This document shows positions 1-64,000 of a DNA stretch of 64,000 nucleotides, in pieces; positions within the stretch are counted from its first letter, which is position 1, and every line of letters starts with the position of its first letter. Location of the stretch: contig JADFNE010000013.1 of NCBI GenBank assembly GCA_022563535.1, positions 1 to 64,000 of the forward strand, in the 5' to 3' direction. A program made the translations under genes and the position numbers. Source of the DNA: Myxococcales bacterium (GTDB lineage Bacteria; Myxococcota_A; UBA9160; UBA4427). The notes beneath the pieces were generated by a model. The model ran no database searches. It worked only from the letters and a program-made list of their open reading frames with translations, and was not told the DNA's origin.

Positions 1-306
1 GTCGGGTTTCGCGTCCGAGAAGGTCACGCGACCGTCGTCGGGAATGGGCAGCCGCGGCCCGAGCACCCATGTGGTCGGACGGGAGCGCGCGCGGCCCCGG
101 GCGCCCAGGTCCGCGGTCGGAGTCGACAGGGCGAGCAGGGTGACCGAGGGACGCTCCCGCTCTTTCTCGTAGATGAAGTTCAGGACCTGAACCTCGATCA
201 TCCCGCCCCCGGGCAGGACGACGTCGAGCTCGCGATCCTCACCGGCCTTCAGAAACTGCGTGGACTCGTAGGGGCGCCCTCGCCTGTCGGAGTTGACCAC
301 GAGGAG
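1..306 (-). CDS. Partial beta-rich protein, function unknown (both ends missing)
   Basis: An open minus-strand frame enters from the left window edge. It reads as a convincing protein, with segments such as [15 protein letters not shown] and [16 protein letters not shown]. Alternating hydrophobic and polar residues and many Gly and Pro suggest a beta-sandwich or surface protein. The frame stays open to about position 390, where an in-frame TGA (391-393) closes it, and there is no ATG with a ribosome binding site in that extension. From about 307 the opposite strand encodes a clear rdgB fragment, so this gene has probably lost its 5' part at a rearrangement or assembly junction. I do not recognise the family. 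The minus-strand assignment is fairly sure, the boundaries are not. Confidence 0.5.
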
Positions 307-489
307 GCGGACGATTCCGGGCTCGAGGTCGAAGCGTTGGGTGGGAAACCGGGAATCTTCTCGGCCAGGTTCGCGGGAGAATGCGCGACCTCAGTCGAAA
401 AATGCCGGGAGCTTCTGTCTCAGTTGAAGGAGGTTCCCGAGGAGGGCCGGGGTGCGGCGTTTCAATGTGTCGTCGCGCTGGCCCGGCGG
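307..489 (+). pseudogene. rdgB: Internal fragment of rdgB/HAM1 (dITP/XTP pyrophosphatase)
   Basis: The plus frame reads [13 protein letters not shown] then [12 protein letters not shown], the signature block of RdgB/HAM1 non-canonical purine NTP pyrophosphatases, which remove dITP and XTP. It continues with a stretch matching the RdgB helix before FxCVxAL, here [10 protein letters not shown], and resemblance stops there. The N-terminal substrate-binding part (SGNxGKxxE, TFxENAxxKA) is absent in all frames upstream, and the C-terminal GGFGYDP motif is absent downstream. Only about 60 of roughly 200 codons remain. It is either a relic left by a rearrangement or a sign of a chimeric join. The family call is firm from the motif; the reason for the truncation is inference. 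Confidence 0.7.
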
Positions 490-649
490 GCGCTCGCGGG
501 CGCAAGCGTGTACGTTTATGCCGTGCGGAGATCGCGCGGCTGGGTGCGTCAGGCCGTCGAACTGGCCGTCCGTCCCGAGGTCGAGATCCATGCTCTGTGG
601 ACCGGTTTGGCCGTTGAACTGCACGACCACGGTCGAAGCCACGGAACCC

Positions 650-1909
650 ATGGCACGCATGGCCGCATATGAAAGGCAGGACGTCCTTGCCCACTGCGTT
701 GTGCGCTTCAAGCAGCGCTTCGAGGAACTGGCCTACGCTTTGTGCATCGAGGCCGGTAAGCCGATCCGGGATTCGCGTGACGAGGTCGACCGCCTGATCG
801 ACACTTTCCGCATCGCCGCGGAGGAATCGGTCCGCATCTTGGGCGAAGTCCAGCCGCTGGATATCTCGCCGCGCGCCAAGGGCTATCGGGGCATCTGGAA
901 GCGCGTGCCGATTGGGCCGTGTTCATTCATCTCGCCCTTCAATTTTCCGCTGAACCTGGCCGCGCACAAGATCGCTCCGGCGCTCGCGGTAGGCTGTCCG
1001 TTCGTGATGAAGCCCGCCTCGCGCACGCCTCTGGGGGCGATCATCATTGGCGAAGTCTTGGCCGAGACAAAACTGCCGAAGGGCGCGTTTTCAATTCTGC
1101 CGGCCACGCGCGAGGGATCGGACCTGTTCACCACTGACGATCGGCTGAAGCTGCTCTCCTTTACCGGTTCCCCGGGAGTTGGCTGGGCGCTCAAGGCCAA
1201 GTCGGGCAAGAAGAAGGTCGTGCTCGAACTCGGGGGCAACGCGGCGGTCATCGTGGACGCAGACGCTGACCTCGAAGATGCCGTCGAGCGCATCGCGTTT
1301 GGCGGCTACTACCAAAGTGGTCAGAGCTGCATCAGTGTGCAGCGCATCCTCGTGCACGAGGCCATCTACGACGCCTTGCGGGACAAGCTCACCAAGAAGG
1401 TCGCGAGCCTGATCATGGGAGACCCCAAGAAGGAAGACACCTTCATTGGGCCGATGATTTCGGAAAAGGAAGCGATGCGGTTGCACGGTTGGATCCAATC
1501 CGCAGTCGAGGCCGGGGCCAAGGTGTTGACCGGCGGACATCGCGAGGGCGTCATGCTTCAGGCGACGCTGCTCGAGGATGTTCCGCTCGATGCCGACGTA
1601 GCGTGCAAGGAGGCGTTTGGTCCAGTGGCGCTGCTGCGCAAGTTCTCAGACTTTGACAAAGCACTCGACGAAGTGAACGACAGCGACTTTGGTCTGCAGG
1701 CGGGGATCTTTACCCGGGATCTCTACAAGGCCCAAAAGGCCTGGGACACCCTCGAGGTGGGGGGTGTCGTGATCGGCGACGTTCCGAGTTGGCGCGTAGA
1801 TCATATGCCCTACGGCGGAGTGAAGGACAGTGGTCTGGGGCGCGAAGGGTTGCGGTTTGCGATCGAAGACATGACGGAAATCCGCCTGATGATAATTCGG
1901 AGCGCTTGA
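650..1909 (+). CDS. Aldehyde dehydrogenase, N-terminus missing
   Basis: NAD(P)-dependent aldehyde dehydrogenase superfamily, oxidising an aldehyde to its acid. From ATG 650 it has 419 aa. Visible elements are the [11 protein letters not shown] cofactor region, FTGSPGVG, the general base Glu in LELGGNA (about residue 193), the catalytic Cys in [10 protein letters not shown] (about residue 227), and KEAFGPV. Family members are about 475 aa, so the first 50-60 residues (the NPATGE-type strand) are missing. The frame is open back to 452, but that stretch looks like no dehydrogenase. The break coincides with the disordered 307-650 stretch, so this copy is probably 5'-truncated. The body resembles lactaldehyde/phosphonoacetaldehyde dehydrogenase-type members; the substrate is not predictable. 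It converges with the enoyl-CoA hydratase gene, 19 bp apart. Confidence 0.85.
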
Positions 1910-1928
1910 TCTTCGACTTGCTCTCGGA

Positions 1929-2702
1929 CTACTTCCCCGTGTATACGGGGCGCCGTTTCTCGCTAAATGCCAGCGGTCCCTCTTTCGCATCGGCCGAGTT
2001 GAGCACCCGTTGCCCCAGAGATTTCTCGAGTACGAATCCGGGCTCGAGATCGAGCGCGCGTACCGCGATCTCTTTCGCTGTGCGCATGGCCAGGGGGCCG
2101 TTGCGGCACATCCTCTCGGCGAGCTTCATCGCGCTGGGCATCAAATCTTCGAGGGGCACCACTTCGTTGATGAGTCCAATCTCATAGGCCCGTTTGGCGT
2201 CGATGTTCTTGCCTGTGAGCAAGAGTTCCATCGACATCGCCCAGCTGATTTGCCGCGGCATGCGGATATGGGTGCCGCCGAGGGGTATCAGGCCCATTTT
2301 GACTTCGCCCAGACCGAAGGTCGCGTGTTCGGCGGCGATGCGAATGTCGGTGCCCAGGAGCATCTCCAATCCTCCGGCGATGCAGAAGCCGTTCACGGCG
2401 CAGATGATCGGCTTGTAGACATCCGAAAACTGGCGCTTGGTAATGTCTGGGAACCCCATCGGGTCGCCACTGGTGAGCAGTGGGGCCGCAACCTTGAGAT
2501 CGAGGCCAGAAGAAAACGCTTTGTCTCCGGAGGCCGTGAGCACACCGATCCAGAGATCGTCGTCGTTCTGCACTTCCATCATCGCTTCTTCGATGCCCGT
2601 CAGCATCTCCATGTCGAGGGAGTTCATCTGCTCGGGACGGTTGATGGTGACCACGCCGATGTGGTCCTTCTGTTCAAACTTGACGGTGGGCGGATAGGCC
2701 AC
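1929..2702 (-). CDS. Enoyl-CoA hydratase/isomerase (crotonase) family protein
   Basis: A 257-aa crotonase-fold enzyme acting on an acyl-CoA thioester. The oxyanion-hole segments FSSGLDL and NGFCIAGGLEM are present. Both positions that are catalytic Glu in hydratases appear filled: Glu in GGLEM and Glu in FGLGEVKMGLIP. Hydration of an enoyl-CoA is therefore plausible. The start is GTG 2702, with GGGAG eight bases upstream. It is the last gene of a minus-strand block running amidohydrolase, thiolase-like, DUF35, hydratase with 19-36 bp gaps. The context suggests a beta-oxidation-like step after ring opening or side-chain shortening. The family is certain; substrate and exact reaction are not. 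Confidence 0.9.
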   Translation of the reverse strand: MAYPPTVKFEQKDHIGVVTINRPEQMNSLDMEMLTGIEEAMMEVQNDDDLWIGVLTASGDKAFSSGLDLKVAAPLLTSGDPMGFPDITKRQFSDVYKPIICAVNGFCIAGGLEMLLGTDIRIAAEHATFGLGEVKMGLIPLGGTHIRMPRQISWAMSMELLLTGKNIDAKRAYEIGLINEVVPLEDLMPSAMKLAERMCRNGPLAMRTAKEIAVRALDLEPGFVLEKSLGQRVLNSADAKEGPLAFSEKRRPVYTGK

Positions 2703-2738
2703 GTTGATGCTCCCTGAGGGTTTGTCTGTTCTCGAGAA

Positions 2739-3152
2739 TCAGACCCGTTTGAATTTGGGCAGCGTCACATCGTCGGTGACGTCGTCGTAGTAGACCCCGA
2801 CCTGCATGTCGATCTCGAGATCCGCGGGCGCGACGTCGCTGACCACACTCAGCAGCCGCACGCCTTCCTCCATCTCGATTACCACGGGCGCGTAGGGGCA
2901 CGCCGTGGCAAAGGCCGGGTGCAGAGGTCGTTCGACGACGGTCCAGGTGAAGATGCGACCGCGGCCGCTCGAGGGGATCCACGACCAGTTCCAGGAACCA
3001 CACCCGGCGCACATCTCTCGCGGGACATGCCGATAACGCTCGCAGTCGTCGCAGCGCTGAAAGTGCAGCGCGTGATTCTTGCAGTGGTCGTAGAACTCCT
3101 TGTGGAGTCCGCCGAGTTCGGGAAGTGGCAGGTTGTAATCGCGCTCGCTCAT
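2739..3152 (-). CDS. Zn-ribbon/OB-fold DUF35 protein (thiolase or aldolase partner)
   Basis: A 137-aa protein with an N-terminal helix, a zinc ribbon made of two CxxC pairs (CDDC and CAGC, about residues 35-52), and an OB-fold half (GRIFTWTVVERPLHPAF to about 130). This is the DUF35 architecture. DUF35 proteins bind thiolase-like partners. In steroid side-chain degradation the ChsH2 DUF35 domain pairs with Ltp2 to form an aldolase, and in archaea such proteins channel acetyl-CoA between thiolase and HMG-CoA synthase. The next gene upstream is a thiolase-like protein 36 bp away, so a complex of the two products is likely by inference. The zinc cysteines are intact. It starts at ATG 3152. Confidence 0.88.
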   Translation of the reverse strand: MSERDYNLPLPELGGLHKEFYDHCKNHALHFQRCDDCERYRHVPREMCAGCGSWNWSWIPSSGRGRIFTWTVVERPLHPAFATACPYAPVVIEMEEGVRLLSVVSDVAPADLEIDMQVGVYYDDVTDDVTLPKFKRV

Positions 3153-3188
3153 GTGTGAGTCTCTCTCATGAATTTGATCCTGGAATCG

Positions 3189-4349
3189 CTAGTTGCCCAG
3201 AATCGCGATGCTGCCGTCGCCAAAATCACCCCAGCCCGTGACGACGCCGATTTCAGCGCCCGCGATCTGGCGCTCGCCAGCGTCTCCCCTCAATTGCAGG
3301 GTTGCTTCGACGATGTGATTCATCCCGAGTACGTGGGCTTCGGAGAGCAAGCCACCGTGGGTGTTGATCGGGAGTTCACCGCCGAGTTCGATCCGGCCCC
3401 CCTCGACGAAGGCTCCTCCCTCGCCGCGTTTGCAGAACCCCGCTTCTTCGATCTGTTGCAGCACTTCGAAGGTAAAGCAGTCGTAGATCATTGCGAAGTC
3501 TGCATCCGCTGGCGTGACCCCGGCCGCTCCAAAGGCTTCGGGGGCTGCAATCGTAAGTCCGGTCTTGAAAATGTCTGCGCGGTTGGTGATCTCGTCGGCG
3601 GGATAGGGTTGGCCGGCGGCGGCCCCCATGATGATGACGGGTTTCTTGTCGAGGTCGCGCGCCCGCTCGACCGTGGTCACTACCACCGCGGCGGCGCCAT
3701 CCGTCTCGATACAGCAATCGAAGATGCGGTAGGGGTCCGCGAGCATCGGCGAAGCGAGGTAGTCCTCGAGGGTCATCGGCTTGCCGCACATCACGGCGTT
3801 TTCGTTGAGTTGGGCGTGCTTGCGCATGGCCAGCGCAATGCAGCCGAGTTGTTCCGCCGTAGTACCAAACTCGTGCATGTGGCGGCGAGCGATCAATGAG
3901 TACCAGTGTGGAGGCACGGTGAGACCGAAGGGCAAGTAGAAGTCTCGCGCAATCTCGCCGCCGGGAAGCGAGGCCGTATCCAGACTGACCGTCTGTTTCA
4001 CGCGCGCGCCGGAATAGCCGTTCCAACCGGCCGGGATCAACACGTGGTTCGCCATTCCCGTCGTCACCGCGGCGGCGGCTGCCTGGAGTGAGGCCACCGG
4101 CGCGGCACCGCCCATATGAATGATCGATGCGTAGCGCAGATTTTCACAACCGAGGTTGGCCGCAAAGCTTTCGGCATGCCCGAGGTTCGGAAAGGGCATG
4201 ATGCCGTCGATGTCCTTGCCCTTGAGACCGGCGTCGGCGATCGCCGCCGCCGCCGCTTTCAGTTGAATACCCAGTTGCGTCATGCCCGAACCGGGCTTGC
4301 GACAATAGTCGGTCTGGCCGATCCCGATGATGCAGGCCTGATCCTTCAC
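3189..4349 (-). CDS. Thiolase-like protein of the lipid-transfer/Ltp2 type, no nucleophilic Cys
   Basis: A 386-aa thiolase-fold protein (N-terminal IIGIGQTDYCRK, C-terminal INTHGGLLSEAHVLG and ITGWGDFG-like end). Where true thiolases carry the nucleophilic Cys, at about residue 83, this protein reads HMGGAAPVAS with no Cys. The usual C-terminal GHP motif is also altered, though a His remains in THGG and SEAHV. Such Cys-less members include the Ltp2-type aldolases, which work with DUF35 proteins. The DUF35 gene lies 36 bp downstream, which supports a C-C lyase (retro-aldol) or related role rather than thiolysis. The start is GTG 4349, 19 bp after the amidohydrolase. The family is sure; the reaction is inferred. 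Confidence 0.85.
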   Translation of the reverse strand: MKDQACIIGIGQTDYCRKPGSGMTQLGIQLKAAAAAIADAGLKGKDIDGIMPFPNLGHAESFAANLGCENLRYASIIHMGGAAPVASLQAAAAAVTTGMANHVLIPAGWNGYSGARVKQTVSLDTASLPGGEIARDFYLPFGLTVPPHWYSLIARRHMHEFGTTAEQLGCIALAMRKHAQLNENAVMCGKPMTLEDYLASPMLADPYRIFDCCIETDGAAAVVVTTVERARDLDKKPVIIMGAAAGQPYPADEITNRADIFKTGLTIAAPEAFGAAGVTPADADFAMIYDCFTFEVLQQIEEAGFCKRGEGGAFVEGGRIELGGELPINTHGGLLSEAHVLGMNHIVEATLQLRGDAGERQIAGAEIGVVTGWGDFGDGSIAILGN

Positions 4350-4368
4350 AATGTCTCCAAGGGTATGC

Positions 4369-5337
4369 TCAGACCCGTTTCTTGTCGTCGATCTTGGCGA
4401 GGCGTGCCAGGTTCTTGCCCAGGAAGCCGGCGCGCATCTCGGAAGTGATCTCCAGGTACCCGTACTGCTCGCGCAGTTCTTCGGGGATCTGCAGGTTTCG
4501 AACCCAATCCACCACGCGCTTGGTGTCGTCGAAGGGCAAGTCGAGCCCCATCACGATCTTGCTCGGATCAACCCACTGCAGCGCAGATCCGATTGCGTGA
4601 TAGCCGCGGTACGGCGAGCGCTGGTACCAGCCAACAATCCCCGACATGCTCATGTAGAGGTTCTTGTGCTTGCCGCACAGACCCATCAGTTCCTCGGTAT
4701 GGGGCCATGCCATGTGGTAACAGATGGCCCTGAGGTCGGGGAAGTCGATCATCACTTGATCGAGGGTATCGGGGTGCGTGTGCTTGCTCGGCTGGGGTAC
4801 GACGTAGGACATGCCGGTGTGGATCGTGAGCGTGATGTCGAGTTCCTGCACCTTTTCGTAGAAGGGCCACATGCGGGGGTCGTCGAGGGGGCCGTCGTCC
4901 TCGGGCATGTAGACCTTGCACAGCTTGGCGTTGCACTCTTTGACCATGTACTCGAGCTCCCAGATCGCGTGCTTGATGCCGCGCTTGAGAATCGGACCGA
5001 CCATGCATTCGAGATACATGCGATCCTTGTAGGGCTCGATCTGGTTGATCATGAACTGGTTGGTCGAAAACGCGACGGTGCCGCCGCTGATGTCCATCAT
5101 GCCCTCGCGCAAAGCGAAACAGACATCCACCCCGGCTTCGTCCATGTACTTGATGAGTTCTGAGGCGAGCGGGTGGGGCCATTCGCCCGTGAGATCGCGG
5201 TTCGACCAGGCGCGCATCACCCCGTCTACGCTGTCCCACCAGCGCTGGTTGTCCGGGTAGTAGGCGACTTCTGCCAGGGTGCCGGGATTCATGAAGTGGC
5301 ACTCGGAAAGAGCGACAAAGTGGTTTTCTTCGGTCAT
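4369..5337 (-). CDS. Amidohydrolase 2 family protein (metal-dependent decarboxylase/hydrolase)
   Basis: A 322-aa TIM-barrel protein of the ACMSD/gamma-resorcylate decarboxylase-like amidohydrolase group. Visible likely metal ligands are the N-terminal E-x-H in LSECHF, His in LTIHTGMSY, His in ICYHMAWPH, and Asp in MGLDLPFDD. The E-x-H start, instead of H-x-H, resembles gamma-resorcylate decarboxylase, so decarboxylation of a cyclic acid is a reasonable guess, with hydrolysis as the alternative. It starts at ATG 5337, with the AGGAG-like run of AAAGGAGATCACC just upstream. It heads the thiolase-like/DUF35/hydratase block, and 99 bp separate it from the molybdenum hydroxylase gene upstream, so the whole set may be one transcript. 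Confidence 0.82.
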   Translation of the reverse strand: MTEENHFVALSECHFMNPGTLAEVAYYPDNQRWWDSVDGVMRAWSNRDLTGEWPHPLASELIKYMDEAGVDVCFALREGMMDISGGTVAFSTNQFMINQIEPYKDRMYLECMVGPILKRGIKHAIWELEYMVKECNAKLCKVYMPEDDGPLDDPRMWPFYEKVQELDITLTIHTGMSYVVPQPSKHTHPDTLDQVMIDFPDLRAICYHMAWPHTEELMGLCGKHKNLYMSMSGIVGWYQRSPYRGYHAIGSALQWVDPSKIVMGLDLPFDDTKRVVDWVRNLQIPEELREQYGYLEITSEMRAGFLGKNLARLAKIDDKKRV

Positions 5338-5368
5338 CGGGGGGTGATCTCCTTTGGTTGTTCTGCTG

Positions 5369-5385
5369 CCGCGCGCACTGCGCGG
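5369..5385 (-). other. GC-rich hairpin between molybdenum hydroxylase and amidohydrolase genes
   Basis: In the 99-bp gap, CCGCGC (5369-5374) and GCGCGG (5380-5385) can form a perfect 6-bp stem with a 5-base loop. No T-run follows on the minus strand, so it is not a standard terminator. It may separate or stabilise the two halves of a longer transcript. Confidence 0.35.
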
Positions 5386-5436
5386 CGATTTAACTCCTGC
5401 CTTTCGAGCCCTGGCCTCGCTTCGCTCCGACGGGGT

Positions 5437-7884
5437 TCAATCCCCAGCTTCGCGGAGCAGGTTCCAGATTCGCATCGGCGAGGCGGGTACTTCCGTGGCC
5501 TGTTTGCCCAGCGGCGCCAGCGCGTCGTTGATCGCACACAGGATCGTCGCCGGAGTCGTGTGAATCGCTCCCTCGCCACATCCCTTGGCGCCCAGGGGTG
5601 TGAAGGGAGAGGGTGTCACGATTTCACCCTTCACCGCCAGTGGTACATCGCTCGCCGTCGGCATCAAATAATTCATGTAGTTGGTCACCAGAGGCTGGCA
5701 CTCGTCGTCGTAGAGGTATTCCTCCAGCAGTGCGGCTCCGATGCCCTGGGCAATGCTGCCCTGGAGTTGGCCCTCGAGGGTGGCCGGGTTGAGACGCGTG
5801 CCGCAATCGTCGACCACCCAATAGCCCGTGATCTCGGTCGCCCCGGTCCTGCGATCGATTTCGACGGTGACAATGTGCACGGACTGCGCCGCCGTCAGAT
5901 AGCTCTTCGCGCGCCCCTGGTCGTCGGGTTCGGTTCGCCCCGCGGCCGTCCATGCGTAAGTGGCTTCGGGGCGCGGATCGATTTCGGGGGGCAGTAGATC
6001 GCTGCGTCCCAACATCATGCCCGCAATGGCCGACACCGGCAGCTGGGCCTGTTCGACCCCCGGAATGCCGATGATCCCATCATGGAGTTGCAGCGCTTCC
6101 GGTGGCGATTGAAACACCCCCGCCGCCACCGTGATCATTTTTGTCTTGATTCGCTCGCAGGCGCCCAACACCGCGCCGGTAATCGCGACCCCGAGACGGC
6201 TGCCACCGGGACCGAAATGGGGCGGCGCAGTCTGGGTGTCGAGGCAGAGCACCGAAATGTTCGCCATCTCGAGGCCAAAGTAGTCGGCGACTAGCTGAGT
6301 GATCAGCGTGTATTGCCCCTGGCCCTCGAGAGAGAAGCCCACTCGCACGGTGACGTTGCCCATCACATCAAACGCGACCGTGGCGCCTTCGGGTTGCCCG
6401 ATGCCCGGCATGCCGATGATCGAGTAGGCGTTCGGGTCCATCACCCCGGGCTCGATCGCGGTTCCAACGCCGATTCCGACCAGCCGTCCCTGTTCCCGGG
6501 CCTGGGTCTGTTCTTCGCGCAGTTTTTGGTAGTTCGCCATTTCGAGCACTTTGTCGAGGACGGCCTCGTAGTCTCCGCTGTCGTATTCGTTGCCGCTGGG
6601 GATCGTGTAGGGAAACTGTTCGGGTTGGATGAAGTTCTTGCGCCGAATTTCAGCGGGATCGATTTCGAGTTTGCGCGCAGCCATGTCGACCAGGGACTCG
6701 AGCACGAAGTTTTGCGGCGGCGGACCCATGCCGCGATACGGATGTGCGGGCACCTTGTTGGTACAGGCCAGGGTGAGATCGTATTCCGCGGTGCCAATCG
6801 TGTAAGGGCCCGTAAAGCAAGTCAGCACCTTGGCAGCGCTGATCGATCCATAGCCCTCGCCGTTGGCACCGATGTCGTCGACGAGCTTTACGCGAAAACC
6901 GGTGAAGGTTCCGTCGGCTTTGACGGCCAGGGATGCCTCGTAGTGGCGATCCCAGGCCTGGCCCGCGCCGCCGATCAAATACTCGATGCGATCTTCGATC
7001 CACTTGATCGGGCGACCGCGCGCTTTGCGCGAGAGCAGCGCGGTAATGTCGATGCCGCGGGGAAGTCCCTTGCCGCCGAAGCTCCCGCCGTGGGGATAGG
7101 TGATCAGGCGGACTTTGTTGGAGGGCAGTCCGAGCACCCCGCACCGCGCCAGAGCCGTAAAGTTGGGGGCCTGGATGCTTGCGCGGATCACCAATTCGAG
7201 ACTGCGCGGGTTCCATTCCGTGATGCAGCCAAAGGTCTCGGTGGGATTCGCGCCCATGCGATTCCAGCGGAAGGTCTGCTCGATTATGTGGTCGGCTTCG
7301 GCGAAGGCGGCGTCGACTTCGCCCCAGGTGAAGGTGCGCTTGAGCATGATGTTGTTGCCGCGTTCTTCGAAAACCAGCGGGCCATCGTCGTCCAAGATCG
7401 CTTTGAACGGATCCGACACGACCTCGAGAACTTCGTAGTCGACATCGATCAACTCGAGCGCGTCTTCGGCGATGTAGCGGCTGGTCGCGGCGACGGCCGC
7501 AAGCGGCTCGCCAACAAACCGCACCTTGTGAGCGGCCAGCGGGAGATCGCCCCAGCCCTCAGGCATCGTCATCGGCGGTGAACTCCACTTGAGTGCATCG
7601 TCCCCCGTCACGATGGCGATGACGCCGGGCAGTGCGAGGGCTTCGTCGAGATTGATGCTTTCGATCTTTGCGTGAGCCAGTGGGCTGCGCAGGATGGCGC
7701 AGTGAAGCATGCCCGGCAGGCTCACGTTGTCGATGAACTCGACTTCGCCTGTGATCAGAGCGGGATCTTCGACCCGGGGTACGGCCTTCCCAATGAAGCG
7801 GACTTCGCTCGTCGGCAGATCTTCGATCTTGTTGGGAATCGCCGTCGTCTGCTTCGTCTGCGTAGTCGATGTCGTGGTCGTCAT
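5437..7884 (-). CDS. Molybdopterin-binding catalytic subunit, xanthine dehydrogenase/CoxL family
   Basis: An 815-aa large subunit of a xanthine oxidase-family molybdenum hydroxylase. These enzymes hydroxylate a carbon (N-heterocycle, aromatic CoA or aldehyde) with water and pass electrons to a FeS/FAD module. Visible are the N-terminal FIGKAVPRVEDPALITG segment, FGGKGLPRG, the active-site loop PYRGMGPPPQNF, and the C-terminal GAKGCGEGA with the conserved catalytic Glu. The loop differs from the AYxCSFR loop of true CO dehydrogenase, so this is not an aerobic CO oxidiser. About 30 Thr/Gln-rich residues precede the domain at the N-terminus. Small and medium subunit genes follow upstream (7947-8444, 8441-9319). 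The substrate is unknown; the neighbours suggest a cyclic carboxylate or CoA ester. Confidence 0.92.
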   Translation of the reverse strand: MTTTTSTTQTKQTTAIPNKIEDLPTSEVRFIGKAVPRVEDPALITGEVEFIDNVSLPGMLHCAILRSPLAHAKIESINLDEALALPGVIAIVTGDDALKWSSPPMTMPEGWGDLPLAAHKVRFVGEPLAAVAATSRYIAEDALELIDVDYEVLEVVSDPFKAILDDDGPLVFEERGNNIMLKRTFTWGEVDAAFAEADHIIEQTFRWNRMGANPTETFGCITEWNPRSLELVIRASIQAPNFTALARCGVLGLPSNKVRLITYPHGGSFGGKGLPRGIDITALLSRKARGRPIKWIEDRIEYLIGGAGQAWDRHYEASLAVKADGTFTGFRVKLVDDIGANGEGYGSISAAKVLTCFTGPYTIGTAEYDLTLACTNKVPAHPYRGMGPPPQNFVLESLVDMAARKLEIDPAEIRRKNFIQPEQFPYTIPSGNEYDSGDYEAVLDKVLEMANYQKLREEQTQAREQGRLVGIGVGTAIEPGVMDPNAYSIIGMPGIGQPEGATVAFDVMGNVTVRVGFSLEGQGQYTLITQLVADYFGLEMANISVLCLDTQTAPPHFGPGGSRLGVAITGAVLGACERIKTKMITVAAGVFQSPPEALQLHDGIIGIPGVEQAQLPVSAIAGMMLGRSDLLPPEIDPRPEATYAWTAAGRTEPDDQGRAKSYLTAAQSVHIVTVEIDRRTGATEITGYWVVDDCGTRLNPATLEGQLQGSIAQGIGAALLEEYLYDDECQPLVTNYMNYLMPTASDVPLAVKGEIVTPSPFTPLGAKGCGEGAIHTTPATILCAINDALAPLGKQATEVPASPMRIWNLLREAGD

Positions 7885-7946
7885 CTCGGGTTGAACCTTT
7901 CGGGTCTCCGTGTTCGAGGTTGCTGTGCCGGTCGTCGCGCGATTCG

Positions 7947-8444
7947 TCAGGCGCTCACCGCCGATTTACCAGCCTGCAGTTTCTTGATAGCCGACGTGAC
8001 CGCTCGGCGGATGCTTTCGTATCCCGTGCAACGGCAGAGTACGCCGCCGATCACGTCCATGATCTGTGCTTCTGTGGGTTTGGGGTTGTCGCGCAGCAAC
8101 TCAAAGATCGCCATCACGAAGCCGGGGGTGCAGAAGCCGCACTGCAGTCCGTATTCTTCGACGAAGGCCTGTTGGATGGGGTGGAGTTCCGAGTCTTCGG
8201 AGATGCCTTCGATGGTGACGATCTCGTGGCCGTCGGCCTGCACCGCCAGGGTCAGGCACGAACGCACGGCCCGACCGTCCAGCAAGATGGTGCAGATGCC
8301 GCAGACGCCGTGTTCGCAACCGACGTGCACGCCTCCCAAATGGAGTTCATGGCGCAGGAAGTCCGTCAACAACATGCGCGGCTCGACGTTGGCTTCGTGG
8401 ACTTTGCCGTTGACTGTGACGCGAATCAATTTGGTAGTGCTCAT
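7947..8444 (-). CDS. [2Fe-2S] subunit of molybdenum hydroxylase (CoxS type)
   Basis: A 165-aa iron-sulfur subunit that carries electrons from the Mo site to FAD. The plant-type ferredoxin domain has CEHGVCGIC with a later Cys in RSCL (about residues 43-75). The all-helical second domain has CGFC and CRCTGY (about residues 100-140). All eight cluster cysteines are present. The start ATG 8444 overlaps the stop of the FAD subunit by 4 bp (ATGA), showing translational coupling. The large-subunit gene begins 62 bp downstream. The length is typical. Confidence 0.95.
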   Translation of the reverse strand: MSTTKLIRVTVNGKVHEANVEPRMLLTDFLRHELHLGGVHVGCEHGVCGICTILLDGRAVRSCLTLAVQADGHEIVTIEGISEDSELHPIQQAFVEEYGLQCGFCTPGFVMAIFELLRDNPKPTEAQIMDVIGGVLCRCTGYESIRRAVTSAIKKLQAGKSAVSA

Positions 8445-9319
8445 GCGACCGCCCCGATGCGCCCGACCGCTTCGGCGAAGGCGCGTTCCGCGAGTGTCGA
8501 TGCAAGGTCGCGCCGGTATTCAACGCTCGCGTGCACGTCAGAAGTCGGATCCTCGACGCCGTCCATCATTTTTGCGCAGGCCGCCGCGAACAGTTCCGGG
8601 TTTGGCCTTTCGCCGTTGACCGCTGCTTCCACCGCCTGGCAGCGGATCGGCGTCGCGCCGAGGGCGAAACCCACGACCTTCGTGTTTTCGCAGTGACCGC
8701 CGGCATCGAGATTCAGCGTGACCCCGACCCCAGCCATGGCGAAGTCGCCGTGACGTCGGGCAAATTCCTTGAAGGACCAGCCCGTATTCGGCGACATCGC
8801 CGGGATGCGCAGCTCCGTGAGGATTTCGCCTTCTTGAAGTGCCGTCGTGAAGTAGGTGATGAAGAAGTCCGAGGCCGCGATCGTGCGCTTCCCACCCGAT
8901 CCCACAGCCGTGATCTCGGCATCGAGCAACAGCGCCACCGCAGGATATTCCGCGGCGGGATCCGCGTGTGCGACCGAGCCGCCTACGGTGCCGCGATTGC
9001 GAATTTGTGGATGGGCGATCATCAGCGTCGCCGCATGCATCAGCGGCTGGGTGTTCTCGACAACGGGGGAAAACTCGATCGTGCGTTTGGTCGTCATCGC
9101 GCCGATGTGGAGTGCGCCGTTTTCTTCGCGGATGAAAGCGAGTTCGTCGAGCTTGCCCAGATCGACCAACAGTTCCGGCCGGGCCATGCGCATGTTCATC
9201 GCAGCGATCAGGCTCTGACCACCCGCGAGCACGTGAGACTCGACATCTTCGTCGGCGAGATAGCCTATGGCCTCGTCGAGGGTGCCGGGGATCACATAGT
9301 CAAATGGTGCCGGTTTCAT
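8441..9319 (-). CDS. FAD-binding subunit of molybdenum hydroxylase (CoxM type)
   Basis: A 292-aa flavoprotein subunit. The start ATG 9319 gives MKPAPFDYVIPGTLDEA, the usual CoxM beginning; the frame is open further upstream but that part is not protein-like. FAD-binding motifs are visible: AGGQSLIAAMNMR near residue 35 and the TVGGSVAHADPAAEYP segment near residue 110. The C-terminal CO_deh_flav_C domain follows. It transfers electrons from the 2Fe-2S subunit to a quinone or other acceptor. It is first in the CoxM-S-L operon, next to the divergent promoter region 9320-9568. Confidence 0.93.
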   Translation of the reverse strand: MKPAPFDYVIPGTLDEAIGYLADEDVESHVLAGGQSLIAAMNMRMARPELLVDLGKLDELAFIREENGALHIGAMTTKRTIEFSPVVENTQPLMHAATLMIAHPQIRNRGTVGGSVAHADPAAEYPAVALLLDAEITAVGSGGKRTIAASDFFITYFTTALQEGEILTELRIPAMSPNTGWSFKEFARRHGDFAMAGVGVTLNLDAGGHCENTKVVGFALGATPIRCQAVEAAVNGERPNPELFAAACAKMMDGVEDPTSDVHASVEYRRDLASTLAERAFAEAVGRIGAVA

Positions 9320-9506
9320 CGCTCCTCTGTTTCGCCCGGGTTGGCCGTTTGCACCGGAAAGTCGAAAGAACTGCCAGATGGCTAGGTATAGGTGCGAATT
9401 CGCAACGCGGCAAGCAATCGCGAGTCCCCCGAAAGCTCCAAAAAACGCACGGTTTTCACCCGAATCGGTGGGGGGAGTCTGTGGCTCGGACATCTCGATG
9501 TCGTTA

Positions 9507-9520
9507 CTCTGGCGCCAGAG
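9507..9520. promoter_or_regulatory. 14-bp perfect palindrome in divergent promoter region
   Basis: CTCTGGCGCCAGAG reads the same on both strands. It lies in the 249-bp region between the CoxM-type gene (minus) and the ring-hydrolase-like gene (plus), 49 bp before the latter's ATG. Its place and symmetry fit a dimeric repressor site controlling both directions. No regulator gene is adjacent, so the protein that binds it is unknown. Confidence 0.45.
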
Positions 9521-9568
9521 GAAGCCGAGACAGTTCGATGGAGTCAACGGGCGGTTGAGGAGCGCAAA

Positions 9569-10453
9569 ATGAGTTGGACGAAATGGCAAACGGTTGAGGG
9601 CGAAGGCCTCGATTTCGAGGAGATCCTCTTCGAAAAGAAGTCTCACCGCGATCTGGGCGGCGGAATCGCGCGGATCACAATCAACAAGCCAGATGCCATG
9701 AACGTCATGACCGTGGCCACGGTCGAAGAAATGTTTCGCGCCTTCTACGACGCCAATCATGACACCTCCATCGGCGTGATCATCGTGGCCGGCAGCGGCA
9801 AGCACTTCGGTGCAGGTGGCGACGTCGATTGGGAGAAATGGGGGCTGCGCGAAGCCTTCTATAACCGCTATCCGCACAACCGGTTGATCCGCCTCTCGCG
9901 CAAACCGGTGATCGCCCAGGTTCAGGGCTACTGCATCGGCGGGCACAACCACATGGCCTACTGCTGCGACTTCACGATCGCGGCGGACAACGCGATCTTT
10001 GGCCAGGCGGGTCCCAAGGTTTCGAGCCCGGCCGATGGCTTCTTCGTTCCGTATCTCACCAAGGTCGTCGGGGCGAAGAAGGCGCGCGAGATGTGGATGA
10101 TGTGTCGCCGCTATACGGCGCTGGAATGCGAACAGATGGGGCTCGTCAACAAGGTGGTACCGCTGGAAAATCTCGCAGACGAAGTCGACCAGTGGTGCTC
10201 CGAACTGTTGGGCGTGAGTCCCGGTTGCCTCGAGGTGCTGAAGGCGGCGTTCGACCAGGAAATGGACGGCTATCAGGAGATGGGAATCCTGTCGAGCAAT
10301 TTCTACCCCGACTGGTTCGACATGCCCGAAGGCAAAGAGGGCGGGGCGGCCTTCGGCGACCGCCGCACGCCAAAGTTCTGGAGTCTGCGCGAGCGCGAAG
10401 CCAAGCTGCGCGAAGAACTGATTGCCGAGTATGAGAAGGAATCGGGCAAGTAA
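9569..10453 (+). CDS. MenB/BadI-like crotonase, probable ring-opening hydrolase
   Basis: A 294-aa crotonase-fold protein from ATG 9569. Its middle resembles DHNA-CoA synthase (MenB) and 2-ketocyclohexanecarboxyl-CoA hydrolase (BadI) more than ordinary hydratases: INKPDAMNVM, SGKHFGAGGDVDWEKW, QGYCIGGHNHMAY, IFGQAGPKVSSP, VGAKKAREMWMMCRRY. BadI opens an alicyclic ring by hydrolysing a beta-keto cyclic CoA. It is longer than BadI by about 15 residues at the N-terminus and 20 charged residues at the C-terminus. It is divergent from the CoxMSL operon, which with the thiolase-like/DUF35 pair suggests one catabolic regulon. The subfamily assignment is by eye. Confidence 0.75.
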   Translation: MSWTKWQTVEGEGLDFEEILFEKKSHRDLGGGIARITINKPDAMNVMTVATVEEMFRAFYDANHDTSIGVIIVAGSGKHFGAGGDVDWEKWGLREAFYNRYPHNRLIRLSRKPVIAQVQGYCIGGHNHMAYCCDFTIAADNAIFGQAGPKVSSPADGFFVPYLTKVVGAKKAREMWMMCRRYTALECEQMGLVNKVVPLENLADEVDQWCSELLGVSPGCLEVLKAAFDQEMDGYQEMGILSSNFYPDWFDMPEGKEGGAAFGDRRTPKFWSLREREAKLREELIAEYEKESGK

Positions 10454-10850
10454 GTAGAAGCGCGGCCGAGCCGGGCCACGCGCCCCGACACCGAAAAACT
10501 CGGACGCGGATCTCTTTTTGTCCGCTCGCAGGAATCAATAACCACATAGTTCGCCGTAGAATTTGACGATATAACCGTTTCCGCTACGATGTTTTTTCGC
10601 CTACGCGCCCGCGAGCGAATCGGAGAGCAGCAGGTGTTCAATGGAGCACGGCAATTGCGGGTGACGGGCGCTCCCGGGTACAGTGCCCTTGCGTCGTTCG
10701 GGAGATCGGAACCGGAACAATCGGCCGGTCTGTTGCAGCGATCCTGCGCGGAACGGCCGGGTGCTCGCTTTGAATACTCGGCACGATGCCCGTCGAAACA
10801 TCGCGACGGAACGCGCCTTGCCAGCGAGCGACTCAGTGACAATCAATTGC
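10454..10850. other. Long intergenic region before sulfite reductase
   Basis: Together with the adjacent repeat and leader this is a 450-bp gap. An AT-richer patch around 10545-10600 could hold a promoter for the sulfite reductase operon. GCGGA and TCCGC around a CTTTTTG loop (about 10505-10525) form only a weak hairpin. No tRNA, riboswitch or convincing reading frame was recognised. Confidence 0.3.
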
Positions 10851-10886
10851 GATACCGATACCAATACCGATACCAATACCGATACC
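10851..10886 (+). repeat. Six tandem copies of hexamer RATACC in the leader of sulfite reductase
   Basis: The run is GATACC, GATACC, AATACC, GATACC, AATACC, GATACC. It ends four bases before the GGGAG ribosome binding site (10891-10895) of the sulfite reductase gene. The unit alternates to give a 12-bp super-period. A slippage-prone repeat at this site could alter leader length or mRNA structure, and so expression. The repeat is certain; a regulatory effect is inference. Confidence 0.85.
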
Positions 10887-10903
10887 TATAGGGAGCCCTG
10901 AGC

Positions 10904-13159
10904 ATGGGTGCCGAGAGCTGGAAAGAAGTTCTGCACGACAAAATGGATGCGGGCTGGGCCGAGGAGATCGATCAGTTCGACAGCCAGATGGCCCTGCGCA
11001 AACTGGGCAAGTTGGGCGAAAAGGTTTTCGCAGAAACGCGTCTGCGTCGCGGGGTCTACGGTCAGCGCTACGACAACGGCAAGCGCCACGACGGCACAGC
11101 CGATCAAACCCTGGCTTTCGCCGACGTGCCGACCAAGGGTCCCGAAACGCTTTGGGACGCACCCGGCATGTGCCGGATCAAGATTCCCTTTGGTGGCGTC
11201 TCCGCCGAACAACTCGAAGTCCTCGCCGACTGCTCCGAGGAATACTCGGACGCGATCCTGCACGTGACGACCAGACAGGACTTTCAAATCCACTACGTTC
11301 ATATCGAAGACACCGCGGACCTGATGCGAAGGCTCGCTGCCGTCAACATTACGACCCGCGAAGCTTGCGGGAACTCCGTGCGCAACGTCACGGGCTGCCC
11401 ACTGGCCGGGGTCTGCAAGACCGAAACCTTCGATATCTCCCCCTACGCCCAGGCGCTGATGACCTTCATGCTCGGTCACCCCGACGTCCAGGACTTTGGC
11501 CGCAAGTTCAAGCCCGCATTCTCGGGCTGCGAGCACGAGGCCTGCGGTCTGGTGCAGATGCACGACGGCGGTTACGTCGCGCGGGTGGTCGACGGCAAGA
11601 AGGGCTTCAAGATCGTGGTCGGCGGTGGACTCGGCGCGGTGCCCCACCAGGCCGCCGTGCTTTCGGAGTTCACACCGGTCGAAGAGTTGCTCCCCGTGAT
11701 GCAGGCGGTCGCCCGGGTGTTTGCGCGTCTCGGTGAAAAGAAAAACCGCAATCGAGCGCGCATCAAGTTTCTGGTTGCCAAGATCGGGATCGAAGAGTTC
11801 AAGCGCATGGTCGAAGAAGAGCGCAAGACGCTCCCCCACGACGATCGCTGGACCTCGCTGGTTACCGACATGGCGCCGACGGACAACGAGCCCACGGCCC
11901 CGGGAGCCGAGCTGGCCCCAGGTGATCGCCCCGATGGATTCGCAGCCTGGTTCGACACCAACGTGCGTGCCCAACGCCAGGATGGCTACTCGGTCGTGAC
12001 CCTCAACCTGCCTTTGGGTGATCTCACTGCAGATCAGGCCCGGAGTCTCGCCGATATCGCGCGCAAGTGGAGCGGCGACAACATGCGAACCACGGTCGAG
12101 CAGAACATGGTGCTCCGCTTTGTGTCGAACGGCGATCTCGTCGCGGTCTTCGAAGCCCTCACCGCGGCGGGCATTGGGGCTGCGGACGGCGAGACCATCG
12201 TCGACGTCACTTCCTGCCCCGGCACCGATACCTGCAAGCTCGGCATTGCCGCGAGTCGCGGACTCGCCAGCGAGCTGCGCCAGCGTCTGGCCGCCAAATC
12301 CGCCAGCATGCCCGCTGCCGTCAAGGCGTTGCGGGTGAAGATATCGGGTTGCTTCAACAGCTGCGGGCAGCATCACCTCGCCGACATCGGTTTCTACGGC
12401 AACAGCCGCAAAGTAGACGGCCGCACGGTGCCACACTTCCAGGTGATCCTCGGTGGTCAGTGGGGCGAGAACGCCGGCAAGTACGGTATGGCGATGGGCT
12501 CGGTCCCCAGCAAGGCGGTGCCGGAAGTGGTTGAAGCCCTGACCGACGCCTATGTCCAGAGTCGCGAGGGCGACGAGAGCTTCAGGGGGTTCGTCGAACG
12601 CACTGGCAAGCGAAGTATGCGCGAGATCATCAAGCCCTTCATGAAGGTCGCACCCTACGCGGAGGCCCCCGAGTTCTACAGTGACTGGAGTGATGTGCGC
12701 GAATTTACCATCGGCGACCTCGGCATTGGAGAGTGCGCAGGAGAAATGGTTTCGCTGTTCGGTATCGAAGTCGTGAAGGCCGAATCTCAGGGCTTCGACG
12801 CCCAGATCGCCCTCGAAGAGGGAGACTTCGAAGAAGCCGAAGACCTGGCGTATCGCTCGATGATCTCGGCGGCGCGCGCGTTGGTGCGGCTCGAATTCAT
12901 CGACGTCACCGAAACTCCGGACGATGTCGTGAGCGAGTTCAAGACCCGCTACTTCGACAACGAGCGCTTCTTCGATCGCTTCGCCAAGGGAAAGTTTGGG
13001 CAGTACCTGCTCGACCGACACGCCACGGCCCCGGATTCGATCGATCGGGACATCGCCTCCCGGAGAATCGAAGAGTCTCAGCTCTTTATCGAAGCAGCCC
13101 ATGCTTGTGAACTCAGGATCGAATCCGCATCGATCCTCGCTGGGGCAGCGGAGGCCTGA
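10904..13159 (+). CDS. Siroheme sulfite/nitrite reductase with C-terminal helical extension
   Basis: A 751-aa hemoprotein of the NirA/ferredoxin-sulfite reductase type, reducing sulfite to sulfide or nitrite to ammonia with ferredoxin electrons. Two ferrodoxin-like/sirohaem repeats are visible. The 4Fe-4S/siroheme cysteines are in TSCPGTDTCKLG and ISGCFNSCGQHH, about residues 435-490. Another Cys/His-rich stretch (GCPLAGVCKTE, GCEHEACG) lies in the first half. Usual length is about 560 aa; the extra 170-180 C-terminal residues from about 580 (LGIGECAGEMVSLFG onward) are charged and helical and look HEPN-like. Two small genes follow at 3 and 38 bp, the second a rhodanese, which favours a sulfite role. 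GGGAG lies 8 bp upstream of ATG. Confidence 0.9.
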   Translation: MGAESWKEVLHDKMDAGWAEEIDQFDSQMALRKLGKLGEKVFAETRLRRGVYGQRYDNGKRHDGTADQTLAFADVPTKGPETLWDAPGMCRIKIPFGGVSAEQLEVLADCSEEYSDAILHVTTRQDFQIHYVHIEDTADLMRRLAAVNITTREACGNSVRNVTGCPLAGVCKTETFDISPYAQALMTFMLGHPDVQDFGRKFKPAFSGCEHEACGLVQMHDGGYVARVVDGKKGFKIVVGGGLGAVPHQAAVLSEFTPVEELLPVMQAVARVFARLGEKKNRNRARIKFLVAKIGIEEFKRMVEEERKTLPHDDRWTSLVTDMAPTDNEPTAPGAELAPGDRPDGFAAWFDTNVRAQRQDGYSVVTLNLPLGDLTADQARSLADIARKWSGDNMRTTVEQNMVLRFVSNGDLVAVFEALTAAGIGAADGETIVDVTSCPGTDTCKLGIAASRGLASELRQRLAAKSASMPAAVKALRVKISGCFNSCGQHHLADIGFYGNSRKVDGRTVPHFQVILGGQWGENAGKYGMAMGSVPSKAVPEVVEALTDAYVQSREGDESFRGFVERTGKRSMREIIKPFMKVAPYAEAPEFYSDWSDVREFTIGDLGIGECAGEMVSLFGIEVVKAESQGFDAQIALEEGDFEEAEDLAYRSMISAARALVRLEFIDVTETPDDVVSEFKTRYFDNERFFDRFAKGKFGQYLLDRHATAPDSIDRDIASRRIEESQLFIEAAHACELRIESASILAGAAEA

Positions 13160-13162
13160 TCG

Positions 13163-13741
13163 ATGATTCCCAAGCGTATCTCCGTCAAGTTGTTTGCCGC
13201 CGACCCGGAAGCCGAGGTCGATCTGCACAAATACATCCGCGTGTTTCACGAGTTCATCCGGGAGAAGAAGGTCGAGGGTCTATTGATCGACGTGGCAGAT
13301 TACAGTCACGTGCCCGAAGGACCGGGTGTGGTACTGATCGGCCACGACGTCGACTACAGCATCGATCTGAACGGCGGTCGCGCGGGACTCATGGCCCTCG
13401 CCAAGCGAATCGAAGGAGGAAACCTCGCCGACCTGTTCGACGATGTGGTTCGCAAATGCCTGCTCGCAGTCAAGGCGGTGCAGGAAGACGGATCGACCGG
13501 GATGTCGTTCTCAACCGCCAGATTGCGGGTGCAGTTGGTGGATAGGCTGGCAGCTCCGAACAGCGACGAGGGCTACGCGTCGGTTCAGCCCGAATTCGAA
13601 GCCCTGGCTGGAAGAGTATTCGGCGACGGCGCAACGGTGGAACGCGTCGAAGGCGACGAACCGCGCCGGGTACTGGGGGCGGAACTGTGCGCCAACAAAA
13701 GCGATGATCTCGATACCCTGCTCGCGCGCCTGGAGCGATAG
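13163..13741 (+). CDS. Uncharacterised protein in sulfite reductase operon
   Basis: A 192-aa soluble protein with no signal peptide, starting three bases after the reductase stop behind a GGAGG site (13150-13154). The N-terminal half is alpha/beta (KRISVKLFAADPEAEVDLHKY, GLLIDVADYSHVPEGPGVVLIGHDVDYSID). The C-terminal half is acidic. I recognise no catalytic motif. The IGHDVDYSIDLNGGRAG loop looks well formed and could be a binding site. Tight coupling suggests an accessory role to the sulfite reductase. Its function is unknown. Confidence 0.75.
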   Translation: MIPKRISVKLFAADPEAEVDLHKYIRVFHEFIREKKVEGLLIDVADYSHVPEGPGVVLIGHDVDYSIDLNGGRAGLMALAKRIEGGNLADLFDDVVRKCLLAVKAVQEDGSTGMSFSTARLRVQLVDRLAAPNSDEGYASVQPEFEALAGRVFGDGATVERVEGDEPRRVLGAELCANKSDDLDTLLARLER

Positions 13742-13779
13742 TCGGTCGCAAACCTTGCATCCCCGATCGAGGAAGATTC

Positions 13780-14109
13780 ATGGCTCAGCAATGCGATTGG
13801 GATATCAGCGTTGAAGACCTCAAGCAGCTCAAAGACGACGGGGCGACGTTCCAGTTGATCGATGTGCGCGAACCCGGGGAGTACGAGGTAAGCGAGATCG
13901 GCGGTGAGTTGATTCCCCTCGGTATCCTGCCCGAGAAGATCGAGAGCCTCGACCCCGACGCCCACATCGTGGTGCACTGCAAGAGTGGCGGCCGCAGCGC
14001 TCACGCGGTCAAGTTGTTGCGCGCCCATGGTTTTACCAACACCTGGAACGTGCAGGGCGGGATGATGGCGTGGATTGCGCAGATCGATCCGGATCTGCCG
14101 CTCGGGTAG
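13780..14109 (+). CDS. Rhodanese-domain sulfurtransferase
   Basis: A 109-aa single-domain rhodanese. Motifs are LIDVREPGEYE, then the active-site loop HCKSGGRS with the persulfide Cys at about residue 67, and a C-terminal GGMMAWIAQIDP. Single-domain proteins like this (GlpE/PspE type) move sulfane sulfur to acceptors. It is cytoplasmic, with no signal peptide. Third in the sulfite reductase cluster, it may handle sulfide or persulfide made there. Length and motif are standard. Confidence 0.92.
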   Translation: MAQQCDWDISVEDLKQLKDDGATFQLIDVREPGEYEVSEIGGELIPLGILPEKIESLDPDAHIVVHCKSGGRSAHAVKLLRAHGFTNTWNVQGGMMAWIAQIDPDLPLG

Positions 14110-14231
14110 GCGCCTTCGAGACTATGGGAGACTCCTCCCGTGGGGTATGATCACGGCTTGCGCACGGGAGCGGACCGGGTGGGTCACGCCCCCGACTCGC
14201 AAACCGCACGGCGAAAGTCTCGAGGTTCAGC

Positions 14232-15461
14232 GTGAGCCCTGTCGATCCCCAAAGTCTCCTGTCTCGGAGCGAAGCGCGTTCGCTGCTCGCTCGCGTTCTC
14301 GACGAGGGGAACCTCGATCGAGTCTCCGCGGGCAGGCTCGCCGCAAGTCTCCCCGACTCCATCGTCTTCGAACAAATTCTCGAAGCCGCCGCCGAGAGCA
14401 AGCGGCGTGGCAAGGGAGATGTCGTTACCGTTTCGAAGAACATCTTCATCCCACTCACCAACCTGTGCCGGGATCGCTGCAACTATTGCACCTTTGCCAA
14501 GCAGCCCGGAAGCCCCGACGCCCACAACTTTGAACTCGACGAGGTCGCCGAATCCGTGCGGGGTGGCGTCAAGACCGGTTGCATCGAGGCGCTCTTTTGT
14601 CTCGGCGACAAGCCCGAAATCGCCTATCGCTACCACCGAGACTGGCTGGCCGAACGCAGTTGGGGCAGCACCAACGAATATCTCACCGAGGCGTGCAAGG
14701 TCGCGTTCGACGGCGGCATGCTGCCTCATACCAATGCCGGCATTCTGACCCAGGAAGAAATGGCGGTGCTGCGACCTCACAACGCTTCGCTTGGATTGAT
14801 GCTCGAATCGACCAGTCAGCGTCTGCGAGAGAAGGGTGGCCCGCACTTTCACGCGCCCGACAAAGAACCCGCGCGTCGGATTCGCATGCACGCCGAAGCG
14901 GGCGAACTGCGCATCCCATTTACCAGCGGCTTGTTGTTGGGGATCGGTGAGACCGACGAAGAGCGGGTCGATACCCTGTTTGCGATTCGCGAGCTTCACG
15001 AACAGTACGGCCATATTCAAGAAGTCATCGTGCAGCCGTTTCATCCGAAACCCGATACCAAGATGTGCGACGTCCCGCCCATCAGCGACGCCAACGTCGC
15101 CGGCTGGGTGGCCATTGCACGCTTGATCCTCGGCAGTGAGATGAACATCCAGGCGCCGCCGAACCTCGCTCCGGAAGTGCTCGAACTGCTCTTGCGCTCG
15201 GGACTGAACGACTGGGGCGGCGTTTCGCCGGTGACTGTCGACTTCATCAATCCCGAAGCCCCGTGGCCCGCACTGTCGCAACTGCGCGAGCGCACCGAGG
15301 CTGCAGGACAGCAGTTGCGCGAGCGGCTACCGGTTTATCCCAACTACATCAGCGCCGGGCGTGATTGGTTCGATGATGCGGTTTGGGAAGCGTTGCCCAA
15401 ATTCATGGACGCCAAGGGGTTTGCCCGGAGCAGGCCCGCAAAAAACGAGGAGGCTGCCTGA
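14232..15461 (+). CDS. cofG: FO synthase subunit CofG (radical SAM)
   Basis: A 409-aa radical SAM enzyme. With CofH it makes FO (7,8-didemethyl-8-hydroxy-5-deazariboflavin), the chromophore of coenzyme F420. The SAM-cluster motif CRDRCNYC sits at about residues 79-86 in NLCRDRCNYCTFAK, the CofG signature, and QPFHPKPDTKM lies downstream. The start is GTG 14232. The stop overlaps the ATG of cofH (TGATG), so the two are coupled. An N-terminal stretch of about 60 residues precedes the barrel, slightly longer than in many archaeal CofG. Later F420 genes (cofC, cofD, cofE) are not in this window. Confidence 0.95.
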   Translation: MSPVDPQSLLSRSEARSLLARVLDEGNLDRVSAGRLAASLPDSIVFEQILEAAAESKRRGKGDVVTVSKNIFIPLTNLCRDRCNYCTFAKQPGSPDAHNFELDEVAESVRGGVKTGCIEALFCLGDKPEIAYRYHRDWLAERSWGSTNEYLTEACKVAFDGGMLPHTNAGILTQEEMAVLRPHNASLGLMLESTSQRLREKGGPHFHAPDKEPARRIRMHAEAGELRIPFTSGLLLGIGETDEERVDTLFAIRELHEQYGHIQEVIVQPFHPKPDTKMCDVPPISDANVAGWVAIARLILGSEMNIQAPPNLAPEVLELLLRSGLNDWGGVSPVTVDFINPEAPWPALSQLRERTEAAGQQLRERLPVYPNYISAGRDWFDDAVWEALPKFMDAKGFARSRPAKNEEAA

Positions 15462-16714
15462 TGTTGGATCGACTTTCGAATTCCGTGAGCCCCGACGTTG
15501 CTCGAATTTTGGACCATGCCCTCAGCGGGGGCGAGATCTCCACCCGGGACGCCGTCGTCCTGCTCGAAACAGAAGGGCCGGAATTGCACGCACTGCTGCA
15601 AGCGGCGGATCTCGCCCGCAAAGAAGACGTTGGCGACGACATCAGTTACGTGGTCTGCCGCAACATCAACTTCACCAACATTTGCTACGTCGGGTGTTCC
15701 TTCTGCGGTTTTGCGCGTCACGCCGACGAAGCGGAGGCCTACGACCGCAGCGATGAAGAGTTGCTGGCCAAATGTGCCGACGCCGTAGCCCGGGGTGCGA
15801 CCGAGGTGTGTATCCAGGGCGGCATTCATCCGCAGAAGGATCACCATCACTACCGCAATATTCTCCTGACCATCAAGGCGGTCTATCCCGATCTTCACAT
15901 CCACGCGTATTCTCCCGAGGAGATCGACTACTCCCACAAGAAGAGCGGTATGGAGCTGGCCGAGTATTTGCGCTGGCTGATGGAAGCCGGACTCGGAACG
16001 ATGCCCGGGACCGCCGCCGAAATTCTCGACGACGACATTCGCAACATCCTGTCGCCCAACAAGCTCAAGACTGAGCGTTGGATCGAGATCGTGCGCACGG
16101 CGCATTCCGTGGGCCTGCGCTCGACCTCGACCCTGATGTACGGCCACATCGAAACCCCCGAGCACATCGCCAATCACCTCGGAATCTTGCGCAACATTCA
16201 AAAGGACACGGGCGGCTTTACCGAGTTCGTGCCCCTCGGTTTCATTCACGAAAAGAACACCCTGTACAACTACATGGGTGCCCGGGCCGGGGCGACGATG
16301 AATGAAGACCTGCGCATGGTGGCCGTATCACGGCTTTTCTTGAGGCCTTGGATTACCAACATCCAGGTTTCCTGGGTGAAGATGGGGATCAAGCTCGGGC
16401 AGATGGCCCTCTCCAGTGGTGCCAACGACTTTGGCGGCACCTTGATGGAGGAGTCGATCAGTCGCGAGTCCGGCGCAGATCACGGAGAGAACACCCCCGC
16501 AGAAGATTTCCGCAGTTACATCCGCGAACTCGGCCGGGTCCCGGTCGAACGCAGTACGCTGTACAAGATACTGCGTCGCTTCAAGGATCCGGCCGACGAC
16601 CCCGCTTCCCTCGAGCCCGAAGCTTCGTTGGTGGTCTCGGGTCCCGAGCGTTTCCGGGACGGTTCCCACGTGAAAGCGGTCGACGTCCACGCTCCAGAAC
16701 TGAACAACTACTAA
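15461..16714 (+). CDS. cofH: FO synthase subunit CofH (radical SAM)
   Basis: A 417-aa radical SAM protein that joins 5-amino-6-ribitylaminouracil to the hydroxybenzyl part of tyrosine; CofG then closes the ring. The cluster motif CYVGCSFC is at about residues 75-82, followed by CGFARH. Typical CofH elements are GATEVCIQGGIHP, HIHAYSPEEI and PGTAAEIL. The start ATG 15461 overlaps the cofG stop. A hairpin with T-run follows 13 bp downstream. In actinobacteria the pair is fused as FbiC, whereas here they are separate genes. Confidence 0.95.
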   Translation: MLDRLSNSVSPDVARILDHALSGGEISTRDAVVLLETEGPELHALLQAADLARKEDVGDDISYVVCRNINFTNICYVGCSFCGFARHADEAEAYDRSDEELLAKCADAVARGATEVCIQGGIHPQKDHHHYRNILLTIKAVYPDLHIHAYSPEEIDYSHKKSGMELAEYLRWLMEAGLGTMPGTAAEILDDDIRNILSPNKLKTERWIEIVRTAHSVGLRSTSTLMYGHIETPEHIANHLGILRNIQKDTGGFTEFVPLGFIHEKNTLYNYMGARAGATMNEDLRMVAVSRLFLRPWITNIQVSWVKMGIKLGQMALSSGANDFGGTLMEESISRESGADHGENTPAEDFRSYIRELGRVPVERSTLYKILRRFKDPADDPASLEPEASLVVSGPERFRDGSHVKAVDVHAPELNNY

Positions 16715-16722
16715 CGAAAAGT

Positions 16723-16748
16723 TCAGGAGATCAAACCGATCTCTTTTT
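16723..16748 (+). terminator. Rho-independent terminator after cofH
   Basis: GAGATC (16727-16732) and GATCTC (16738-16743) pair perfectly around AAACC and are followed by TTTTT (16744-16748). The same 21-base stretch recurs with one change at 16755-16775, which is the 3' end of the convergent oxygenase gene. Confidence 0.75.
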
Positions 16749-16754
16749 GACCCG

Positions 16755-17741
16755 TCAGGAGATCAACCCGATCTCCTTGAGCCGCTCCTCCAAAAACGCC
16801 GCTGCAGTCGTGGGCGGGTACTTTGCCGGGGTCTCGGGCTCGACAAACGCCTCGTGCACACTCAGATCGCAGTCGGGGTAGGGGTGGGCGAAGTAGGGCA
16901 GTGAGTAGCGGTGGCGGTCGCGGACTGCGTCCGGTGTGATGACCCGATGGGTGGCGGCGGGGACGACGTCGTTGGTCACGCGCGCGAGCATGTCACCTGC
17001 GTCGACAATGATTTCTCCCACGTGTGCGGGAATCGCAAGCCACTGCCCCTCGCGAGTCAGAATTTCGAGACCCGCGTCTGTGGCTTCGCAGAGCAACGTG
17101 ATCAAGTTGATGTCTTCGTGGGGCGCCGCGCGAACAGCCCTGCCGGTGGCGGACGGGGCTTTAGCGAGTGGTGGATAGTGAAGCGCGCGCAGGATGCTGT
17201 TTCCATCGCGCAGCATCCCGGAAAAAGTTTCCTTTGGTAGTTCGAACCCCAGCGCCAGGCTTTCGAGCAATGTACCCGCACACGCGTCGAGGGCGTCGTA
17301 GAGTGCAAGACTCGCAGCTCGCAGTTCCGGGATGTCTTCAGGCCAGATGTTGTCCGGGTAGTGGGCACGCAGGGGATGATCGGGGGGGAGTTCACGACCC
17401 ACGTGATAGAACTCTTTCAGGTCGGGCTCGCGCTGTTGTTTCGCGTGTTCGATGCCAAAGGCGGTGAACCCTCGCTGCCCCCCCGCGGCGGAAGCGCACA
17501 GCGCCTTTTCCGGACTGTCGCGCGAAAAGAACTTTTCGAATTCCCGGTAGACCTCGAGGATCAAATCTTTGTCGATTTGATGTCCGCCGATGCGAACGAA
17601 CCCGAACTGGGTCAGCGCATCTCGCAGGCCCCGCTGGAACTGGGTGCGAACTACCGGATCCGGCGAGCGAGCGTCCCTGAGATCCAGTTTGGGAACCTGC
17701 GATTCTCGACGAGTCTTCTGCTCGGGGGTCGGCTTGCTCAC
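16755..17741 (-). CDS. Isopenicillin N synthase-like Fe(II)/2-oxoglutarate oxygenase
   Basis: A 328-aa non-heme iron dioxygenase of the 2OG-FeII_Oxy/IPNS-like family, with a DIOX_N-type N-terminus (VPKLDLRDA). Iron ligands appear as HED in APHEDINLITLL and a distal His in ATHRVITP; the oxoglutarate Arg is in RYSLPYF. I chose GTG 17741, one base after the stop of the upstream gene, because the ATG further upstream adds about 60 low-complexity residues that overlap that gene. Tight coupling with a second HxD protein suggests a joint pathway. Substrate unknown. Confidence 0.85.
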   Translation of the reverse strand: MSKPTPEQKTRRESQVPKLDLRDARSPDPVVRTQFQRGLRDALTQFGFVRIGGHQIDKDLILEVYREFEKFFSRDSPEKALCASAAGGQRGFTAFGIEHAKQQREPDLKEFYHVGRELPPDHPLRAHYPDNIWPEDIPELRAASLALYDALDACAGTLLESLALGFELPKETFSGMLRDGNSILRALHYPPLAKAPSATGRAVRAAPHEDINLITLLCEATDAGLEILTREGQWLAIPAHVGEIIVDAGDMLARVTNDVVPAATHRVITPDAVRDRHRYSLPYFAHPYPDCDLSVHEAFVEPETPAKYPPTTAAAFLEERLKEIGLIS

Positions 17742-17742
17742 G

Positions 17743-18720
17743 TCAGGCGGCGGGGCTCGCGCTGGGCTCTTGAACGTAGGTCGCGGACAAAAGTTCGATC
17801 CATGCCGGGTCTTGCTCGGGTTTCGCGGGGCGCTCGTATGCGATACCGCGGCGATCGAGATCGGAACAAAACCGCTCCCAAACCTGGTTGATGGACATGT
17901 CCTCGCTGTGCTGCAGATAACGCTGCTCATCGTTTTCGTCTTGGAAGACCCGCGCCTTCCACGAAATGCTGATGCGCAGCTGTTCGTAAGTCAGTTCGGC
18001 CCGTGTTTCGCCTCGGTCTTCGATGGTCCAGCAGTCGCCGTTCTTGTAGACCAGGCGTGCATCGGAGGTGAGATCCGAGAGCAGCCCCTTCTCTGCATCG
18101 CCCGTGGGCCGCACCCGATGAAACATGCGGTCGTTGTCGCCCACCACCGCGGTATTGAAGATCGAACCCTCGTGGGTCTTCATGGGAGCATTGGGTCCGT
18201 CCGGCCAGTAGTCGAAACCCCCATCGCTACCGCGATAGAACCACGCAACCGAAGTCGCGATTTGAACGCGCTCGGCTTCAAAAAGCCGCGAGTGATTCAT
18301 GCTGGTCAGCACCCAAATGGGATGGTCGGTTCGATTGACGCCGCGAAATTCGGGCACGTCGATGTGTCCCCCGCCCTGGGAAAAGGGAAGCTGCCAGGTG
18401 AGGTTGGAATAGACGGAGAAGGGTCGGATGCGACTCGATCCAAAGATGTCGCTCGCGGCTTCGCTGAACTTGGGATGGTGCAGCAGGTCGTCTACGTCCG
18501 GGATCAACGGCTCTTCATAAGCCCAATCGCCGCGAAAAACGGACGCGATGAACATCGGCTTCTCGCGGCTCGCAGATCCCGCGTTGGATTTGTACTCGGC
18601 GTCGCTGTTGAAGTACCGCTGCACCGGAGCGTAGGGACCATTCGCTTCAATTCGGCTGCGAATGCTGTCTGGATTGTCGAGGACAGAATCGATTGGAACC
18701 GGGGGAAAGCAGGTCGTCAT
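17743..18720 (-). CDS. Probable non-heme iron dioxygenase-like protein, unassigned
   Basis: A 325-aa soluble protein I cannot name. It contains GGHIDVPEFRG, an HxD pair in a jelly-roll context, and a later His in MFHRVRPTG, a spacing compatible with the facial triad of phytanoyl-CoA-like or related dioxygenases. Arg/Ser-rich RISISWKARVF could bind an oxo-acid. Many Trp and Tyr residues occur. It begins at ATG 18720 and ends one base before the GTG of the oxygenase gene, so the two are co-expressed. The iron-enzyme idea rests only on these motifs. Confidence 0.6.
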   Translation of the reverse strand: MTTCFPPVPIDSVLDNPDSIRSRIEANGPYAPVQRYFNSDAEYKSNAGSASREKPMFIASVFRGDWAYEEPLIPDVDDLLHHPKFSEAASDIFGSSRIRPFSVYSNLTWQLPFSQGGGHIDVPEFRGVNRTDHPIWVLTSMNHSRLFEAERVQIATSVAWFYRGSDGGFDYWPDGPNAPMKTHEGSIFNTAVVGDNDRMFHRVRPTGDAEKGLLSDLTSDARLVYKNGDCWTIEDRGETRAELTYEQLRISISWKARVFQDENDEQRYLQHSEDMSINQVWERFCSDLDRRGIAYERPAKPEQDPAWIELLSATYVQEPSASPAA

Positions 18721-18753
18721 CCGGGGATCTCCGCAGGAGGTGAATGCAAGGAG

Positions 18754-18777
18754 TCATGCTCGGAATCATGTTCGGAA
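18754..18777. repeat. Two tandem 12-bp repeats in the leader of the 325-aa gene
   Basis: TCATGCTCGGAA is followed directly by TCATGTTCGGAA, 34 bp upstream of ATG 18720. Further 6- or 12-bp tandem repeats are listed at 10851, 48235 and 54788. Confidence 0.7.
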
Positions 18778-18792
18778 TGAATATACCCCAGT

Positions 18793-20163
18793 TCATGCAC
18801 CCCAGGGCGTGATCGTCGCCTTGAGCTTCTGGTAGCCTTCGAGGAATCCGGGGCGCTCCCCCGCGTAGATCTCGTCGAAGGTTGCGAGCGCCGCGTCCAA
18901 CCATGCATGGAGTTCCGCGTTGTCGGGGTTTGCATCCCGATATGCCTCTCGGATCAGTACGAAGTGGATGCGAGGATCGTAGGGCTTCTTGGTCCCACCC
19001 ATCGATTCATCCCCGTCGAGCAGGCGCAGCAACATGGCGTCGGCGGAGCCCAGGGTCTGTTCGTGGATCGGCGGCCCACTCATCCTGTACATCACCGAGG
19101 TCATATCCCGGCCGTTGCCGGTGGTGTATCCCATCTCGCCCCACAGATCTTTCATGCTTTCTTTGGCGCCGACTTTCTGTAGCACCAGGTCGCCGAACCG
19201 GCGCAGCGGGTCCGAGACGTCGGCCAATAGATCGGTCAGACGATCTCCGTCGAGATCGGTCGCCAGGATGATCACCTCTTGATGTTCGATCAGGTCCCAT
19301 AGCAACAGACCGTAGTTCGTGTCGGCGATGTGCAGTTCGATCTGCCCACTCCAATTTTCCATGCCCTGCTTGAAGTCCTTTGGAAGCAAAGCGATGATCT
19401 TATCTACCCGTTCTCTGTGTTCAACGTATCCGTCTACCGCGTACTTGCGGCCGATGCTGAACTTCGTGTCCTGCAGCAGCCACGAGAACAGCCCGGTATT
19501 GATGCCGTCTTCCATGGCCTGGGTGGGCTTCATGGCAACCCGGCCGAGTTTGCCCGACTCGTTCACCATTCTCAGGAAGCGCCGTCCCGCGTACGCCATC
19601 TGGACACCGGGGGTATTCATCTCCGAGTGGATGATGCCGGTCTTTGAGTCGACCTTGAACGCCGCGCGGTCCTGGGAGTAGGGAAGGTTCGGCATGCTGC
19701 GCACCACCGTCACACAACCGTAGGGGCGCACATTGCAGTAGACCCCGGCCTGGGTTCGCAGGGGCGCGTTGCCACTCTTGCCCGCGACCACGACCTTGCC
19801 ACCCTTGCCGTCGTTCACGTAGGCGTCGCCGGCGGTCGACCACTTGATAGACGCGCACGGCATGTTTCCGAACCAACTCAGGGGTTCGAGGGCAAGGTCG
19901 TGTCGATACTGCGCCCACATGGGTACCGCGTAATAGGGAAGCCCGAGCACATCGATAGCGGCGACGGTGCCGAGCAGCGCGTACGCGTCGGTGAGCGAAT
20001 GTGCCACTGGGTTGACCTGGCCGTCGTGGTTGCCTCCCTGCCAGATCACCGCATCGGGGTAGCCTTTCGGGCGCACACTGCTGGTGGTAAAGAGTTTGCC
20101 TAGAAGCCCCAGCAAATCGCCGCCGGAATTCTCGGTCTTGGCGATGTTCATGAGGTCCAGCAT
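18793..20163 (-). CDS. Uncharacterised 456-aa protein
   Basis: A 456-aa soluble protein with no signal peptide or membrane segment. It has recognisable alternation of helices and strands but no motif I know. Notable parts are VIWQGGNHDGQVNPVAHS near residue 40, a Cys-containing GVYCNVRPYGCVTVVRS near 145, a Trp-rich middle, and acidic DLDGDRLTDLLADVSD near 300. The start is ATG 20163; a second in-frame ATG four codons on is possible. It stands between the oxygenase pair (72 bp downstream) and the duplicated 7-TM module (149 bp upstream), all on the minus strand. Function unknown. Confidence 0.75.
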   Translation of the reverse strand: MLDLMNIAKTENSGGDLLGLLGKLFTTSSVRPKGYPDAVIWQGGNHDGQVNPVAHSLTDAYALLGTVAAIDVLGLPYYAVPMWAQYRHDLALEPLSWFGNMPCASIKWSTAGDAYVNDGKGGKVVVAGKSGNAPLRTQAGVYCNVRPYGCVTVVRSMPNLPYSQDRAAFKVDSKTGIIHSEMNTPGVQMAYAGRRFLRMVNESGKLGRVAMKPTQAMEDGINTGLFSWLLQDTKFSIGRKYAVDGYVEHRERVDKIIALLPKDFKQGMENWSGQIELHIADTNYGLLLWDLIEHQEVIILATDLDGDRLTDLLADVSDPLRRFGDLVLQKVGAKESMKDLWGEMGYTTGNGRDMTSVMYRMSGPPIHEQTLGSADAMLLRLLDGDESMGGTKKPYDPRIHFVLIREAYRDANPDNAELHAWLDAALATFDEIYAGERPGFLEGYQKLKATITPWGA

Positions 20164-20312
20164 GTGGTTCTTCTCCCGTTAGGTCCTGATCGATTGGGGA
20201 GATCGAATAGCACGCTCAGCGAGAAAGCGCGGGGTCCTTCGAGAGAATCCACGGGAACGTGCTCGCGGTGGGGTTGGAGAAGAAGGGGAAGGTCCGCGTC
20301 TGTTGGGAAGGC

Positions 20313-20624
20313 TTAGCCGACCCCGCCGAGGCGCCGGAAGACCGAGTCGGAATTTTGGATCGGAGCGGTGCTGGTATCGGCTGTTCTTGTGATTTCTGCC
20401 ATCACGGCGGTGCAGGTCGTAGCGGCGCAATCGATACCGCGAGCCTCGAGCTCTGCTGGCATCAGTTTTTCAAAGACCGCCGAGAGCTCATTGAGGGTGA
20501 GGTTGTTCACATCCAGGCCCGCGTCCTTGAGCGCAATGCGCAACGTTCCCCGGGCTTCGAGTCGGGAGAGGGGGGTGTTGCTCTCGAGTTGATCGGCAGC
20601 ATGATCGAACAGAGTCGTCGACAT
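20313..20624 (-). CDS. 103-aa soluble partner protein, copy 1 of duplicated module
   Basis: A small helical protein (103 aa) starting at ATG 20624, two bases after the stop of the 7-TM gene. Its near twin is at 21557-21868: about 85 of 103 residues are the same by eye, including FDHAAD, LSRLEARGTLRIALKDAGLDV, LSAVFEK and SVFRRLGG. The Cys in GIDC is Ser in the other copy; the Cys in ATTC is kept. No known domain is recognised. The constant pairing with a 7-TM protein suggests a cytoplasmic effector or chaperone for it. Confidence 0.8.
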   Translation of the reverse strand: MSTTLFDHAADQLESNTPLSRLEARGTLRIALKDAGLDVNNLTLNELSAVFEKLMPAELEARGIDCAATTCTAVMAEITRTADTSTAPIQNSDSVFRRLGGVG

Positions 20625-20626
20625 GG

Positions 20627-21364
20627 TCAGCCCTCGATGCTTTCTGGCACTGTGGCCGATTCGAGCCAACGCTGGTAGAAGACCGGCGGAAAGAAGGCAA
20701 GGAAGAGCGTCACGATCCCACACATCTCGATCGCGCCGGTCACGGACGCCATCGTCCTTTGGAATGCCAAGCTCGTCTCCATGGGAGTCGTAGCGAGGTC
20801 ATTGAAACACGCGGATGTCTGAAAGACGCCAAAGAGAGCAAACAACAGGTAGCGATTCGCGACGACGTGATCACACAAGCCGACCCGCACCCGCCGCTTT
20901 GCACTGGCGTGACAGAGGAAAGCCTCGATCGCAAACCACAAGCAGGGAATTGAGTATCCCAGCCACACGGCCCAGTACCAAGGGTTTTGGAAAACGTAAT
21001 ACTCTTCACCCTGGACGATCCATGCCGTCATGCCGGCCACGAGCGCAACGATGCAGAACCGGACCAACCCCGTGGCCCAAGCGATTTCTGGACGAAAGAC
21101 CAGTCGCGCGAAGAGCACGAACGGGATCACACCCACGCAATAGAGCGCCCAGGACACCAGATCGATCGGGTTTCCGGTCATTGCCTGTTCGAAGTACAGC
21201 GGCAACTGCCAGAGCACGTACGCCAAACCCGTGAAGACGAAGTAAGCGCCCAGCAGCTTTTCGGGAGTTTCTCCCGTGCGCCAGCTCAGCATTATCAATC
21301 GGATGCCTACGACCAGAAAGAAAGCAGCCGCGATCAGTTGCACGATGAGTGCGCTATCGATCAA
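20627..21364 (-). CDS. Seven-transmembrane protein, copy 1 of duplicated module
   Basis: A 245-aa membrane protein with seven predictable hydrophobic segments (about residues 5-27, 38-59, 68-92, 97-118, 126-150, 168-190, 205-235). The loop AFLCHASAKRRVRVGLCDHV between segments 5 and 6 is charged and strictly kept in both copies. PWYWAVWLGYSIP is also kept. The start is TTG 21364, with AGGAG upstream, chosen because the paralogue has the same TTG start, ribosome site and exact length. No retinal Lys or transporter motif is seen. It could be a sensor or a small transporter; function unknown. Confidence 0.82.
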   Translation of the reverse strand: MIDSALIVQLIAAAFFLVVGIRLIMLSWRTGETPEKLLGAYFVFTGLAYVLWQLPLYFEQAMTGNPIDLVSWALYCVGVIPFVLFARLVFRPEIAWATGLVRFCIVALVAGMTAWIVQGEEYYVFQNPWYWAVWLGYSIPCLWFAIEAFLCHASAKRRVRVGLCDHVVANRYLLFALFGVFQTSACFNDLATTPMETSLAFQRTMASVTGAIEMCGIVTLFLAFFPPVFYQRWLESATVPESIEG

Positions 21365-21394
21365 TTCCGCTCTCCTCGAAAGTTTCCGCCAATA

Positions 21395-21423
21395 ACGTAT
21401 ACGTAATGTTGTGTATGTTACGT
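21395..21423. promoter_or_regulatory. Palindromes upstream of 7-TM copy 1
   Basis: ACGTATACGT (21395-21404) is a perfect 10-bp palindrome. Overlapping it, ACGTAA (21401-21406) and TTACGT (21418-21423) form an inverted repeat with an 11-bp spacer. They sit 31-59 bp before TTG 21364. The second module copy lacks them, so they may give copy 1 its own control. Confidence 0.45.
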
Positions 21424-21454
21424 GGATTGCGCATCGTCTTACTCAGGGATTCAC

Positions 21455-21473
21455 TTGAGTGATCATTGAGTGA
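21455..21473. promoter_or_regulatory. Direct repeat TTGAGTGA spaced one helical turn
   Basis: TTGAGTGA occurs at 21455-21462 and 21466-21473, 11 bp apart, upstream of 7-TM copy 1. The first half recurs upstream of copy 2 (22699-22706) within a shared block TTCACTTGAGTGATC. Tandem half-sites one turn apart are typical of response-regulator binding, and a response-regulator/kinase gene is adjacent. Confidence 0.5.
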
Positions 21474-21556
21474 ATTGAACCTGGCCGATGTGGGCTAGAC
21501 GAGATGGCGATCGGGCGGGATTGGAGCAGTGGAGGGTTCGCGTCTGCTTGGAACGC

Positions 21557-21868
21557 TCAACCGCCCCCGCCGAGACGCCGGAAAACCGAGTCGGCGTTCG
21601 CGACCGGAGCCGCGCTGGTATCCGCTGTGCTTGCAATTTCCGCCATCACGGCGCTGCAGGTCGTGGCGGCGGAGTCGATCCCGCGATCTTCGAGCTGCTT
21701 GGGCATTATTTTTTCGAAAACGGCCGAGAGCTCATCGAGGGTGAGGTTCTTCACATCCAGGCCCGCGTCCTTGAGCGCAATGCGCAACGTTCCCCGGGCC
21801 TCGAGTCGGGAGAGGTGGGTATTGCTCTCGAGCCGATCGGCAGCATGATCGAATAGCGTGGGCGACAT
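21557..21868 (-). CDS. 103-aa soluble partner protein, copy 2 of duplicated module
   Basis: A 103-aa paralogue of the protein at 20313-20624. It has the same length, the same two-base gap to its 7-TM gene and the same end SVFRRLGG. About 18 substitutions separate the two copies, clustered after residue 54 and in the Ala/Thr-rich tail. The Cys in ATTC is retained. The pair is more similar to each other than the two membrane proteins are, which hints that the soluble partner contacts a conserved target. Unknown family. Confidence 0.8.
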   Translation of the reverse strand: MSPTLFDHAADRLESNTHLSRLEARGTLRIALKDAGLDVKNLTLDELSAVFEKIMPKQLEDRGIDSAATTCSAVMAEIASTADTSAAPVANADSVFRRLGGGG

Positions 21869-21870
21869 CG

Positions 21871-22608
21871 TCAGCCCTTCATGCTTTCTGCCCCAGTGGG
21901 CGACTCGAGCCAATGCTGGTAGGAGGTCGGTGGGAAGAAGGCGAGGACTAGGATTACGATCCCAAGTATTTCGAACAGGCCGAGCGCGATGGCGAAACCC
22001 GTAACGACGATCGCGCTTTCCGCCTCGGATGTAGAAAGGACGTCAACGATGCACGAAAGCATCTCAAAGACGCCAAACAAACCAAACAACAGGTAACGAT
22101 TCGCGATGACGTGATCACACAAGCCGACCCGAACCCGCCGCTTCGCACTGGCGTGACAGAGGAAGGCCTCGATCGCAAACCATGCGCAAGGAATCGAGTA
22201 TCCCAGCCACACGGCCCAGTACCAAGGGTTGTCGAGAACGTAGTACTCGCGGGCCTGGACGATCCACATCGTCAGGCCAGTCACGAGCGAAACCGTGGTG
22301 AGTCGGACCAACCAGGTGGCCCAAGCGGAGTCGGGACGAAAGACCACACGTGAGAAGTGCAGAAACGGGATCACGCCCACGGCATAGAGCGACCAGGCCA
22401 ACAGATCGATCGGATCTCCGGTCCAGGCTTGCTCGAGGTATGTTTGCAACTGCCATACCCCGTACGCCAAACCCGCGAAGACGAAGTAAGTACCCAACAG
22501 CCTTTCGGGAATTTCTCCCGTGCGCAAGCTCAGCCGCAACAATCGGATGCCTATGACAAGGAAGAAAACAGCCGCGGTGAATTGAGCGATGGTTCCGAGG
22601 TCGATCAA
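21871..22608 (-). CDS. Seven-transmembrane protein, copy 2 of duplicated module
   Basis: A 245-aa seven-helix membrane protein, paralogue of 20627-21364 with the same length. Conserved parts include AAxFFLVxGIRL, YFVFxGLAY, NPWYWAVWLGYSIP, FAIEAFLCHASAKRRVRVG and LCDHVxANRYLLF. The helix-1 edge and helix 7 differ most. TTG 22608 with AGGAG at 22616-22620 is the start; an upstream ATG at 22653 would add 15 poorly conserved residues. It lies downstream of the REC-PAS-kinase gene on the same strand (230-bp gap), which could place the module under that kinase. Function unknown. Confidence 0.82.
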   Translation of the reverse strand: MIDLGTIAQFTAAVFFLVIGIRLLRLSLRTGEIPERLLGTYFVFAGLAYGVWQLQTYLEQAWTGDPIDLLAWSLYAVGVIPFLHFSRVVFRPDSAWATWLVRLTTVSLVTGLTMWIVQAREYYVLDNPWYWAVWLGYSIPCAWFAIEAFLCHASAKRRVRVGLCDHVIANRYLLFGLFGVFEMLSCIVDVLSTSEAESAIVVTGFAIALGLFEILGIVILVLAFFPPTSYQHWLESPTGAESMKG

Positions 22609-22698
22609 GTCTGCTCTCCTCGAAACCTTCCGTCGAGAATGAATATGTACCACTGTCTATGACGCATGAACTGCGCATCGTCTCGCTCAGGTCTTCAC

Positions 22699-22706
22699 TT
22701 GAGTGA
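22699..22706. promoter_or_regulatory. TTGAGTGA half-site upstream of 7-TM copy 2
   Basis: TTGAGTGA lies within TTCACTTGAGTGATC, a block shared with the upstream region of copy 1. The second half-site is degenerate here. It shows that promoter DNA was duplicated along with the genes. Confidence 0.4.
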
Positions 22707-22838
22707 TCGTCCAATGAAACTCCGATAAACGGGTGAATCTGGGCAACTTACGGGGATATGCGGTGCTCGTTGCGCATGCATGATTGATTCGGGTTGATCA
22801 GGGGAGCCGAACGATGGAGTCGGTCGGGCGAGGGGTTC

Positions 22839-24389
22839 CTACACGCGCTGGGTCGCTTCGGGGTCTTCCGGCAGCACGACGTGCACGGTTGCGCCGAGTC
22901 CCGCCTTCGATTCGAGCCAAATCTTGCCCCCGCGACGCTCGACGATTTTCTTGCATAGGGCGAGACCAATACCGGTACCCGAATAGTCGAGCTTGCCGTG
23001 CAGGCGCTGGAAGATGACGAATACGCGCTCCCGATATTGTGGGTCGATCCCGATGCCGTTGTCTTGCACGAGAAAATGCCAGGAATCGCCCTCCTGGTCG
23101 GCGCTGATGTGGATGACCAGCGGCTTTTCCGATCGGAATTTGATCGAATTGGCAATGAGGTTCTGAAACAACTGCGTCAATTGCGTGCGATCGGCCACGA
23201 TCGACGGCATTGCTTCGACCTCGATCTGGGCATGACTCTCCGCGATTGCCTTGTCGAGATTCAAGATCGCATCCTGTATGGCATCGCGACAGTCGACGGG
23301 GTTTGGCGTCTTGTCGTTCCCGCCGATCTGAGACAAGGTGAGCAAATCCTTGATCAGGACCCGCATACGGTGCGCTCCATCGACTGCAAAATGCATGAAT
23401 TGAAGCGCCTTATCATCGAGATGTTCAGCGTATTTTTCCTCGAGTAGTTGCAGGTAACTGATGATCATCCGGATCGGTTCCTGCAGGTCGTGCGACGCAA
23501 CGTATGCGAACTGCTCCAGTTCCTGGTTTGACCGCGACAAGTCGTCGATCGCGTGCTTTAGCTGCAACTCGGCTTCCTTGCGTGCTGTAATGTCGGTATG
23601 CGTTCCGATCATGCGCTGCGGCTGGCCGCGTCGGTCGTAGTCGACAGCGCGGCCCCGGCTTCGGATCCAGACCTGCCCGCCAGACTGCGGGCGCATCCGG
23701 AATTCGCAGTCATAGACCGTGCCGTCGACAATACAGGCCCGTGTGAGCGCCAGGATTCGCTCCCTGTCCTCGGGGAACAAGAGGTTCTCGAATGTCTCGC
23801 GGGTGGGCTCCAAGCTGCCCGGTGGGTAGCCGAGCATTGCGCCCCACCGATCGCTATAGCTCACTTTGCCGGTCTCGAGGTCCCAGTCCCACACTCCATC
23901 CTCGATGGCATCGACCAGGTAGGCCTGTGTTCTCTTGAGCTTTTCGAGTGCGTCGTCCAACTCAGAATTCTTCCGCGCCAGGTCATTGCGATAGCGACAT
24001 AGACGAAGATGCAACTCGATGCGCGCCTTGATTTCCTCGAACTGAAAGGGCTTGCTGACGAAATCAATTCCACCGACTTCGAGCGCCTTCACCTTGTCCG
24101 CTGCCTCGGTCAAGGCACTGATGAAAATCACAGGGATATCTCTCAGGCGCGGGTTTGCCTTGAGTTTCTGGCAGACTTCGAAGCCGTTCATGATTGGCAT
24201 CTTGATATCGAGGAGGATCAAATCTGGGGGATCGAGTTCCGCCGCACTCAGGGCGAGGGCGCCGCTCGGAGCGGGCTGAACCCGATAGCCAACCCGCCGC
24301 AACATTGAATTGAGTAGGTCGAGATTCGCCGTCGTGTCGTCGACGATCATGATCTTGGTATTTGCGTGGTGTTCGGACTCGGTGGTCAT
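22839..24389 (-). CDS. Response receiver-PAS-histidine kinase
   Basis: A 516-aa cytoplasmic kinase. The N-terminal receiver domain (about residues 10-125) has the acidic pair DD, phospho-acceptor Asp 61 in LILLDIKMP and Lys 113. The coiled linker contains [15 protein letters not shown]. The PAS/PAC domain (about 155-275) has [18 protein letters not shown]. HisKA has His 300 in [13 protein letters not shown], the phytochrome-like H-box. HATPase has DNGIGI and [17 protein letters not shown]. There is no membrane segment, so the receiver is probably the input, fed by another kinase or HPt protein. It starts at ATG 24389. Candidate partners nearby are the TorS-like kinase and the orphan HPt at 36215. 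Confidence 0.93.
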
Positions 24390-24443
24390 CCTTTGCTTTC
24401 TCCGGTTCAGCCTTGTAATTCGATGATTCCGGTGTGGTCGTTA

Positions 24444-25544
24444 CTAAAATAAAAGTTGGAAGCCCAAGTATGCCTCGCTTGACTCACTGGTCGAGCTCGA
24501 ATCTTGGTTCCCATAATACACGACGAACTTCGCGTTCATTTGTTTGACGTAGTAGTTGATTCCGACATCCCATCGCCGCTCATTCTCGCCGCCGTTATTC
24601 GCGTTGAACGCTTGATAGCGAACGTGCGGCTGGAGCTGACCCTTCAGCTTGCCGGGCCCGTACAATCCCGGTAGGTACCAGCCTGCGGTGATGTAGTACG
24701 CAGTGCCATCTGGGCGAGCATTCCCAGCGGCAGTACTGCCGCCGTTGTTGTCGTAGAAGAACCAGGCGGCATCAAGCATGGGGGTCCCCAGGTCGTCGAG
24801 GTTTTTTTCGAAGAGCAGGTCAATGCTGAGCCCGGTGAAATCATGACCTTCGCCTGCTCCGTCGGCCTGGTACTGAACCACCGCACCCAGGGTGAGTATG
24901 TCCTTCTCGCCGAAATAGGTGCTGCTGTTGTAGTAGCCGGGCTCCGGATCGAGAAACGCGATGCTGAGTTTTGCATCAATCGAAGGCAGCTTGGACTCGC
25001 TGCCGGCGCCCTCGAAGAGGCCGATATGATATTTGAACATGCCGTCTCCGACCTGGCCCCAGAACGCAACCCCATCGTCTCGGCCTGAAAAGATCTGCGG
25101 GAATCGGTCTGATACCAACGGATAAACCCAAGTGTTCAGAAAAAACGGTCCGCTGAAATTCGCGCGAGCGCTTGGCGGGATCATTCGCCCGCCCCAGACG
25201 TTGAGCTGGTCATTGATCTCGAATTTTACGATGCCATCGAGCAGCGATGTGCCTGTGGAGCTGAGGTCGACATTGACATCGAATTTGATCCACTCGTGCA
25301 CTTGACCGCTGAGGTACATCCAGGCGGTCTCGAGATCGATGTCGAACGCCCAGTCGTCGTCAGAAGCTTTGGGTGTGGTTCGATTCTGCCTTGCGCCGAT
25401 GATCGTTCGGAGGTTGGCCCCCAGGCTGATCCACCGGGTCTCGTCCATTTCCATCTTGTACGCCGCGCTTGCCACTGCTGCAGGCAGTACCACTGCTACG
25501 CACGCGATTGTCGCTACACCACGCACCGCGAATGACCGTGTCAC
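24444..25544 (-). CDS. Outer-membrane porin, OprP/Porin_O_P type
   Basis: A 366-aa protein with a signal peptide (RSFAVRGVATIACVAVVLPAAVASA) and amphipathic beta-strands to a terminal Phe (YLGFQLLF), typical of outer-membrane barrels. Features resemble the Porin_O_P group: WISLGANLRT, the KFDVNVDL strand, and GGRMIPPSARANFSGPFFLN. It probably admits a small solute across the outer membrane. It is divergent from the TorT-like binding protein gene (364-bp gap) and just upstream of the REC-PAS-kinase on the same strand, suggesting a solute-sensing unit. The substrate is not inferable. Confidence 0.85.
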   Translation of the reverse strand: MTRSFAVRGVATIACVAVVLPAAVASAAYKMEMDETRWISLGANLRTIIGARQNRTTPKASDDDWAFDIDLETAWMYLSGQVHEWIKFDVNVDLSSTGTSLLDGIVKFEINDQLNVWGGRMIPPSARANFSGPFFLNTWVYPLVSDRFPQIFSGRDDGVAFWGQVGDGMFKYHIGLFEGAGSESKLPSIDAKLSIAFLDPEPGYYNSSTYFGEKDILTLGAVVQYQADGAGEGHDFTGLSIDLLFEKNLDDLGTPMLDAAWFFYDNNGGSTAAGNARPDGTAYYITAGWYLPGLYGPGKLKGQLQPHVRYQAFNANNGGENERRWDVGINYYVKQMNAKFVVYYGNQDSSSTSESSEAYLGFQLLF

Positions 25545-25908
25545 TGCTCCCTCCCCGGTTCCCGGTGAGAAAATCCAAGCAGAGACTAGTCTGATATTTC
25601 AAGATGCAACCTGGCGGTTTACCGGGTTTTGATTTCGGAGATCCCCCATGCTTCCGGTCGGGCAGTTCGATCTGGCAGGGGAGGGGTTGGGGTGTCTGGC
25701 GAGTGCCAGCTCTGCATTCGACTAAGTAGAATGTACCAGGAGTGCTCCAGTGTATCCTCGACATCTCGATGAATCCGCCCGGCCTTGCGGTTCGAGGATC
25801 ATCGAGGCATTTGTACTCCGCGCCTTGTCCGCAGCAGCAAGATTCCAGTACTCTTGACCGACGACAACACGACGAGTTCGACTCGGTACGCGGTGCAGGC
25901 GCAAGCCC
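25545..25908. other. Divergent promoter region, porin and TorT-like genes
   Basis: A 364-bp region between two divergent genes must hold both promoters. CTGGC (25696-25700) and GCCAG (25705-25709) form a small inverted repeat near its middle. No clear sigma-54 element, RNA gene or additional coding frame was recognised. Confidence 0.35.
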
Positions 25909-27339
25909 GTGGACTCAGACTGGGGTGCCCCCGTGATATTTCGTGAAGACTTCGAAGACCCAGCTCTCCGAGGTCATGCATGGTTCGCGCTTATCGCGCA
26001 TGCGTGTAGGGCGACGTTGGATCCCCTTGCTGTTGTCTTGGTGGGTGTCTTCACCTTCGCAATCGCTTCGACCGCGGAGCCGGCCCCCGAGCAGTCGGCG
26101 AATGACGGCTCCGGCCAACTTGCCGCGCACGCGCCCCCGCTGGCCCCTGAGGTCTATGACTTGATCGACCAGGAACTGCGTCGGCGTGATGCCGAAGGTC
26201 CTGTACTCGTCAATAGCTACTACGGTCGCTACAGCACGCGAGATAAAAAACCGGGGCACCCCGCGCCCAGCCTGGAGGGGCCCATCGTCGAACCGTGGTT
26301 GGGCGCCCAGCGGCCCCCGCCCGGCACGCGGTTGGCTGTTTTGCTTCCTCACGTCAAGGACCCGTTCTGGGTATCGGTCAACCTGGGCATCATCTCCGAA
26401 GCGCGGCGGCTCGGGATCGGTATCGATCTCTACCAGGCCGGCGGATATCACAGGCTGGGGACGCAGGTCCGGCAACTGGAGCAGGCGGTTCGGAAAGGCA
26501 ATATCGACGGCGTCATCATTGGGCAGGTGGAATACCGCACGAAGCATCTAGGCGAGATCTACGAAGATCTGGAGCGGCGGGGCGTTCCGATCGTACCCGT
26601 GTGTATTGACACGTATCATCCGGCCATCGACGCCAAAGCCGTGGTGCCCTGGTATGAAATGGGCTTTGCGGCGGGTGGATTTCTCGCCGAACATTCTGCC
26701 GATCGAAAAATCAAGGTTGCCATGATGCCGGGTCCCGAGGGCCTCGGCTGGGTCGATGAAACCTTTCGTGGATTCATCGAAGCGTTGGAAAAACATGGCG
26801 CTATGGACCGGATCGAGATCATCGGACCGATCTTTGGAGATACGGGCGACGGGCTGCAACGCTTTCGACTCGGATTGCTTTTTCGAAAACATACCAACAT
26901 CGACTACCTCGTCGGCAATGCTCTTGCGGCGGTCGCTACGCTGAGCACGAATGCCGATGGCCGGCCTCCCGAGCTAGAAGGGTGGAAGGGCCGGCATCCG
27001 AACCTCAAGGTCATCTCGACGTATTTGATTCCGGATGTGCATGAGCTGATTCGGAAAGGGAAAATTTTGGCTGCCCCGAACGACAACCCGAAGCAGCAGG
27101 GCGTCATGGCAGTCGACATGATTGCGAGCATCCTGAATGGAAAGCGGCCCGGAAACAGAACCGACGGAATCGCCTTTCGATCGGGCCCCGTCGTTCAATT
27201 GATTACCTCCGCGAACATCGAGCAATGGAGCTATGAGACGCTTTTTGGGCCAAGGAAATTTGTTCCGGTGTACCAGCTTCCGCCGGGGGGCGAGGCGAAA
27301 ACAATGCCGGCGGCACATGATCCAGTCTCGGCGAACTAG
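25909..27339 (+). CDS. TorT-like periplasmic binding protein
   Basis: A 476-aa substrate-binding protein of the sugar-binding PBP1 fold, close in layout to TorT, which presents TMAO to the TorS kinase. Mature-domain motifs are RLAVLLPHVKDPFW (about 140), GIISEARRLGIGIDLYQAGGY, DGVIIGQVEY, and NDNPKQQGVMAVDMIASILNG. A hydrophobic stretch LAVVLVGVFTFAIASTA at about residues 40-56 looks like the signal peptide. The GTG 25909 start therefore leaves a long odd leader, and a later non-ATG start is possible. The hybrid kinase gene follows directly. Ligand unknown. Confidence 0.82.
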   Translation: MDSDWGAPVIFREDFEDPALRGHAWFALIAHACRATLDPLAVVLVGVFTFAIASTAEPAPEQSANDGSGQLAAHAPPLAPEVYDLIDQELRRRDAEGPVLVNSYYGRYSTRDKKPGHPAPSLEGPIVEPWLGAQRPPPGTRLAVLLPHVKDPFWVSVNLGIISEARRLGIGIDLYQAGGYHRLGTQVRQLEQAVRKGNIDGVIIGQVEYRTKHLGEIYEDLERRGVPIVPVCIDTYHPAIDAKAVVPWYEMGFAAGGFLAEHSADRKIKVAMMPGPEGLGWVDETFRGFIEALEKHGAMDRIEIIGPIFGDTGDGLQRFRLGLLFRKHTNIDYLVGNALAAVATLSTNADGRPPELEGWKGRHPNLKVISTYLIPDVHELIRKGKILAAPNDNPKQQGVMAVDMIASILNGKRPGNRTDGIAFRSGPVVQLITSANIEQWSYETLFGPRKFVPVYQLPPGGEAKTMPAAHDPVSAN

Positions 27340-27343
27340 TCGG

Positions 27344-29422
27344 ATGGCGATCGAATCACAACGGACGAAGGACGCGGAATCGACAGATGCTCGGCAATCC
27401 GCTCACATGCAGACACAGGTAGACACTCGCAGTGAAGCTGAGATCAGGATTTCGCGACGCTTGCCGGCGATCACGTTTTCCATTGCATTTGTCGTGATGG
27501 TCGTCTTCGTGTTCTTTTACCAGCAACATGTGGTTTCAAAAACACGTCAGGAATTGGCGCTGCATGCTGCGATTCTCGCGCCCTCGCTCTGGAATTTTGA
27601 CGACCAGGCCCATCGACCGTACATGGAGCTCGCAGCTCGGGCAAACGACTACGCGGAAGTGACCGTCCTGGACTACCGACAGCGCGAGTTCATGAAGCTC
27701 GACAATTCGGAGATGAGCACACACGACAGGATTTTTTCTCGACTTGGCTTGATGCCTATCCATGAATTCGAGATGGAGATCCAGCACGCTGGCGAGCCGA
27801 TCGGCACTCTCCGTGTTCTCTGGCGAAACAATGCGGTGGATGTCTGCATCTCCGTGAGCGTTTTCATCTTCATGATCGCGACCGGTATATGGCTCCTTCT
27901 CAAGCTCGCCTATACCGCCCGGGCCCGAGACGAGAAGACACGATTGCTTGCCGAGCAAAAGCGAGAATTGGAAGTGGCAGTAGACAAGGCCGAGGCGGCA
28001 AACCTCGCAAAGAGCGTTTTCCTGGCCAACATGAGCCATGAGCTGCGTACGCCACTCAACGCCATTCTCGGCTTCTCGGAAATCCTTCAGCCCTTGATTT
28101 CCGAGCCGTCGCAACGTCACTATTTTTCCCGAATTCGAGACAGTGGGAAATCACTGCTGAGATTGATCAACGATATTCTCGACCTTTCGAAGATCGAGGC
28201 CGGGAAATTGGAAGTGCAATATTCGGTCGTCTCCCTGTCACCTCTGTTCCGAGAAATCGAGGAATTTTTCGCTGAAAAACTGTTGGACAAGGGTCTCGGA
28301 TTTACTGTAGACATCGCAGGCGACGTCCCGGACGCTCTCCTGCTGGACGAAATCCGATTGCGGCAGATCCTCTTGAATATCGTGGGCAATGCCGTCAAGT
28401 TCACTGAATCTGGTTCAATCACGCTTGCCGCGAAGGTGGAATCAGTCGATAAAAATCACAGCAGCAGCATCGATCTGGTTATCTCTGTGGCCGACACGGG
28501 AATCGGAATTCCAGAGAGCCAACGCGACAAGATATTCTCGCCTTTCGAGCAGCAGGACGGTCAAAAGCAAGCTCAATACGGGGGAACCGGGCTGGGCCTG
28601 GCCATCGTGCGGCAATTGCTGGACATCATGAACGGCACGATCATTGCCTCCGCTCGGAATGGCAGCGGAAGTGTCTTCACCGTAGTGCTGAAGGGCGTGG
28701 AAGTCGCGGTCACAGAGCAGGCCCCAATCGCAATCAGGAATTTCGAAGAAGGGATCAATTTTGAGACAATTACCTTTGCAGGATCAACGATTCTGATTGC
28801 CGACGACATCGACTACAACCGTGAACTACTCAAAGGTTATCTCGAACAGTTCGACCTGAATCTGATCGAAGCGAAGAACGGGATCGAGACACTTACCATG
28901 GCGCAGCAACACCGGCCCGATCTGATTTTGTTGGACATGAAAATGCCCGAGATGGACGGCTACGAGGCTTCTGCCAGACTCAAGGAGGACGCCAATCTGA
29001 GAAATATTCCCGTGGTCGCCATTACCGCATCTGCGTTGAAGCAGGACGAAGACAGAATCAACCGGATCTGCGACGGCTATCTGCGCAAGCCGACAAGCAA
29101 GGCCGATGTAGTCCGGGTAGCGATGCAGCACTTGCGCCACACAGTGAACGACGTTCAGGCAGAAGAAGTCGCCGCGAAGTCCCCGGGCCAAACGGTCGAG
29201 GCGGCGTGCCCACCGCAATTGGCACCGAACCTCGTGAGGCAATTGCGTGAGGCCTCCGCTGTCGCGGACATCGATCGACTGCGCAAGCTGATTGATCAAG
29301 TCGCAAAAAACGACGTCGACTTTGCCCTGGCTTTGCGGCGCCAGGCGGATCAATACAGTTACGACGGGATCGCGAGGCTAGTGGCTTCCAGAGGGAAGCC
29401 AGAGGTAGCCAGTACAGACTGA
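27344..29422 (+). CDS. TorS-like hybrid sensor histidine kinase
   Basis: A 692-aa inner-membrane kinase. TM1 is at about 42-59, followed by a roughly 105-residue periplasmic sensor, TM2 (about 165-189), HisKA with His 232 in ANMSHELRTPLNA, HATPase (VADTGIGIP, GGTGLGLAIV), a receiver (LILLDMKMPEMDGYEA) and a C-terminal helical tail of about 100 residues. The tail lacks an HPt His, so the phosphorelay needs another protein; an orphan HPt lies at 36215. ATG 27344 is five bases after the TorT-like stop; ATG 27317 (overlapping) is an alternative. Base usage is less GC-rich than in flanking housekeeping genes. It likely reads the ligand state of the TorT-like protein. Confidence 0.92.
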   Translation: MAIESQRTKDAESTDARQSAHMQTQVDTRSEAEIRISRRLPAITFSIAFVVMVVFVFFYQQHVVSKTRQELALHAAILAPSLWNFDDQAHRPYMELAARANDYAEVTVLDYRQREFMKLDNSEMSTHDRIFSRLGLMPIHEFEMEIQHAGEPIGTLRVLWRNNAVDVCISVSVFIFMIATGIWLLLKLAYTARARDEKTRLLAEQKRELEVAVDKAEAANLAKSVFLANMSHELRTPLNAILGFSEILQPLISEPSQRHYFSRIRDSGKSLLRLINDILDLSKIEAGKLEVQYSVVSLSPLFREIEEFFAEKLLDKGLGFTVDIAGDVPDALLLDEIRLRQILLNIVGNAVKFTESGSITLAAKVESVDKNHSSSIDLVISVADTGIGIPESQRDKIFSPFEQQDGQKQAQYGGTGLGLAIVRQLLDIMNGTIIASARNGSGSVFTVVLKGVEVAVTEQAPIAIRNFEEGINFETITFAGSTILIADDIDYNRELLKGYLEQFDLNLIEAKNGIETLTMAQQHRPDLILLDMKMPEMDGYEASARLKEDANLRNIPVVAITASALKQDEDRINRICDGYLRKPTSKADVVRVAMQHLRHTVNDVQAEEVAAKSPGQTVEAACPPQLAPNLVRQLREASAVADIDRLRKLIDQVAKNDVDFALALRRQADQYSYDGIARLVASRGKPEVASTD

Positions 29423-29453
29423 GCCCAGGAGATGTACGGGTGTTGCCGTGATG

Positions 29454-31286
29454 CTAGACATCCAGGCCCACTGCGCGCATCAGCGCGAGCGCGTTGCTCT
29501 TCTCGACCACCCCCTTGCGCACTCGATAGTCGAAAGCCATCCGGCCTTCTTCGAGGTGATCTTGGAAGTGCACGTTCTCGATGGCCGGTGCCATCTCGTC
29601 GGCGATCTTCGCGAGCGCGAGATCGTGGGTGGTCACCAGTCCCAGCGCCCCTCGCTCGACCAACCCCTTGACCACCGCACTGGCGCCGATTCGCCGGTCG
29701 TGAGAATTGGTGCCGTGGAGAATTTCATCCAAGAGGAATAAAACCGGCAATTCCCCTTCGCTGATTTTTACGATCTGGCGCAGTCGTTTGATTTCGGCGT
29801 AAAAGTGCGAGGTCCCTTCCAACAGCGAATCATTGATTTGAATCGATGCTGCAATTGCGAGTGGGGTCAGGCTCAGACTCTCTGCGCGCACTGGCGCTCC
29901 GGCCAGGGCGAGGAGAATGTTGCAGCCGGCGGTGCGGAGATAGGTGCTCTTGCCGGACATGTTCGAGCCACTGATGATCAGCGCGCGTCGATCGGCTCCG
30001 AGTTCGAGGTCGTTGCGTACGCACTGATCGTTCGGAAGCAGCGGGTGCCCCAGGGCTCGAGCGCTGAGTTTGGGTTCCCCCTCGCAGATTTCAGGGAAAA
30101 TCGAGTCCGGGTTTTCGTAGGCGTATCCGGATAGCGAGGCCAGGGCCTCAAATTGTCCCGCGGCACTCAGCCAGTCTTCGAGGACGCCGCCCCATTGTAC
30201 CCGCCAGCGTTCGATTACGAGGCCGAGTTGCGTACCCCATAGGAACAGCGCGGCAATCGGGGCAAAAAGTTGGTTGCGCCGCGCGTCGAGCAAATCCACG
30301 AGCTTGCGCAACTCGGCAATGCGCTGGGCGCAAGATACGCCCCGGGTTTGCAGGCGCTCTACCAGGGAAACCAGCAGCGGACTCTCGGCCGTTTCATTTT
30401 CGAGGCGAGCCAGCAGGTCGCGCAGCAGGGCGAGGTTCCGGGTTGGCGTGTCGATTGCGGCGAGGATCTTCCCGATGCGCCTGTGCAGGATTCCCGCGAA
30501 AATCATCTGAGGGATCAACGCAAACAAGAAGGGCAGGGGGCCGAGCCCCAGCCAGAACCAGACAACCAGACCTCCAATACTCAGAGAAGAGAGCACAGCT
30601 GCAATCACGTTCAACGACTTCTTTGCCTCGAAGTCCCCCGGAGCGTTCGCCCAGGAGACCAACGGCTTTGGACTGAACTGGGTGTGCAAGTCCGCGCCCA
30701 ACGAATCGATGTCTTCGCGCAATTCGAGCCGGGGTGTCAACTCGGCAATCGCGGACTGTCGCGCGCGGGCGATGGCAGCGCTGGGTTGGGTCTTTAGCCA
30801 GTCCGCCAGGGTCTCCTGGCCGACCGGCGTGCGCGCGGTGCAGATGCGTTCGAAGAGTGAACCCACTCCAAAGAGATCGAGATCGTTTGCATAGGGATGG
30901 CCGGGGTCACTCCACTCGTCGCCGGTGTTGCCCTGGCCCATCCAGCGGTCTTCGAGGCGTGCGATCCCCGCCCGGTAGAACTCCGCGCGACGCGACGCGC
31001 GTTTGCGCATTTGGATCACGCGGTCGTGCGCGATCAGCAACGCGATAAAGACCAGGACGGGGGGCACTGTCCAACCCCGCGCAATGGATTGGCTACCGAA
31101 TGCGAACCAACCGACCCCGGCGGCGATTGCGAAGCTCAGCAAGCGAAGATTCGAGAGAGTGCCGTCCAATCGCCGCCAACGGGCGAGTTCACCCGTGTGG
31201 CGCTCGAGGCGCGCGGCGTAAACTTCGGCCGGCGTGGTCCCATTCTCAGCCACAGTGGAATCGGCTTGCTCGCTGGGATGACTCAT
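29454..31286 (-). CDS. Membrane-anchored MutS-like ATPase
   Basis: A 610-aa MutS-family protein. The C-terminal ATPase is intact: Walker A SGSNMSGKSTYLR, Walker B FLLDEILHGTNSHDR, then GLVTTHDLALAKI. The MutS core helices are present, but the mismatch-binding domain of MutS1 and the Smr domain of MutS2 are absent. Hydrophobic segments occur near residues 48-66, 74-88 and 222-265, so it appears to sit in the membrane. This fits a poorly studied membrane MutS subfamily; its role (repair, recombination or other) is not known. ATG 31286 overlaps the thiD stop by 4 bp. Confidence 0.88.
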   Translation of the reverse strand: MSHPSEQADSTVAENGTTPAEVYAARLERHTGELARWRRLDGTLSNLRLLSFAIAAGVGWFAFGSQSIARGWTVPPVLVFIALLIAHDRVIQMRKRASRRAEFYRAGIARLEDRWMGQGNTGDEWSDPGHPYANDLDLFGVGSLFERICTARTPVGQETLADWLKTQPSAAIARARQSAIAELTPRLELREDIDSLGADLHTQFSPKPLVSWANAPGDFEAKKSLNVIAAVLSSLSIGGLVVWFWLGLGPLPFLFALIPQMIFAGILHRRIGKILAAIDTPTRNLALLRDLLARLENETAESPLLVSLVERLQTRGVSCAQRIAELRKLVDLLDARRNQLFAPIAALFLWGTQLGLVIERWRVQWGGVLEDWLSAAGQFEALASLSGYAYENPDSIFPEICEGEPKLSARALGHPLLPNDQCVRNDLELGADRRALIISGSNMSGKSTYLRTAGCNILLALAGAPVRAESLSLTPLAIAASIQINDSLLEGTSHFYAEIKRLRQIVKISEGELPVLFLLDEILHGTNSHDRRIGASAVVKGLVERGALGLVTTHDLALAKIADEMAPAIENVHFQDHLEEGRMAFDYRVRKGVVEKSNALALMRAVGLDV

Positions 31287-32104
31287 ACGGGTGCGGAGTA
31301 GCCGAGAACGTGAGCGCCCGATCCCGTTGCCTGTGCGTCCGCGAGCGCTGCCGCGACGAAGCTGCGCGCACGTTCGACTGCGTCCGCGAGGCCGCTTCCC
31401 TTCGCGAGTTCTGCCGCAATTGCAGAGGAGAGTGCGCACCCGGTTCCGTGAACGGGTCCGGCCGGGATATCGATGCGAAGGCCCTCGAGCCACGAGTATG
31501 AAATATCGACTTTCCCTTCGATTTGATCGTCGAAACTTCGAACCGCCAGGAGATCGTCCGGGGCGCCCTCGCGGTGCCCGCCTTTCACCAGCACCGCCTG
31601 GCACTCGAACTTTTCGATGAAAACCCGTGCGGCTTTTTCACAACCTTGCCTGTTCGAAACGTCGACGCCCGTGAGTGCCTCTGCTTCGGGCAGGTTCGGC
31701 GTGACCAGGGTCGAGCGGGAAAAGATACCCTGCAAGGCTGGCCAGGCCCGGCGTTCGAGGAGTGACGTCCCATCGCTCGCGAACAAGATGGGATCTACCA
31801 CCACGGGCACATCGGGATCGATGCTCGCCAAGCCCAAGCTGACATTTCGCACAACGTCGTCCGAGGCCAGCATGCCGATCTTTACCGCATGGGGCGAAAC
31901 GTCTCGCACCAGGCAGCGGAGTTGATCGAGCACCACCGAGGGAAACACGGGCAGAACGCTGTGCACCTTGGCCGTGTCCTGGATCGTGAGGGCAGTCAAC
32001 ACGCCCATCCCGTGACAACCGAAGTGGCGAATCACCTGCAGATCCGCCTGCAACCCCGCGCCCCCGGTCGGGTCCGAACCCGCGATTGCCAGTACGATTT
32101 TCAT
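31283..32104 (-). CDS. thiD: Hydroxymethylpyrimidine/phosphomethylpyrimidine kinase ThiD
   Basis: A 273-aa ribokinase-fold enzyme that phosphorylates HMP and HMP-P in thiamine synthesis. Motifs are AIAGSDPTGGAGLQADL at the N-terminus, VKIGMLAS, VVDPILFASDG, VTPNLPEAEALTG, and the anion hole/catalytic Asp region GPVHGTGCALSSAIAA (here HGTGC where many have DTHGTGCTLS). The length is standard. It is coupled to the MutS-like gene by a 4-bp overlap. thiE is 8 kb away on the same strand. Confidence 0.95.
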   Translation of the reverse strand: MKIVLAIAGSDPTGGAGLQADLQVIRHFGCHGMGVLTALTIQDTAKVHSVLPVFPSVVLDQLRCLVRDVSPHAVKIGMLASDDVVRNVSLGLASIDPDVPVVVDPILFASDGTSLLERRAWPALQGIFSRSTLVTPNLPEAEALTGVDVSNRQGCEKAARVFIEKFECQAVLVKGGHREGAPDDLLAVRSFDDQIEGKVDISYSWLEGLRIDIPAGPVHGTGCALSSAIAAELAKGSGLADAVERARSFVAAALADAQATGSGAHVLGYSAPV

Positions 32105-32247
32105 GATCCGCTAGCTTAACCCGAATTTTTGGAGGTGAGTCCGATATTCTCTGCGGCGATGGTGCAATGGCCGTCTCGAGCCGTTGGGGGGTCATCGCTT
32201 GCGAGGCACGGGAGCGCCATCGCGCTCGAAGAGGTGAGGGAACGAAG

Positions 32248-33027
32248 ATGAAACGGGCGATAGCCAGGCGCACTCGGGTTGTCGCGATCGCATGGTTCGC
32301 GACCTTCACGCTGTCCGGTGCGGCCGCTGCACTGGATGTGAAGGACTCTGAAACAAAAGCCGCCGCAAAGACGCCTGCGGCGCTGCCTTCCATTTCATCC
32401 GGCGCTCCGGGGCAGACTTGGTACGTACGCAGTCGGGTCGATACGGAGTTCGGAAGCATCACGACCCACTATTGGTCGAAGGGTGCGCTGTTTCGCGCCG
32501 ATACCGTCGTAGCGGGTCATCCGATTACCACGATCGTGAATGGGCCCCGCTACTACGTCTATGATTCGGCCCTGGCTGACGGCGCGGCGATCGAGCGCAA
32601 CCTTGCGTCGGTCGAGGAGGATGCGACGCGGGGTCGCCCCTTCGGGCTGGAACTTGTCGAACTGCTCGCGTCCGGCGGCGAGAAAGTGGACGAGGGTTTC
32701 CTGGCAGCAAGCTCGATCGGCTACGAAATCTATCAACTCACCAATGATAACGGTCGGCGGCGAGTTGTGGTCACGAGTTCTGACCCCCAGCTTCCGATCA
32801 AGATGGAGACCTTCGTGCGCGAGACTGGGTCCACCGGGTTTCTCGCGTACACGGGCTGGCAGCGGGGCATCAAACTCGAAGATGCGTTCTTCGAACCGCC
32901 CAATACCGTTGTCTTCGAGCAGATCAGCTACGCCGAATACACCGCCCGATACGGAAAAGTCCCGATCGGTCCCGCCCCGGTGTACTACCGCCACCTGCTA
33001 CACGGCAGCCGCAAAATAGATCGCTAG
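32248..33027 (+). CDS. Secreted protein of unknown function
   Basis: A 259-aa protein with a signal peptide (KRAIARRTRVVAIAWFATFTLSG then AAAALD). The mature part is beta-rich (TWYVRSRVDTEFGSITTHYWSKGALFRAD) and vaguely like LolA-type or DUF4412 lipid-interacting folds. I cannot confirm this. ATG 32248 follows GAGG (32232-32235) at a usable distance; the frame is open further upstream without a better start. It is a single gene, convergent with mrp across a long inverted repeat. Confidence 0.75.
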   Translation: MKRAIARRTRVVAIAWFATFTLSGAAAALDVKDSETKAAAKTPAALPSISSGAPGQTWYVRSRVDTEFGSITTHYWSKGALFRADTVVAGHPITTIVNGPRYYVYDSALADGAAIERNLASVEEDATRGRPFGLELVELLASGGEKVDEGFLAASSIGYEIYQLTNDNGRRRVVVTSSDPQLPIKMETFVRETGSTGFLAYTGWQRGIKLEDAFFEPPNTVVFEQISYAEYTARYGKVPIGPAPVYYRHLLHGSRKIDR

Positions 33028-33113
33028 GAGCCGGACCCAAGACTCTCGTGGAAAGCCCAGGCGGCGATGCATCGGCGCATGGGCGTCGCGACGAGTCTTG
33101 GGTCAGGCTCCTA
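33025..33113. terminator. Long inverted repeat joining two convergent gene ends
   Basis: Arms 33025-33045 and 33093-33113 pair over 21 positions with one mismatch. Each arm begins with the stop codon of its gene (TAG on plus, TAG on minus). The 47-base loop has its own symmetry: GCCCA/TGGGC and the palindrome CGATGCATCG. It probably works as a two-way terminator or mRNA 3'-end protector. No T-run is present. Confidence 0.7.
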
Positions 33114-34193
33114 GTTGTCGAAGACCCCTTCGCCTTCGAGCCGGGCCAACTTGCGCGTTACCTGGGCCGCCAGTGCTTCGAAGATCTGAGCGATTTCGGA
33201 TTCCGGATGGCTCAGCAAGATTGGCCGTCCCCGGTCTCCTTCTTCGGCGATGCGCGGATCGATCGGCACCTCGCCCAGGAAGTCCACGTCCAGATCCTGC
33301 GCCATGCGCTTCCCGCCGCCTTCGCCAAAGATGTAGTACTTGCGATCGGGAAGTTCCGGCGGCGTAAAGAACGACATGTTTTCGACCAGGCCCAAGATCG
33401 GAATGTTGACCTTGCGAAACATTTCGAGACTCTTGCGAGCATCGATCAGCGAAAGATCATTGGCGGTGGAGACGATCAGCGCCCCGGAAAGCGGAGCGTT
33501 CTGGGTCAACGTCAGTGCGGCGTCGCCGGTGCCCGGTGGCATGTCGATGATCAGATAGTCGAGTTCTCCCCAGAGCACGTCACTCAAAAACTGGCGAATC
33601 AAACCGTGAACCATCGGTCCACGCCAGATCACCGGAGAGTCGTCGTTGGTGAAGTAACCGATCGACATCAGTTTGAGTCCGTGGCCCTCGAGCGGAACGA
33701 TCTTCTTGCCCTCCGTTTCCGGGCGACCGCGGGTTCCGGTCAGCAGCGGCAGCGAGGGACCGTACACATCGCAATCCATGATCCCAACCCGCGCCCCCGC
33801 CTTCTTCAGGGACAGCGCCAGGTTGATCGCGATTGTGCTCTTGCCGACACCGCCCTTGCCCGAAGCCACCGCGATGGTGTGAAACACGCCGGGCAAGACG
33901 TCTTCGCGATCGGCTTCGACACTGCCGGGGGTCGGCCGAGACTGGGAAGTCATGCGGACTGCGACGCTTTCCACGCCGTCGAGTGCGCCCACCCGGTTCA
34001 TCGCATCACGCTCGAATTCTTCCTTGACAGGGCACGCCGGGGTCGTGAGTTCGATGGCAAAAGAAACGCCAGTGCCGTCGATCTTGATGTCTTTGACAAA
34101 CCCGAGATCGACGATGCTCTTGTGGAAATCGGGGTCTACGATCGGACGCAGGGCGTCGAGGATCTGGTTCTCGGTGACGTTTGGGGAACTCAT
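33111..34193 (-). CDS. Mrp/NBP35-family Fe-S carrier ATPase
   Basis: A 360-aa P-loop ATPase for iron-sulfur cluster delivery. The N-terminal MIP18/DUF59 domain (about residues 5-85) has PVKEEFE. The deviant Walker A SGKGGVGKSTIAINLA is at about 112, followed by DCDVYGPS and IDMPPGTGD. The usual CxxC of ApbC/Mrp near the C-terminus is not evident in the stretch ENMSFFTPPELPDRKYYIFG, where many homologues have ENMS-YFxCP; this is worth noting for cluster binding. ATG 34193 is chosen because upstream codons look non-coding. Length is typical. Confidence 0.92.
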   Translation of the reverse strand: MSSPNVTENQILDALRPIVDPDFHKSIVDLGFVKDIKIDGTGVSFAIELTTPACPVKEEFERDAMNRVGALDGVESVAVRMTSQSRPTPGSVEADREDVLPGVFHTIAVASGKGGVGKSTIAINLALSLKKAGARVGIMDCDVYGPSLPLLTGTRGRPETEGKKIVPLEGHGLKLMSIGYFTNDDSPVIWRGPMVHGLIRQFLSDVLWGELDYLIIDMPPGTGDAALTLTQNAPLSGALIVSTANDLSLIDARKSLEMFRKVNIPILGLVENMSFFTPPELPDRKYYIFGEGGGKRMAQDLDVDFLGEVPIDPRIAEEGDRGRPILLSHPESEIAQIFEALAAQVTRKLARLEGEGVFDN

Positions 34194-34347
34194 GTAGCGG
34201 TCCTTTTGGAATTGTGTTCTGCGCGCGGCAGCGTAGCGAATGTGTTCGGATGCGGCGGCGGGAATCGCGGGCATAGGCCCCGGGGGATGAGTAGCATGCC
34301 GACTTGCCGCAATTCTACTTCCGTGCTGCCAGTGAGATGCAAAGGCG

Positions 34348-35316
34348 ATGAGCGAACTCGATTACGCCCTCGAACGGCTTCATCTCTGTAGCTTCGAATA
34401 CGCGAATGCCCAGCCCAACTACGCTCCGATGGCGGCGGAAGCATTGGAGAGCCTGGGCCACGCCGCGCTGATTTCGGGCTTGATGGATGTCTATCTGCCT
34501 CGCTTGCCCGCTTTGCAAGAGGGCCAGCCCTTGCGCGCAGATGAACGCGAAGCTGTCCGGGGCCAGCTCGACCGCGCTTCCGACTGGTTGGCCAGTTACG
34601 AGCAAGCGCTGGTTGGATCGACCTGGTCGGGGGTTTTGGCCGAAGCCTTTGCGCAGGTCGGGGATGGACTCGCAGAAACCCAGCTCGGGCTGCACGCGCT
34701 GGTTCGCCTGGGTCACGCCGTTCGCAGTCTCTCGCGCGAGGACAACCCGGTGCGACGACGCGAGCTGGCCCTTGCGCTCGCGTACTTGGCGGCGGGTTGC
34801 CAGCCTTCGGCCAAGGCTCGCGAAAACGACCAGCCGGATCCTTGGGTCGGTCGGGCGCAGGGGATTCCCGCGGAGGACAATGCCGATGTCATTGGAGAAT
34901 TGCTTTCGGCGGTTTGCCTGGACGCGGCCGAACGCTATCTCGCTGACGCCGAAAATCGTGCGTCATTGAGCGCGGGAGTCGTTGTGCCTGGCGCCTTTCG
35001 GTTTCTCATTCCCCACCTGCCGGCCCCCACACGCCAACTGGTTCTCGTGAGCATGATTTCTCGCGTCCGGGATTCGCTTCCCGTGCAAAATCCCAACCGG
35101 GGCGCCGAAGTGTCGGAAGATTGCGAAGTTGCGCGTTGCGCCGAGAGCCCGAGCGAGATTCGCTATCGGGCGGCGTGTTCGGTGCACGAGCATGCAATCG
35201 TGATGGCCGAGGCCTGTTTGCGAGAAGAGGCCCTCGACCCGAACGCAACGCTGTTGCGGGCCGCGGCTGACGCAGCGCTGCGACTCAGCCCACCGGGTTA
35301 TCAGGAGTGGCGGTGA
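34348..35316 (+). CDS. Questin-oxidase-like (DUF4243) protein
   Basis: A 322-aa all-helical soluble protein. The start resembles questin oxidase-family members: the NYAPMAAEALESLGH segment corresponds to the NHxPMxxxAL motif, and VHEHAIVMAEACLREE matches the later His-rich helix. In fungi this family opens an anthraquinone ring. Bacterial members are mostly unstudied. The assignment is by motif only, so hypothetical protein is the cautious label. It is alone between mrp (divergent) and lspA (57 bp downstream). Confidence 0.55.
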   Translation: MSELDYALERLHLCSFEYANAQPNYAPMAAEALESLGHAALISGLMDVYLPRLPALQEGQPLRADEREAVRGQLDRASDWLASYEQALVGSTWSGVLAEAFAQVGDGLAETQLGLHALVRLGHAVRSLSREDNPVRRRELALALAYLAAGCQPSAKARENDQPDPWVGRAQGIPAEDNADVIGELLSAVCLDAAERYLADAENRASLSAGVVVPGAFRFLIPHLPAPTRQLVLVSMISRVRDSLPVQNPNRGAEVSEDCEVARCAESPSEIRYRAACSVHEHAIVMAEACLREEALDPNATLLRAAADAALRLSPPGYQEWR

Positions 35317-35373
35317 GATCGGCAGTCGTTCGGTCGAGGATCTCCCGAAGCATTGTGATAGGCTGATTCAATC

Positions 35374-35958
35374 ATGAGCCTGAAGAGTCCAAAGACAATT
35401 GCATTTCTGATCTCGCTGCTGATCGTGTATTCCCTCGATCAGCTGACCAAACACTGGATCAACACGACGATTCGCTACGCGGACCGCATCGAAGTGATCC
35501 CGGGTCTTTTCGATATCACCCACGCCCGCAACGGCGGCGGGGCGTTCAGCTTTTTCGCCGACGGACCCTTCGAACAACGAATGGTCTTCTTCGTAGGGAC
35601 GACCGTGTTCGCGATCGCGTTGCTGTTGGTGTTCTTCCGGAAATTGCGCTCCGACGAGATTCTCTCGGCCACCGCGTTGGGGGTCGTGCTCGGCGGAGCA
35701 CTGGGCAACCTCACCGATCGACTGCGCTTCGGAGAGGTGGTGGACTTTCTCGATGTTCATCTCTTTGGGGGTTATACCTGGCCAACTTTCAACATCGCCG
35801 ACTCCGCCATCGTGATCGGGGTGATCTTGTTGGTCGTCGAGATTTTCATGGCGAAAGAAGTCGTCGGCGATGAAGCGAGAGGCGAAGAGGACGAACCGTC
35901 CGACCCGCCCAATCACACGGATCCCGGCGGCGGAACGGCCACGGCAAACTCTGGCTAG
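35374..35958 (+). CDS. lspA: Lipoprotein signal peptidase (signal peptidase II)
   Basis: A 194-aa inner-membrane aspartic protease that cleaves prolipoprotein signal peptides after lipidation. It has four membrane helices. Family motifs are ARNGGGAFSF, GGALGNLTDRLRFGEVVDFLDV with the first catalytic Asp, and FNIADSAIV with the second. A charged, Pro-rich tail of about 30 residues follows. The start is ATG 35374. Confidence 0.95.
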   Translation: MSLKSPKTIAFLISLLIVYSLDQLTKHWINTTIRYADRIEVIPGLFDITHARNGGGAFSFFADGPFEQRMVFFVGTTVFAIALLLVFFRKLRSDEILSATALGVVLGGALGNLTDRLRFGEVVDFLDVHLFGGYTWPTFNIADSAIVIGVILLVVEIFMAKEVVGDEARGEEDEPSDPPNHTDPGGGTATANSG

Positions 35959-36214
35959 CAGCCTGTTCCTGTTGAAGAACCCTGACCGAGCCAGGTGCGG
36001 TCCAGATAAACGCCCTAGTCCCATTGGGCGCAATCCCGAGGGCAAGATCAGCACTTGTCCGGCTTTTGTCGTTGAATGCCCTGCTGCTCCATTCGGCGCT
36101 CTTTTGCCCCCGGCAGTTGCCGATACCTAGCTGAGCCACACATCGTCAAGATACTCCAGCACTGCGACCGTTGAGCAATTGGCGGCCGCCGATGGGAAAA
36201 AGGTCGAGGAAAGT

Positions 36215-36580
36215 ATGACTGAACCAGAGTTGCCAGCGATCGACGCGACGGCGTATGCCGCGCTCGAAGAGATCGCCGACGGCGACAATGAATTCATGGC
36301 CGAACTACTCAATCAATATCTCGCGGACGCGGATCAGTTGGTCTCAGTGCTCGCCCCCGCGCTGGCGAATTCGAACGCTGAAGAACTCGAACGCGCCGCT
36401 CACACCCTCAAGTCTTCGAGCGCAAACGTCGGTGCCATGACGCTCTCCAACCTGTGTGAAGAGCTTCAGTGCATAGGTCGCAGCGGCGACCTCGGCGATG
36501 CCGCCGAAAAAGTTCCACTCGCCCTGAGCGAATTCACTCGAGTCTGCGACGAACTGAAGGTACGGCTCGAAAAACTCTAG
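36215..36580 (+). CDS. Stand-alone HPt phosphotransfer protein
   Basis: A 121-aa four-helix HPt domain with phospho-His 63 in AAHTLKSSSANVGA. It relays phosphate between receiver domains. ATG 36215 has GAGGAAAG upstream. No kinase gene is adjacent. The TorS-like hybrid kinase at 27344 lacks an HPt domain and the kinase at 22839 has an N-terminal receiver, so this protein could link them, an inference without direct support. The 256 bp before it hold no recognised feature. Confidence 0.9.
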   Translation: MTEPELPAIDATAYAALEEIADGDNEFMAELLNQYLADADQLVSVLAPALANSNAEELERAAHTLKSSSANVGAMTLSNLCEELQCIGRSGDLGDAAEKVPLALSEFTRVCDELKVRLEKL

Positions 36581-36582
36581 GG

Positions 36583-38553
36583 CTAATTCGCCAATTCCTC
36601 GCGATCGGCGAAGTGCGCAAGCGCTTCGGGGTTGGCGAGGGCGGACGCGTTCTTGACCGCGCGACCGTGAATGACGTCGCGCACTGCTAGTTCGGTGATC
36701 TTCCCGCTGCGAGTGCGCGGAAGGTCGGGAACCTGAACGATTCGCTGGGGTACATGCCTCGGACTGGCGTGCTGGCGAATGATCTTGCGGATTTCGTTTC
36801 GCATCGCGTCGTCGAGCAGGGTGTCGTCGCGCAGCCTCACGAAGAGCACGACCCGAACGTCGCCCTCCCAGTCCTGGCCCACCGCAAGGGATTCGAGCAC
36901 CCAATCCAATCGTTCGACTTGTCGATAGATCTCCGCGGTCCCGATCCGCACACCACCGGGGTTGAGTACGGCGTCGGATCGCCCGGTGATGACGAATCCG
37001 CCTCGGTCCGTGCGGCGAATCCAGTCGCCGTGACACCACACGCCCGGGAATCGCTCAAAATATGCGGAGCGATAGCGGCTTCCGTCGGGGTCGTTCCAGA
37101 ACTTCACGGGCATCGAGGGAAAGGGCCTGGTGCAGACCAGTTCCCCCTCGACGTCGAGTAGCGGGTCGCCCGAGTCATCGTAGACGTCAATCGCCATGCC
37201 CAGGCCGGCGCATTGAATTTCGCCGCGATGCACTGGGAGGATGGGGTTGCCGAGCACGAAACACGAGACGATATCCGTACCTCCGGAGATCGACGAAAGC
37301 TGAACATCCGCCTTGATGGCCCGGTAGACGAAGTCGAAGCTTTCCGGAGCCAACGGAGATCCCGTCGAAAGGATCGCCCGAAGCTTTTCCAACGGGAACG
37401 AATCGCCGGGGCGCAGCTCGTCTTTGGCGACCGCGTCGATGAACTTTGCCGATACCCCGGCCACGTTGACCGCCTCCCGGTCGATCAATTCGAACAAGCG
37501 CAGGCCGTCGGGATGAAATGGGGAACCGTCGTAGAGGATCAGGGTCGCCTCCGAAGCGAGGGCTGAGACCAGCCAGTTCCACATCATCCAACCGCATGTA
37601 GTGAAGTAGAAAATTCGATCCCCTGGAGCGAGGTCGGTGTGGAGTTGGTGTTCCTTCAGGTGCTGCAACAGCGTCCCGCCGGCTCCGTGCACGATGCACT
37701 TCGGTTTGCCGGTCGTGCCCGATGAATAGAGGATGGCGATCGGGTGATCGAAGCCGAAGCGTTCGAAGCGCAACGCTGCGGCTGGATTCGAGTGCACAAG
37801 GGCATCGAAACGATGGGTGTTTGGCAGATCTTGAAGCCCCGCTGACGGTTCTCTCGACGAGACGATGATCGTGTCGCGAACGCTCGGAAGACCGTTCAAC
37901 ACTTCGCGGATTCGCGTGATCGGTTCGAAGATCTTGCCCCCATATGCATAGCGATCCACGGCCAGCAGGACCTTCGGTTCGATCTGACCGAAGCGGTCGA
38001 CGATGCCTTCGGTGCCGAAGTCCGGGGAACAAGACGACCAAATCGCGCCGAGGCTCGTGGTGGCGAGCATTGCAATAACGGCCTCGGGTCCATTTTGCAA
38101 AACGGCCGCGACGCGATCCCCGGGGCCAATGCCAAATTCGCGCAAATGCTCGGCAAGACTCGCGACCCGTCGATATAACTCCGCGTGAGACAGTTCGCCC
38201 CGCCGTCCGGATTCGTCGAGGTAGATGAGAGCCGGGGTATCGTCGCGCCGCCGCATCAGGTTCTCGGCGAAGTTCAGGCGGGCTTCGGGAAACCAGCGCG
38301 CGCTTCGAATGTCGTCGGCGTCGGTGAGAACGACATCTCCAGGACCGTCTCCGCGGACCTCACAAAACAACCAGACCGCTCGCCAGAATGCGGCGGGTTC
38401 ATCGATGGACCAACGGTGGAGTGCTGGGTAGTTGATTCCGGCATCACCGGTTGTATCCGGTGCGCCGGCTTGCTCGCGTGCAAAGCTCGCAAAGGCGCTC
38501 ATGCGCGATCGCGCAACGCTTTCCAGCGTGGGCTGCCAGAGCGGTTCCGACAT
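36583..38553 (-). CDS. Acetoacetyl-CoA synthetase
   Basis: A 656-aa adenylate-forming ligase making acetoacetyl-CoA from acetoacetate, ATP and CoA. Signature parts are YSSGTTGKPKCIVHGAGGTL, FYFTTCGWMMWNWLVS, SGGTDIVSCF, GRSDAVLNPGGVRIGTAEIY, and the catalytic Lys in RTRSGKITELAVRD. The full length matches AacS. ATG 38553 is selected because it gives the usual SEPLWQP start. It lies 23 bp after nupC and may be the last gene of the ntrB-ntrC-thiE-nupC transcript. It supports use of ketone bodies or PHB products. Confidence 0.94.
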   Translation of the reverse strand: MSEPLWQPTLESVARSRMSAFASFAREQAGAPDTTGDAGINYPALHRWSIDEPAAFWRAVWLFCEVRGDGPGDVVLTDADDIRSARWFPEARLNFAENLMRRRDDTPALIYLDESGRRGELSHAELYRRVASLAEHLREFGIGPGDRVAAVLQNGPEAVIAMLATTSLGAIWSSCSPDFGTEGIVDRFGQIEPKVLLAVDRYAYGGKIFEPITRIREVLNGLPSVRDTIIVSSREPSAGLQDLPNTHRFDALVHSNPAAALRFERFGFDHPIAILYSSGTTGKPKCIVHGAGGTLLQHLKEHQLHTDLAPGDRIFYFTTCGWMMWNWLVSALASEATLILYDGSPFHPDGLRLFELIDREAVNVAGVSAKFIDAVAKDELRPGDSFPLEKLRAILSTGSPLAPESFDFVYRAIKADVQLSSISGGTDIVSCFVLGNPILPVHRGEIQCAGLGMAIDVYDDSGDPLLDVEGELVCTRPFPSMPVKFWNDPDGSRYRSAYFERFPGVWCHGDWIRRTDRGGFVITGRSDAVLNPGGVRIGTAEIYRQVERLDWVLESLAVGQDWEGDVRVVLFVRLRDDTLLDDAMRNEIRKIIRQHASPRHVPQRIVQVPDLPRTRSGKITELAVRDVIHGRAVKNASALANPEALAHFADREELAN

Positions 38554-38576
38554 CGAGTCGTGCCCCCCTTCCGCGG

Positions 38577-39824
38577 CTAGAGGAGCATGCCGACGATACA
38601 GGCCGTCATGAACGTGGTCAGGGTGCCCGAAAGAATCGAGCGCATTCCCAGTCGCGCCACCTCGTGTCGCCGATCCGGTGCCATCCCTTCCATTCCCCCC
38701 AACAAGATGGCCAGCGAGCCGAAGTTGGCAAACCCGCACAGTGCATAGGAAGCGATGATGACCGACCGGGGCTGCAAGCTGCCCGCCTTGACCAATTCGC
38801 CCAACTCGCGATAGGCGATGAACTCGTTGAGCACGGTCTTGACCCCGAGCAGTGATCCCACCTGAGCCACATCCTGCGAGGCGATCCCCATCAAGTAGGC
38901 AAACGGAGTCATGATGATTCCGAGCACCCCTTGAAACGAGAGCGTTGGATTGCCGAAGAAACTTCCCGCATAGCCGAGGATGCTGTTCGCCATTTCGAGC
39001 AGGGCATAGAAGGCGATCAGCAGCGCGCCGATATAGGCCGCGAGCTTCAGGCCATTGATCGCGCCGGTCGCCGCGGCGTCGATGATGTTGCTGGCTCGAC
39101 TATCGAGATCATCGATCGACTGTGTGGCGCTGGCACCGCTTGCCGTCTCGGGGTTTCCGGATTCAGGGAGCATGACTTTTGCAATCAAGAGCCCGGCGGG
39201 TGCGGAAAGCAAACTCGCGATGACGAGATGGCCCGCACCGTCGACACTTCCCAGAAACCCTACGTAGGTGATCAGCACAGAACCCGAAACAGTGGCCATT
39301 CCCAACGTCATCAGACTGAAGAGTTCCGAGCGGGTCATCCTCGCCAGGTAGGGTTTGATGACGAGTGCCGATTCGACCATGCCGACGAACACGTTCGCGA
39401 CCGCGGCAAGTGCTTCGGCCCCCGAGACGCGCATGGTTTTCGAGAGCAACCAGGCAAATGCGTTGACGATGCGCTGCACCAGGCCCAGGTGATAGAGAAT
39501 AGCGATCAGGCTGCCCATGAAAATGATCACCGGCAGCACGTTCAGCGCGAACGAGAACCCGGTCTCGACCAGGCTGCCAAAGACAAACTTCGTGCCCGCG
39601 GCTGCATAGACGAGCAACCCGTTTACGAGTTGATTGACGGCGACAAAAAAGGCCGCGCCAAAAGAACTCTTGAGCAAGAGCAGTCCGAGCGCGAACTGCA
39701 GACCGACGCCCCATGCGATCACCCGCCATGGAATCTTCGAGCGGTCGGTCGATACACACCAGGCGATCGCGATCATGGCGAAAAAACCAAAGCCCGACAT
39801 CGCACGCAGCCCCAGATCGGTCAT
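38577..39824 (-). CDS. Concentrative nucleoside transporter (NupC/CNT family)
   Basis: A 415-aa polytopic membrane protein, about ten helices. CNT features are NVLPVIIFMGSLIAILYHLG, EALAAVANVFVGMVESALVIKPY, MATVSGSVLITYVGFLG and CGFANFGSLAILLGGM. It couples nucleoside import to Na+ or H+. ATG 39824 overlaps the thiE stop by 4 bp. Its place in a two-component operon is unusual. Confidence 0.94.
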   Translation of the reverse strand: MTDLGLRAMSGFGFFAMIAIAWCVSTDRSKIPWRVIAWGVGLQFALGLLLLKSSFGAAFFVAVNQLVNGLLVYAAAGTKFVFGSLVETGFSFALNVLPVIIFMGSLIAILYHLGLVQRIVNAFAWLLSKTMRVSGAEALAAVANVFVGMVESALVIKPYLARMTRSELFSLMTLGMATVSGSVLITYVGFLGSVDGAGHLVIASLLSAPAGLLIAKVMLPESGNPETASGASATQSIDDLDSRASNIIDAAATGAINGLKLAAYIGALLIAFYALLEMANSILGYAGSFFGNPTLSFQGVLGIIMTPFAYLMGIASQDVAQVGSLLGVKTVLNEFIAYRELGELVKAGSLQPRSVIIASYALCGFANFGSLAILLGGMEGMAPDRRHEVARLGMRSILSGTLTTFMTACIVGMLL

Positions 39825-40474
39825 GCAGACCTCCGCGGATCATTCCAGGCCGGATGTTCGACGAGGCGCCGAGTTGCGTCGGCCGGTTTTTCCGCGCCAG
39901 CCAGCGCCGAAATCACCGCGATCCCCGCGACGCCACAGCCGAGCACCTTCGCGAGATTGGATTCTTCGATTCCGCCGATCGCCACCACGGGTAGCGCTCC
40001 CGCGGCAGCCACGATCTCGCGCAGCGCAGCGAGACCTCGGGGCGTGTAGGGAGTTGCCACGGATCCGGTGTCGAAGACCGGCCCGAAAGCCAGGTAGTCG
40101 ATGTCCGAAGCGCGAGCCGCGTGGGCCTGCTCGAGATCGTGGGTAGAGCAGCCGATCGCGAGGCGTTTGCGCGCGCTCGCAGGGAGATCGGCGGGCGCCA
40201 GGTCGTCCTGTCCTAGATGAACCGCGTCAGCGCCTGCCGCCAGCGCGAGGTCGAAGCGATCATTCATGACAAAGCGCGCGTCGACCTCGAGGGTCATCAC
40301 CCGGATGCGCTCCGCCCAAGCGAGTGTTTCGCGATCGTCCGCGTGTTTGGCGCGCAGCTGAATGACCCGCGCGCCGCCCCGCAGCGCCTCGCTCGCTTGT
40401 TCGACGGGGTCTCGCGACCAACGCGGATCGTCGTCGGCCAACACGTGCAGACCCCCGTACGGGCTCATGTTCAT
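39821..40474 (-). CDS. thiE: Thiamine-phosphate synthase ThiE
   Basis: A 217-aa TIM barrel joining HMP-PP and thiazole phosphate. Motifs are VIQLRAKHADDRE, RFVMNDRFDLALAAGADAVHLGQDDL, IGCSTHDLEQA, YLAFGPVFDT and VVAIGGIEESNLA. It overlaps ntrC upstream and nupC downstream by 4 bp each. Confidence 0.94.
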   Translation of the reverse strand: MNMSPYGGLHVLADDDPRWSRDPVEQASEALRGGARVIQLRAKHADDRETLAWAERIRVMTLEVDARFVMNDRFDLALAAGADAVHLGQDDLAPADLPASARKRLAIGCSTHDLEQAHAARASDIDYLAFGPVFDTGSVATPYTPRGLAALREIVAAAGALPVVAIGGIEESNLAKVLGCGVAGIAVISALAGAEKPADATRRLVEHPAWNDPRRSA

Positions 40475-41934
40475 GGCTGATTCCGAGAGGGGAGTTCGAT
40501 CGCGAGGTCGGTGATTTTTTTGCGTAGGGTGTTGCGGTTGATCCCGAGAATGGCCGCCGCGCGGATCTGGTTGCCGTCAGTTCGGGCGAGCACCATTTCG
40601 AGCAGCGGTCGTTCGATTCGTTCGAGCAGGTCTCGGTACAAATCCTTGCGGTCCGGATCTTCCAGTGCCGCGCCGATCTCGACGATCAGTGCTTGCTCCA
40701 AGTCCGCCCGGTCCGGGCTCCCGGATCTTTCGGTGTCGAGAAACTTGAAATCATCCGAGGTCAGCATGTCCGTCGAACTCAGGACCAGCGCGCGTTTGAT
40801 CGCGTTCTCGAGTTCGCGCACGTTGCCCGGCCAGGTGTGCTCACACAGACGCTCAACGCATTCTTCCGAGAGAAAGCGCTGGGCTCCGACGAGTTCGACG
40901 CTATATCGCGCCATGAAGTGTTCGGCGAGACTCGGGATGTCATCGGCGCGCTCTCGCAAGGGCGGGATGTGAAGGGGGACCACTCGCAGTCGGTAGAGCA
41001 GGTCCTCCCGAAAGGATCCGTTGCGCACCGCATCGTCGAGGTCGCGATGGGTTGCCGCGAGAATTCGCACGTCCACCATGTCGGGTTTGCGGCCGCCCAC
41101 ACTCATGACCTCCCCCGACTGCAGAACGCGCAACAGTTTCGCCTGAAGATCCTGGGGCATGTCGCCGATCTCATCGAGAAACAGGGTGCCGCCGGATGCC
41201 TCGCGGAAGCGACCCGGTCTGGATTCCAACGCGCCGGTGAAGGCACCTCTTTCGTGGCCAAACAATTCGCTTTCGAGCAGTTCGCGCGGGATTGCGGCGG
41301 CGTTTACTGCGACGAATTCACGATCGCCGCGTGGGCCCGCCTGGTGGATCGCCCGGGCGACGAGTTCTTTGCCGGTTCCGCTTTCGCCGGTAATCAGCAC
41401 CGGCACGTTTCGGTCCGCGACTTTGCCGACGGTCTTGAAGATTTCGAGAATCTGTGGGCAGCGTCCAATCAAGCGTTCGCCGTGGTGGCTGCGGCTGCGT
41501 CCCATTGCCCGGCGCAGGTGCCGAACCTCGCGCTGAAGTTTTCGTGTCGCGAGTGATTTCTCGGCCAGGGCCGCCACGTCGGCCAGGGAAAAGGGTTTGA
41601 CGAGATAGTCGAGGGCTCCCCGCTTCATCGCCTGGACGGCGTTCTCCATCGTGCTCTCCGCCGTGATCACGACCGCGGCGGTTTCGCTTCCGCTGGCCCG
41701 CAGCCGGTCGAGCAGTTCGAGGCCGGAGAGCCCGGGCATGCGAATGTCGAGGAAGGCGACGTCGAAGCGACCCGTTGAAAGCAATTCGAGCGCACGATCG
41801 CCGTCGCCGACTTCTTCGACCGTATGACCCTCCGCTTCGAGGGCTTCGCGCAGGACGAAGCGAATGGAATGTTCGTCGTCGGCGATCAAGATGTTGGCTC
41901 TGCGGTTTTCGTCGTGGTGGGAACTGGTGCTCAT
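40471..41934 (-). CDS. NtrC-type sigma-54 response regulator
   Basis: A 487-aa regulator. The receiver domain has Asp 63 in FLDIRMPGLSGLELL. The AAA+ domain has Walker A GESGTGKELVARAIH, the sigma-54 contact loop ERGAFTGAL, Walker B GGTLFLDEIGD and WPGNVRELENAIKRA. The C-terminal Fis-type helix-turn-helix is NQIRAAAILGINRNTLRKKI. It activates RNA polymerase-sigma-54 promoters after phosphorylation. It is 20 bp downstream of the NtrB-like kinase. NtrC-like orthology is likely, but the target is not provable here. Confidence 0.93.
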   Translation of the reverse strand: MSTSSHHDENRRANILIADDEHSIRFVLREALEAEGHTVEEVGDGDRALELLSTGRFDVAFLDIRMPGLSGLELLDRLRASGSETAAVVITAESTMENAVQAMKRGALDYLVKPFSLADVAALAEKSLATRKLQREVRHLRRAMGRSRSHHGERLIGRCPQILEIFKTVGKVADRNVPVLITGESGTGKELVARAIHQAGPRGDREFVAVNAAAIPRELLESELFGHERGAFTGALESRPGRFREASGGTLFLDEIGDMPQDLQAKLLRVLQSGEVMSVGGRKPDMVDVRILAATHRDLDDAVRNGSFREDLLYRLRVVPLHIPPLRERADDIPSLAEHFMARYSVELVGAQRFLSEECVERLCEHTWPGNVRELENAIKRALVLSSTDMLTSDDFKFLDTERSGSPDRADLEQALIVEIGAALEDPDRKDLYRDLLERIERPLLEMVLARTDGNQIRAAAILGINRNTLRKKITDLAIELPSRNQP

Positions 41935-41954
41935 GCAATGACTCTCTTTGCGGG

Positions 41955-43055
41955 TCAGGCCTGGGCCTGATCCTTGGGAACGGCCAGGGGAAGGTTCACG
42001 CGAATCTCCGCCCCTTCGCCTTGGGGGCTCGCGATGTTGAGGGTGCCGTGATGTCGGGTGACCCAATGTCTGGAGACTGCCAGGCCCAGCCCCGTGCCAC
42101 TGTTGCGCGTGGTAAAGAATGGTGTCGCGAGACGGTCGAGGATCTCGGGTGAGATGCCACACCCGTTGTCGCTGAATACGACTTGAACCGTGGGGATGCT
42201 GGCCAGGTCCTGTCCGGGGAGTCGCTCATCGAGGGTCATGCGTGTTTCGATCTGCAGTCGGCCCGTTCCAGCGCTCATCGCCTGCATCGCGTTGCGCACC
42301 AGGTTCAGGAACACCTGCCGCAATCGGTCGGCATCGGCCACCATCTCGGGAATCGAAGGGTCGTAGACTCTGTCGATCAACATTCCATCGGAGAGCGAGT
42401 CCATGCGCACCAGGTCGATCACCGAATCGAGTACCTGATGCAAATTCATGGGTGCCAACAACAACTCGTCCTCGCGAGCGAACACCATGAATTTTTCGAC
42501 CAGCTCGCTTATGCGATCCACCTCACCCACAATCAGCGAGGCCGCGCGTTTTGTACGATCGTCTTCGGACCAGCGCTCGATCAATTCGGCCGCGCCGCGA
42601 ATTCCGCCGAGCGGGTTCTTGACTTCGTGTGCAATGCCCGCAGCCAGCAAGCCGTACGAGGCGAGCTGTTCTTGTTGGTTGACGATCTCGCGCAGGGAGT
42701 TGGCGACGGTGCGGTCGCGGATCATCACCACCGCGCCATTGAGTTCGCTGTCTCGCTCGCCGTCGAACAGCGGAGATACCGAGATGTCGACGACCAGATT
42801 GGGTCCCGTTCGCCGCTCGAATTCCACCTCGTCTTCGACGAATGGCTGGCCCGTCTCGGCGACTCGGCGCGCCAGTCTCACGATTGCGAATCGAGGGCCC
42901 ACCAGACGGTCGATGGGAGCGCCGCGGATGTTCTCCGCCGACAGTCCAAAAATGCGACAGGCCTCATCATTGACATCTTCGACGCAGCCCTGATCGTCGA
43001 TCAGGAGAATCCCATCGAGAATGGCGTCCAGAACGCTCTTTAATTCGCGCGCCAC
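41955..43055 (-). CDS. NtrB-like PAS histidine kinase
   Basis: A 366-aa soluble kinase. The PAS domain (about residues 5-115) has ILDGILLIDDQGCVEDVN. HisKA has His 143 in AAGIAHEVKNPLGGIRGAAEL, a near match to the NtrB H-box. HATPase has NLVRNAMQAM, FSDNGCGISPE and NSGTGLGLAVSR. No membrane segment is present, as in NtrB. It is followed by the sigma-54 regulator. The pair probably controls nitrogen or a related response. Confidence 0.92.
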   Translation of the reverse strand: MARELKSVLDAILDGILLIDDQGCVEDVNDEACRIFGLSAENIRGAPIDRLVGPRFAIVRLARRVAETGQPFVEDEVEFERRTGPNLVVDISVSPLFDGERDSELNGAVVMIRDRTVANSLREIVNQQEQLASYGLLAAGIAHEVKNPLGGIRGAAELIERWSEDDRTKRAASLIVGEVDRISELVEKFMVFAREDELLLAPMNLHQVLDSVIDLVRMDSLSDGMLIDRVYDPSIPEMVADADRLRQVFLNLVRNAMQAMSAGTGRLQIETRMTLDERLPGQDLASIPTVQVVFSDNGCGISPEILDRLATPFFTTRNSGTGLGLAVSRHWVTRHHGTLNIASPQGEGAEIRVNLPLAVPKDQAQA

Positions 43056-43235
43056 TCGTTCGCTACTCCGCGGTGTTCTGCAAACCCCTGAATAATCAGC
43101 GCGATTCAGGCTCCTGCCGTGTCAACAGCCAGCGCGGGCTCGGTGTTGCGGGCAAGTCCGGGCGGGGCGGGCGAGAGAATTTGCGACTCTCCCGGGCCCG
43201 GTGGATGCTGGGCGATTCTGAGCCGCGAGACTGAT

Positions 43236-43252
43236 TGCCTAATTTTTAGGCA
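43236..43252. promoter_or_regulatory. 17-bp perfect palindrome upstream of moeA
   Basis: TGCCTAA, TTT, TTAGGCA: two 7-bp arms around three T. It lies 30 bp before the moeA start, in the 227-bp divergent region with ntrB. AT-rich and symmetric, it looks like an operator, possibly overlapping a promoter. As RNA it would form a short hairpin close to the ribosome site. Confidence 0.5.
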
Positions 43253-43282
43253 GATTAGCGTTCTCGCCCGGAGGTGCCAGGT

Positions 43283-44563
43283 TTGGCTACGTTTCGGCCC
43301 ATGCAACGAGATCTGACGGTCGCTGAGGCACAAGACTGCATTCTGGCGGCTGTTTTGCCCCTTCCGGCAGAAACACTGGCTGTCGCGGAGTCGCGCGGCC
43401 GAGTTCTGGCTGAGGACGTCCTGTCGGGTCGGGTCCTACCTCCGAGCGACTGCTCTGCGATGGACGGCTACGCGGTCCACAGCGCTGCCTGTCGTGACGC
43501 CAGCGAGTCCGATCCGGTTGTGCTCCCAGTCGTGTTCGAAGTCGCGGCGGGAGCAGTGGCGGATTGTCCGCTCGAGCGGACTGACGCCGCTCGGATTTTT
43601 ACCGGTGCTCCGATCCCTTCCGGCGCTGACGCCGTGATCATGCAGGAGCACGTCAAGGTCGAGGGTGGATTCATTCGAATCTCGGCTCCGGTCGACTCCG
43701 ACAATCACATACGCCTGGCGGGTGAAGAGCTGCAGGTTGGCGACCGGGTGCTGACTGCAGGGAGCGAGCTGCGCGCGCCCACAATCGGTCTGCTGGCCTC
43801 GCTTGGCCGCTCGGTGATCTCGGTCATTCGCAGGCCCCGGGTTGCGATTCTTTCCAGCGGTGACGAACTCGTCGAGCCCGACGGCCAGATCGATGGGGGG
43901 CGCATCGTTTCGTCTAACTCGTACACGCTTTCGGCGCTGTGCCGGGAAGTCGGGGCCGAACCGATCTACCTCGGCATTTCTCGCGATCGTCCAGAAGATC
44001 TCGAAGCCCATATCCGCGCGGGACTTTCGGCCGACTGCATCGTGACCTCCGCGGGAGTTTCGGTGGGCGATCACGATCACGTCAAAGACGTACTCGCGAA
44101 ACTCGGCTGCGAGATTTCTTTCTGGGGCGTGAAGATGAAGCCCGGCCATCCCATGGTCTTCGGACGCTTTCCGGCCGGGGGACCTTTCATGTTTGGCCTG
44201 CCCGGGAATCCCGTATCCGCGGCGGTCACCTTCGAACAATTCGTGCGTCCGGCACTGCGCAAGCTGATGGGGTTCGAAAACTGTTTTCGCCCGACCCTGC
44301 GCGCGCGCCTGCGCACACCGCTCCACAAGCGCCCGGGTCGCCTGACCTTCATCCGGGTCGAGCTCGAACGCGATGGCGACGAGATCTGGGCCTCGAGTAC
44401 CGGCAATCAAAGTTCGGGGGTCTTTCGGTCCATGACCGAGGCCCAGGGGTTGTTGATCTTCCCGGGGCCCGCGAGCGATCTCGCCTTCGGAGACGAGGTG
44501 ACGGTGCAGATCGTCGACGAGGGATTCTTCTCCGGAAACGAACGCGGCTTCGAGGGCGTTTGA
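43283..44563 (+). CDS. moeA: Molybdopterin molybdenumtransferase MoeA
   Basis: MoeA inserts molybdate into adenylylated molybdopterin. Motifs are SAMDGYAVH, RIFTGAPIPSGADAVIMQE, SSGDELVEP, SNSYTLSAL, TSAGVSVGDHDHVKDVL, GVKMKPGHPMVFGR and GLPGNPVSAAVTF. TTG 43283 has GGAGG eight bases upstream. ATG 43301 (giving 420 aa) is the alternative but has no ribosome site. The enzyme would serve the CoxL-type molybdenum hydroxylase in this window. A mobA-like gene overlaps its stop. Confidence 0.94.
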   Translation: MATFRPMQRDLTVAEAQDCILAAVLPLPAETLAVAESRGRVLAEDVLSGRVLPPSDCSAMDGYAVHSAACRDASESDPVVLPVVFEVAAGAVADCPLERTDAARIFTGAPIPSGADAVIMQEHVKVEGGFIRISAPVDSDNHIRLAGEELQVGDRVLTAGSELRAPTIGLLASLGRSVISVIRRPRVAILSSGDELVEPDGQIDGGRIVSSNSYTLSALCREVGAEPIYLGISRDRPEDLEAHIRAGLSADCIVTSAGVSVGDHDHVKDVLAKLGCEISFWGVKMKPGHPMVFGRFPAGGPFMFGLPGNPVSAAVTFEQFVRPALRKLMGFENCFRPTLRARLRTPLHKRPGRLTFIRVELERDGDEIWASSTGNQSSGVFRSMTEAQGLLIFPGPASDLAFGDEVTVQIVDEGFFSGNERGFEGV

Positions 44564-45138
44564 TGGCTGCGGGGTCTCGGGCTCAACCGGTTGGTCAACT
44601 CGCCAATGTGTCGGCCGCTCTGATCGTGCCGATCGGCAACCATGAGCGGATTCTGGTCCAGCGCATGACCGAATCCGCGCTGCTGCTCCAGCGCCTGTTC
44701 GAGGACGTGGTTTTGATTGGAGACATGGGAGTCGAGTCCGGGGAAAATGAGACCGTCGGCATCGTGGGTCGCGTTCTCGAACGCGATCACATCTCACAAT
44801 CGAAACTTGCGGATCTCGCTCTTGCGCTCGAAGCGGCCCGGGAGGAGCGGATGCTGGTACTGGCGGCGGACAGCGATTTTGTGACCGCCGAACTCTTGCT
44901 CGGGCTGACGGCCTGGCCCGAACACGAATGCGTTGCGCCCCGAATCGGCGGAGCGCTGCGACCTCTCTGCGCTCTCTACCAGCGAGACGTTACACTGGGT
45001 GCTTTGCGCGAAAGCCTCGAGCGTGAGGAGTCGGATCTGTCCGCATTCTTGAATCAGCTCGATTGCGGAGTTATCGAGGGTGACGACCTCGCAACCTTGC
45101 TCGTACCGCCCGCTTCAGTTTCGGCTCCGGTCTCGTAG
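44563..45138 (+). CDS. Degenerate MobA-like nucleotidyltransferase
   Basis: A 191-aa protein whose ATG overlaps the moeA stop (TGATG). The C-terminal two thirds match MobA: ALEAAREERMLVLAADSDFVTAELL, then VAPRIGGALRPLCALYQRDV. MobA transfers GMP to the molybdenum cofactor. Its N-terminal nucleotide-binding loop (LAGGxSxRMGxDK) is replaced by ALIVPIGNHERILVQ, and the GPLGGI stretch is also lost. It may be a non-catalytic or altered homologue, perhaps a regulator of cofactor modification. The family call is moderately sure; activity is doubtful. Confidence 0.72.
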   Translation: MAAGSRAQPVGQLANVSAALIVPIGNHERILVQRMTESALLLQRLFEDVVLIGDMGVESGENETVGIVGRVLERDHISQSKLADLALALEAAREERMLVLAADSDFVTAELLLGLTAWPEHECVAPRIGGALRPLCALYQRDVTLGALRESLEREESDLSAFLNQLDCGVIEGDDLATLLVPPASVSAPVS

Positions 45139-45225
45139 CGGATTCGCCTCTGGGTCCTTTGGCTGCGAGTCATGCCAGTCGTAAACCCTCTCGCTCGGGG
45201 GGCAAGTCGACGATACGATGCTGCG

Positions 45226-46356
45226 ATGCGGGTCTCACGCATTCTGTCATTTTATTTTGTGCGAGAAGTCGTCCTGTACGGCGGTCTGAGTTTCCTCGCT
45301 CTCACCATGATCTTGCTGACACAAAACGTCCTGCGTCGCCTGGAAGATCTGGTCGCTGTCGGGGCCACGATTTCCGATTCGATGGATGTGTTGGCTTGTC
45401 TGCTTCCACTTCTCACGGCCTACACCCTGCCGATCGCCTTTCTGTTCGGTGTCATCATTGCGGTCAGTCGTATGTCTTCAGAAGGAGAGATCACCGCGAT
45501 GGGGACCTCGGGGCTGGGGCTCTTGTCGTTGTTGGTGCCAGCGCTGGCCCTCGCCGTGGTGATCACGGGAATTTCGGCATACGTGATGATCGGAGTCGAA
45601 TACAAGGCCCATCGACAACTCCGTGTGCTGGCCGAAACCCTGGCCGCGCGGGGGGGAATGCTCGAACCCGGAGAGTTTCGCGGTCTGGCTGGACGCACAC
45701 TTTTTGTGCAACACCGCGATCGCGAGAACAACCTGCGCGGGGTGATGATTTCGGATCGCACCGACCCGAAGCACGCCTTCGTGATCTTTTCGGAGTCCGG
45801 GCGCTTCTCCTACGACCAAGACAAGCAACTATTCAAGTTGGGACTTCGGGATGGAACGATTCATCTCGAGCAAAAAGAAACACAACCCATCCGCGCGCAA
45901 ATCATATCCTTTGAGAGCCTCGACTATGCGTTTGATGTTCGAGACCTGATGACGAGCCTGACGGCGGCAGTTCGTCCCCGACAGATGAGTATTGCCGAAC
46001 TCGAGAATGTCGTGCGTCGGGCGCGAGCAGGCAGCAGCCTCGGCGATCTTCATCAGCGAGACCCGATCGAATACGAACTCGAGATGCACCGGCGCTTCGC
46101 GCTTCCGTTGGCGCCAGTCGTCTTTGCGTTGATTGCGGTGCCCATGGCATTGGGCGGGGTTGCGAGTTCGCGCTCCCGCGGCGCGTTGATCAGCCTGACC
46201 CTCGCCTTTGCGTACTACGGCCTGTTCTCCCAAGCACGTTTCCTCGCTCTGGGCGGTTGGGTGGGGGCCAACCTTGCCCTGTGGATTCCGAACATGGTCT
46301 TTCTGGTGGTGGCCGTCGCGCTGGCGATCCGCACCCGATATGCGATCTCGAATTAG
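45226..46356 (+). CDS. LptF/LptG-type lipopolysaccharide export permease
   Basis: A 376-aa inner-membrane protein of the YjgP/YjgQ family. LptF and LptG form the transmembrane part of the LptB2FGC pump. Helices are at about 15-35, 55-80 and 100-125, with three more after 290. Between them lies a periplasmic beta domain (residues 135-265). MRVSRILSFYFVREVV is a typical start. No second permease gene is adjacent, unlike the usual lptF-lptG pair. Confidence 0.9.
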   Translation: MRVSRILSFYFVREVVLYGGLSFLALTMILLTQNVLRRLEDLVAVGATISDSMDVLACLLPLLTAYTLPIAFLFGVIIAVSRMSSEGEITAMGTSGLGLLSLLVPALALAVVITGISAYVMIGVEYKAHRQLRVLAETLAARGGMLEPGEFRGLAGRTLFVQHRDRENNLRGVMISDRTDPKHAFVIFSESGRFSYDQDKQLFKLGLRDGTIHLEQKETQPIRAQIISFESLDYAFDVRDLMTSLTAAVRPRQMSIAELENVVRRARAGSSLGDLHQRDPIEYELEMHRRFALPLAPVVFALIAVPMALGGVASSRSRGALISLTLAFAYYGLFSQARFLALGGWVGANLALWIPNMVFLVVAVALAIRTRYAISN

Positions 46357-46389
46357 CCATGCAGCGAAACGGTTCTCTTGAGAAATCTC

Positions 46390-46455
46390 GTCAAGAGCAG
46401 CGCCTTCCCTGCCAGCGGCACCGTCTGGTCTTCCCATTGCTGGCCCGCTCTTGAC
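46390..46455. terminator. Inverted repeat between convergent lptF and phosphatase genes
   Basis: GTCAAGAGC (46390-46398) and GCTCTTGAC (46447-46455) are perfect complements separated by 48 bases. There is no T-run. The layout, 9-bp arms with a long loop, echoes the larger repeat at 33025-33113 at another convergent junction. Confidence 0.45.
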
Positions 46456-46561
46456 AGAGTCGGGTGAGTTCATCGCCATGCAACAGGGATTCGGACTCGT
46501 TCGCTCGAAATCCATCACCGTGGCCATCAGTGTGGAGACCTATCGCCCGATTATCGAGCGG

Positions 46562-47542
46562 CTAATGAATCGTGATGGTGTGACGCGAAATCTGCGAACC
46601 CATGTCCGCAAAGAAGTGTTCCTCGAATTCATCGACCAGGTCGGCGGCGAACTCATACGATCCCGGCGCGCCGAGATCGTAAATGCCCGCGGTGACCACG
46701 GTGGTGGCGAGGAGTTCGGCGCGATTGCAGAAACGCCGCTCCCTTAATTTACCGCCCCCGGGTTCGAGGGAACGCAGGCGCAAGGACAGGCGAACGCCCT
46801 GGCCCGGGGCACAGTTCATCGGGATGGGCTGATTGCTCCGGTTTGTCACGCTGATGCGCAGGGAGAACGGTTCACCCGCGCGAAGCGTTTCGGGCACAGA
46901 GGAAAATTCGAGATCGGCTTCGTAGTAGTACGCGACGTACTCGGTTCTCACCCAGCTCCGGAAACGCTCTGCGGTATGGGATAGCTCTTCGCTCGCCAGC
47001 CAATCTCGATAGCTCGCGAGAAACCCGGGCAAATCAGAACCCAGCAACGAACCCGGATAGCCAAACTTGAGCGAGAACTGTTCATTTGCGCGGTCGAGGC
47101 CCTGGCCCTCGAGTAGCAGGGCGATCGCCGCCGCGAGACCACTGCGGTCGGTACCGCCGCGGCAGTGGATCAGCAGCGGTCGCGTCGCCGTGTCGAGGCT
47201 CGAGATGAGTTGCTCGACTTCCGCAGGGCTGGGCCAGCGTCGGGCACTCAAGCGTACGTATTTCACATCGAGTCGGGCAGCATCGGCCACCCCCGCGTAT
47301 GCGCCGGATGTCGTCTCTGTCGGGCTTTTCCCCTTCAGATTGATCAGGGAACGCAGGCCGATCGATTCGATCCAGCGCGCTAGAGACGCTGGCGTTGGCT
47401 CGGCCGAGCGATAAATCTGGCCTGGAATCACGGTGTGCAGATTTCCGCGAAACAAATAGTTGCCGAACTGGAAAATCACGAGCGCCGCAAGTGTCAATAC
47501 TCCTGGGACGAGCGCGATCTTCTGCACGAGTTTGCGGTTCAT
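46562..47542 (-). CDS. Membrane-anchored dual-specificity/tyrosine phosphatase with beta domain
   Basis: A 326-aa protein. An N-terminal hydrophobic anchor (LVPGVLTLAALVIFQF, residues 11-26) precedes a tyrosine/dual-specificity phosphatase domain. The P-loop HCRGGTDRSG has nucleophile Cys 127 and Arg 133. General-acid Asp candidates precede it. From about residue 200 a beta-sandwich domain follows (LRAGEPFSLRISVTNRSNQ), similar in feel to the Wzt-type C-terminal fold. The catalytic part probably faces the periplasm. It may act on a phosphorylated sugar, lipid or protein. No kinase is adjacent. Confidence 0.82.
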   Translation of the reverse strand: MNRKLVQKIALVPGVLTLAALVIFQFGNYLFRGNLHTVIPGQIYRSAEPTPASLARWIESIGLRSLINLKGKSPTETTSGAYAGVADAARLDVKYVRLSARRWPSPAEVEQLISSLDTATRPLLIHCRGGTDRSGLAAAIALLLEGQGLDRANEQFSLKFGYPGSLLGSDLPGFLASYRDWLASEELSHTAERFRSWVRTEYVAYYYEADLEFSSVPETLRAGEPFSLRISVTNRSNQPIPMNCAPGQGVRLSLRLRSLEPGGGKLRERRFCNRAELLATTVVTAGIYDLGAPGSYEFAADLVDEFEEHFFADMGSQISRHTITIH

Positions 47543-47627
47543 CTTGGATGTATCGGCAGGCTTCGAGTCCGACTACACAAACAACGCCAACAACACAACC
47601 AACGAAAACTGAACCCGAGAGCGGAAC

Positions 47628-48140
47628 TCAGGACCGCAGGCTATTGATCAGGCTCGTGGTACGGACGCCGAGAATTTCTCGCAAGCGAACCACGCGCCCA
47701 CCCGTGTTTGCAACTTCGCGAGCGCCGACAATATCGTCGAGGGCCCAGTCGCCCCCTTTTGCGAGTACGTCCGGGCGAAGTGCTTTGATCAGCGCCAGCG
47801 GCGTGGCGGCGGAAAAGATCACAACCCAGTCGACGCTCGCGAGGCCGGCGATCATTTCGGCTCGCTGTCGCGCGGGAACCAACGGGCGGCCCTTGCCCTT
47901 GAGCTTGCGAACGCTCGCGTCGCTGTTGATGGCGACGACAAGACGATTTCCCAGCCCCCGGGCCTGTTCGAGGCTCCGCAGGTGCCCGATGTGGAGCAGG
48001 TCGAAGCAGCCGTTGGTAAAAACCACGTCTTCGCCCCGGCGCTGGGCTCTGCGGATCTCTTTTTCCGCCGCAGCGCGCGAGAGGATCTTGCTGCGGGCGG
48101 AGCGACTTCGAGAGTCTCCGTTGCGGGTGGCACGGCTCAC
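47628..48140 (-). CDS. HldE/RfaE2-type ADP-heptose precursor adenylyltransferase
   Basis: A 170-aa nucleotidyltransferase of the cytidylyltransferase fold: FTNGCFDLLHIGHLRSLEQAR with the HxGH site, then INSDASVRKLKGKGRPLVP, and DVLAKGGDW. It matches the C-terminal half of HldE, which adenylylates heptose 1-phosphate for LPS core. The kinase half (RfaE1) is not fused. The start is GTG 48140 with a basic leader of about 20 residues; a later start is possible. It is 32 bp from the AsmA-like gene. Confidence 0.9.
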   Translation of the reverse strand: MSRATRNGDSRSRSARSKILSRAAAEKEIRRAQRRGEDVVFTNGCFDLLHIGHLRSLEQARGLGNRLVVAINSDASVRKLKGKGRPLVPARQRAEMIAGLASVDWVVIFSAATPLALIKALRPDVLAKGGDWALDDIVGAREVANTGGRVVRLREILGVRTTSLINSLRS

Positions 48141-48172
48141 GGCTGCAGTCTCCGAGGTGAAGCGCGCACCGG

Positions 48173-50989
48173 CTACGGCGCGGGTTGGGTGTGTTCCGGA
48201 TTGCTCTGCGGTTCCTGTCTCTGTTTTTGATCCTGTCCTTGGCCCCGTCCTTGGCCTTGCAGTGCCTCTCGAATTGCGGCAAACGGCGCTTTCAAAATGT
48301 CGGGTAGCGGAGCGCCTTCGGTGAGCGACTTCATCGGCATCGCTTCGAGCACCGGCTCGTCTAGCGTACCACTCACCGCGAAGAACGCGCCGAATAGTCC
48401 GCGCTCCTTGCCGCCGGGAATCAAACTGCCGATCAGGGGAACCTTCCCGAGCAGGAGATCGATCTGGCGAAACAAGAAGATACCAATCTCTGCCTCGACC
48501 TCGCGTCCGGGTTTTGCAAAGTCGAAGCGGCCCGAGAGAAATACGCGCAGAGGGCCATCGAGTTTGATTTCGTCGGTCGCAATGGTGCCGCGTTGGAAAT
48601 TAACCGTGGTGTCAATGGTCTCGTACACCAGTACATCGCTGGCGCGACCGGGACTCAGCCCTTCGATGACGTGGGCCAGTGCCGAGACGAGGGGGATGCT
48701 CTGGCGAATTTCACCATCGTGTCCCGCGATCTTGATCTGTCCCTCGACGTTGGCGAAAACGGGTTGTCCCAGCGCGATCGGTCCCCCGAGCGTGCCGGTA
48801 ACGTCGAGACTTCCTGTGGCGAAGTCTTCGGGAAAGCCGACCGCCGCGAGTAGCCGGCCGGCCTGGCCGTCGCGAATCTTGAAGTTGGTTTCGAAGTCGA
48901 GTTGATCTGCGCGTGCGAGAGAAAGCCGGAAGTTTCCCTCGACCTGGCCATATGGAACCAGCTGTCCGCGTATTTCGTCGAGTTCGAGGTTGTCCCCGAT
49001 CAAAGAAAATACCGCTTGGGTCTCGCCTACTGGCCAGTGCTTCCCGTGAAGTCCAGCCACCGAGAACCTGCCCGCAGCCCAGGAACCGGGGGAGGGAACC
49101 CGGTCCCGTGACGCGGGCGACGGAGAATCGCTCTCGCCGGTCGCGGGCCAGACTTTGAGATAAGCATCGACCGTGGGATTGGGATCGCGGGTCAGCAGGA
49201 CATCGCCGCTGAGTTGTGCGCCCCCCCAAGTGCCCCGGACAAAGTGGAAGCTCTGCCCACCTTCGTGTAGAACCGCCTCGACCTTGGCGTTGCGCAGCGG
49301 CCAGATCAGTGCGGTGTGTTCCACGAAGTCGATGTCGATGTCAATTTCGATGGGTTCGCCCGACGCGATTTGGGGTTCAGCTTCATCCGTCCCCACGCGT
49401 GCGAAGAGCTGATCGAGCAATGAAAGGCCGCGCAGCCCCGCGCTCGAGACCCGGTCTTCGTCGTAGGGGTCGAGGTCGTTGATCAAGGCGGGGAAGCCTT
49501 CGAGGGTCAGGTTCACTTCTGGGATGGGGACGCCATTTCGCCGGGCCCGAGACCTTCGGATCTTGATCTGGTCGCGAGTCCAGGTCGCGGTGCCGGCGAG
49601 ATCTGTCAGGCGTTCGTAGGCCCCGAGCTGGATCGTGACCCCGGCGACCTCGACGGACATCGAAAGACCGGTGGGCAGGTTCATCCGCTCCCCCGCCAGG
49701 ACGGCCTGCCAGACGGACAAGCGCTCGGTCCCACTGCCGCCGATACGAACAATGCGGCCCTCCTCGATCCGCGTGAGGGCGTGCAGCAGCGGTTTCCGTT
49801 CGCCCTCTGGCATCGCGTTTGCCACTCGTGCGAGGGCAGGGATACTCACGTCGTGAAAATAGACCGCGAAGTTTGCCGCAGAGGATCGCCGCAGGGGGCG
49901 CTCGATGTCCCCAGAGAATTCACCGCGGACGTTGGGTCCCCGCAACTCGGCCTCGCTGATTCGCAACCGGCCGGGATGGATCTCGATCCGGGCCCGAAGC
50001 TGAATGCGGGGAGATTCGAGATTCAGAATTTCGTTTCCGCGCATGATTCCGACGCTCAACCGGTCTGCCGCCCAGTCGATTTCCAACACACCGTGATCGG
50101 GCAGGGGAGTGTCGAAGCGCAAAACTCCGCTCAGCGTGCCGGCAAAGGCGCGTTCGACCCGCGTGGTGTCCCCCGCCTCCCGCGCGAGGCGCGCCGCCGG
50201 GATCTGGTCCTGGAAGTAGTCGCGGTAGCTCTCGAGTTCGAGTTTGGTGACAGCGACGCTCAAGTCCATACCGCCGTCGGCTCGTCGCTCGCCAAAGACT
50301 TCGATCGGAACCTGGTTTCGCGCCTCGTCCCGCAGCAGGCCCGCGAGTTCGATCTTCGCCCGATTGCCGATCCAATCGTGCTGGAGAGTTCCGTCGATCG
50401 AATCGATCCGGACCTGGAATGGCGCCTTTCCCTTGGCGCGCACATAGCGATCGGTCAGGCGAACGCTGCCTCCGATGATCTCGATCCGTTGCGCGATGAT
50501 GGGGCTCTGCAGTAGCACGCGGGTGATTGCATCAATCACGCGAAAGACACTGAGCTTGCGCTCGAGATCGTCGGGGTCCCCGCCGTCGCTGCGGCGATCG
50601 ATCGCGTTGATGGGATAGGGGCTCCAACGATCCGCGACGCTGCGCTCGATCTCCAGATGGATGCCGTCGAGAATGAGATCGCGGATTCGAAAGCGCCCCG
50701 TGAGCAGAGCAATGACATCGAGCCGAGCGGCCACGCGGTCGCTCGACAATCCCGGCCCGCTGGCGCTCGGGTAGACCCTCACGCCGCGGCCTTCGATCCA
50801 CAGGCCCGAGCGGATGCGTAAATCGGCTCGATCGATCTCCACCCGGCCACGCATCAACTTGGCGAGCTGGTCTTCGGCTTCGCTGCGCAGGGCTTCCTGG
50901 CCGAGACTGGACGAAAGCGCGTAGCCGGTCGCCAAAGCAGCGAGAAACATCCCACAGATCAAACTGAGACGGACGAGTGCGGACTGCAA
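48173..50989 (-). CDS. Large AsmA/YhdP-like envelope protein
   Basis: A 938-aa protein with an N-terminal membrane anchor (LVRLSLICGMFLAALATGYAL) followed by long repeated beta structure. AsmA-type features are GRVEIDRADLRIRSGLWIEG at the N-terminus, and a C-terminal AsmA_2 region with GSLDVTGTLGGPI, EIGIFLFRQIDLLLGKVP and FFAVSGTLDEPVLEA. YhdP/TamB-like proteins bridge the envelope for phospholipid transport. The start is TTG 50989 with GGGAG six bases before. The tail is Gln/Gly/Arg-rich and partly made by a 12-bp repeat. Confidence 0.85.
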   Translation of the reverse strand: MQSALVRLSLICGMFLAALATGYALSSSLGQEALRSEAEDQLAKLMRGRVEIDRADLRIRSGLWIEGRGVRVYPSASGPGLSSDRVAARLDVIALLTGRFRIRDLILDGIHLEIERSVADRWSPYPINAIDRRSDGGDPDDLERKLSVFRVIDAITRVLLQSPIIAQRIEIIGGSVRLTDRYVRAKGKAPFQVRIDSIDGTLQHDWIGNRAKIELAGLLRDEARNQVPIEVFGERRADGGMDLSVAVTKLELESYRDYFQDQIPAARLAREAGDTTRVERAFAGTLSGVLRFDTPLPDHGVLEIDWAADRLSVGIMRGNEILNLESPRIQLRARIEIHPGRLRISEAELRGPNVRGEFSGDIERPLRRSSAANFAVYFHDVSIPALARVANAMPEGERKPLLHALTRIEEGRIVRIGGSGTERLSVWQAVLAGERMNLPTGLSMSVEVAGVTIQLGAYERLTDLAGTATWTRDQIKIRRSRARRNGVPIPEVNLTLEGFPALINDLDPYDEDRVSSAGLRGLSLLDQLFARVGTDEAEPQIASGEPIEIDIDIDFVEHTALIWPLRNAKVEAVLHEGGQSFHFVRGTWGGAQLSGDVLLTRDPNPTVDAYLKVWPATGESDSPSPASRDRVPSPGSWAAGRFSVAGLHGKHWPVGETQAVFSLIGDNLELDEIRGQLVPYGQVEGNFRLSLARADQLDFETNFKIRDGQAGRLLAAVGFPEDFATGSLDVTGTLGGPIALGQPVFANVEGQIKIAGHDGEIRQSIPLVSALAHVIEGLSPGRASDVLVYETIDTTVNFQRGTIATDEIKLDGPLRVFLSGRFDFAKPGREVEAEIGIFLFRQIDLLLGKVPLIGSLIPGGKERGLFGAFFAVSGTLDEPVLEAMPMKSLTEGAPLPDILKAPFAAIREALQGQGRGQGQDQKQRQEPQSNPEHTQPAP
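48235..48258. repeat. 12-bp tandem duplication in the 3' end of the AsmA-like gene
   Basis: GTCCTTGGCCCC is followed by GTCCTTGGCCTT. On the coding strand this gives the GQGRGQGQ part of the protein tail. Confidence 0.65.
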
Positions 50990-51355
50990 CGGATCTCCCG
51001 GTGGACGTGGTGCAGATATATTTTCATGTGACGCAGTGAAGCTCGATGACTTTCAAGGGTGCTCGGGCGCAAGCTTGACCCGAAAATGGATGTTGTCGAT
51101 CCCCTACGAGTTGCAGATCGAAGATATGCAAGTGAGGTTCAGTGATGCTCCGTTATAACGCGACTTTGGCACCCATCCCACGGTGCTGTAAGGCGTTGTG
51201 AACAGACCTTCCGCAGTTCGGCAGAAAAACACCTCGATCGCTGCAACCGATTATTTTTTCTAAAGAAATCCCCTGTTCTTTCGATATCTGGGGCGTGTTT
51301 AGCGATGCCTGTGCAGGAAAGTTTCGGGCATAAGAGGTCAGGGAGAGCGATTGTA
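50990..51355. other. Divergent intergenic region, AsmA-like gene and XRE regulator
   Basis: A 366-bp gap. An AT-rich patch TTATTTTTTCTAAAGAAA (about 51251-51268) stands out in this GC-rich DNA and may be part of the regulator promoter. No RNA gene, repeat or protein-like frame was seen. Confidence 0.35.
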
Positions 51356-51613
51356 ATGGAAGCGATGAGCGGTCTTTCAACTCGCGGAAACCGTGTGCGA
51401 GAGTTGCGCGAGAACAAACTGATGACCCAGGCCCAGTTGGCCCGGAAGGCCCGCGTAGCGCTGCGGACGATTCACAGCGTAGAAAAGGGCATGAACTGTC
51501 GGATGGACACAAAACGCAAAATTCTGCTCGCGTTGGGACTTCGCTTCGAGGACAAGGATATGGTCTTTCCCCCCTTGCGGCGCGTCGTCGAAGAGATGCC
51601 CTCCACCCACTGA
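51356..51613 (+). CDS. Small XRE-family helix-turn-helix regulator
   Basis: An 85-aa protein, almost only a HTH_3 domain: RVRELRENKLMTQAQLARKARVALRTIHSVEKGMNC, helices 2 and 3 in the middle. ATG 51356 has GGGAG upstream at 51341; an in-frame start at 51305 would add 17 residues without a better site. It lies 70 bp before ptsP and could regulate it or the AsmA-like gene. Ligand or partner unknown. Confidence 0.88.
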   Translation: MEAMSGLSTRGNRVRELRENKLMTQAQLARKARVALRTIHSVEKGMNCRMDTKRKILLALGLRFEDKDMVFPPLRRVVEEMPSTH

Positions 51614-51683
51614 TCGGTTGGCTGCTATCTTCGTCTGAACGAACCCGTGCAACGCGCACGGGGAACCGACAGCGGAGGCTGCC

Positions 51684-54068
51684 ATTCCCGATCGAATCTC
51701 ACTCCTCGCCGATGTCTCGGAGATCGTGTCTCGTTCACACGATCTCGACGAGACCTTGGCCAACGTCATCGATCTGGTCGCCAAGCGACTCGATGCAGAC
51801 GTTTGTTCAATTTACCTGTGTGATGCGAATCTCCAGCACCTGACCCTGAGCGCGACCAACGGGCTCGAGCCGGGCAGCGTGCAGAAAGTGCGGCTGGCGA
51901 TCGGCGAAGGGCTTGTGGGCCAGTGTGCGCAGCGTGGGACGCCCTTGGCGTCGGAACACGCCCGCGAAGATCCCAACTACCGTTATTTTCCCGAGACCGG
52001 TGAAGAACGATACGAATCGCTGCTCGCGGCCCCGCTGATCGTCCAAAGCGTGACCACGGGGGTGTTGGTCATCCAGACCCTCGAACCTCGCGGATTCGAT
52101 CAGCGTGATGTCGAGTTGATGCAGACCTGTGCACAGCTGCTCGCACCGGTGGTCGTCAACGCGCAATTGCTCGCCATGGTGACGACCCACCCCGATCAGC
52201 GGGCCGAATTGATCGGTGCAGTGGGCGCTCAGCTGACACAGGACTCCCAGCAGCACCGTCGCGGCGAGCGACTCGAAACCAACGCGGAATTAAGGGGCAT
52301 TGCCACCGCTCGCGGCGTGGCAATCGGCCCGATCTACCGCATGGAGGCTCCGGTCGATTTTGCTCACCTCGACTACGAGCCCAGCGAGAATCCCGAAGAC
52401 GAGGCGAGCGACCTGATGAACGCGCTGGACGAGGCCCGGCGCGAGATCGACGAAATGCGCGTAGTCGTGGGTGAGCGCTTCGGCCCGGAGTTTGCGGCGG
52501 TTTTCTACACCCAGATGCAGATTCTCGAGGACGCGGGGTTCCTTCAACAGCTCAAGGACGCGGTGCGGAATCGAAACAACGCGTTTCGGGCCTTGACCGA
52601 AGTCCTGGATAACTACCGCGCCACCTTCGAGGCGATCGAGGATCCCTACTTCCGGGAGCGAGGCGCGGACGTCCAGGAAGTGGGGCGCCGGGTGATGGAT
52701 CGCTTGCTCGGAGTTCGTCATCACCATACCCCGCTAGAGGACGGTGCGATCGTCGTGGTCGAGCAGATTCTTCCGGAACTGTTCGCACGGCTGGAAATGG
52801 ACAAAGTTTCGGCCCTGGTCTCAGAGCACGGCGGTGCGACCTCACACGGCGCCATTTTTGCGCGCACCCTCGAGATCCCGGCGATTACCGGTGTTGGCGG
52901 AATCTTGCAAGAGGCCCGATCGGGGGAAATGGCGATCGTCGACGGAAGCGCCGGTCGCATCTATCTCTCGCCCGACGAAGCCCTGGTAAAGGAATACCAG
53001 AAAGCGAAGCGGGAATACGCGGTCGCGGTCGAGCACCTCGACGCATTGCGCGAGCGACCCGCCGAAACTCGGGACGGTCGGCGCATCGTTCTCAGCGCCA
53101 ATATAGGTTTGATCAACGACCTGCGCTTGATCGACCAGCACGGCGCCGAGGGCGTGGGTTTGTTCCGCACGGAGCTGCTCGCCCTGGCACATCGCGGGTT
53201 CCCGAGTGAAGAGGAGCAGGAACAACTCTACGAGCGCGTCGTCAGTCAGATGGCGCCGCGCCCCGTCACGATTCGGACCCTCGATCTCGGCGGCGACAAG
53301 GGCATCCCCAACATTGGCCTCGAGCCCGAAGAGAACCCGCAACTCGGATGTCGCTCGATTCGTCTGATTCTCGACAACAAGCGAGCCTTCCGGGCGCAGC
53401 TGCGGGCAATCTTTCGCGCCAGTGCCCGAAAGACGGTGAAGTTGCTGCTGCCGATGATTTCGGGTGTGGGCGAATTGCGCGAAGCCCGCGCCGTCATTGA
53501 CGAGGTGCGCGAGCAACTCGAACGGCGCGGCGAATCAATCGATCACGATTTGCCGGTGGGAATCATGATCGAGGTGCCCTCGGCCGCCTTGATCGCTCCA
53601 GCGCTCGCAAAGGAATGCGACTTCTTCAGCATCGGCACCAATGACTTGACCCAGTACACCCTCGCGGTCGACCGTGGCAACGAGCGCGTCGCCCATCTGT
53701 ACAAATCGCTGCACCCGGCGGTGCTCTCGCTGATCGACATGACCGTGCGTGCGGCCAACGCTGCGGACATCCCCGTTGCGGTCTGCGGCGAGATGGCGAC
53801 CAACCCGCTGGCCGTGCCGATCTTGATCGGCCTGGGCATCGGCGAGCTTTCCGGAGCGCCCGGAGCGGTGCCCATTGTCAAGGAAATCGTTCGCTCGTTG
53901 GATTCTCAGAGCGTCTGCGAAGACGCGCGCCGGGCACTTGCTTCCGAGAGCCCCGACGAGGTTGAAATCATCGCGGCTGAGCGACTGCGTCAGGCCGGGC
54001 TGCTCGAACATCCGGATCTTGGGGCGTGGCTGCGCTCGATCTTCGAGGAGCAACTGGGCGGCGTCTGA
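51684..54068 (+). CDS. ptsP: Nitrogen PTS enzyme I (PtsP), ATT start
   Basis: A 794-aa phosphoenolpyruvate-protein phosphotransferase. The GAF domain (about residues 15-160) has LDETLANVIDLVAKRLDADVC. The EI N-domain has the phospho-His in GGATSHGAIFARTLEIPA. The PEP-binding barrel has GVGLFRTEL, TLDLGGDKG, GTNDLTQYTLAVDR and VCGEMA. The GAF region marks it as EI-Ntr, start of a phosphorelay to NPr and EIIA-Ntr. No ATG, GTG or TTG occurs in frame before GTG 51726, which would cut into the conserved N-terminus. ATT 51684 with GGAGG at 51674-51678 gives the normal family beginning. Confidence 0.9.
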   Translation: MPDRISLLADVSEIVSRSHDLDETLANVIDLVAKRLDADVCSIYLCDANLQHLTLSATNGLEPGSVQKVRLAIGEGLVGQCAQRGTPLASEHAREDPNYRYFPETGEERYESLLAAPLIVQSVTTGVLVIQTLEPRGFDQRDVELMQTCAQLLAPVVVNAQLLAMVTTHPDQRAELIGAVGAQLTQDSQQHRRGERLETNAELRGIATARGVAIGPIYRMEAPVDFAHLDYEPSENPEDEASDLMNALDEARREIDEMRVVVGERFGPEFAAVFYTQMQILEDAGFLQQLKDAVRNRNNAFRALTEVLDNYRATFEAIEDPYFRERGADVQEVGRRVMDRLLGVRHHHTPLEDGAIVVVEQILPELFARLEMDKVSALVSEHGGATSHGAIFARTLEIPAITGVGGILQEARSGEMAIVDGSAGRIYLSPDEALVKEYQKAKREYAVAVEHLDALRERPAETRDGRRIVLSANIGLINDLRLIDQHGAEGVGLFRTELLALAHRGFPSEEEQEQLYERVVSQMAPRPVTIRTLDLGGDKGIPNIGLEPEENPQLGCRSIRLILDNKRAFRAQLRAIFRASARKTVKLLLPMISGVGELREARAVIDEVREQLERRGESIDHDLPVGIMIEVPSAALIAPALAKECDFFSIGTNDLTQYTLAVDRGNERVAHLYKSLHPAVLSLIDMTVRAANAADIPVAVCGEMATNPLAVPILIGLGIGELSGAPGAVPIVKEIVRSLDSQSVCEDARRALASESPDEVEIIAAERLRQAGLLEHPDLGAWLRSIFEEQLGGV

Positions 54069-54092
54069 CGCCCTGGTCGCTGTCTTTCTTCC

Positions 54093-54968
54093 TCACGGTC
54101 CTTCGATGGTTCTGAACCGGAAGATGCTGGTGCCGGTGTTTCCGAATTGCAGCATGTCTCCGTCCGCGATCGCGACCGGTTCGGTGATTGCCCGATCGTT
54201 GACGAATACCGGGTTGCGTTCGTTGAGGGGCGTGATCACGACTGACCCCTGCTCGCACGAAATCGCCGCATGCTCGCGCGAGACCTTGGCATCCAGGATC
54301 TGAATTTCACAGGTGTCGGAGCGGCCCAGGGTGCAGTTTCCGTTGAGCACGAGAAATACTTGATTTTTGGTCTCACCAAATATTCCAACCAATACCCCAG
54401 CCAGTTCGTTGGCCTCTGCTTTTTCCGGAATGACGTACTGGGTCTGGTCCGCGCTGCTGACGACCGCTGGCGCCGCGACGGATGCTGACTTGTGCTCGAC
54501 CGGAATCGTAGACGGGAGGTGCGCGGCCGGCGGCGCTTGTGGTGGAGCGGCTGAAGGCGCAGCCACAGCGGCTGGCGGCGGAGCCGCGGGAGGTGCCGGC
54601 GACGGCGCAGCCATAGGCGCTACGGACGCTGCGGGCTTCTGAGGAACCGGTGCACTCGACGGCGGGGCGACGACTGTCTCTTTGATCTGGTCTTGCTGAC
54701 GTTCCGGAATGGGAGCCGCTGGTGGTTGGACGGGCGCCCTCGGCATTGGCCGTTCCAGCGGTGGGGCGACCACGGTTTCGTCCTGTTGTTCACGATTTTG
54801 TTCACGATTTTGTTCACGATTCGAATGAAACGGAGAGTTCGCATTGCCGACTCCGACCTGAACCGTCTCCTCGCTGGTATCTCTGCGCGTTGCGGCCTTG
54901 TCTTTGGCGTCGCTGCGGTTCGAGTCTGACTTTCCCTTGATTCGATCAAATACGTTTTTGAAGCCCAC
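54093..54968 (-). CDS. FHA-domain protein with repeated ETV motifs
   Basis: A 291-aa protein. The basic/acidic N-terminus carries NREQ repeats (residues 50-61) and three ETV motifs: SEETV (32-36), DETVVAPP (63-70) and KETVVAPP (96-103). A Pro/Ala-rich linker runs to about 170. The C-terminal FHA domain (about 205-285) has LGRSDTCEIQI and KVSREHAAI, the phospho-Thr-binding residues. In GarA/OdhI an N-terminal Thr next to an FHA domain is phosphorylated by Ser/Thr kinases and bound intramolecularly; similar use here is inferred. The PP2C phosphatase is 81 bp upstream on the same strand. Confidence 0.88.
   Translation of the reverse strand: MGFKNVFDRIKGKSDSNRSDAKDKAATRRDTSEETVQVGVGNANSPFHSNREQNREQNREQQDETVVAPPLERPMPRAPVQPPAAPIPERQQDQIKETVVAPPSSAPVPQKPAASVAPMAAPSPAPPAAPPPAAVAAPSAAPPQAPPAAHLPSTIPVEHKSASVAAPAVVSSADQTQYVIPEKAEANELAGVLVGIFGETKNQVFLVLNGNCTLGRSDTCEIQILDAKVSREHAAISCEQGSVVITPLNERNPVFVNDRAITEPVAIADGDMLQFGNTGTSIFRFRTIEGP
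54788..54821. repeat. 12-bp tandem repeat encoding NREQ units
   Basis: GTTCACGATTTT is present 2.8 times in a row inside the FHA gene and encodes three NREQ units on the minus strand. Unit number could vary without a frameshift. Confidence 0.85.
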
Positions 54969-55049
54969 GAGATCTACCCTCTTCGTCGATCGGTGCTTAC
55001 GCGTCCCGTCCCGGCAGTATCGTTGATTTCGACCCAGTGGGGTAGGGAA

Positions 55050-55976
55050 TTATTCTGTCACCCGATCTTCCACGGCGGATCCGGGCGACGCCGTTTCGGG
55101 TGCCTGACTCGCGCCATTGATGATGAAATAGCCGGCGACCAACCCCGCAATCGCCAGCGCGATCCACGCTCTTACGTCGAGGGACGGCGCGTCAGTCGCA
55201 ATTTCTGATTCGTAGTGGATGGCCTGGGTTTCATCGGTCGGGAGCAGTGCGATTTGCACCGTGATGTTGTCGAGACCGCCACCGTCGTTCGCCAGCTCGA
55301 CCAGTCGCTTTACCGCGTTCTCTGGAACCTCCGACGTGACCACCTGGGCAATTTCCGGATCGGAAACTGGCCCTGTGAGACCGTCCGAACAGAGGATGAA
55401 GAAGTCGCCCGGAGCAGACATCACCTGTGCGACGTCGATTTCGACGCTTTCTTCGACTCCCACGGAACGCAAGATTTCGTTTCGACGCGGATGGACTTCG
55501 GCTTCTTCAGCGCTGATCAGTCCGCGCCGCACCATTTCGCCCACCACGGAATGATCCTGAGTGATCTGTTCCATTCCCGCCGCGTGCAGGCGATATGCTC
55601 GGCTGTCGCCCACGTGCGCGACCCACACCAGACCGTCGGTGTCGAACAGCAGCGCGACGACGGTGGTCCCCATGCCGCGGAGTTCCGGATCGTCGATCGA
55701 CTGTTGGTGAACCCGATGATTGGCAGTGGTGATCGCTTCGAAGAGAATGTCGGCGGAATCTCCGGTGGCAGACATGAATTCTTGGCCGATGGTTTCAGTG
55801 GCGATGCGGCTGGCGGTTGCGCCGCCGCGATGGCCCCCCATGCCGTCGGCGACCACGAGCAATCGACCCCCCGAAGGACTGTCGAAGATGTCGCAGAAGT
55901 CCTGGTTCGTGTCCCGCCGCAGGCCGATGTCACTCAGCGAGGCGATCTCGACCTGTTTTGGATCGATGCTGCTCAT
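55050..55976 (-). CDS. PP2C-family Ser/Thr phosphatase with C-terminal anchor
   Basis: A 308-aa metal-dependent phosphatase. Motifs in order are SDIGLRRDTNQDF, VADGMGGHRGG, MGTTVVALL, WVAHVGDSRAYRL, LCSDGLTGPV and GGLDNITVQI, covering the Mn/Mg-binding Asp residues. After residue 255 a single membrane helix (AWIALAIAGLVAGYFIING) tethers it to the inner membrane. It would reverse Ser/Thr phosphorylation, possibly of the FHA protein downstream. The matching kinase is not in the window. Confidence 0.92.
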   Translation of the reverse strand: MSSIDPKQVEIASLSDIGLRRDTNQDFCDIFDSPSGGRLLVVADGMGGHRGGATASRIATETIGQEFMSATGDSADILFEAITTANHRVHQQSIDDPELRGMGTTVVALLFDTDGLVWVAHVGDSRAYRLHAAGMEQITQDHSVVGEMVRRGLISAEEAEVHPRRNEILRSVGVEESVEIDVAQVMSAPGDFFILCSDGLTGPVSDPEIAQVVTSEVPENAVKRLVELANDGGGLDNITVQIALLPTDETQAIHYESEIATDAPSLDVRAWIALAIAGLVAGYFIINGASQAPETASPGSAVEDRVTE

Positions 55977-56305
55977 GGATTGAACACTCGGTCGCTATCC
56001 CCTTGTTTCACAGGCCGCGATTTCACCGATGTTAGTCCATCCGGGCCAAACGCCTCCCCCAGAATCGAATTTGATTGCTCGGATTGGATGGGGGACGGGG
56101 GCCTCATCTACCGGGGGAACGCAAAGGAGTGTGGACCCACTCGGGTACTCAATCGAGTAACGCGATTTTGTGAGAAACCTTTTCGCGAGCATGGGTACGC
56201 AGAATCAGAGGCGATCGAACGGGCCGGGTCTATTCGACGCAGAGATGCGCGGACCGAGCACCTTCGATCTTGCCTTCTGATTCGGGGCTGGAGTCGATGC
56301 CCGAT
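55977..56305. other. Intergenic region between phosphatase and gdhA genes
   Basis: A 329-bp gap between two minus-strand genes. It must contain the gdhA 3' end and the phosphatase promoter. ACTCG and CGAGT form a weak repeat near 56138-56157. No tRNA, strong terminator or coding frame was recognised. Confidence 0.35.
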
Positions 56306-57679
56306 CTAGACGAGTCCGTACGCCAGCATTGCATCTGCCACCTTGACGAAGCCAGCGATGTTGGCGCCCGAGACGTAGTCCACACTGCCGTCCGGTCGAG
56401 TCCCGTGCTCGACACAGCGACCGTGGATATCGGTCATGATCCCCTGCAAGCGGTCTTCGACTTCTTTGCGGCTCCAACTCAGGCGCAAGGCATTTTGGCT
56501 CTGCTCGAGCCCCGACACCGCAACGCCACCGGCGTTGGCCGCCTTGCCCGGACCGAAGATCACACCGGCTTCCAGAAACGCGTGCATGGCGTCGGCTTCC
56601 GTCGGCATGTTCGCCCCCTCGCAGACCACCTTGATCTCGTTCTTCAGCAGGGTCTTCGCGTCTTCCAGCGAGATTTCGTTCTGGGTCGCGCAGGGCAGGG
56701 CGACATCACAGGGGACTGACCAGGGGCGCTGCCCCTCGTGAAACGTCGCCTTCTTGAACTCATCGACGTATTCGCTGATCCGTCCACGTCTCACGGTCTT
56801 GAGGTCGATTACGAAGGCGAGTTTTTCGGCGTCGATGCCATCGGGATCGTGGATGAAGCCACTGGAATCCGAAAGGGTCACAACCTTGGCTCCCAACTCG
56901 GTGGCTTTCTGGGCCGCGTAGGTTGCGACGTTGCCCGAACCCGACGCCGTGACGATTTTGCCCTCGAGGCTCTGGCCGGAGTGTTGGAGCATGTGCTCGC
57001 AAAAGTAGACGCAGCCGTAGCCCGTGGCTTCCGTGCGCACGAGACTGCCGCCGAACCCCAGGCCCTTGCCCGTCATGACCCCCGCCCAGCGATTTTCCAG
57101 GCGCTTGTAGTGTCCGAACATGTAACTGATCTCGCGACCACCGACGCCGATATCACCGGCCGGTACATCGGTGTTCTCGCCAATGTGGCGGTGCAGTTCG
57201 ACCATCAGCGACTGACAGAAGCGCATCACTTCGCGGTCGCTCTTGCCCTTCGGGTTGAAGTTCGATCCGCCCTTGCCACCGCCCATGGGAAGCCCCGTCA
57301 GGCTGTTCTTCAGGACCTGCTCGAAGCCCAGAAACTTGAGCACACTTTGGGTGACGGAAGGGTGAAAGCGCATGCCGCCCTTGTATGGGCCGAGGCTGTT
57401 GTTGAACTGAACGCGCCAGACGCGATTGGTTCTGACGTTGCCTTGATCGTCTTCCCAGACGGCGCGGAAAATGATGATCCGATCCGGTTCGGTCATGCGG
57501 TCGAGAATGGCTGCTTCGCGATACCTGGGATTCTCGCGCAGAAAAGGCATCAGGGTGGAAGCGACTTCGTAAACCGCTTGATGGAATTCGGGCTCGTGGG
57601 GATTGCGGCGGATCAGGCCGTGCATGAAGGCAGTGACGTCTTTGTCGTCGCTCGCGAAGGCACTCGAATCTTGGCTCAT
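56306..57679 (-). CDS. gdhA: Glutamate dehydrogenase, probably NADP-dependent
   Basis: A 457-aa hexameric-type glutamate dehydrogenase joining ammonia and 2-oxoglutarate. Motifs are QFNNSLGPYKGGMRFHPSV, LPMGGGKGGSNFNPKGKSD with the catalytic Lys, PAGDIGVGGREISYMFG, TASGSGNVATYAAQKA for the nucleotide, and CEGANMPTEADA. The length matches the bacterial NADP enzyme. ATG 57679 has CGGAGGAAGT just upstream. With NtrBC and PtsP it gives this window a nitrogen theme. Confidence 0.95.
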   Translation of the reverse strand: MSQDSSAFASDDKDVTAFMHGLIRRNPHEPEFHQAVYEVASTLMPFLRENPRYREAAILDRMTEPDRIIIFRAVWEDDQGNVRTNRVWRVQFNNSLGPYKGGMRFHPSVTQSVLKFLGFEQVLKNSLTGLPMGGGKGGSNFNPKGKSDREVMRFCQSLMVELHRHIGENTDVPAGDIGVGGREISYMFGHYKRLENRWAGVMTGKGLGFGGSLVRTEATGYGCVYFCEHMLQHSGQSLEGKIVTASGSGNVATYAAQKATELGAKVVTLSDSSGFIHDPDGIDAEKLAFVIDLKTVRRGRISEYVDEFKKATFHEGQRPWSVPCDVALPCATQNEISLEDAKTLLKNEIKVVCEGANMPTEADAMHAFLEAGVIFGPGKAANAGGVAVSGLEQSQNALRLSWSRKEVEDRLQGIMTDIHGRCVEHGTRPDGSVDYVSGANIAGFVKVADAMLAYGLV

Positions 57680-57765
57680 GACTTCCTCCGAGGGGGTTGA
57701 ATCGAGAAGACTAGCAGTAATTCACACCCTGCCCCCGGACGGTTGGGCCGGGCATTCGATCCCGT

Positions 57766-59154
57766 TCAGGGAATCGATGAATCCGACCCGTCGGGGGGTA
57801 TCAACAATGGTTCTTCGACTCCCTTCAGCCGCGTGATCCAGCTTGCGAGTTCCTTTCGCATCTCGATCGTGACAATCTCCCGGGCCAAATCGTTGCCGTC
57901 CGACGTCGCTGCATTTAAATCGAGCTCGATCAGCGTGACCTCTCCGCGCGAGTTCTCTACCAGCTTACGAGTTCCCTTGCGCAGGCTGCGAAGGGATACC
58001 GCGTAGGCCTCGCTGTCAAAGTCGGGATGCCGAGCTGCCCAATACTGACCCAACAATGTGACGGGTTGCGAGTATTCTGCGATCAGGGCTCGCTCGGGGG
58101 AAATTGCCTCGGATGCCAGCAGGCTCTTGCCTTCGAGCGGCACCGGGATCTCGGACTCGCCGAGCAAATCCAACACCGTAGGCAGAAGGTCGAGGTGCGA
58201 AACCGGGAGCGTCACGGTCTGTCGGGCGGGTAGGCGGGATGGATAGCGAAGCACTAGCGGAACCCGCAGCAGGTCGTCGGAAAGAGAAAATTCGTGCCCC
58301 ATCAATCCTTGATCGCCCAGTAATTCGCCGTGATCTGCAGTGATGATGACAAGCGTCTCGTCCAGCAGGTTGCGCATACGCAACGCATCGAGAAGTTTTC
58401 CGAGCTGTTGGTCCTGGTACGCGATTTCGCCGAGGTAGAGCGTGCGTGCGAGCGCGAGTTCGTCAGCGCTGGCGGCTCGCTTGCCGGCGATGATCTCCTC
58501 GGCTTGTTCGATGGTAAATTCCCGCCGCGAGAGGGAGTCGATCTCGATGCCGAGCGCTTCGAACCCGGCGTCGGGCGGGGCATAGGGCAGGTGGGCTTCG
58601 AGGTAGTTCACGAACAGAAAGAACGGTTTGTCCTCTCGTGAAGCCCGGGCAATGAAATCGATGGCGAGTTGGGTCGCCCGCGCGGCTCCCTTGTCGTTCG
58701 CTGCTTCGACATCGCTATACGCCTTTTCGAATCGACCAAAGCCGCGAGCCAGACCGCGCTCCGCCGTTACCCATGGATTGCTCGTGATTCCATGGGTCGT
58801 GTACCCGCGCCGAGCGAGTATCTCGGCCAGGGTGGGGTGCTCTGGGCCGAGAGTGAAGTGTTCGTGAACGGCGCCGTGTTGGCTCGGTGCCAGGCCGGTG
58901 AACATGCTGGCGTGGGAGGGCAAGGTCCAGGGCGCCGTCGCATAGGCATTCGCGAAGCGCCAACCCTCGAGGGCGATGCGATCCATTTGAGGTGTAACGG
59001 GCCGCTGTTTCCATGCGAGACCGACGGCGTCGGCGCGAACCGTGTCGAGCACGATCAGCAGAATGTTGGGAGGCGAAGCCGCGGGTGTGCAACCGGCGTG
59101 GCTGGTGCCGACCAGTGCGACCGCAAGGATCGCTGCGAGCGACCGCGAGTTCAT
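57766..59154 (-). CDS. Sulfatase-fold enzyme with Thr at the nucleophile position
   Basis: A 462-aa alkaline-phosphatase superfamily protein with a signal peptide ending near SHAGC, where a weak lipobox is possible. Metal motif NILLIVLDTVRAD is at about 30. The nucleophile region reads APWTLPSHASMFTG. Sulfatases have CxPSR there, but here Thr replaces the Cys that becomes formylglycine and His replaces Arg. ADHGELLGDQG holds further metal ligands. Thr in this site suggests a phosphodiesterase or phosphotransferase rather than a sulfatase. It follows the aminotransferase gene without a gap (TAGATG). Confidence 0.85.
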   Translation of the reverse strand: MNSRSLAAILAVALVGTSHAGCTPAASPPNILLIVLDTVRADAVGLAWKQRPVTPQMDRIALEGWRFANAYATAPWTLPSHASMFTGLAPSQHGAVHEHFTLGPEHPTLAEILARRGYTTHGITSNPWVTAERGLARGFGRFEKAYSDVEAANDKGAARATQLAIDFIARASREDKPFFLFVNYLEAHLPYAPPDAGFEALGIEIDSLSRREFTIEQAEEIIAGKRAASADELALARTLYLGEIAYQDQQLGKLLDALRMRNLLDETLVIITADHGELLGDQGLMGHEFSLSDDLLRVPLVLRYPSRLPARQTVTLPVSHLDLLPTVLDLLGESEIPVPLEGKSLLASEAISPERALIAEYSQPVTLLGQYWAARHPDFDSEAYAVSLRSLRKGTRKLVENSRGEVTLIELDLNAATSDGNDLAREIVTIEMRKELASWITRLKGVEEPLLIPPDGSDSSIP

Positions 59155-60279
59155 CTAGCGATTCGCTTCGAGAAGCGCACTGCAGATGCGGTCTGCGGTC
59201 GCGTCTTCCATGTAGGGATGCATCGGCAGGCTCATGATGCGGCGACAGAGCGATTCGCTCACCGGCAGCGAACCTTCGCCGTCTCCGAAGTCCGCGTACG
59301 GGGGCTGCAGATGAATCGGCGTGGGGTAGTAGATCGCAGTCGGGATTCCCGCATCGGCCAGGGCCGCGACGACTCGGTCCCGATCGTCGAGCAAGATGGA
59401 GTACTGCGCCCAGGCGCTCGTCTTTCCCGCCTGTCGCGCGGGTGTAGTGACTGCTTGTGCGAGTTGGGCATCATAGCGGGCGGCGAGTCGTTCCCGGGCC
59501 TCGAGTTCCTCGGCGAAGATTGCGAGTTTGGGAAGCAGGATGGCCGCCTGCAGGGTGTCGAGCCGGCTGTTTACTCCGATCCTGTCGATGTCGTATTTCC
59601 CTTTGCCCTTGCCGTGCTCCCGAATCGAGCGCAGCAGCCCGGCTCGTTCGGCGTCATTGGTAAAGATGGCGCCACCGTCGCCGTAGCATCCGAGAGGTTT
59701 CGCGGGATAGAAACTCGTGGTCGTGACCGGCGCCAGGGCGCCCACCCGCGCTTCTCCGATCCGGCCACCGAAACTCTGGGCGGCGTCGCCGATCACCCGA
59801 AGACCGTGTTCGTCGGCAATCTCGTTGATCGCCGCGTAGTCGGCGGGCAAGCCAAAAAGGTCTACCGGCAGGATGGCTTTGGGTGTGAGATTGTCGGATT
59901 TTTCGACCTCTCGGATCTTTGCGCGCAGGGGTTCCACGTCGAGATTGAAAGTCTTTTCGTCCACGTCGACAAAGACCGGTACGGCACCCACGAGCAGGAC
60001 GACCTCTGCAGAGGCGGTGAAGGTGAATGCGGGCAGAAACACGGCATCACCCGGGCCGACGCCTTCGGCCATCAACACCATCACCAGCGCGTCGGTTCCA
60101 CTGGATACTGCAATCGCGTGTTCGCAACCGGCGAAAGCACACAACGCGGCTTCGAGTTCGGCGATTTCCGGGCCCATGATGAAGCGGCCGTGGTCGAGTA
60201 CGCCCCGAATACGCGCGTCGATCTGCGACTTCAGGCGCTGATACTGAGCGGCGAGGTCGACGAAGGGGATGTTGTTCAT
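59155..60279 (-). CDS. DegT/DnrJ/EryC1-family sugar aminotransferase
   Basis: A 374-aa PLP enzyme that aminates a keto-sugar nucleotide. Motifs are FVDLAAQYQRLK, SSGTDALVMVLMA, FLPAFTFTASAE, GDAAQSFGG and the PLP Lys in SFYPAKPLGCYGDGGA. C-terminal parts resemble WbpE/WlbC-type enzymes for amino-uronates. It sits between the LnmK-like gene and the sulfatase-fold gene, with 1-bp and 0-bp spacing. It suggests modification of a surface glycan or glycolipid. Confidence 0.92.
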   Translation of the reverse strand: MNNIPFVDLAAQYQRLKSQIDARIRGVLDHGRFIMGPEIAELEAALCAFAGCEHAIAVSSGTDALVMVLMAEGVGPGDAVFLPAFTFTASAEVVLLVGAVPVFVDVDEKTFNLDVEPLRAKIREVEKSDNLTPKAILPVDLFGLPADYAAINEIADEHGLRVIGDAAQSFGGRIGEARVGALAPVTTTSFYPAKPLGCYGDGGAIFTNDAERAGLLRSIREHGKGKGKYDIDRIGVNSRLDTLQAAILLPKLAIFAEELEARERLAARYDAQLAQAVTTPARQAGKTSAWAQYSILLDDRDRVVAALADAGIPTAIYYPTPIHLQPPYADFGDGEGSLPVSESLCRRIMSLPMHPYMEDATADRICSALLEANR

Positions 60280-60280
60280 A

Positions 60281-61324
60281 TCAACTGGCTGAGTCCTCGG
60301 TCAGAGCATTGACGAAGCGATGGGCTTCGCCTTGAAGACTGCTGAAGCGGTTGGGAATCGAAAGTGCCTTGGACACGACGGATTTGCCCATCAGGACGCC
60401 GTCAGATTTGCGATGCAAATCGAAGAAGAACTGAAAACGCAAAATTTCAGTACGCAGTCCGGTCGGACGCCTTGGGGTGCGACCGAGGTCGACCGCAGAA
60501 CCCGTGCAGTAGATCATGACTTCGTCGGTCTCCGAAGCGTTTGCGAAAAAGTACGAACGCCGACGCTCGGTGGAAAGAAAGCGAGTCAAGGGCTGGGAAA
60601 ACGGCCGGGAAAGTCGCTGAGACAAGAAAATGCGCTCGGCGTAATTCATCATGGCCACGTACCTTGCGAAATAGATCAGGCCCGCTCCGTTGAGATCGTT
60701 CTCCAACTGGATTGCGTACGGGATTGGGCTGGCATCCACCGGGCGAATCGGTGTCAAGCGCGTTGCATCGTAGAAGGGCTCGACGTTGCCTGTCTGCATG
60801 ACCAGCTCGTGCTCGACGATGCCAATGGGCTTTTCCGTCGTGGTCGGGACGTTCTTGTTTTGGATCCCCTCCGGACTGAAGGTCTTCAGCCGACTGTTGT
60901 CCGCCAGTCGGGCGACCATGGCGTTGGTCATGCAGATCCAGGTGGAATCGAGGGCATCGAGGTCGGCCTTGGATTTGATGCTCGCGACGGTCTCTTCGGG
61001 GATCTCCTTTTTGTCGAAGAGTGTCCAACCTTCCACGAAGTGTTTGGCGTAGAACTGCACGGTGCCCCGAGCGTGAACCTGATCGCCTTCCTGATACTGC
61101 GAAATATTGCCGTCGCGTCCGAAGCGCGATTCGACCTGGATGACCGACGCGTAGAGGCGTTCGCCTTCGTCGCTGATCAATAGATGCGATGGACAGTCGA
61201 GGGCCTGGCCCAACTGGTTCCACTGGAATTCGGCGTAGATTTTGAGCAGCTCAACTTCAGAAAGCTGATCCGGCACCATGTTTGGCATGCCGACTGTGAA
61301 TGAGAGCTGCGGGTATCGATGCAT
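60281..61324 (-). CDS. LnmK/Pnap_2097-like double-hotdog protein
   Basis: A 347-aa soluble protein. The beginning GMPNMVPDQLSEVELLK resembles the start of LnmK-family proteins (GMPxxxLxxLSExWLLK), a bifunctional acyltransferase/decarboxylase of polyketide clusters. The second half contains LNGAGLIYFARYVAMMNYAER, a hot-dog motif recalling acyl-ACP thioesterases. Two hot-dog domains are likely. It starts at ATG 61324 and is followed by the aminotransferase with one spare base. An acyl transfer or decarboxylation step is a guess; no ACP gene is nearby. Confidence 0.62.
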   Translation of the reverse strand: MHRYPQLSFTVGMPNMVPDQLSEVELLKIYAEFQWNQLGQALDCPSHLLISDEGERLYASVIQVESRFGRDGNISQYQEGDQVHARGTVQFYAKHFVEGWTLFDKKEIPEETVASIKSKADLDALDSTWICMTNAMVARLADNSRLKTFSPEGIQNKNVPTTTEKPIGIVEHELVMQTGNVEPFYDATRLTPIRPVDASPIPYAIQLENDLNGAGLIYFARYVAMMNYAERIFLSQRLSRPFSQPLTRFLSTERRRSYFFANASETDEVMIYCTGSAVDLGRTPRRPTGLRTEILRFQFFFDLHRKSDGVLMGKSVVSKALSIPNRFSSLQGEAHRFVNALTEDSAS

Positions 61325-61478
61325 TGGGAGTCGCCCTGAGGCTTTGAGAAACGTTCAGAATATAGAATTCGCAATTGTGTCGCCAGAAACGCCCGGTTGT
61401 CCAATCGTCGACGGAGTCATGTCAGTTTCGTATCCTTTCGCCTTTCCACCCTGAATGAGAGCGAGAATCCGAGCGCAT

Positions 61479-62672
61479 ATGTCGAAGACACTCGAGGGCA
61501 ACGCGGTGATCGGACAGTCTGGTGGTCCGACCGCGGTCATCAATCAATCGATGGTCGGATGTATCGAGGTGCTGCGCTCTTGCGACGCGATCGGCAAGAT
61601 CCTGGGCGCGCATCACGCGGTCAGCGGCATTATCCAAAACGATTTCATCGACCTGACCGACATTCCACAAGCTCGACTCGAGCGGATTGCCAACACACCG
61701 TCTTCCGCATTGGGAAGTAGCCGCGACAAGCCAGACAAAGAGTACTGCAAGAAGATCTTCGACAGCTTCGCCGCAAACAACGTCCGCTACTTTTTCTATA
61801 TCGGCGGGAACGACAGCTCGGACACTGCGCGCATTGTCAACGAGATGGCCCGGGATGAAGGCTACGAACTGCGCGCGTTTCACGTCCCCAAGACGATCGA
61901 CAACGATCTCGAACACAACGACCACACCCCGGGCTTCCCGTCCGCAGCGCGTTTTGTCGCCCAGGCACTGATGGGGGACCAGCTCGACAACGCGGCACTT
62001 CCGGGCATCAAGGTGGATATCATCATGGGGCGCCACGCCGGCTTTCTGACCGCGGCGAGCGTGATGGCGCGCAGTCGGGAGAGCGACGGACCCCATCTGA
62101 TCTACGTGCCCGAGGTCGCGTTCGACCTCGAACAGTTCATTGCGGACGTAGACCGCTCTTATACAAAGCACGGTCGTTGCATCATCGCGATCTCCGAGGG
62201 AATCCACGACGCCGACGGCAATGCGATCGCGACCAAGTTGGCGGATACCGTCGAGAAGGACGCCCATGGGAATGTCCAACTCTCAGGCACGGGCGCACTC
62301 GGGGACTATCTCGTTCGACTGATCAAGCAGCGGCTCGGCGAGGGATTGCGGGTGCGCGCCGACACCTTTGGGTACTTGCAGCGGTCCTTTGCGGGTTGCG
62401 TGAGCGAAGTAGACCAGCGGGAAGCTCGCGCTTCGGCACGACTGGCCGCCGAGTTGGCGATCGAAGGGGTTGAAAACGGATCGATTGCGATCCAGCGGGT
62501 GAGCGATGATCCCTATCAGGTCGAGTACAAGCGCATCGAATTGAGCGACGTGGCCGGGAAGACGCGGGCCCTGCCCCTCGAGTACATCGTCGATGGTTGC
62601 GATATTGCGCCGAGTTTTCGCACCTACCTGGCTCCGCTGCTAGGCGAGCTACCGCCGATCGAGCAATTTTAG
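61479..62672 (+). CDS. Diphosphate-dependent 6-phosphofructokinase
   Basis: A 397-aa phosphofructokinase that uses PPi. Motifs are GNAVIGQSGGPTAVINQS, then GGNDSSDTA (residues 109-117), where Asp 112 replaces the Gly of ATP enzymes, and PKTIDND with Lys 138, both marks of PPi dependence. GRHAGFLTAAS follows. It works reversibly in glycolysis and gluconeogenesis. ATG 61479 gives the normal beginning; ATG 61455 would add eight basic residues. It is divergent from the LnmK-like operon and 48 bp before pqqB. Confidence 0.92.
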   Translation: MSKTLEGNAVIGQSGGPTAVINQSMVGCIEVLRSCDAIGKILGAHHAVSGIIQNDFIDLTDIPQARLERIANTPSSALGSSRDKPDKEYCKKIFDSFAANNVRYFFYIGGNDSSDTARIVNEMARDEGYELRAFHVPKTIDNDLEHNDHTPGFPSAARFVAQALMGDQLDNAALPGIKVDIIMGRHAGFLTAASVMARSRESDGPHLIYVPEVAFDLEQFIADVDRSYTKHGRCIIAISEGIHDADGNAIATKLADTVEKDAHGNVQLSGTGALGDYLVRLIKQRLGEGLRVRADTFGYLQRSFAGCVSEVDQREARASARLAAELAIEGVENGSIAIQRVSDDPYQVEYKRIELSDVAGKTRALPLEYIVDGCDIAPSFRTYLAPLLGELPPIEQF

Positions 62673-62720
62673 AACCTGATGCAACATCGCCTCGCCGCGA
62701 TTCGAAGCTAGCATTTACTC

Positions 62721-63635
62721 ATGAAGATTCGGGTGTTGGGATCGGGGGCCGGGGGCGGGTTTCCCCAGTGGAATTGCAACTGCGATAATTGTGCCCGATT
62801 GCGGCGCGGAGAGTTCGAGGGGAGTGCGAGGACACAATCGTCCATTGCAGTCAGTGCGAACGGCGTGGAATGGGTGTTGCTGAATGCATCGCCGGATATA
62901 CGCGCCCAAATCGAGTCGTTTCCGGCCTTGCAACCCGCTCGCAAAATCCGGGACACGGGGATCTGCGCCGTGCTGCTCGTCGATGCGCAGATCGACCACT
63001 CGACGGGGCTCATGACCCTGCGCGAGTGCGATCATCCTCTTTCGATCTACACGACCCGTCTGGTGAGGGATGATCTCACGTCGGGATATCCTCTGCTCAG
63101 CGTCCTCGAACACTATTGCGGGGTGGATTGGCACGAGGTTCCCATAGACCTGTCTGCGTTCGAGATCAAAGGGGCAGATGGGTTGCGCTTCACGGCCATT
63201 CCGATCGAGAGCGAGGCGCCCCCCTACTCACCAAGGCGTCATGCGCCCGAGCCCGGCGACAACATTGGCCTGCGCATCGAAGATCTCGCGACGGGGGGCA
63301 CGCTCGTCTACGCGCCCGGACTCGGTTCCATTGGCGCCGAACTCGCGAGCCAGATGGAGCGCGCGGATTGCCTGCTCATCGATGGTACGATGTGGACCGA
63401 TGACGAGATGGAGCGGGCCGGAGTGGGGACCAGGCGCGCCCACGAGATGGGACATCTTCATCAGTCTGGTGACGAGGGGTTGCTGGCAAAACTCGCGGCA
63501 ATTCCCAACGTGCGGAAAATCTTGATTCACATCAACAACACCAATCCACTGCTCGACGAAGCATCGCCGGCCCACGCCGAAATGCTGGCAGCGGGCATCG
63601 AATTGGCCTTCGACGGGATGGACATCGAGCTATGA
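62721..63635 (+). CDS. pqqB: PQQ biosynthesis protein PqqB
   Basis: A 304-aa metallo-beta-lactamase-fold oxygenase that hydroxylates tyrosine in the PQQ precursor. The N-terminus is [17 protein letters not shown] with the zinc-binding CNCDNC. Further motifs are [33 protein letters not shown] and [15 protein letters not shown]. The length is typical. Its stop overlaps the pqqC start (ATGA). No pqqA peptide gene lies in the 48 bp upstream. Confidence 0.95.
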
Positions 63636-64000
63636 GTGAAGACCCAAGGCCCGCGTGGTCCCCGACTGAATTCGAGAAGCAGTTGCGGGCGAAGGAGCGG
63701 TTCTATCACATCCATCACGAGTTTCAGCAGCGCATGGATGCGGGGGAGCTTTCACGTGAGGCGATCCAGGGTTGGGTAGCCAACCGATTCTACTACCAGC
63801 TCAAGATCCCGGTGAAAGATGCAAACATCCTCGCCAACTGTCCGGATCGCGAGGTTCGCCGCCTCTGGATCCGGCGCATGCTCGATCACGACGGGGACGA
63901 GAAGAGCCAGGGTGGAATCGAAGCCTGGCTGCGTCTGGGGGAAGCCGTCGGCCTCGATCGAGAAGAACTGACATCCCAGCAACGCGTATTGCCGGGAGTG
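63632..64000 (+). CDS. pqqC: PQQ synthase PqqC, cut by window edge
   Basis: The first 123 codons of pqqC, whose product is a cofactor-free oxidase that closes the ring and finishes [49 protein letters not shown] and MLDHDGDE are classic PqqC stretches. ATG 63632 overlaps the pqqB stop. The rest (about 120 codons), and perhaps pqqD and pqqE, lie beyond the window. Confidence 0.95.

Follow-up and report, generated by a model that had tools for sequence, protein, structure and literature searches.

LnmK, the methylmalonyl-CoA:ACP acyltransferase/decarboxylase in the biosynthesis of the antibiotic leinamycin (PDB 4hzo, 6x7l-p) with Tyr62 as its acyl-bearing tyrosine, is one of a class of enzymes known for their part in polyketide beta-branching. 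A link between hotdog decarboxylases and sugar chemistry has been described for the Mad malonyl-ACP decarboxylases, which, according to PMC8666670, make acetyl-ACP, the form preferred by the sugar N-acetyltransferase GlmU. We cite this as precedent for a hotdog decarboxylase feeding a sugar N-acetyltransferase, not for gene linkage. UDP-2,3-diamino sugars are the subject of the WbpB-WbpE-WbpD route to UDP-GlcNAc(3NAc)A in Pseudomonas aeruginosa (PMC10622841).

We examined a 64,000 nucleotide stretch of a Myxococcales bacterium (GCA_022563535.1, contig JADFNE010000013.1, positions 1 to 64,000; hereafter 'the window') in which an LnmK-like gene, a WbpE-like aminotransferase gene (AT) and a gene for a sulfatase-fold protein lie side by side (Table 1). 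Each part is of a known kind, the combination is uncommon, and the three may have a joint role.

Organization of the locus

An earlier note had described these genes, spaced 0-1 bp apart, as an LnmK-like gene, a sugar aminotransferase and a Thr-type sulfatase fold, and in this it is borne out by the open reading frames, protein families and motif. All three are intact minus-strand ORFs with ATG starts, separated by 1 bp (LnmK-like/AT) and 0 bp (AT/sulfatase-fold). That they are not chance ORFs follows from orthologs of all three at 57-77% identity in three other genomes of the genus (G001, G002, G003), together with the pattern of substitution by codon position. Compared with G001, differences are 2 to 5 times commoner at third than at second codon positions (0.538 and 0.118 for the LnmK-like gene, 0.561 and 0.150 for AT, 0.633 and 0.283 for the sulfatase-fold gene), which we read as purifying selection, with the limit that the comparison also spans time before gene loss and so does not prove present selection on the window genes.

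Table 1. Genes of the locus and its flanks; coordinates are positions in the window
Feature	Coordinates	Strand	Assignment
LnmK-fold double-hotdog protein, 347 aa	60281..61324	-	predicted acyl-thioester decarboxylase/acyltransferase; TIGR04098, AlphaFold
WbpE/GnnB-like PLP sugar aminotransferase (AT), 374 aa	59155..60279	-	PF01041
Sulfatase-fold protein (alkaline phosphatase superfamily), 462 aa, Thr77 at nucleophile place	57766..59154	-	PF00884
Flank: NADP glutamate dehydrogenase (GDH)	56306..57679	-	NF006929, 729.8 bits; same neighbour in 4/4 genus genomes
Flank: pyrophosphate-dependent phosphofructokinase (PFP)	61455..62672	+	NF010675, 456.5 bits; same neighbour in 4/4 genus genomes

The LnmK-like protein

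Against TIGR04098 (LnmK) the window protein scores 92.7 bits (E 2.3e-26; 92.8 bits in a scan of 377 genomes), just below the curated NCBIfam cut-off of 100, which the G002 ortholog just attains, alone among those genomes; a Pfam search gave no match. The AlphaFold model (mean pLDDT 85.9) aligns to LnmK (6x7p) with Z 27.8 and rmsd 2.9 over 294 residues at ~14% identity, while the next family in the fold comparison reaches Z 19.4. The model thus predicts the LnmK double-hotdog fold over nearly the whole length of the protein; the Mad enzymes, by comparison, have one hotdog domain each and fall in a different Pfam family.

Asn212, in a D-x-N-G loop, aligns to LnmK and is invariant in all nine alignment rows; its identification with the catalytic Asn rests on our interpretation of an unnumbered residue mentioned in PMC8666670. 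Tyr58 is equally invariant (9/9 rows), and its spacing to a conserved Trp matches that of the Tyr at LnmK chain index 61. The pairwise alignment of the window protein ended before this tyrosine; the Azospirillum and Roseobacter relatives align to it free of gaps. Judged by sequence, the catalytic-loop Asn is retained in the window protein, as the acyl-bearing Tyr probably is. The protein is best read as an LnmK-type acyl-thioester decarboxylase/acyltransferase, and perhaps the source of an acyl donor for amino-sugar acylation, a coupling that we infer. The predicted fold and the loop are common to LnmK and, going by its spacing, the Tyr probably is too; besides its low identity and sub-threshold score, the window protein differs in its surroundings, with no ACP found at the locus and no polyketide synthase in the scanned flanks.

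The aminotransferase and the sulfatase-fold protein

AT matches PF01041 (DegT/DnrJ/EryC1; E 1.1e-105), and its closest solved relatives are the DegT enzyme 4qgr from Brucella (428 bits) and WbpE (3nyu, 371 bits). It is 75% identical to its G001 ortholog. In each of G001, G002 and G086 a homolog (68-75% identity) has a 3-dehydrogenase-like gene beside it; the UDP-sugar 3-dehydrogenase and N-acyltransferase present in G001 and G002 are absent beside the window AT. A second AT, 43% identical to the first, has a WbpB-like dehydrogenase as its direct neighbour on contig C9 of the window genome.

The sulfatase-fold protein matches PF00884 (E 1.5e-47) and shares this fold and the metal-site motifs with type I sulfatases, EptA and LtaS. 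It differs from type I sulfatases in having Thr and His at the Cys/Ser and Arg places of their motif, such that T-L-P-S-H stands where the formylglycine motif C/S-x-P-x-R would be; both T77-L-P-S-H and ADHG are invariant in 4/4 orthologs. EptA and LtaS carry a multi-span membrane domain, which the window protein lacks, and it scores far under the NCBIfam thresholds of MCR-5 (20.5 of 1250 bits) and LtaS (18 of 970 bits). A lipoprotein-like leader, read by eye, ends at Cys22, and the protein is probably exported. With this leader and the Thr motif, the transfer of a phospho-group outside the cytoplasm by the Thr enzyme is plausible.

The Thr nucleophile as such is not a special trait of this locus, as other Thr-type paralogs occur in the same genome. 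A scan of eight sulfatase loci there (out of 56 match rows) gave Thr by motif pattern in three, L017, L021 and the window gene itself (L015), the remaining five not matching the pattern at all; the Thr motif also turned up at locus L179 of G007 and in a further sulfatase of G002 (L025).

A larger block in related genomes

Taken together, the three other genus genomes yield a composite block in the order PFP / MMPL / LolA-like / LnmK / P450 / fusion / AT / sulfatase / GDH, in which genes were chosen by codon usage trained on eight window genes, a rough tool. The fusion gene joins a WbpB-like 3-dehydrogenase (UDP-GlcNAc 3-dehydrogenase-like; NF040723, 144.1 bits, under the cut-off of 450) to a WbpD-like hexapeptide acyltransferase. 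It lies directly before AT in G001 and G002 and is missing from the window and G003, where LnmK, AT and sulfatase persist. MMPL and LolA-like genes adjoin the LnmK-like gene in 3/4 genus genomes. In G002 and G003 an oppositely oriented P450 gene separates the LnmK-like gene from AT, so these are not one operon there, and among the four genomes the 1-bp spacing is found only in the window. We therefore reject a self-contained three-gene pathway: sister genomes carry extra genes between and beside the three, and the tight packing is particular to the window.

Since the window locus has neither the fusion nor the P450, LolA-like protein or MMPL exporter, its compact 'operon' resembles what a shrinking of the larger block would leave, and the absence of these partners would reflect loss. 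A search of the window genome (97.88% complete) found no full-length fusion and nine partial matches, the best a 348-aa dehydrogenase (34% over the first 316 residues) and the others at 28-32%, with one exception of 50% over 50 hexapeptide residues; because the locus is contiguous and matches elsewhere are only partial, a mere assembly gap is unlikely. The best MMPL match in the window genome is 29% identical, and P450 and LolA-like genes are absent from the window, to which their search was confined.

The likeness to the Wbp pathway accordingly lies in the WbpE-like AT and, in G001 and G002, in the two activities encoded before it. It differs in that these are one fused gene, missing from the window locus, and in that no nucleotide-sugar 6-dehydrogenase was found among the flanking genes scanned; the genus product could be GlcNAc3NAc or its uronic acid. 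The acylated amino sugar that the earlier note had suggested thus gains from the fused gene right before AT in two of the three other genus genomes, but the likely sugar acyltransferase is the fusion, absent from the window, and not the LnmK-like gene.

Distribution outside the genus

The earlier note had also held that its proposal would fail if the genes were unlinked elsewhere, and the answer is divided. LnmK-like, AT and sulfatase genes are linked in all four genus genomes, where the housekeeping flanks are equally conserved, so that synteny inside a single genus says little about function. Beyond the genus, AT and sulfatase homologs were found in 0/24 LnmK-type loci (5 to 25 kb stretches, E <= 1e-5), and most LnmK-type loci read there had no gene of the proposed sugar pathway. 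Roseobacter litoralis has, on a polysaccharide plasmid, a single fused gene for a hexapeptide acyltransferase and an LnmK-type domain. An ACP gene lies directly upstream of the LnmK-type gene in 4/4 non-genus relatives with readable upstream sequence; HMM searches found none in the window, in the three genus loci (L023, L024, L025) or among the small ORFs that lie, in G001, in the gap separating the LnmK-like and fusion genes. No LnmK relative was confirmed on viral contigs, and a plasmid search with the window protein returned four records only, at 22.6-24.3% identity. A match in G007 (E 2.1e-4) contained an internal stop and was set aside.

Reading outward from homologs of the fusion gene, an AT homolog adjoins them in 22 of 40 Myxococcota loci read. 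Twenty-one of these ATs share just 33-43% identity with the window AT, at most as much as the C9 paralog does; that of G086 (67.6%) is the only clearly closer one. Neither an LnmK-like gene nor a sulfatase was seen in the 40 loci. An Azospirillum polysaccharide locus has a nucleotide-sugar dehydrogenase followed by the fusion-AT arrangement, and a Paracoccus plasmid has a nucleotide-sugar dehydrogenase, a Gfo/Idh dehydrogenase, a hypothetical gene and an AT in series.

Proposed role and alternatives

We observe the order and families of the genes, the predicted fold, the conserved residues and the absence of partner genes from the locus; we infer that this absence is loss, what the substrates are, how the decarboxylase connects with sugar acylation, and what the Thr enzyme does. 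Our preferred reading, held with a little less than even confidence, is that these genes remain from a locus, common to the genus, for making a UDP-3-amino-3-deoxy sugar (GlcNAc or GlcNAcA type), with an LnmK-type decarboxylase perhaps supplying an acyl donor and an exported Thr enzyme acting on a phosphoester. In the fuller version, the fused enzyme would oxidise the UDP-sugar at C3, AT would aminate that carbon and the hexapeptide half of the fusion would acylate the new amine; the LnmK-fold protein would decarboxylate a malonyl- or methylmalonyl-thioester to an acetyl- or propionyl-thioester, possibly the donor for that acylation, and the Thr-type protein would have an extracytoplasmic phosphoester or phosphodiester as its substrate. 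With the fusion gone, the window AT would have to rely on a 3-dehydrogenase encoded elsewhere, such as the WbpB-like gene on C9.

It is quite possible, if on balance doubtful, that a deletion in the window joined two unrelated modules, AT and sulfatase (with the fusion) serving surface glycans and the LnmK-like gene, with MMPL and LolA-like genes, serving lipid synthesis or export. The position of the latter two genes beside LnmK and the intervening P450 both suit such a division, as do four other LnmK-like loci: L029, with an acyl-CoA ligase nearby; L027, with an acyl-CoA dehydrogenase and a pyruvate:ferredoxin oxidoreductase; L026, again with the oxidoreductase; and L028, with a weak tesB-like match. 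No AT, sulfatase or fusion homologs were found in these loci. However, at the window locus it is MMPL and LolA-like that are gone while LnmK remains with AT and sulfatase, and the Roseobacter fusion places an LnmK-type domain and a hexapeptide acyltransferase in one polypeptide on a polysaccharide plasmid.

We consider it improbable that the LnmK-fold protein is instead an acyl-ACP/acyl-CoA thioesterase trimming acyl chains: acyl-ACP thioesterases are the next-best folds (Z 17-19) and fatty-acid genes neighbour some relatives, but LnmK scores far higher and the decarboxylase-loop Asn and aligned Tyr are invariant. That the locus is decaying, with no joint function left after loss of the fusion, would fit its absence from the window and G003 and the four block genes missing in the window, but is very improbable given three intact ORFs, their codon pattern (pre-loss time included) and an AT so close to that of G001.

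Beyond the remnant locus itself, LnmK-type decarboxylases might serve sugar acylation in general as a module that provides acyl donors, a broader proposal that we think unlikely as it stands. A dedicated ACP and an LnmK-type enzyme would yield propionyl- or acetyl-ACP. A hexapeptide transferase, which in R. litoralis is joined to the LnmK-type enzyme and in this genus to the sugar 3-dehydrogenase, would then pass that acyl group to a nucleotide amino sugar or polysaccharide, giving N- or O-propionylated glycans driven by decarboxylation. As far as our literature searches reach, such a module appears undescribed: we found no paper joining LnmK with Tyr62, none containing Pnap_2097, nothing on a threonine-nucleophile sulfatase and, for acyl-ACP, hexapeptide and decarboxylase together, none on sugar acylation by title.

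Implications

If the coupling is true, an enzyme class of polyketide beta-branching would also serve surface-glycan chemistry, relatives of Pnap_2097 and LnmK in unexplained clusters would have a first testable role, and a search for 3-N-propionyl sugars would be straightforward. If instead two modules were joined, the locus would illustrate how deletion can forge a convincing-looking operon from parts of a larger locus.

Three minus-strand genes and their counterparts in the genus

The earlier note described three tightly packed minus-strand genes in the window (contig C13 of a 4.63 Mb genome in 147 contigs, completeness 97.88%), and the open reading frames were recovered at exactly its coordinates, with intergenic gaps of 1 and 0 bp (see table). 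The LnmK-like protein had no match in Pfam. By eye, the sulfatase-fold protein has a hydrophobic leader with a cysteine at its end, and a Cys-ended leader is also present in its three orthologs.

Coordinates of features in the window and in LnmK-type loci on plasmids
Feature	Sequence	Coordinates	Strand	Description
LnmK-like gene	window	60281-61324	minus	347 aa; TIGR04098, 92.7 bits against a cut-off of 100; distant LnmK relative
Aminotransferase gene	window	59155-60279	minus	DegT/DnrJ/EryC1 family; nearest solved structures 4qgr and WbpE
Sulfatase-fold gene	window	57766-59154	minus	PF00884; TLPSH in place of sulfatase C/S-x-P-x-R
Two-gene unit in tandem duplicate	window	20313-22608	minus	103 aa and 245 aa; identity between copies 83% and 66%
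Histidine kinase gene	window	22839-24389		PAS/response-regulator type; adjoins the duplicated unit
Hexapeptide-LnmK gene	L197, Roseobacter litoralis pRLO149_63	9317-10780		487 aa; hexapeptide acyltransferase (~50-190), LnmK-type domain (231-481, 157.6 bits)
Pnap_2097-family and downstream methylmalonyl-CoA mutase genes	L212	6995-9960		overlap of 4 bases
Pnap_2097-family and downstream methylmalonyl-CoA mutase genes	L218	6980-9951		overlap of 4 bases

A search of 147 genomes with the LnmK-like protein (E <= 0.001) gave matches in nine: the window genome, three of the same genus (G001-G003), four of the same order, and G007, discarded as a carrier for its weak match with an internal stop. All three same-genus genomes retain the three genes between identical flanks, PPi-phosphofructokinase and glutamate dehydrogenase. 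From the former flank to the latter, G001 encodes MMPL, LolA-like, LnmK-like, a fusion of a WbpB-like sugar 3-dehydrogenase and a WbpD-like acyltransferase, the aminotransferase and the sulfatase-fold protein; G002 has the same order with an opposite-strand P450 between the LnmK-like gene and the fusion, and G003 has MMPL, LolA-like, LnmK-like, P450, aminotransferase and sulfatase-fold genes without the fusion. None of MMPL, LolA-like, P450 or fusion had a match in the window at E <= 1e-15; elsewhere in the window genome the best match to MMPL is 29%, and there are nine matches to parts of the fusion, of which the closest (34%) covers its dehydrogenase half. In the sequence of its LnmK-like protein the window stands nearest to G001 (77% identity, against 68% for G003 and 66% for G002) and on this basis pairs with it. 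With the fusion present in both G001 and G002, parsimony from this pairing, applied without a tree, suggests that the fusion was ancestral in the genus and lost twice.

Elsewhere in the window, the proteins of the duplicated two-gene unit had no match in Pfam.

The amino-sugar genes

The 524-residue fusion joins a Gfo/Idh/MocA dehydrogenase to a hexapeptide acyltransferase, and its best NCBIfam match is UDP-GlcNAc 3-dehydrogenase (144.1 bits, under the cut-off of 450). Across the phylum, 56 of the 377 genomes searched contain a match to it at E <= 1e-80. Of the 54 genomes other than G001 and G002, 40 were sampled at this locus, some loci being truncated by contig ends; in 22 of these 40 a homolog of the window aminotransferase (33-68% identity) adjoins the fusion homolog or one of its halves, with opposite orientation in two cases (L154, L169). 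Neither the window sulfatase-fold protein nor the LnmK-like protein had a match in these 40 loci (E <= 1e-15, at least 80 bits). Only one of the 22 aminotransferases, from G086 of the same class (67.6%), is clearly nearer the window protein than is the paralog encoded on contig C9 of the window genome (43%), the other 21 lying at 33-43%. The G086 aminotransferase gene neighbours one for a dehydrogenase (60% identity); a gene of the UDP-GlcNAc 2-epimerase family comes next, and the hexapeptide half is encoded further along. An Azospirillum plasmid carries, in this order and within a polysaccharide locus, a nucleotide-sugar dehydrogenase, the fusion (56%) and the aminotransferase (49%); on a Paracoccus plasmid the aminotransferase (53%) comes after genes for a nucleotide-sugar dehydrogenase and a Gfo/Idh dehydrogenase and a hypothetical gene.

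A passage of PMC10622841 assigns these amino-sugar steps to WbpA, WbpB, WbpE and WbpD. Given that account of the route and the neighbourhoods shared with the fusion, the most fitting reading of the window aminotransferase is a WbpE-type enzyme whose substrate is a UDP-3-oxo sugar. The C9 aminotransferase gene of the window genome adjoins a gene for a WbpB-like dehydrogenase, a pair that could provide the 3-oxo sugar.

The Thr-type sulfatase-fold protein

Threonine is not convertible to formylglycine, which makes conventional sulfatase activity unlikely. Phosphoesters or phosphodiesters are the substrates of other Thr-type superfamily members, and such a substrate would, by analogy, fit the predicted enzyme. 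Five of the 377 genomes have a homolog at E <= 1e-75: G007 (39%) and all four genus members. Because further Thr-type paralogs are present in the window genome, the motif by itself is no marker of special function. The superfamily is greatly expanded in this genome, where 56 rows match the protein, several being pieces of one gene.

The LnmK-like protein and its relatives

An AlphaFold model built from a nine-row alignment (mean pLDDT 85.9) has LnmK as its best structural match (Z 27.8, rmsd 2.9, 294 residues, 14% identity), far ahead of acyl-ACP thioesterases at Z 19.4 and lower; Foldseek also places LnmK first. According to a passage of PMC8666670, which spells the name LmnK and gives no residue number, the LnmK decarboxylase employs an asparagine on a loop resembling MadB's. 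Asn212 of the LnmK-like protein, within D-L-N-G, aligns to D-V-N-G of LnmK, in a loop (residues 209-213) among the least confident parts of the model (pLDDT < 50). The spacing of Tyr58 from a conserved Trp equals that of the Tyr with index 61 in 4hzo_A, a residue we take to be Tyr62 of LnmK; Azospirillum and Roseobacter relatives align gap-free to that Tyr, and the pairwise alignment of the window protein ended short of it. Both Tyr58 and Asn212 are invariant in all nine alignment rows.

Outside the genus, a phosphopantetheine-binding carrier protein gene (PF00550 above cut-off) lies directly upstream of the LnmK-like gene in four of four readable loci, from three same-order genomes (L026, L027, L029) and a record labelled Deltaproteobacteria (L045); L028, cut at the gene start, was left out, and L046 repeats L026, judging from its length and position. 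No carrier protein was found in the window or the three other genus loci. The LnmK-like clade therefore looks like an acyl carrier protein (ACP)-dependent enzyme whose carrier was lost or moved in this genus.

When plasmids were searched by tblastn with the LnmK domain of Roseobacter as query, 60 records matched. From this and the window-protein plasmid searches we opened 19 records with LnmK-type matches, of which 14 were classified by neighbourhood and five (L214, L215, L216, L221, L222) were without usable annotation. Nine of the 14 carry a nitrilase cluster of one kind (L207, L208, L209, L211, L212, L217-L220), presumably Nit1C, in some cases also containing a glycosyltransferase and an N-acetyltransferase gene. 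In two of these clusters (L212, L218) a methylmalonyl-CoA mutase gene directly follows the LnmK-type gene, an overlap hinting at methylmalonyl-CoA as substrate. Three loci are of polyketide type (L196 and L198, strains of a single species, and L213), acyl-AMP ligase genes adjoin the LnmK-type gene in one (L210), and polysaccharide genes surround it in one (L197). The last provides a single example of a natural hexapeptide-LnmK fusion; in the five unannotated loci 24 to 147 codons lie in frame before the match, fewer than the ~200 residues that precede the Roseobacter domain.

The linkage proposed in the earlier note holds among the same-genus genomes but does not extend to the wider set of 24 non-genus LnmK-type loci (five same-order or Deltaproteobacteria loci and the 19 opened records), in which the window aminotransferase and sulfatase-fold proteins, MMPL and LolA-like had no match at E <= 1e-5. 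The only matches to the fusion and to the P450 in this set were in Roseobacter (hexapeptide half, 32%) and Thalassospira (L210, 30%), respectively.

A proposed remnant of a diamino-sugar locus

From the Roseobacter fusion and the G001 and G002 loci, it may be that an LnmK-type enzyme supplies the acyl donor to a sugar acyltransferase. Against this coupling, the acyltransferase is absent in two of the four genus genomes, an opposite-strand P450 lies between the genes in two of the four, ACP is missing at the genus loci, and many LnmK-type loci are without this sugar pathway. Of the acylated amino sugar envisaged in the earlier note, the amino-sugar part is supported by the WbpE-type aminotransferase and its association with the fusion in G001 and G002, but the link to the LnmK-type neighbour is plausible and unproven. 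We place more confidence in the remnant reading than in the coupling: the window locus would be what is left, in compact form, of a larger locus for a diamino sugar, with an LnmK-type gene next to it.
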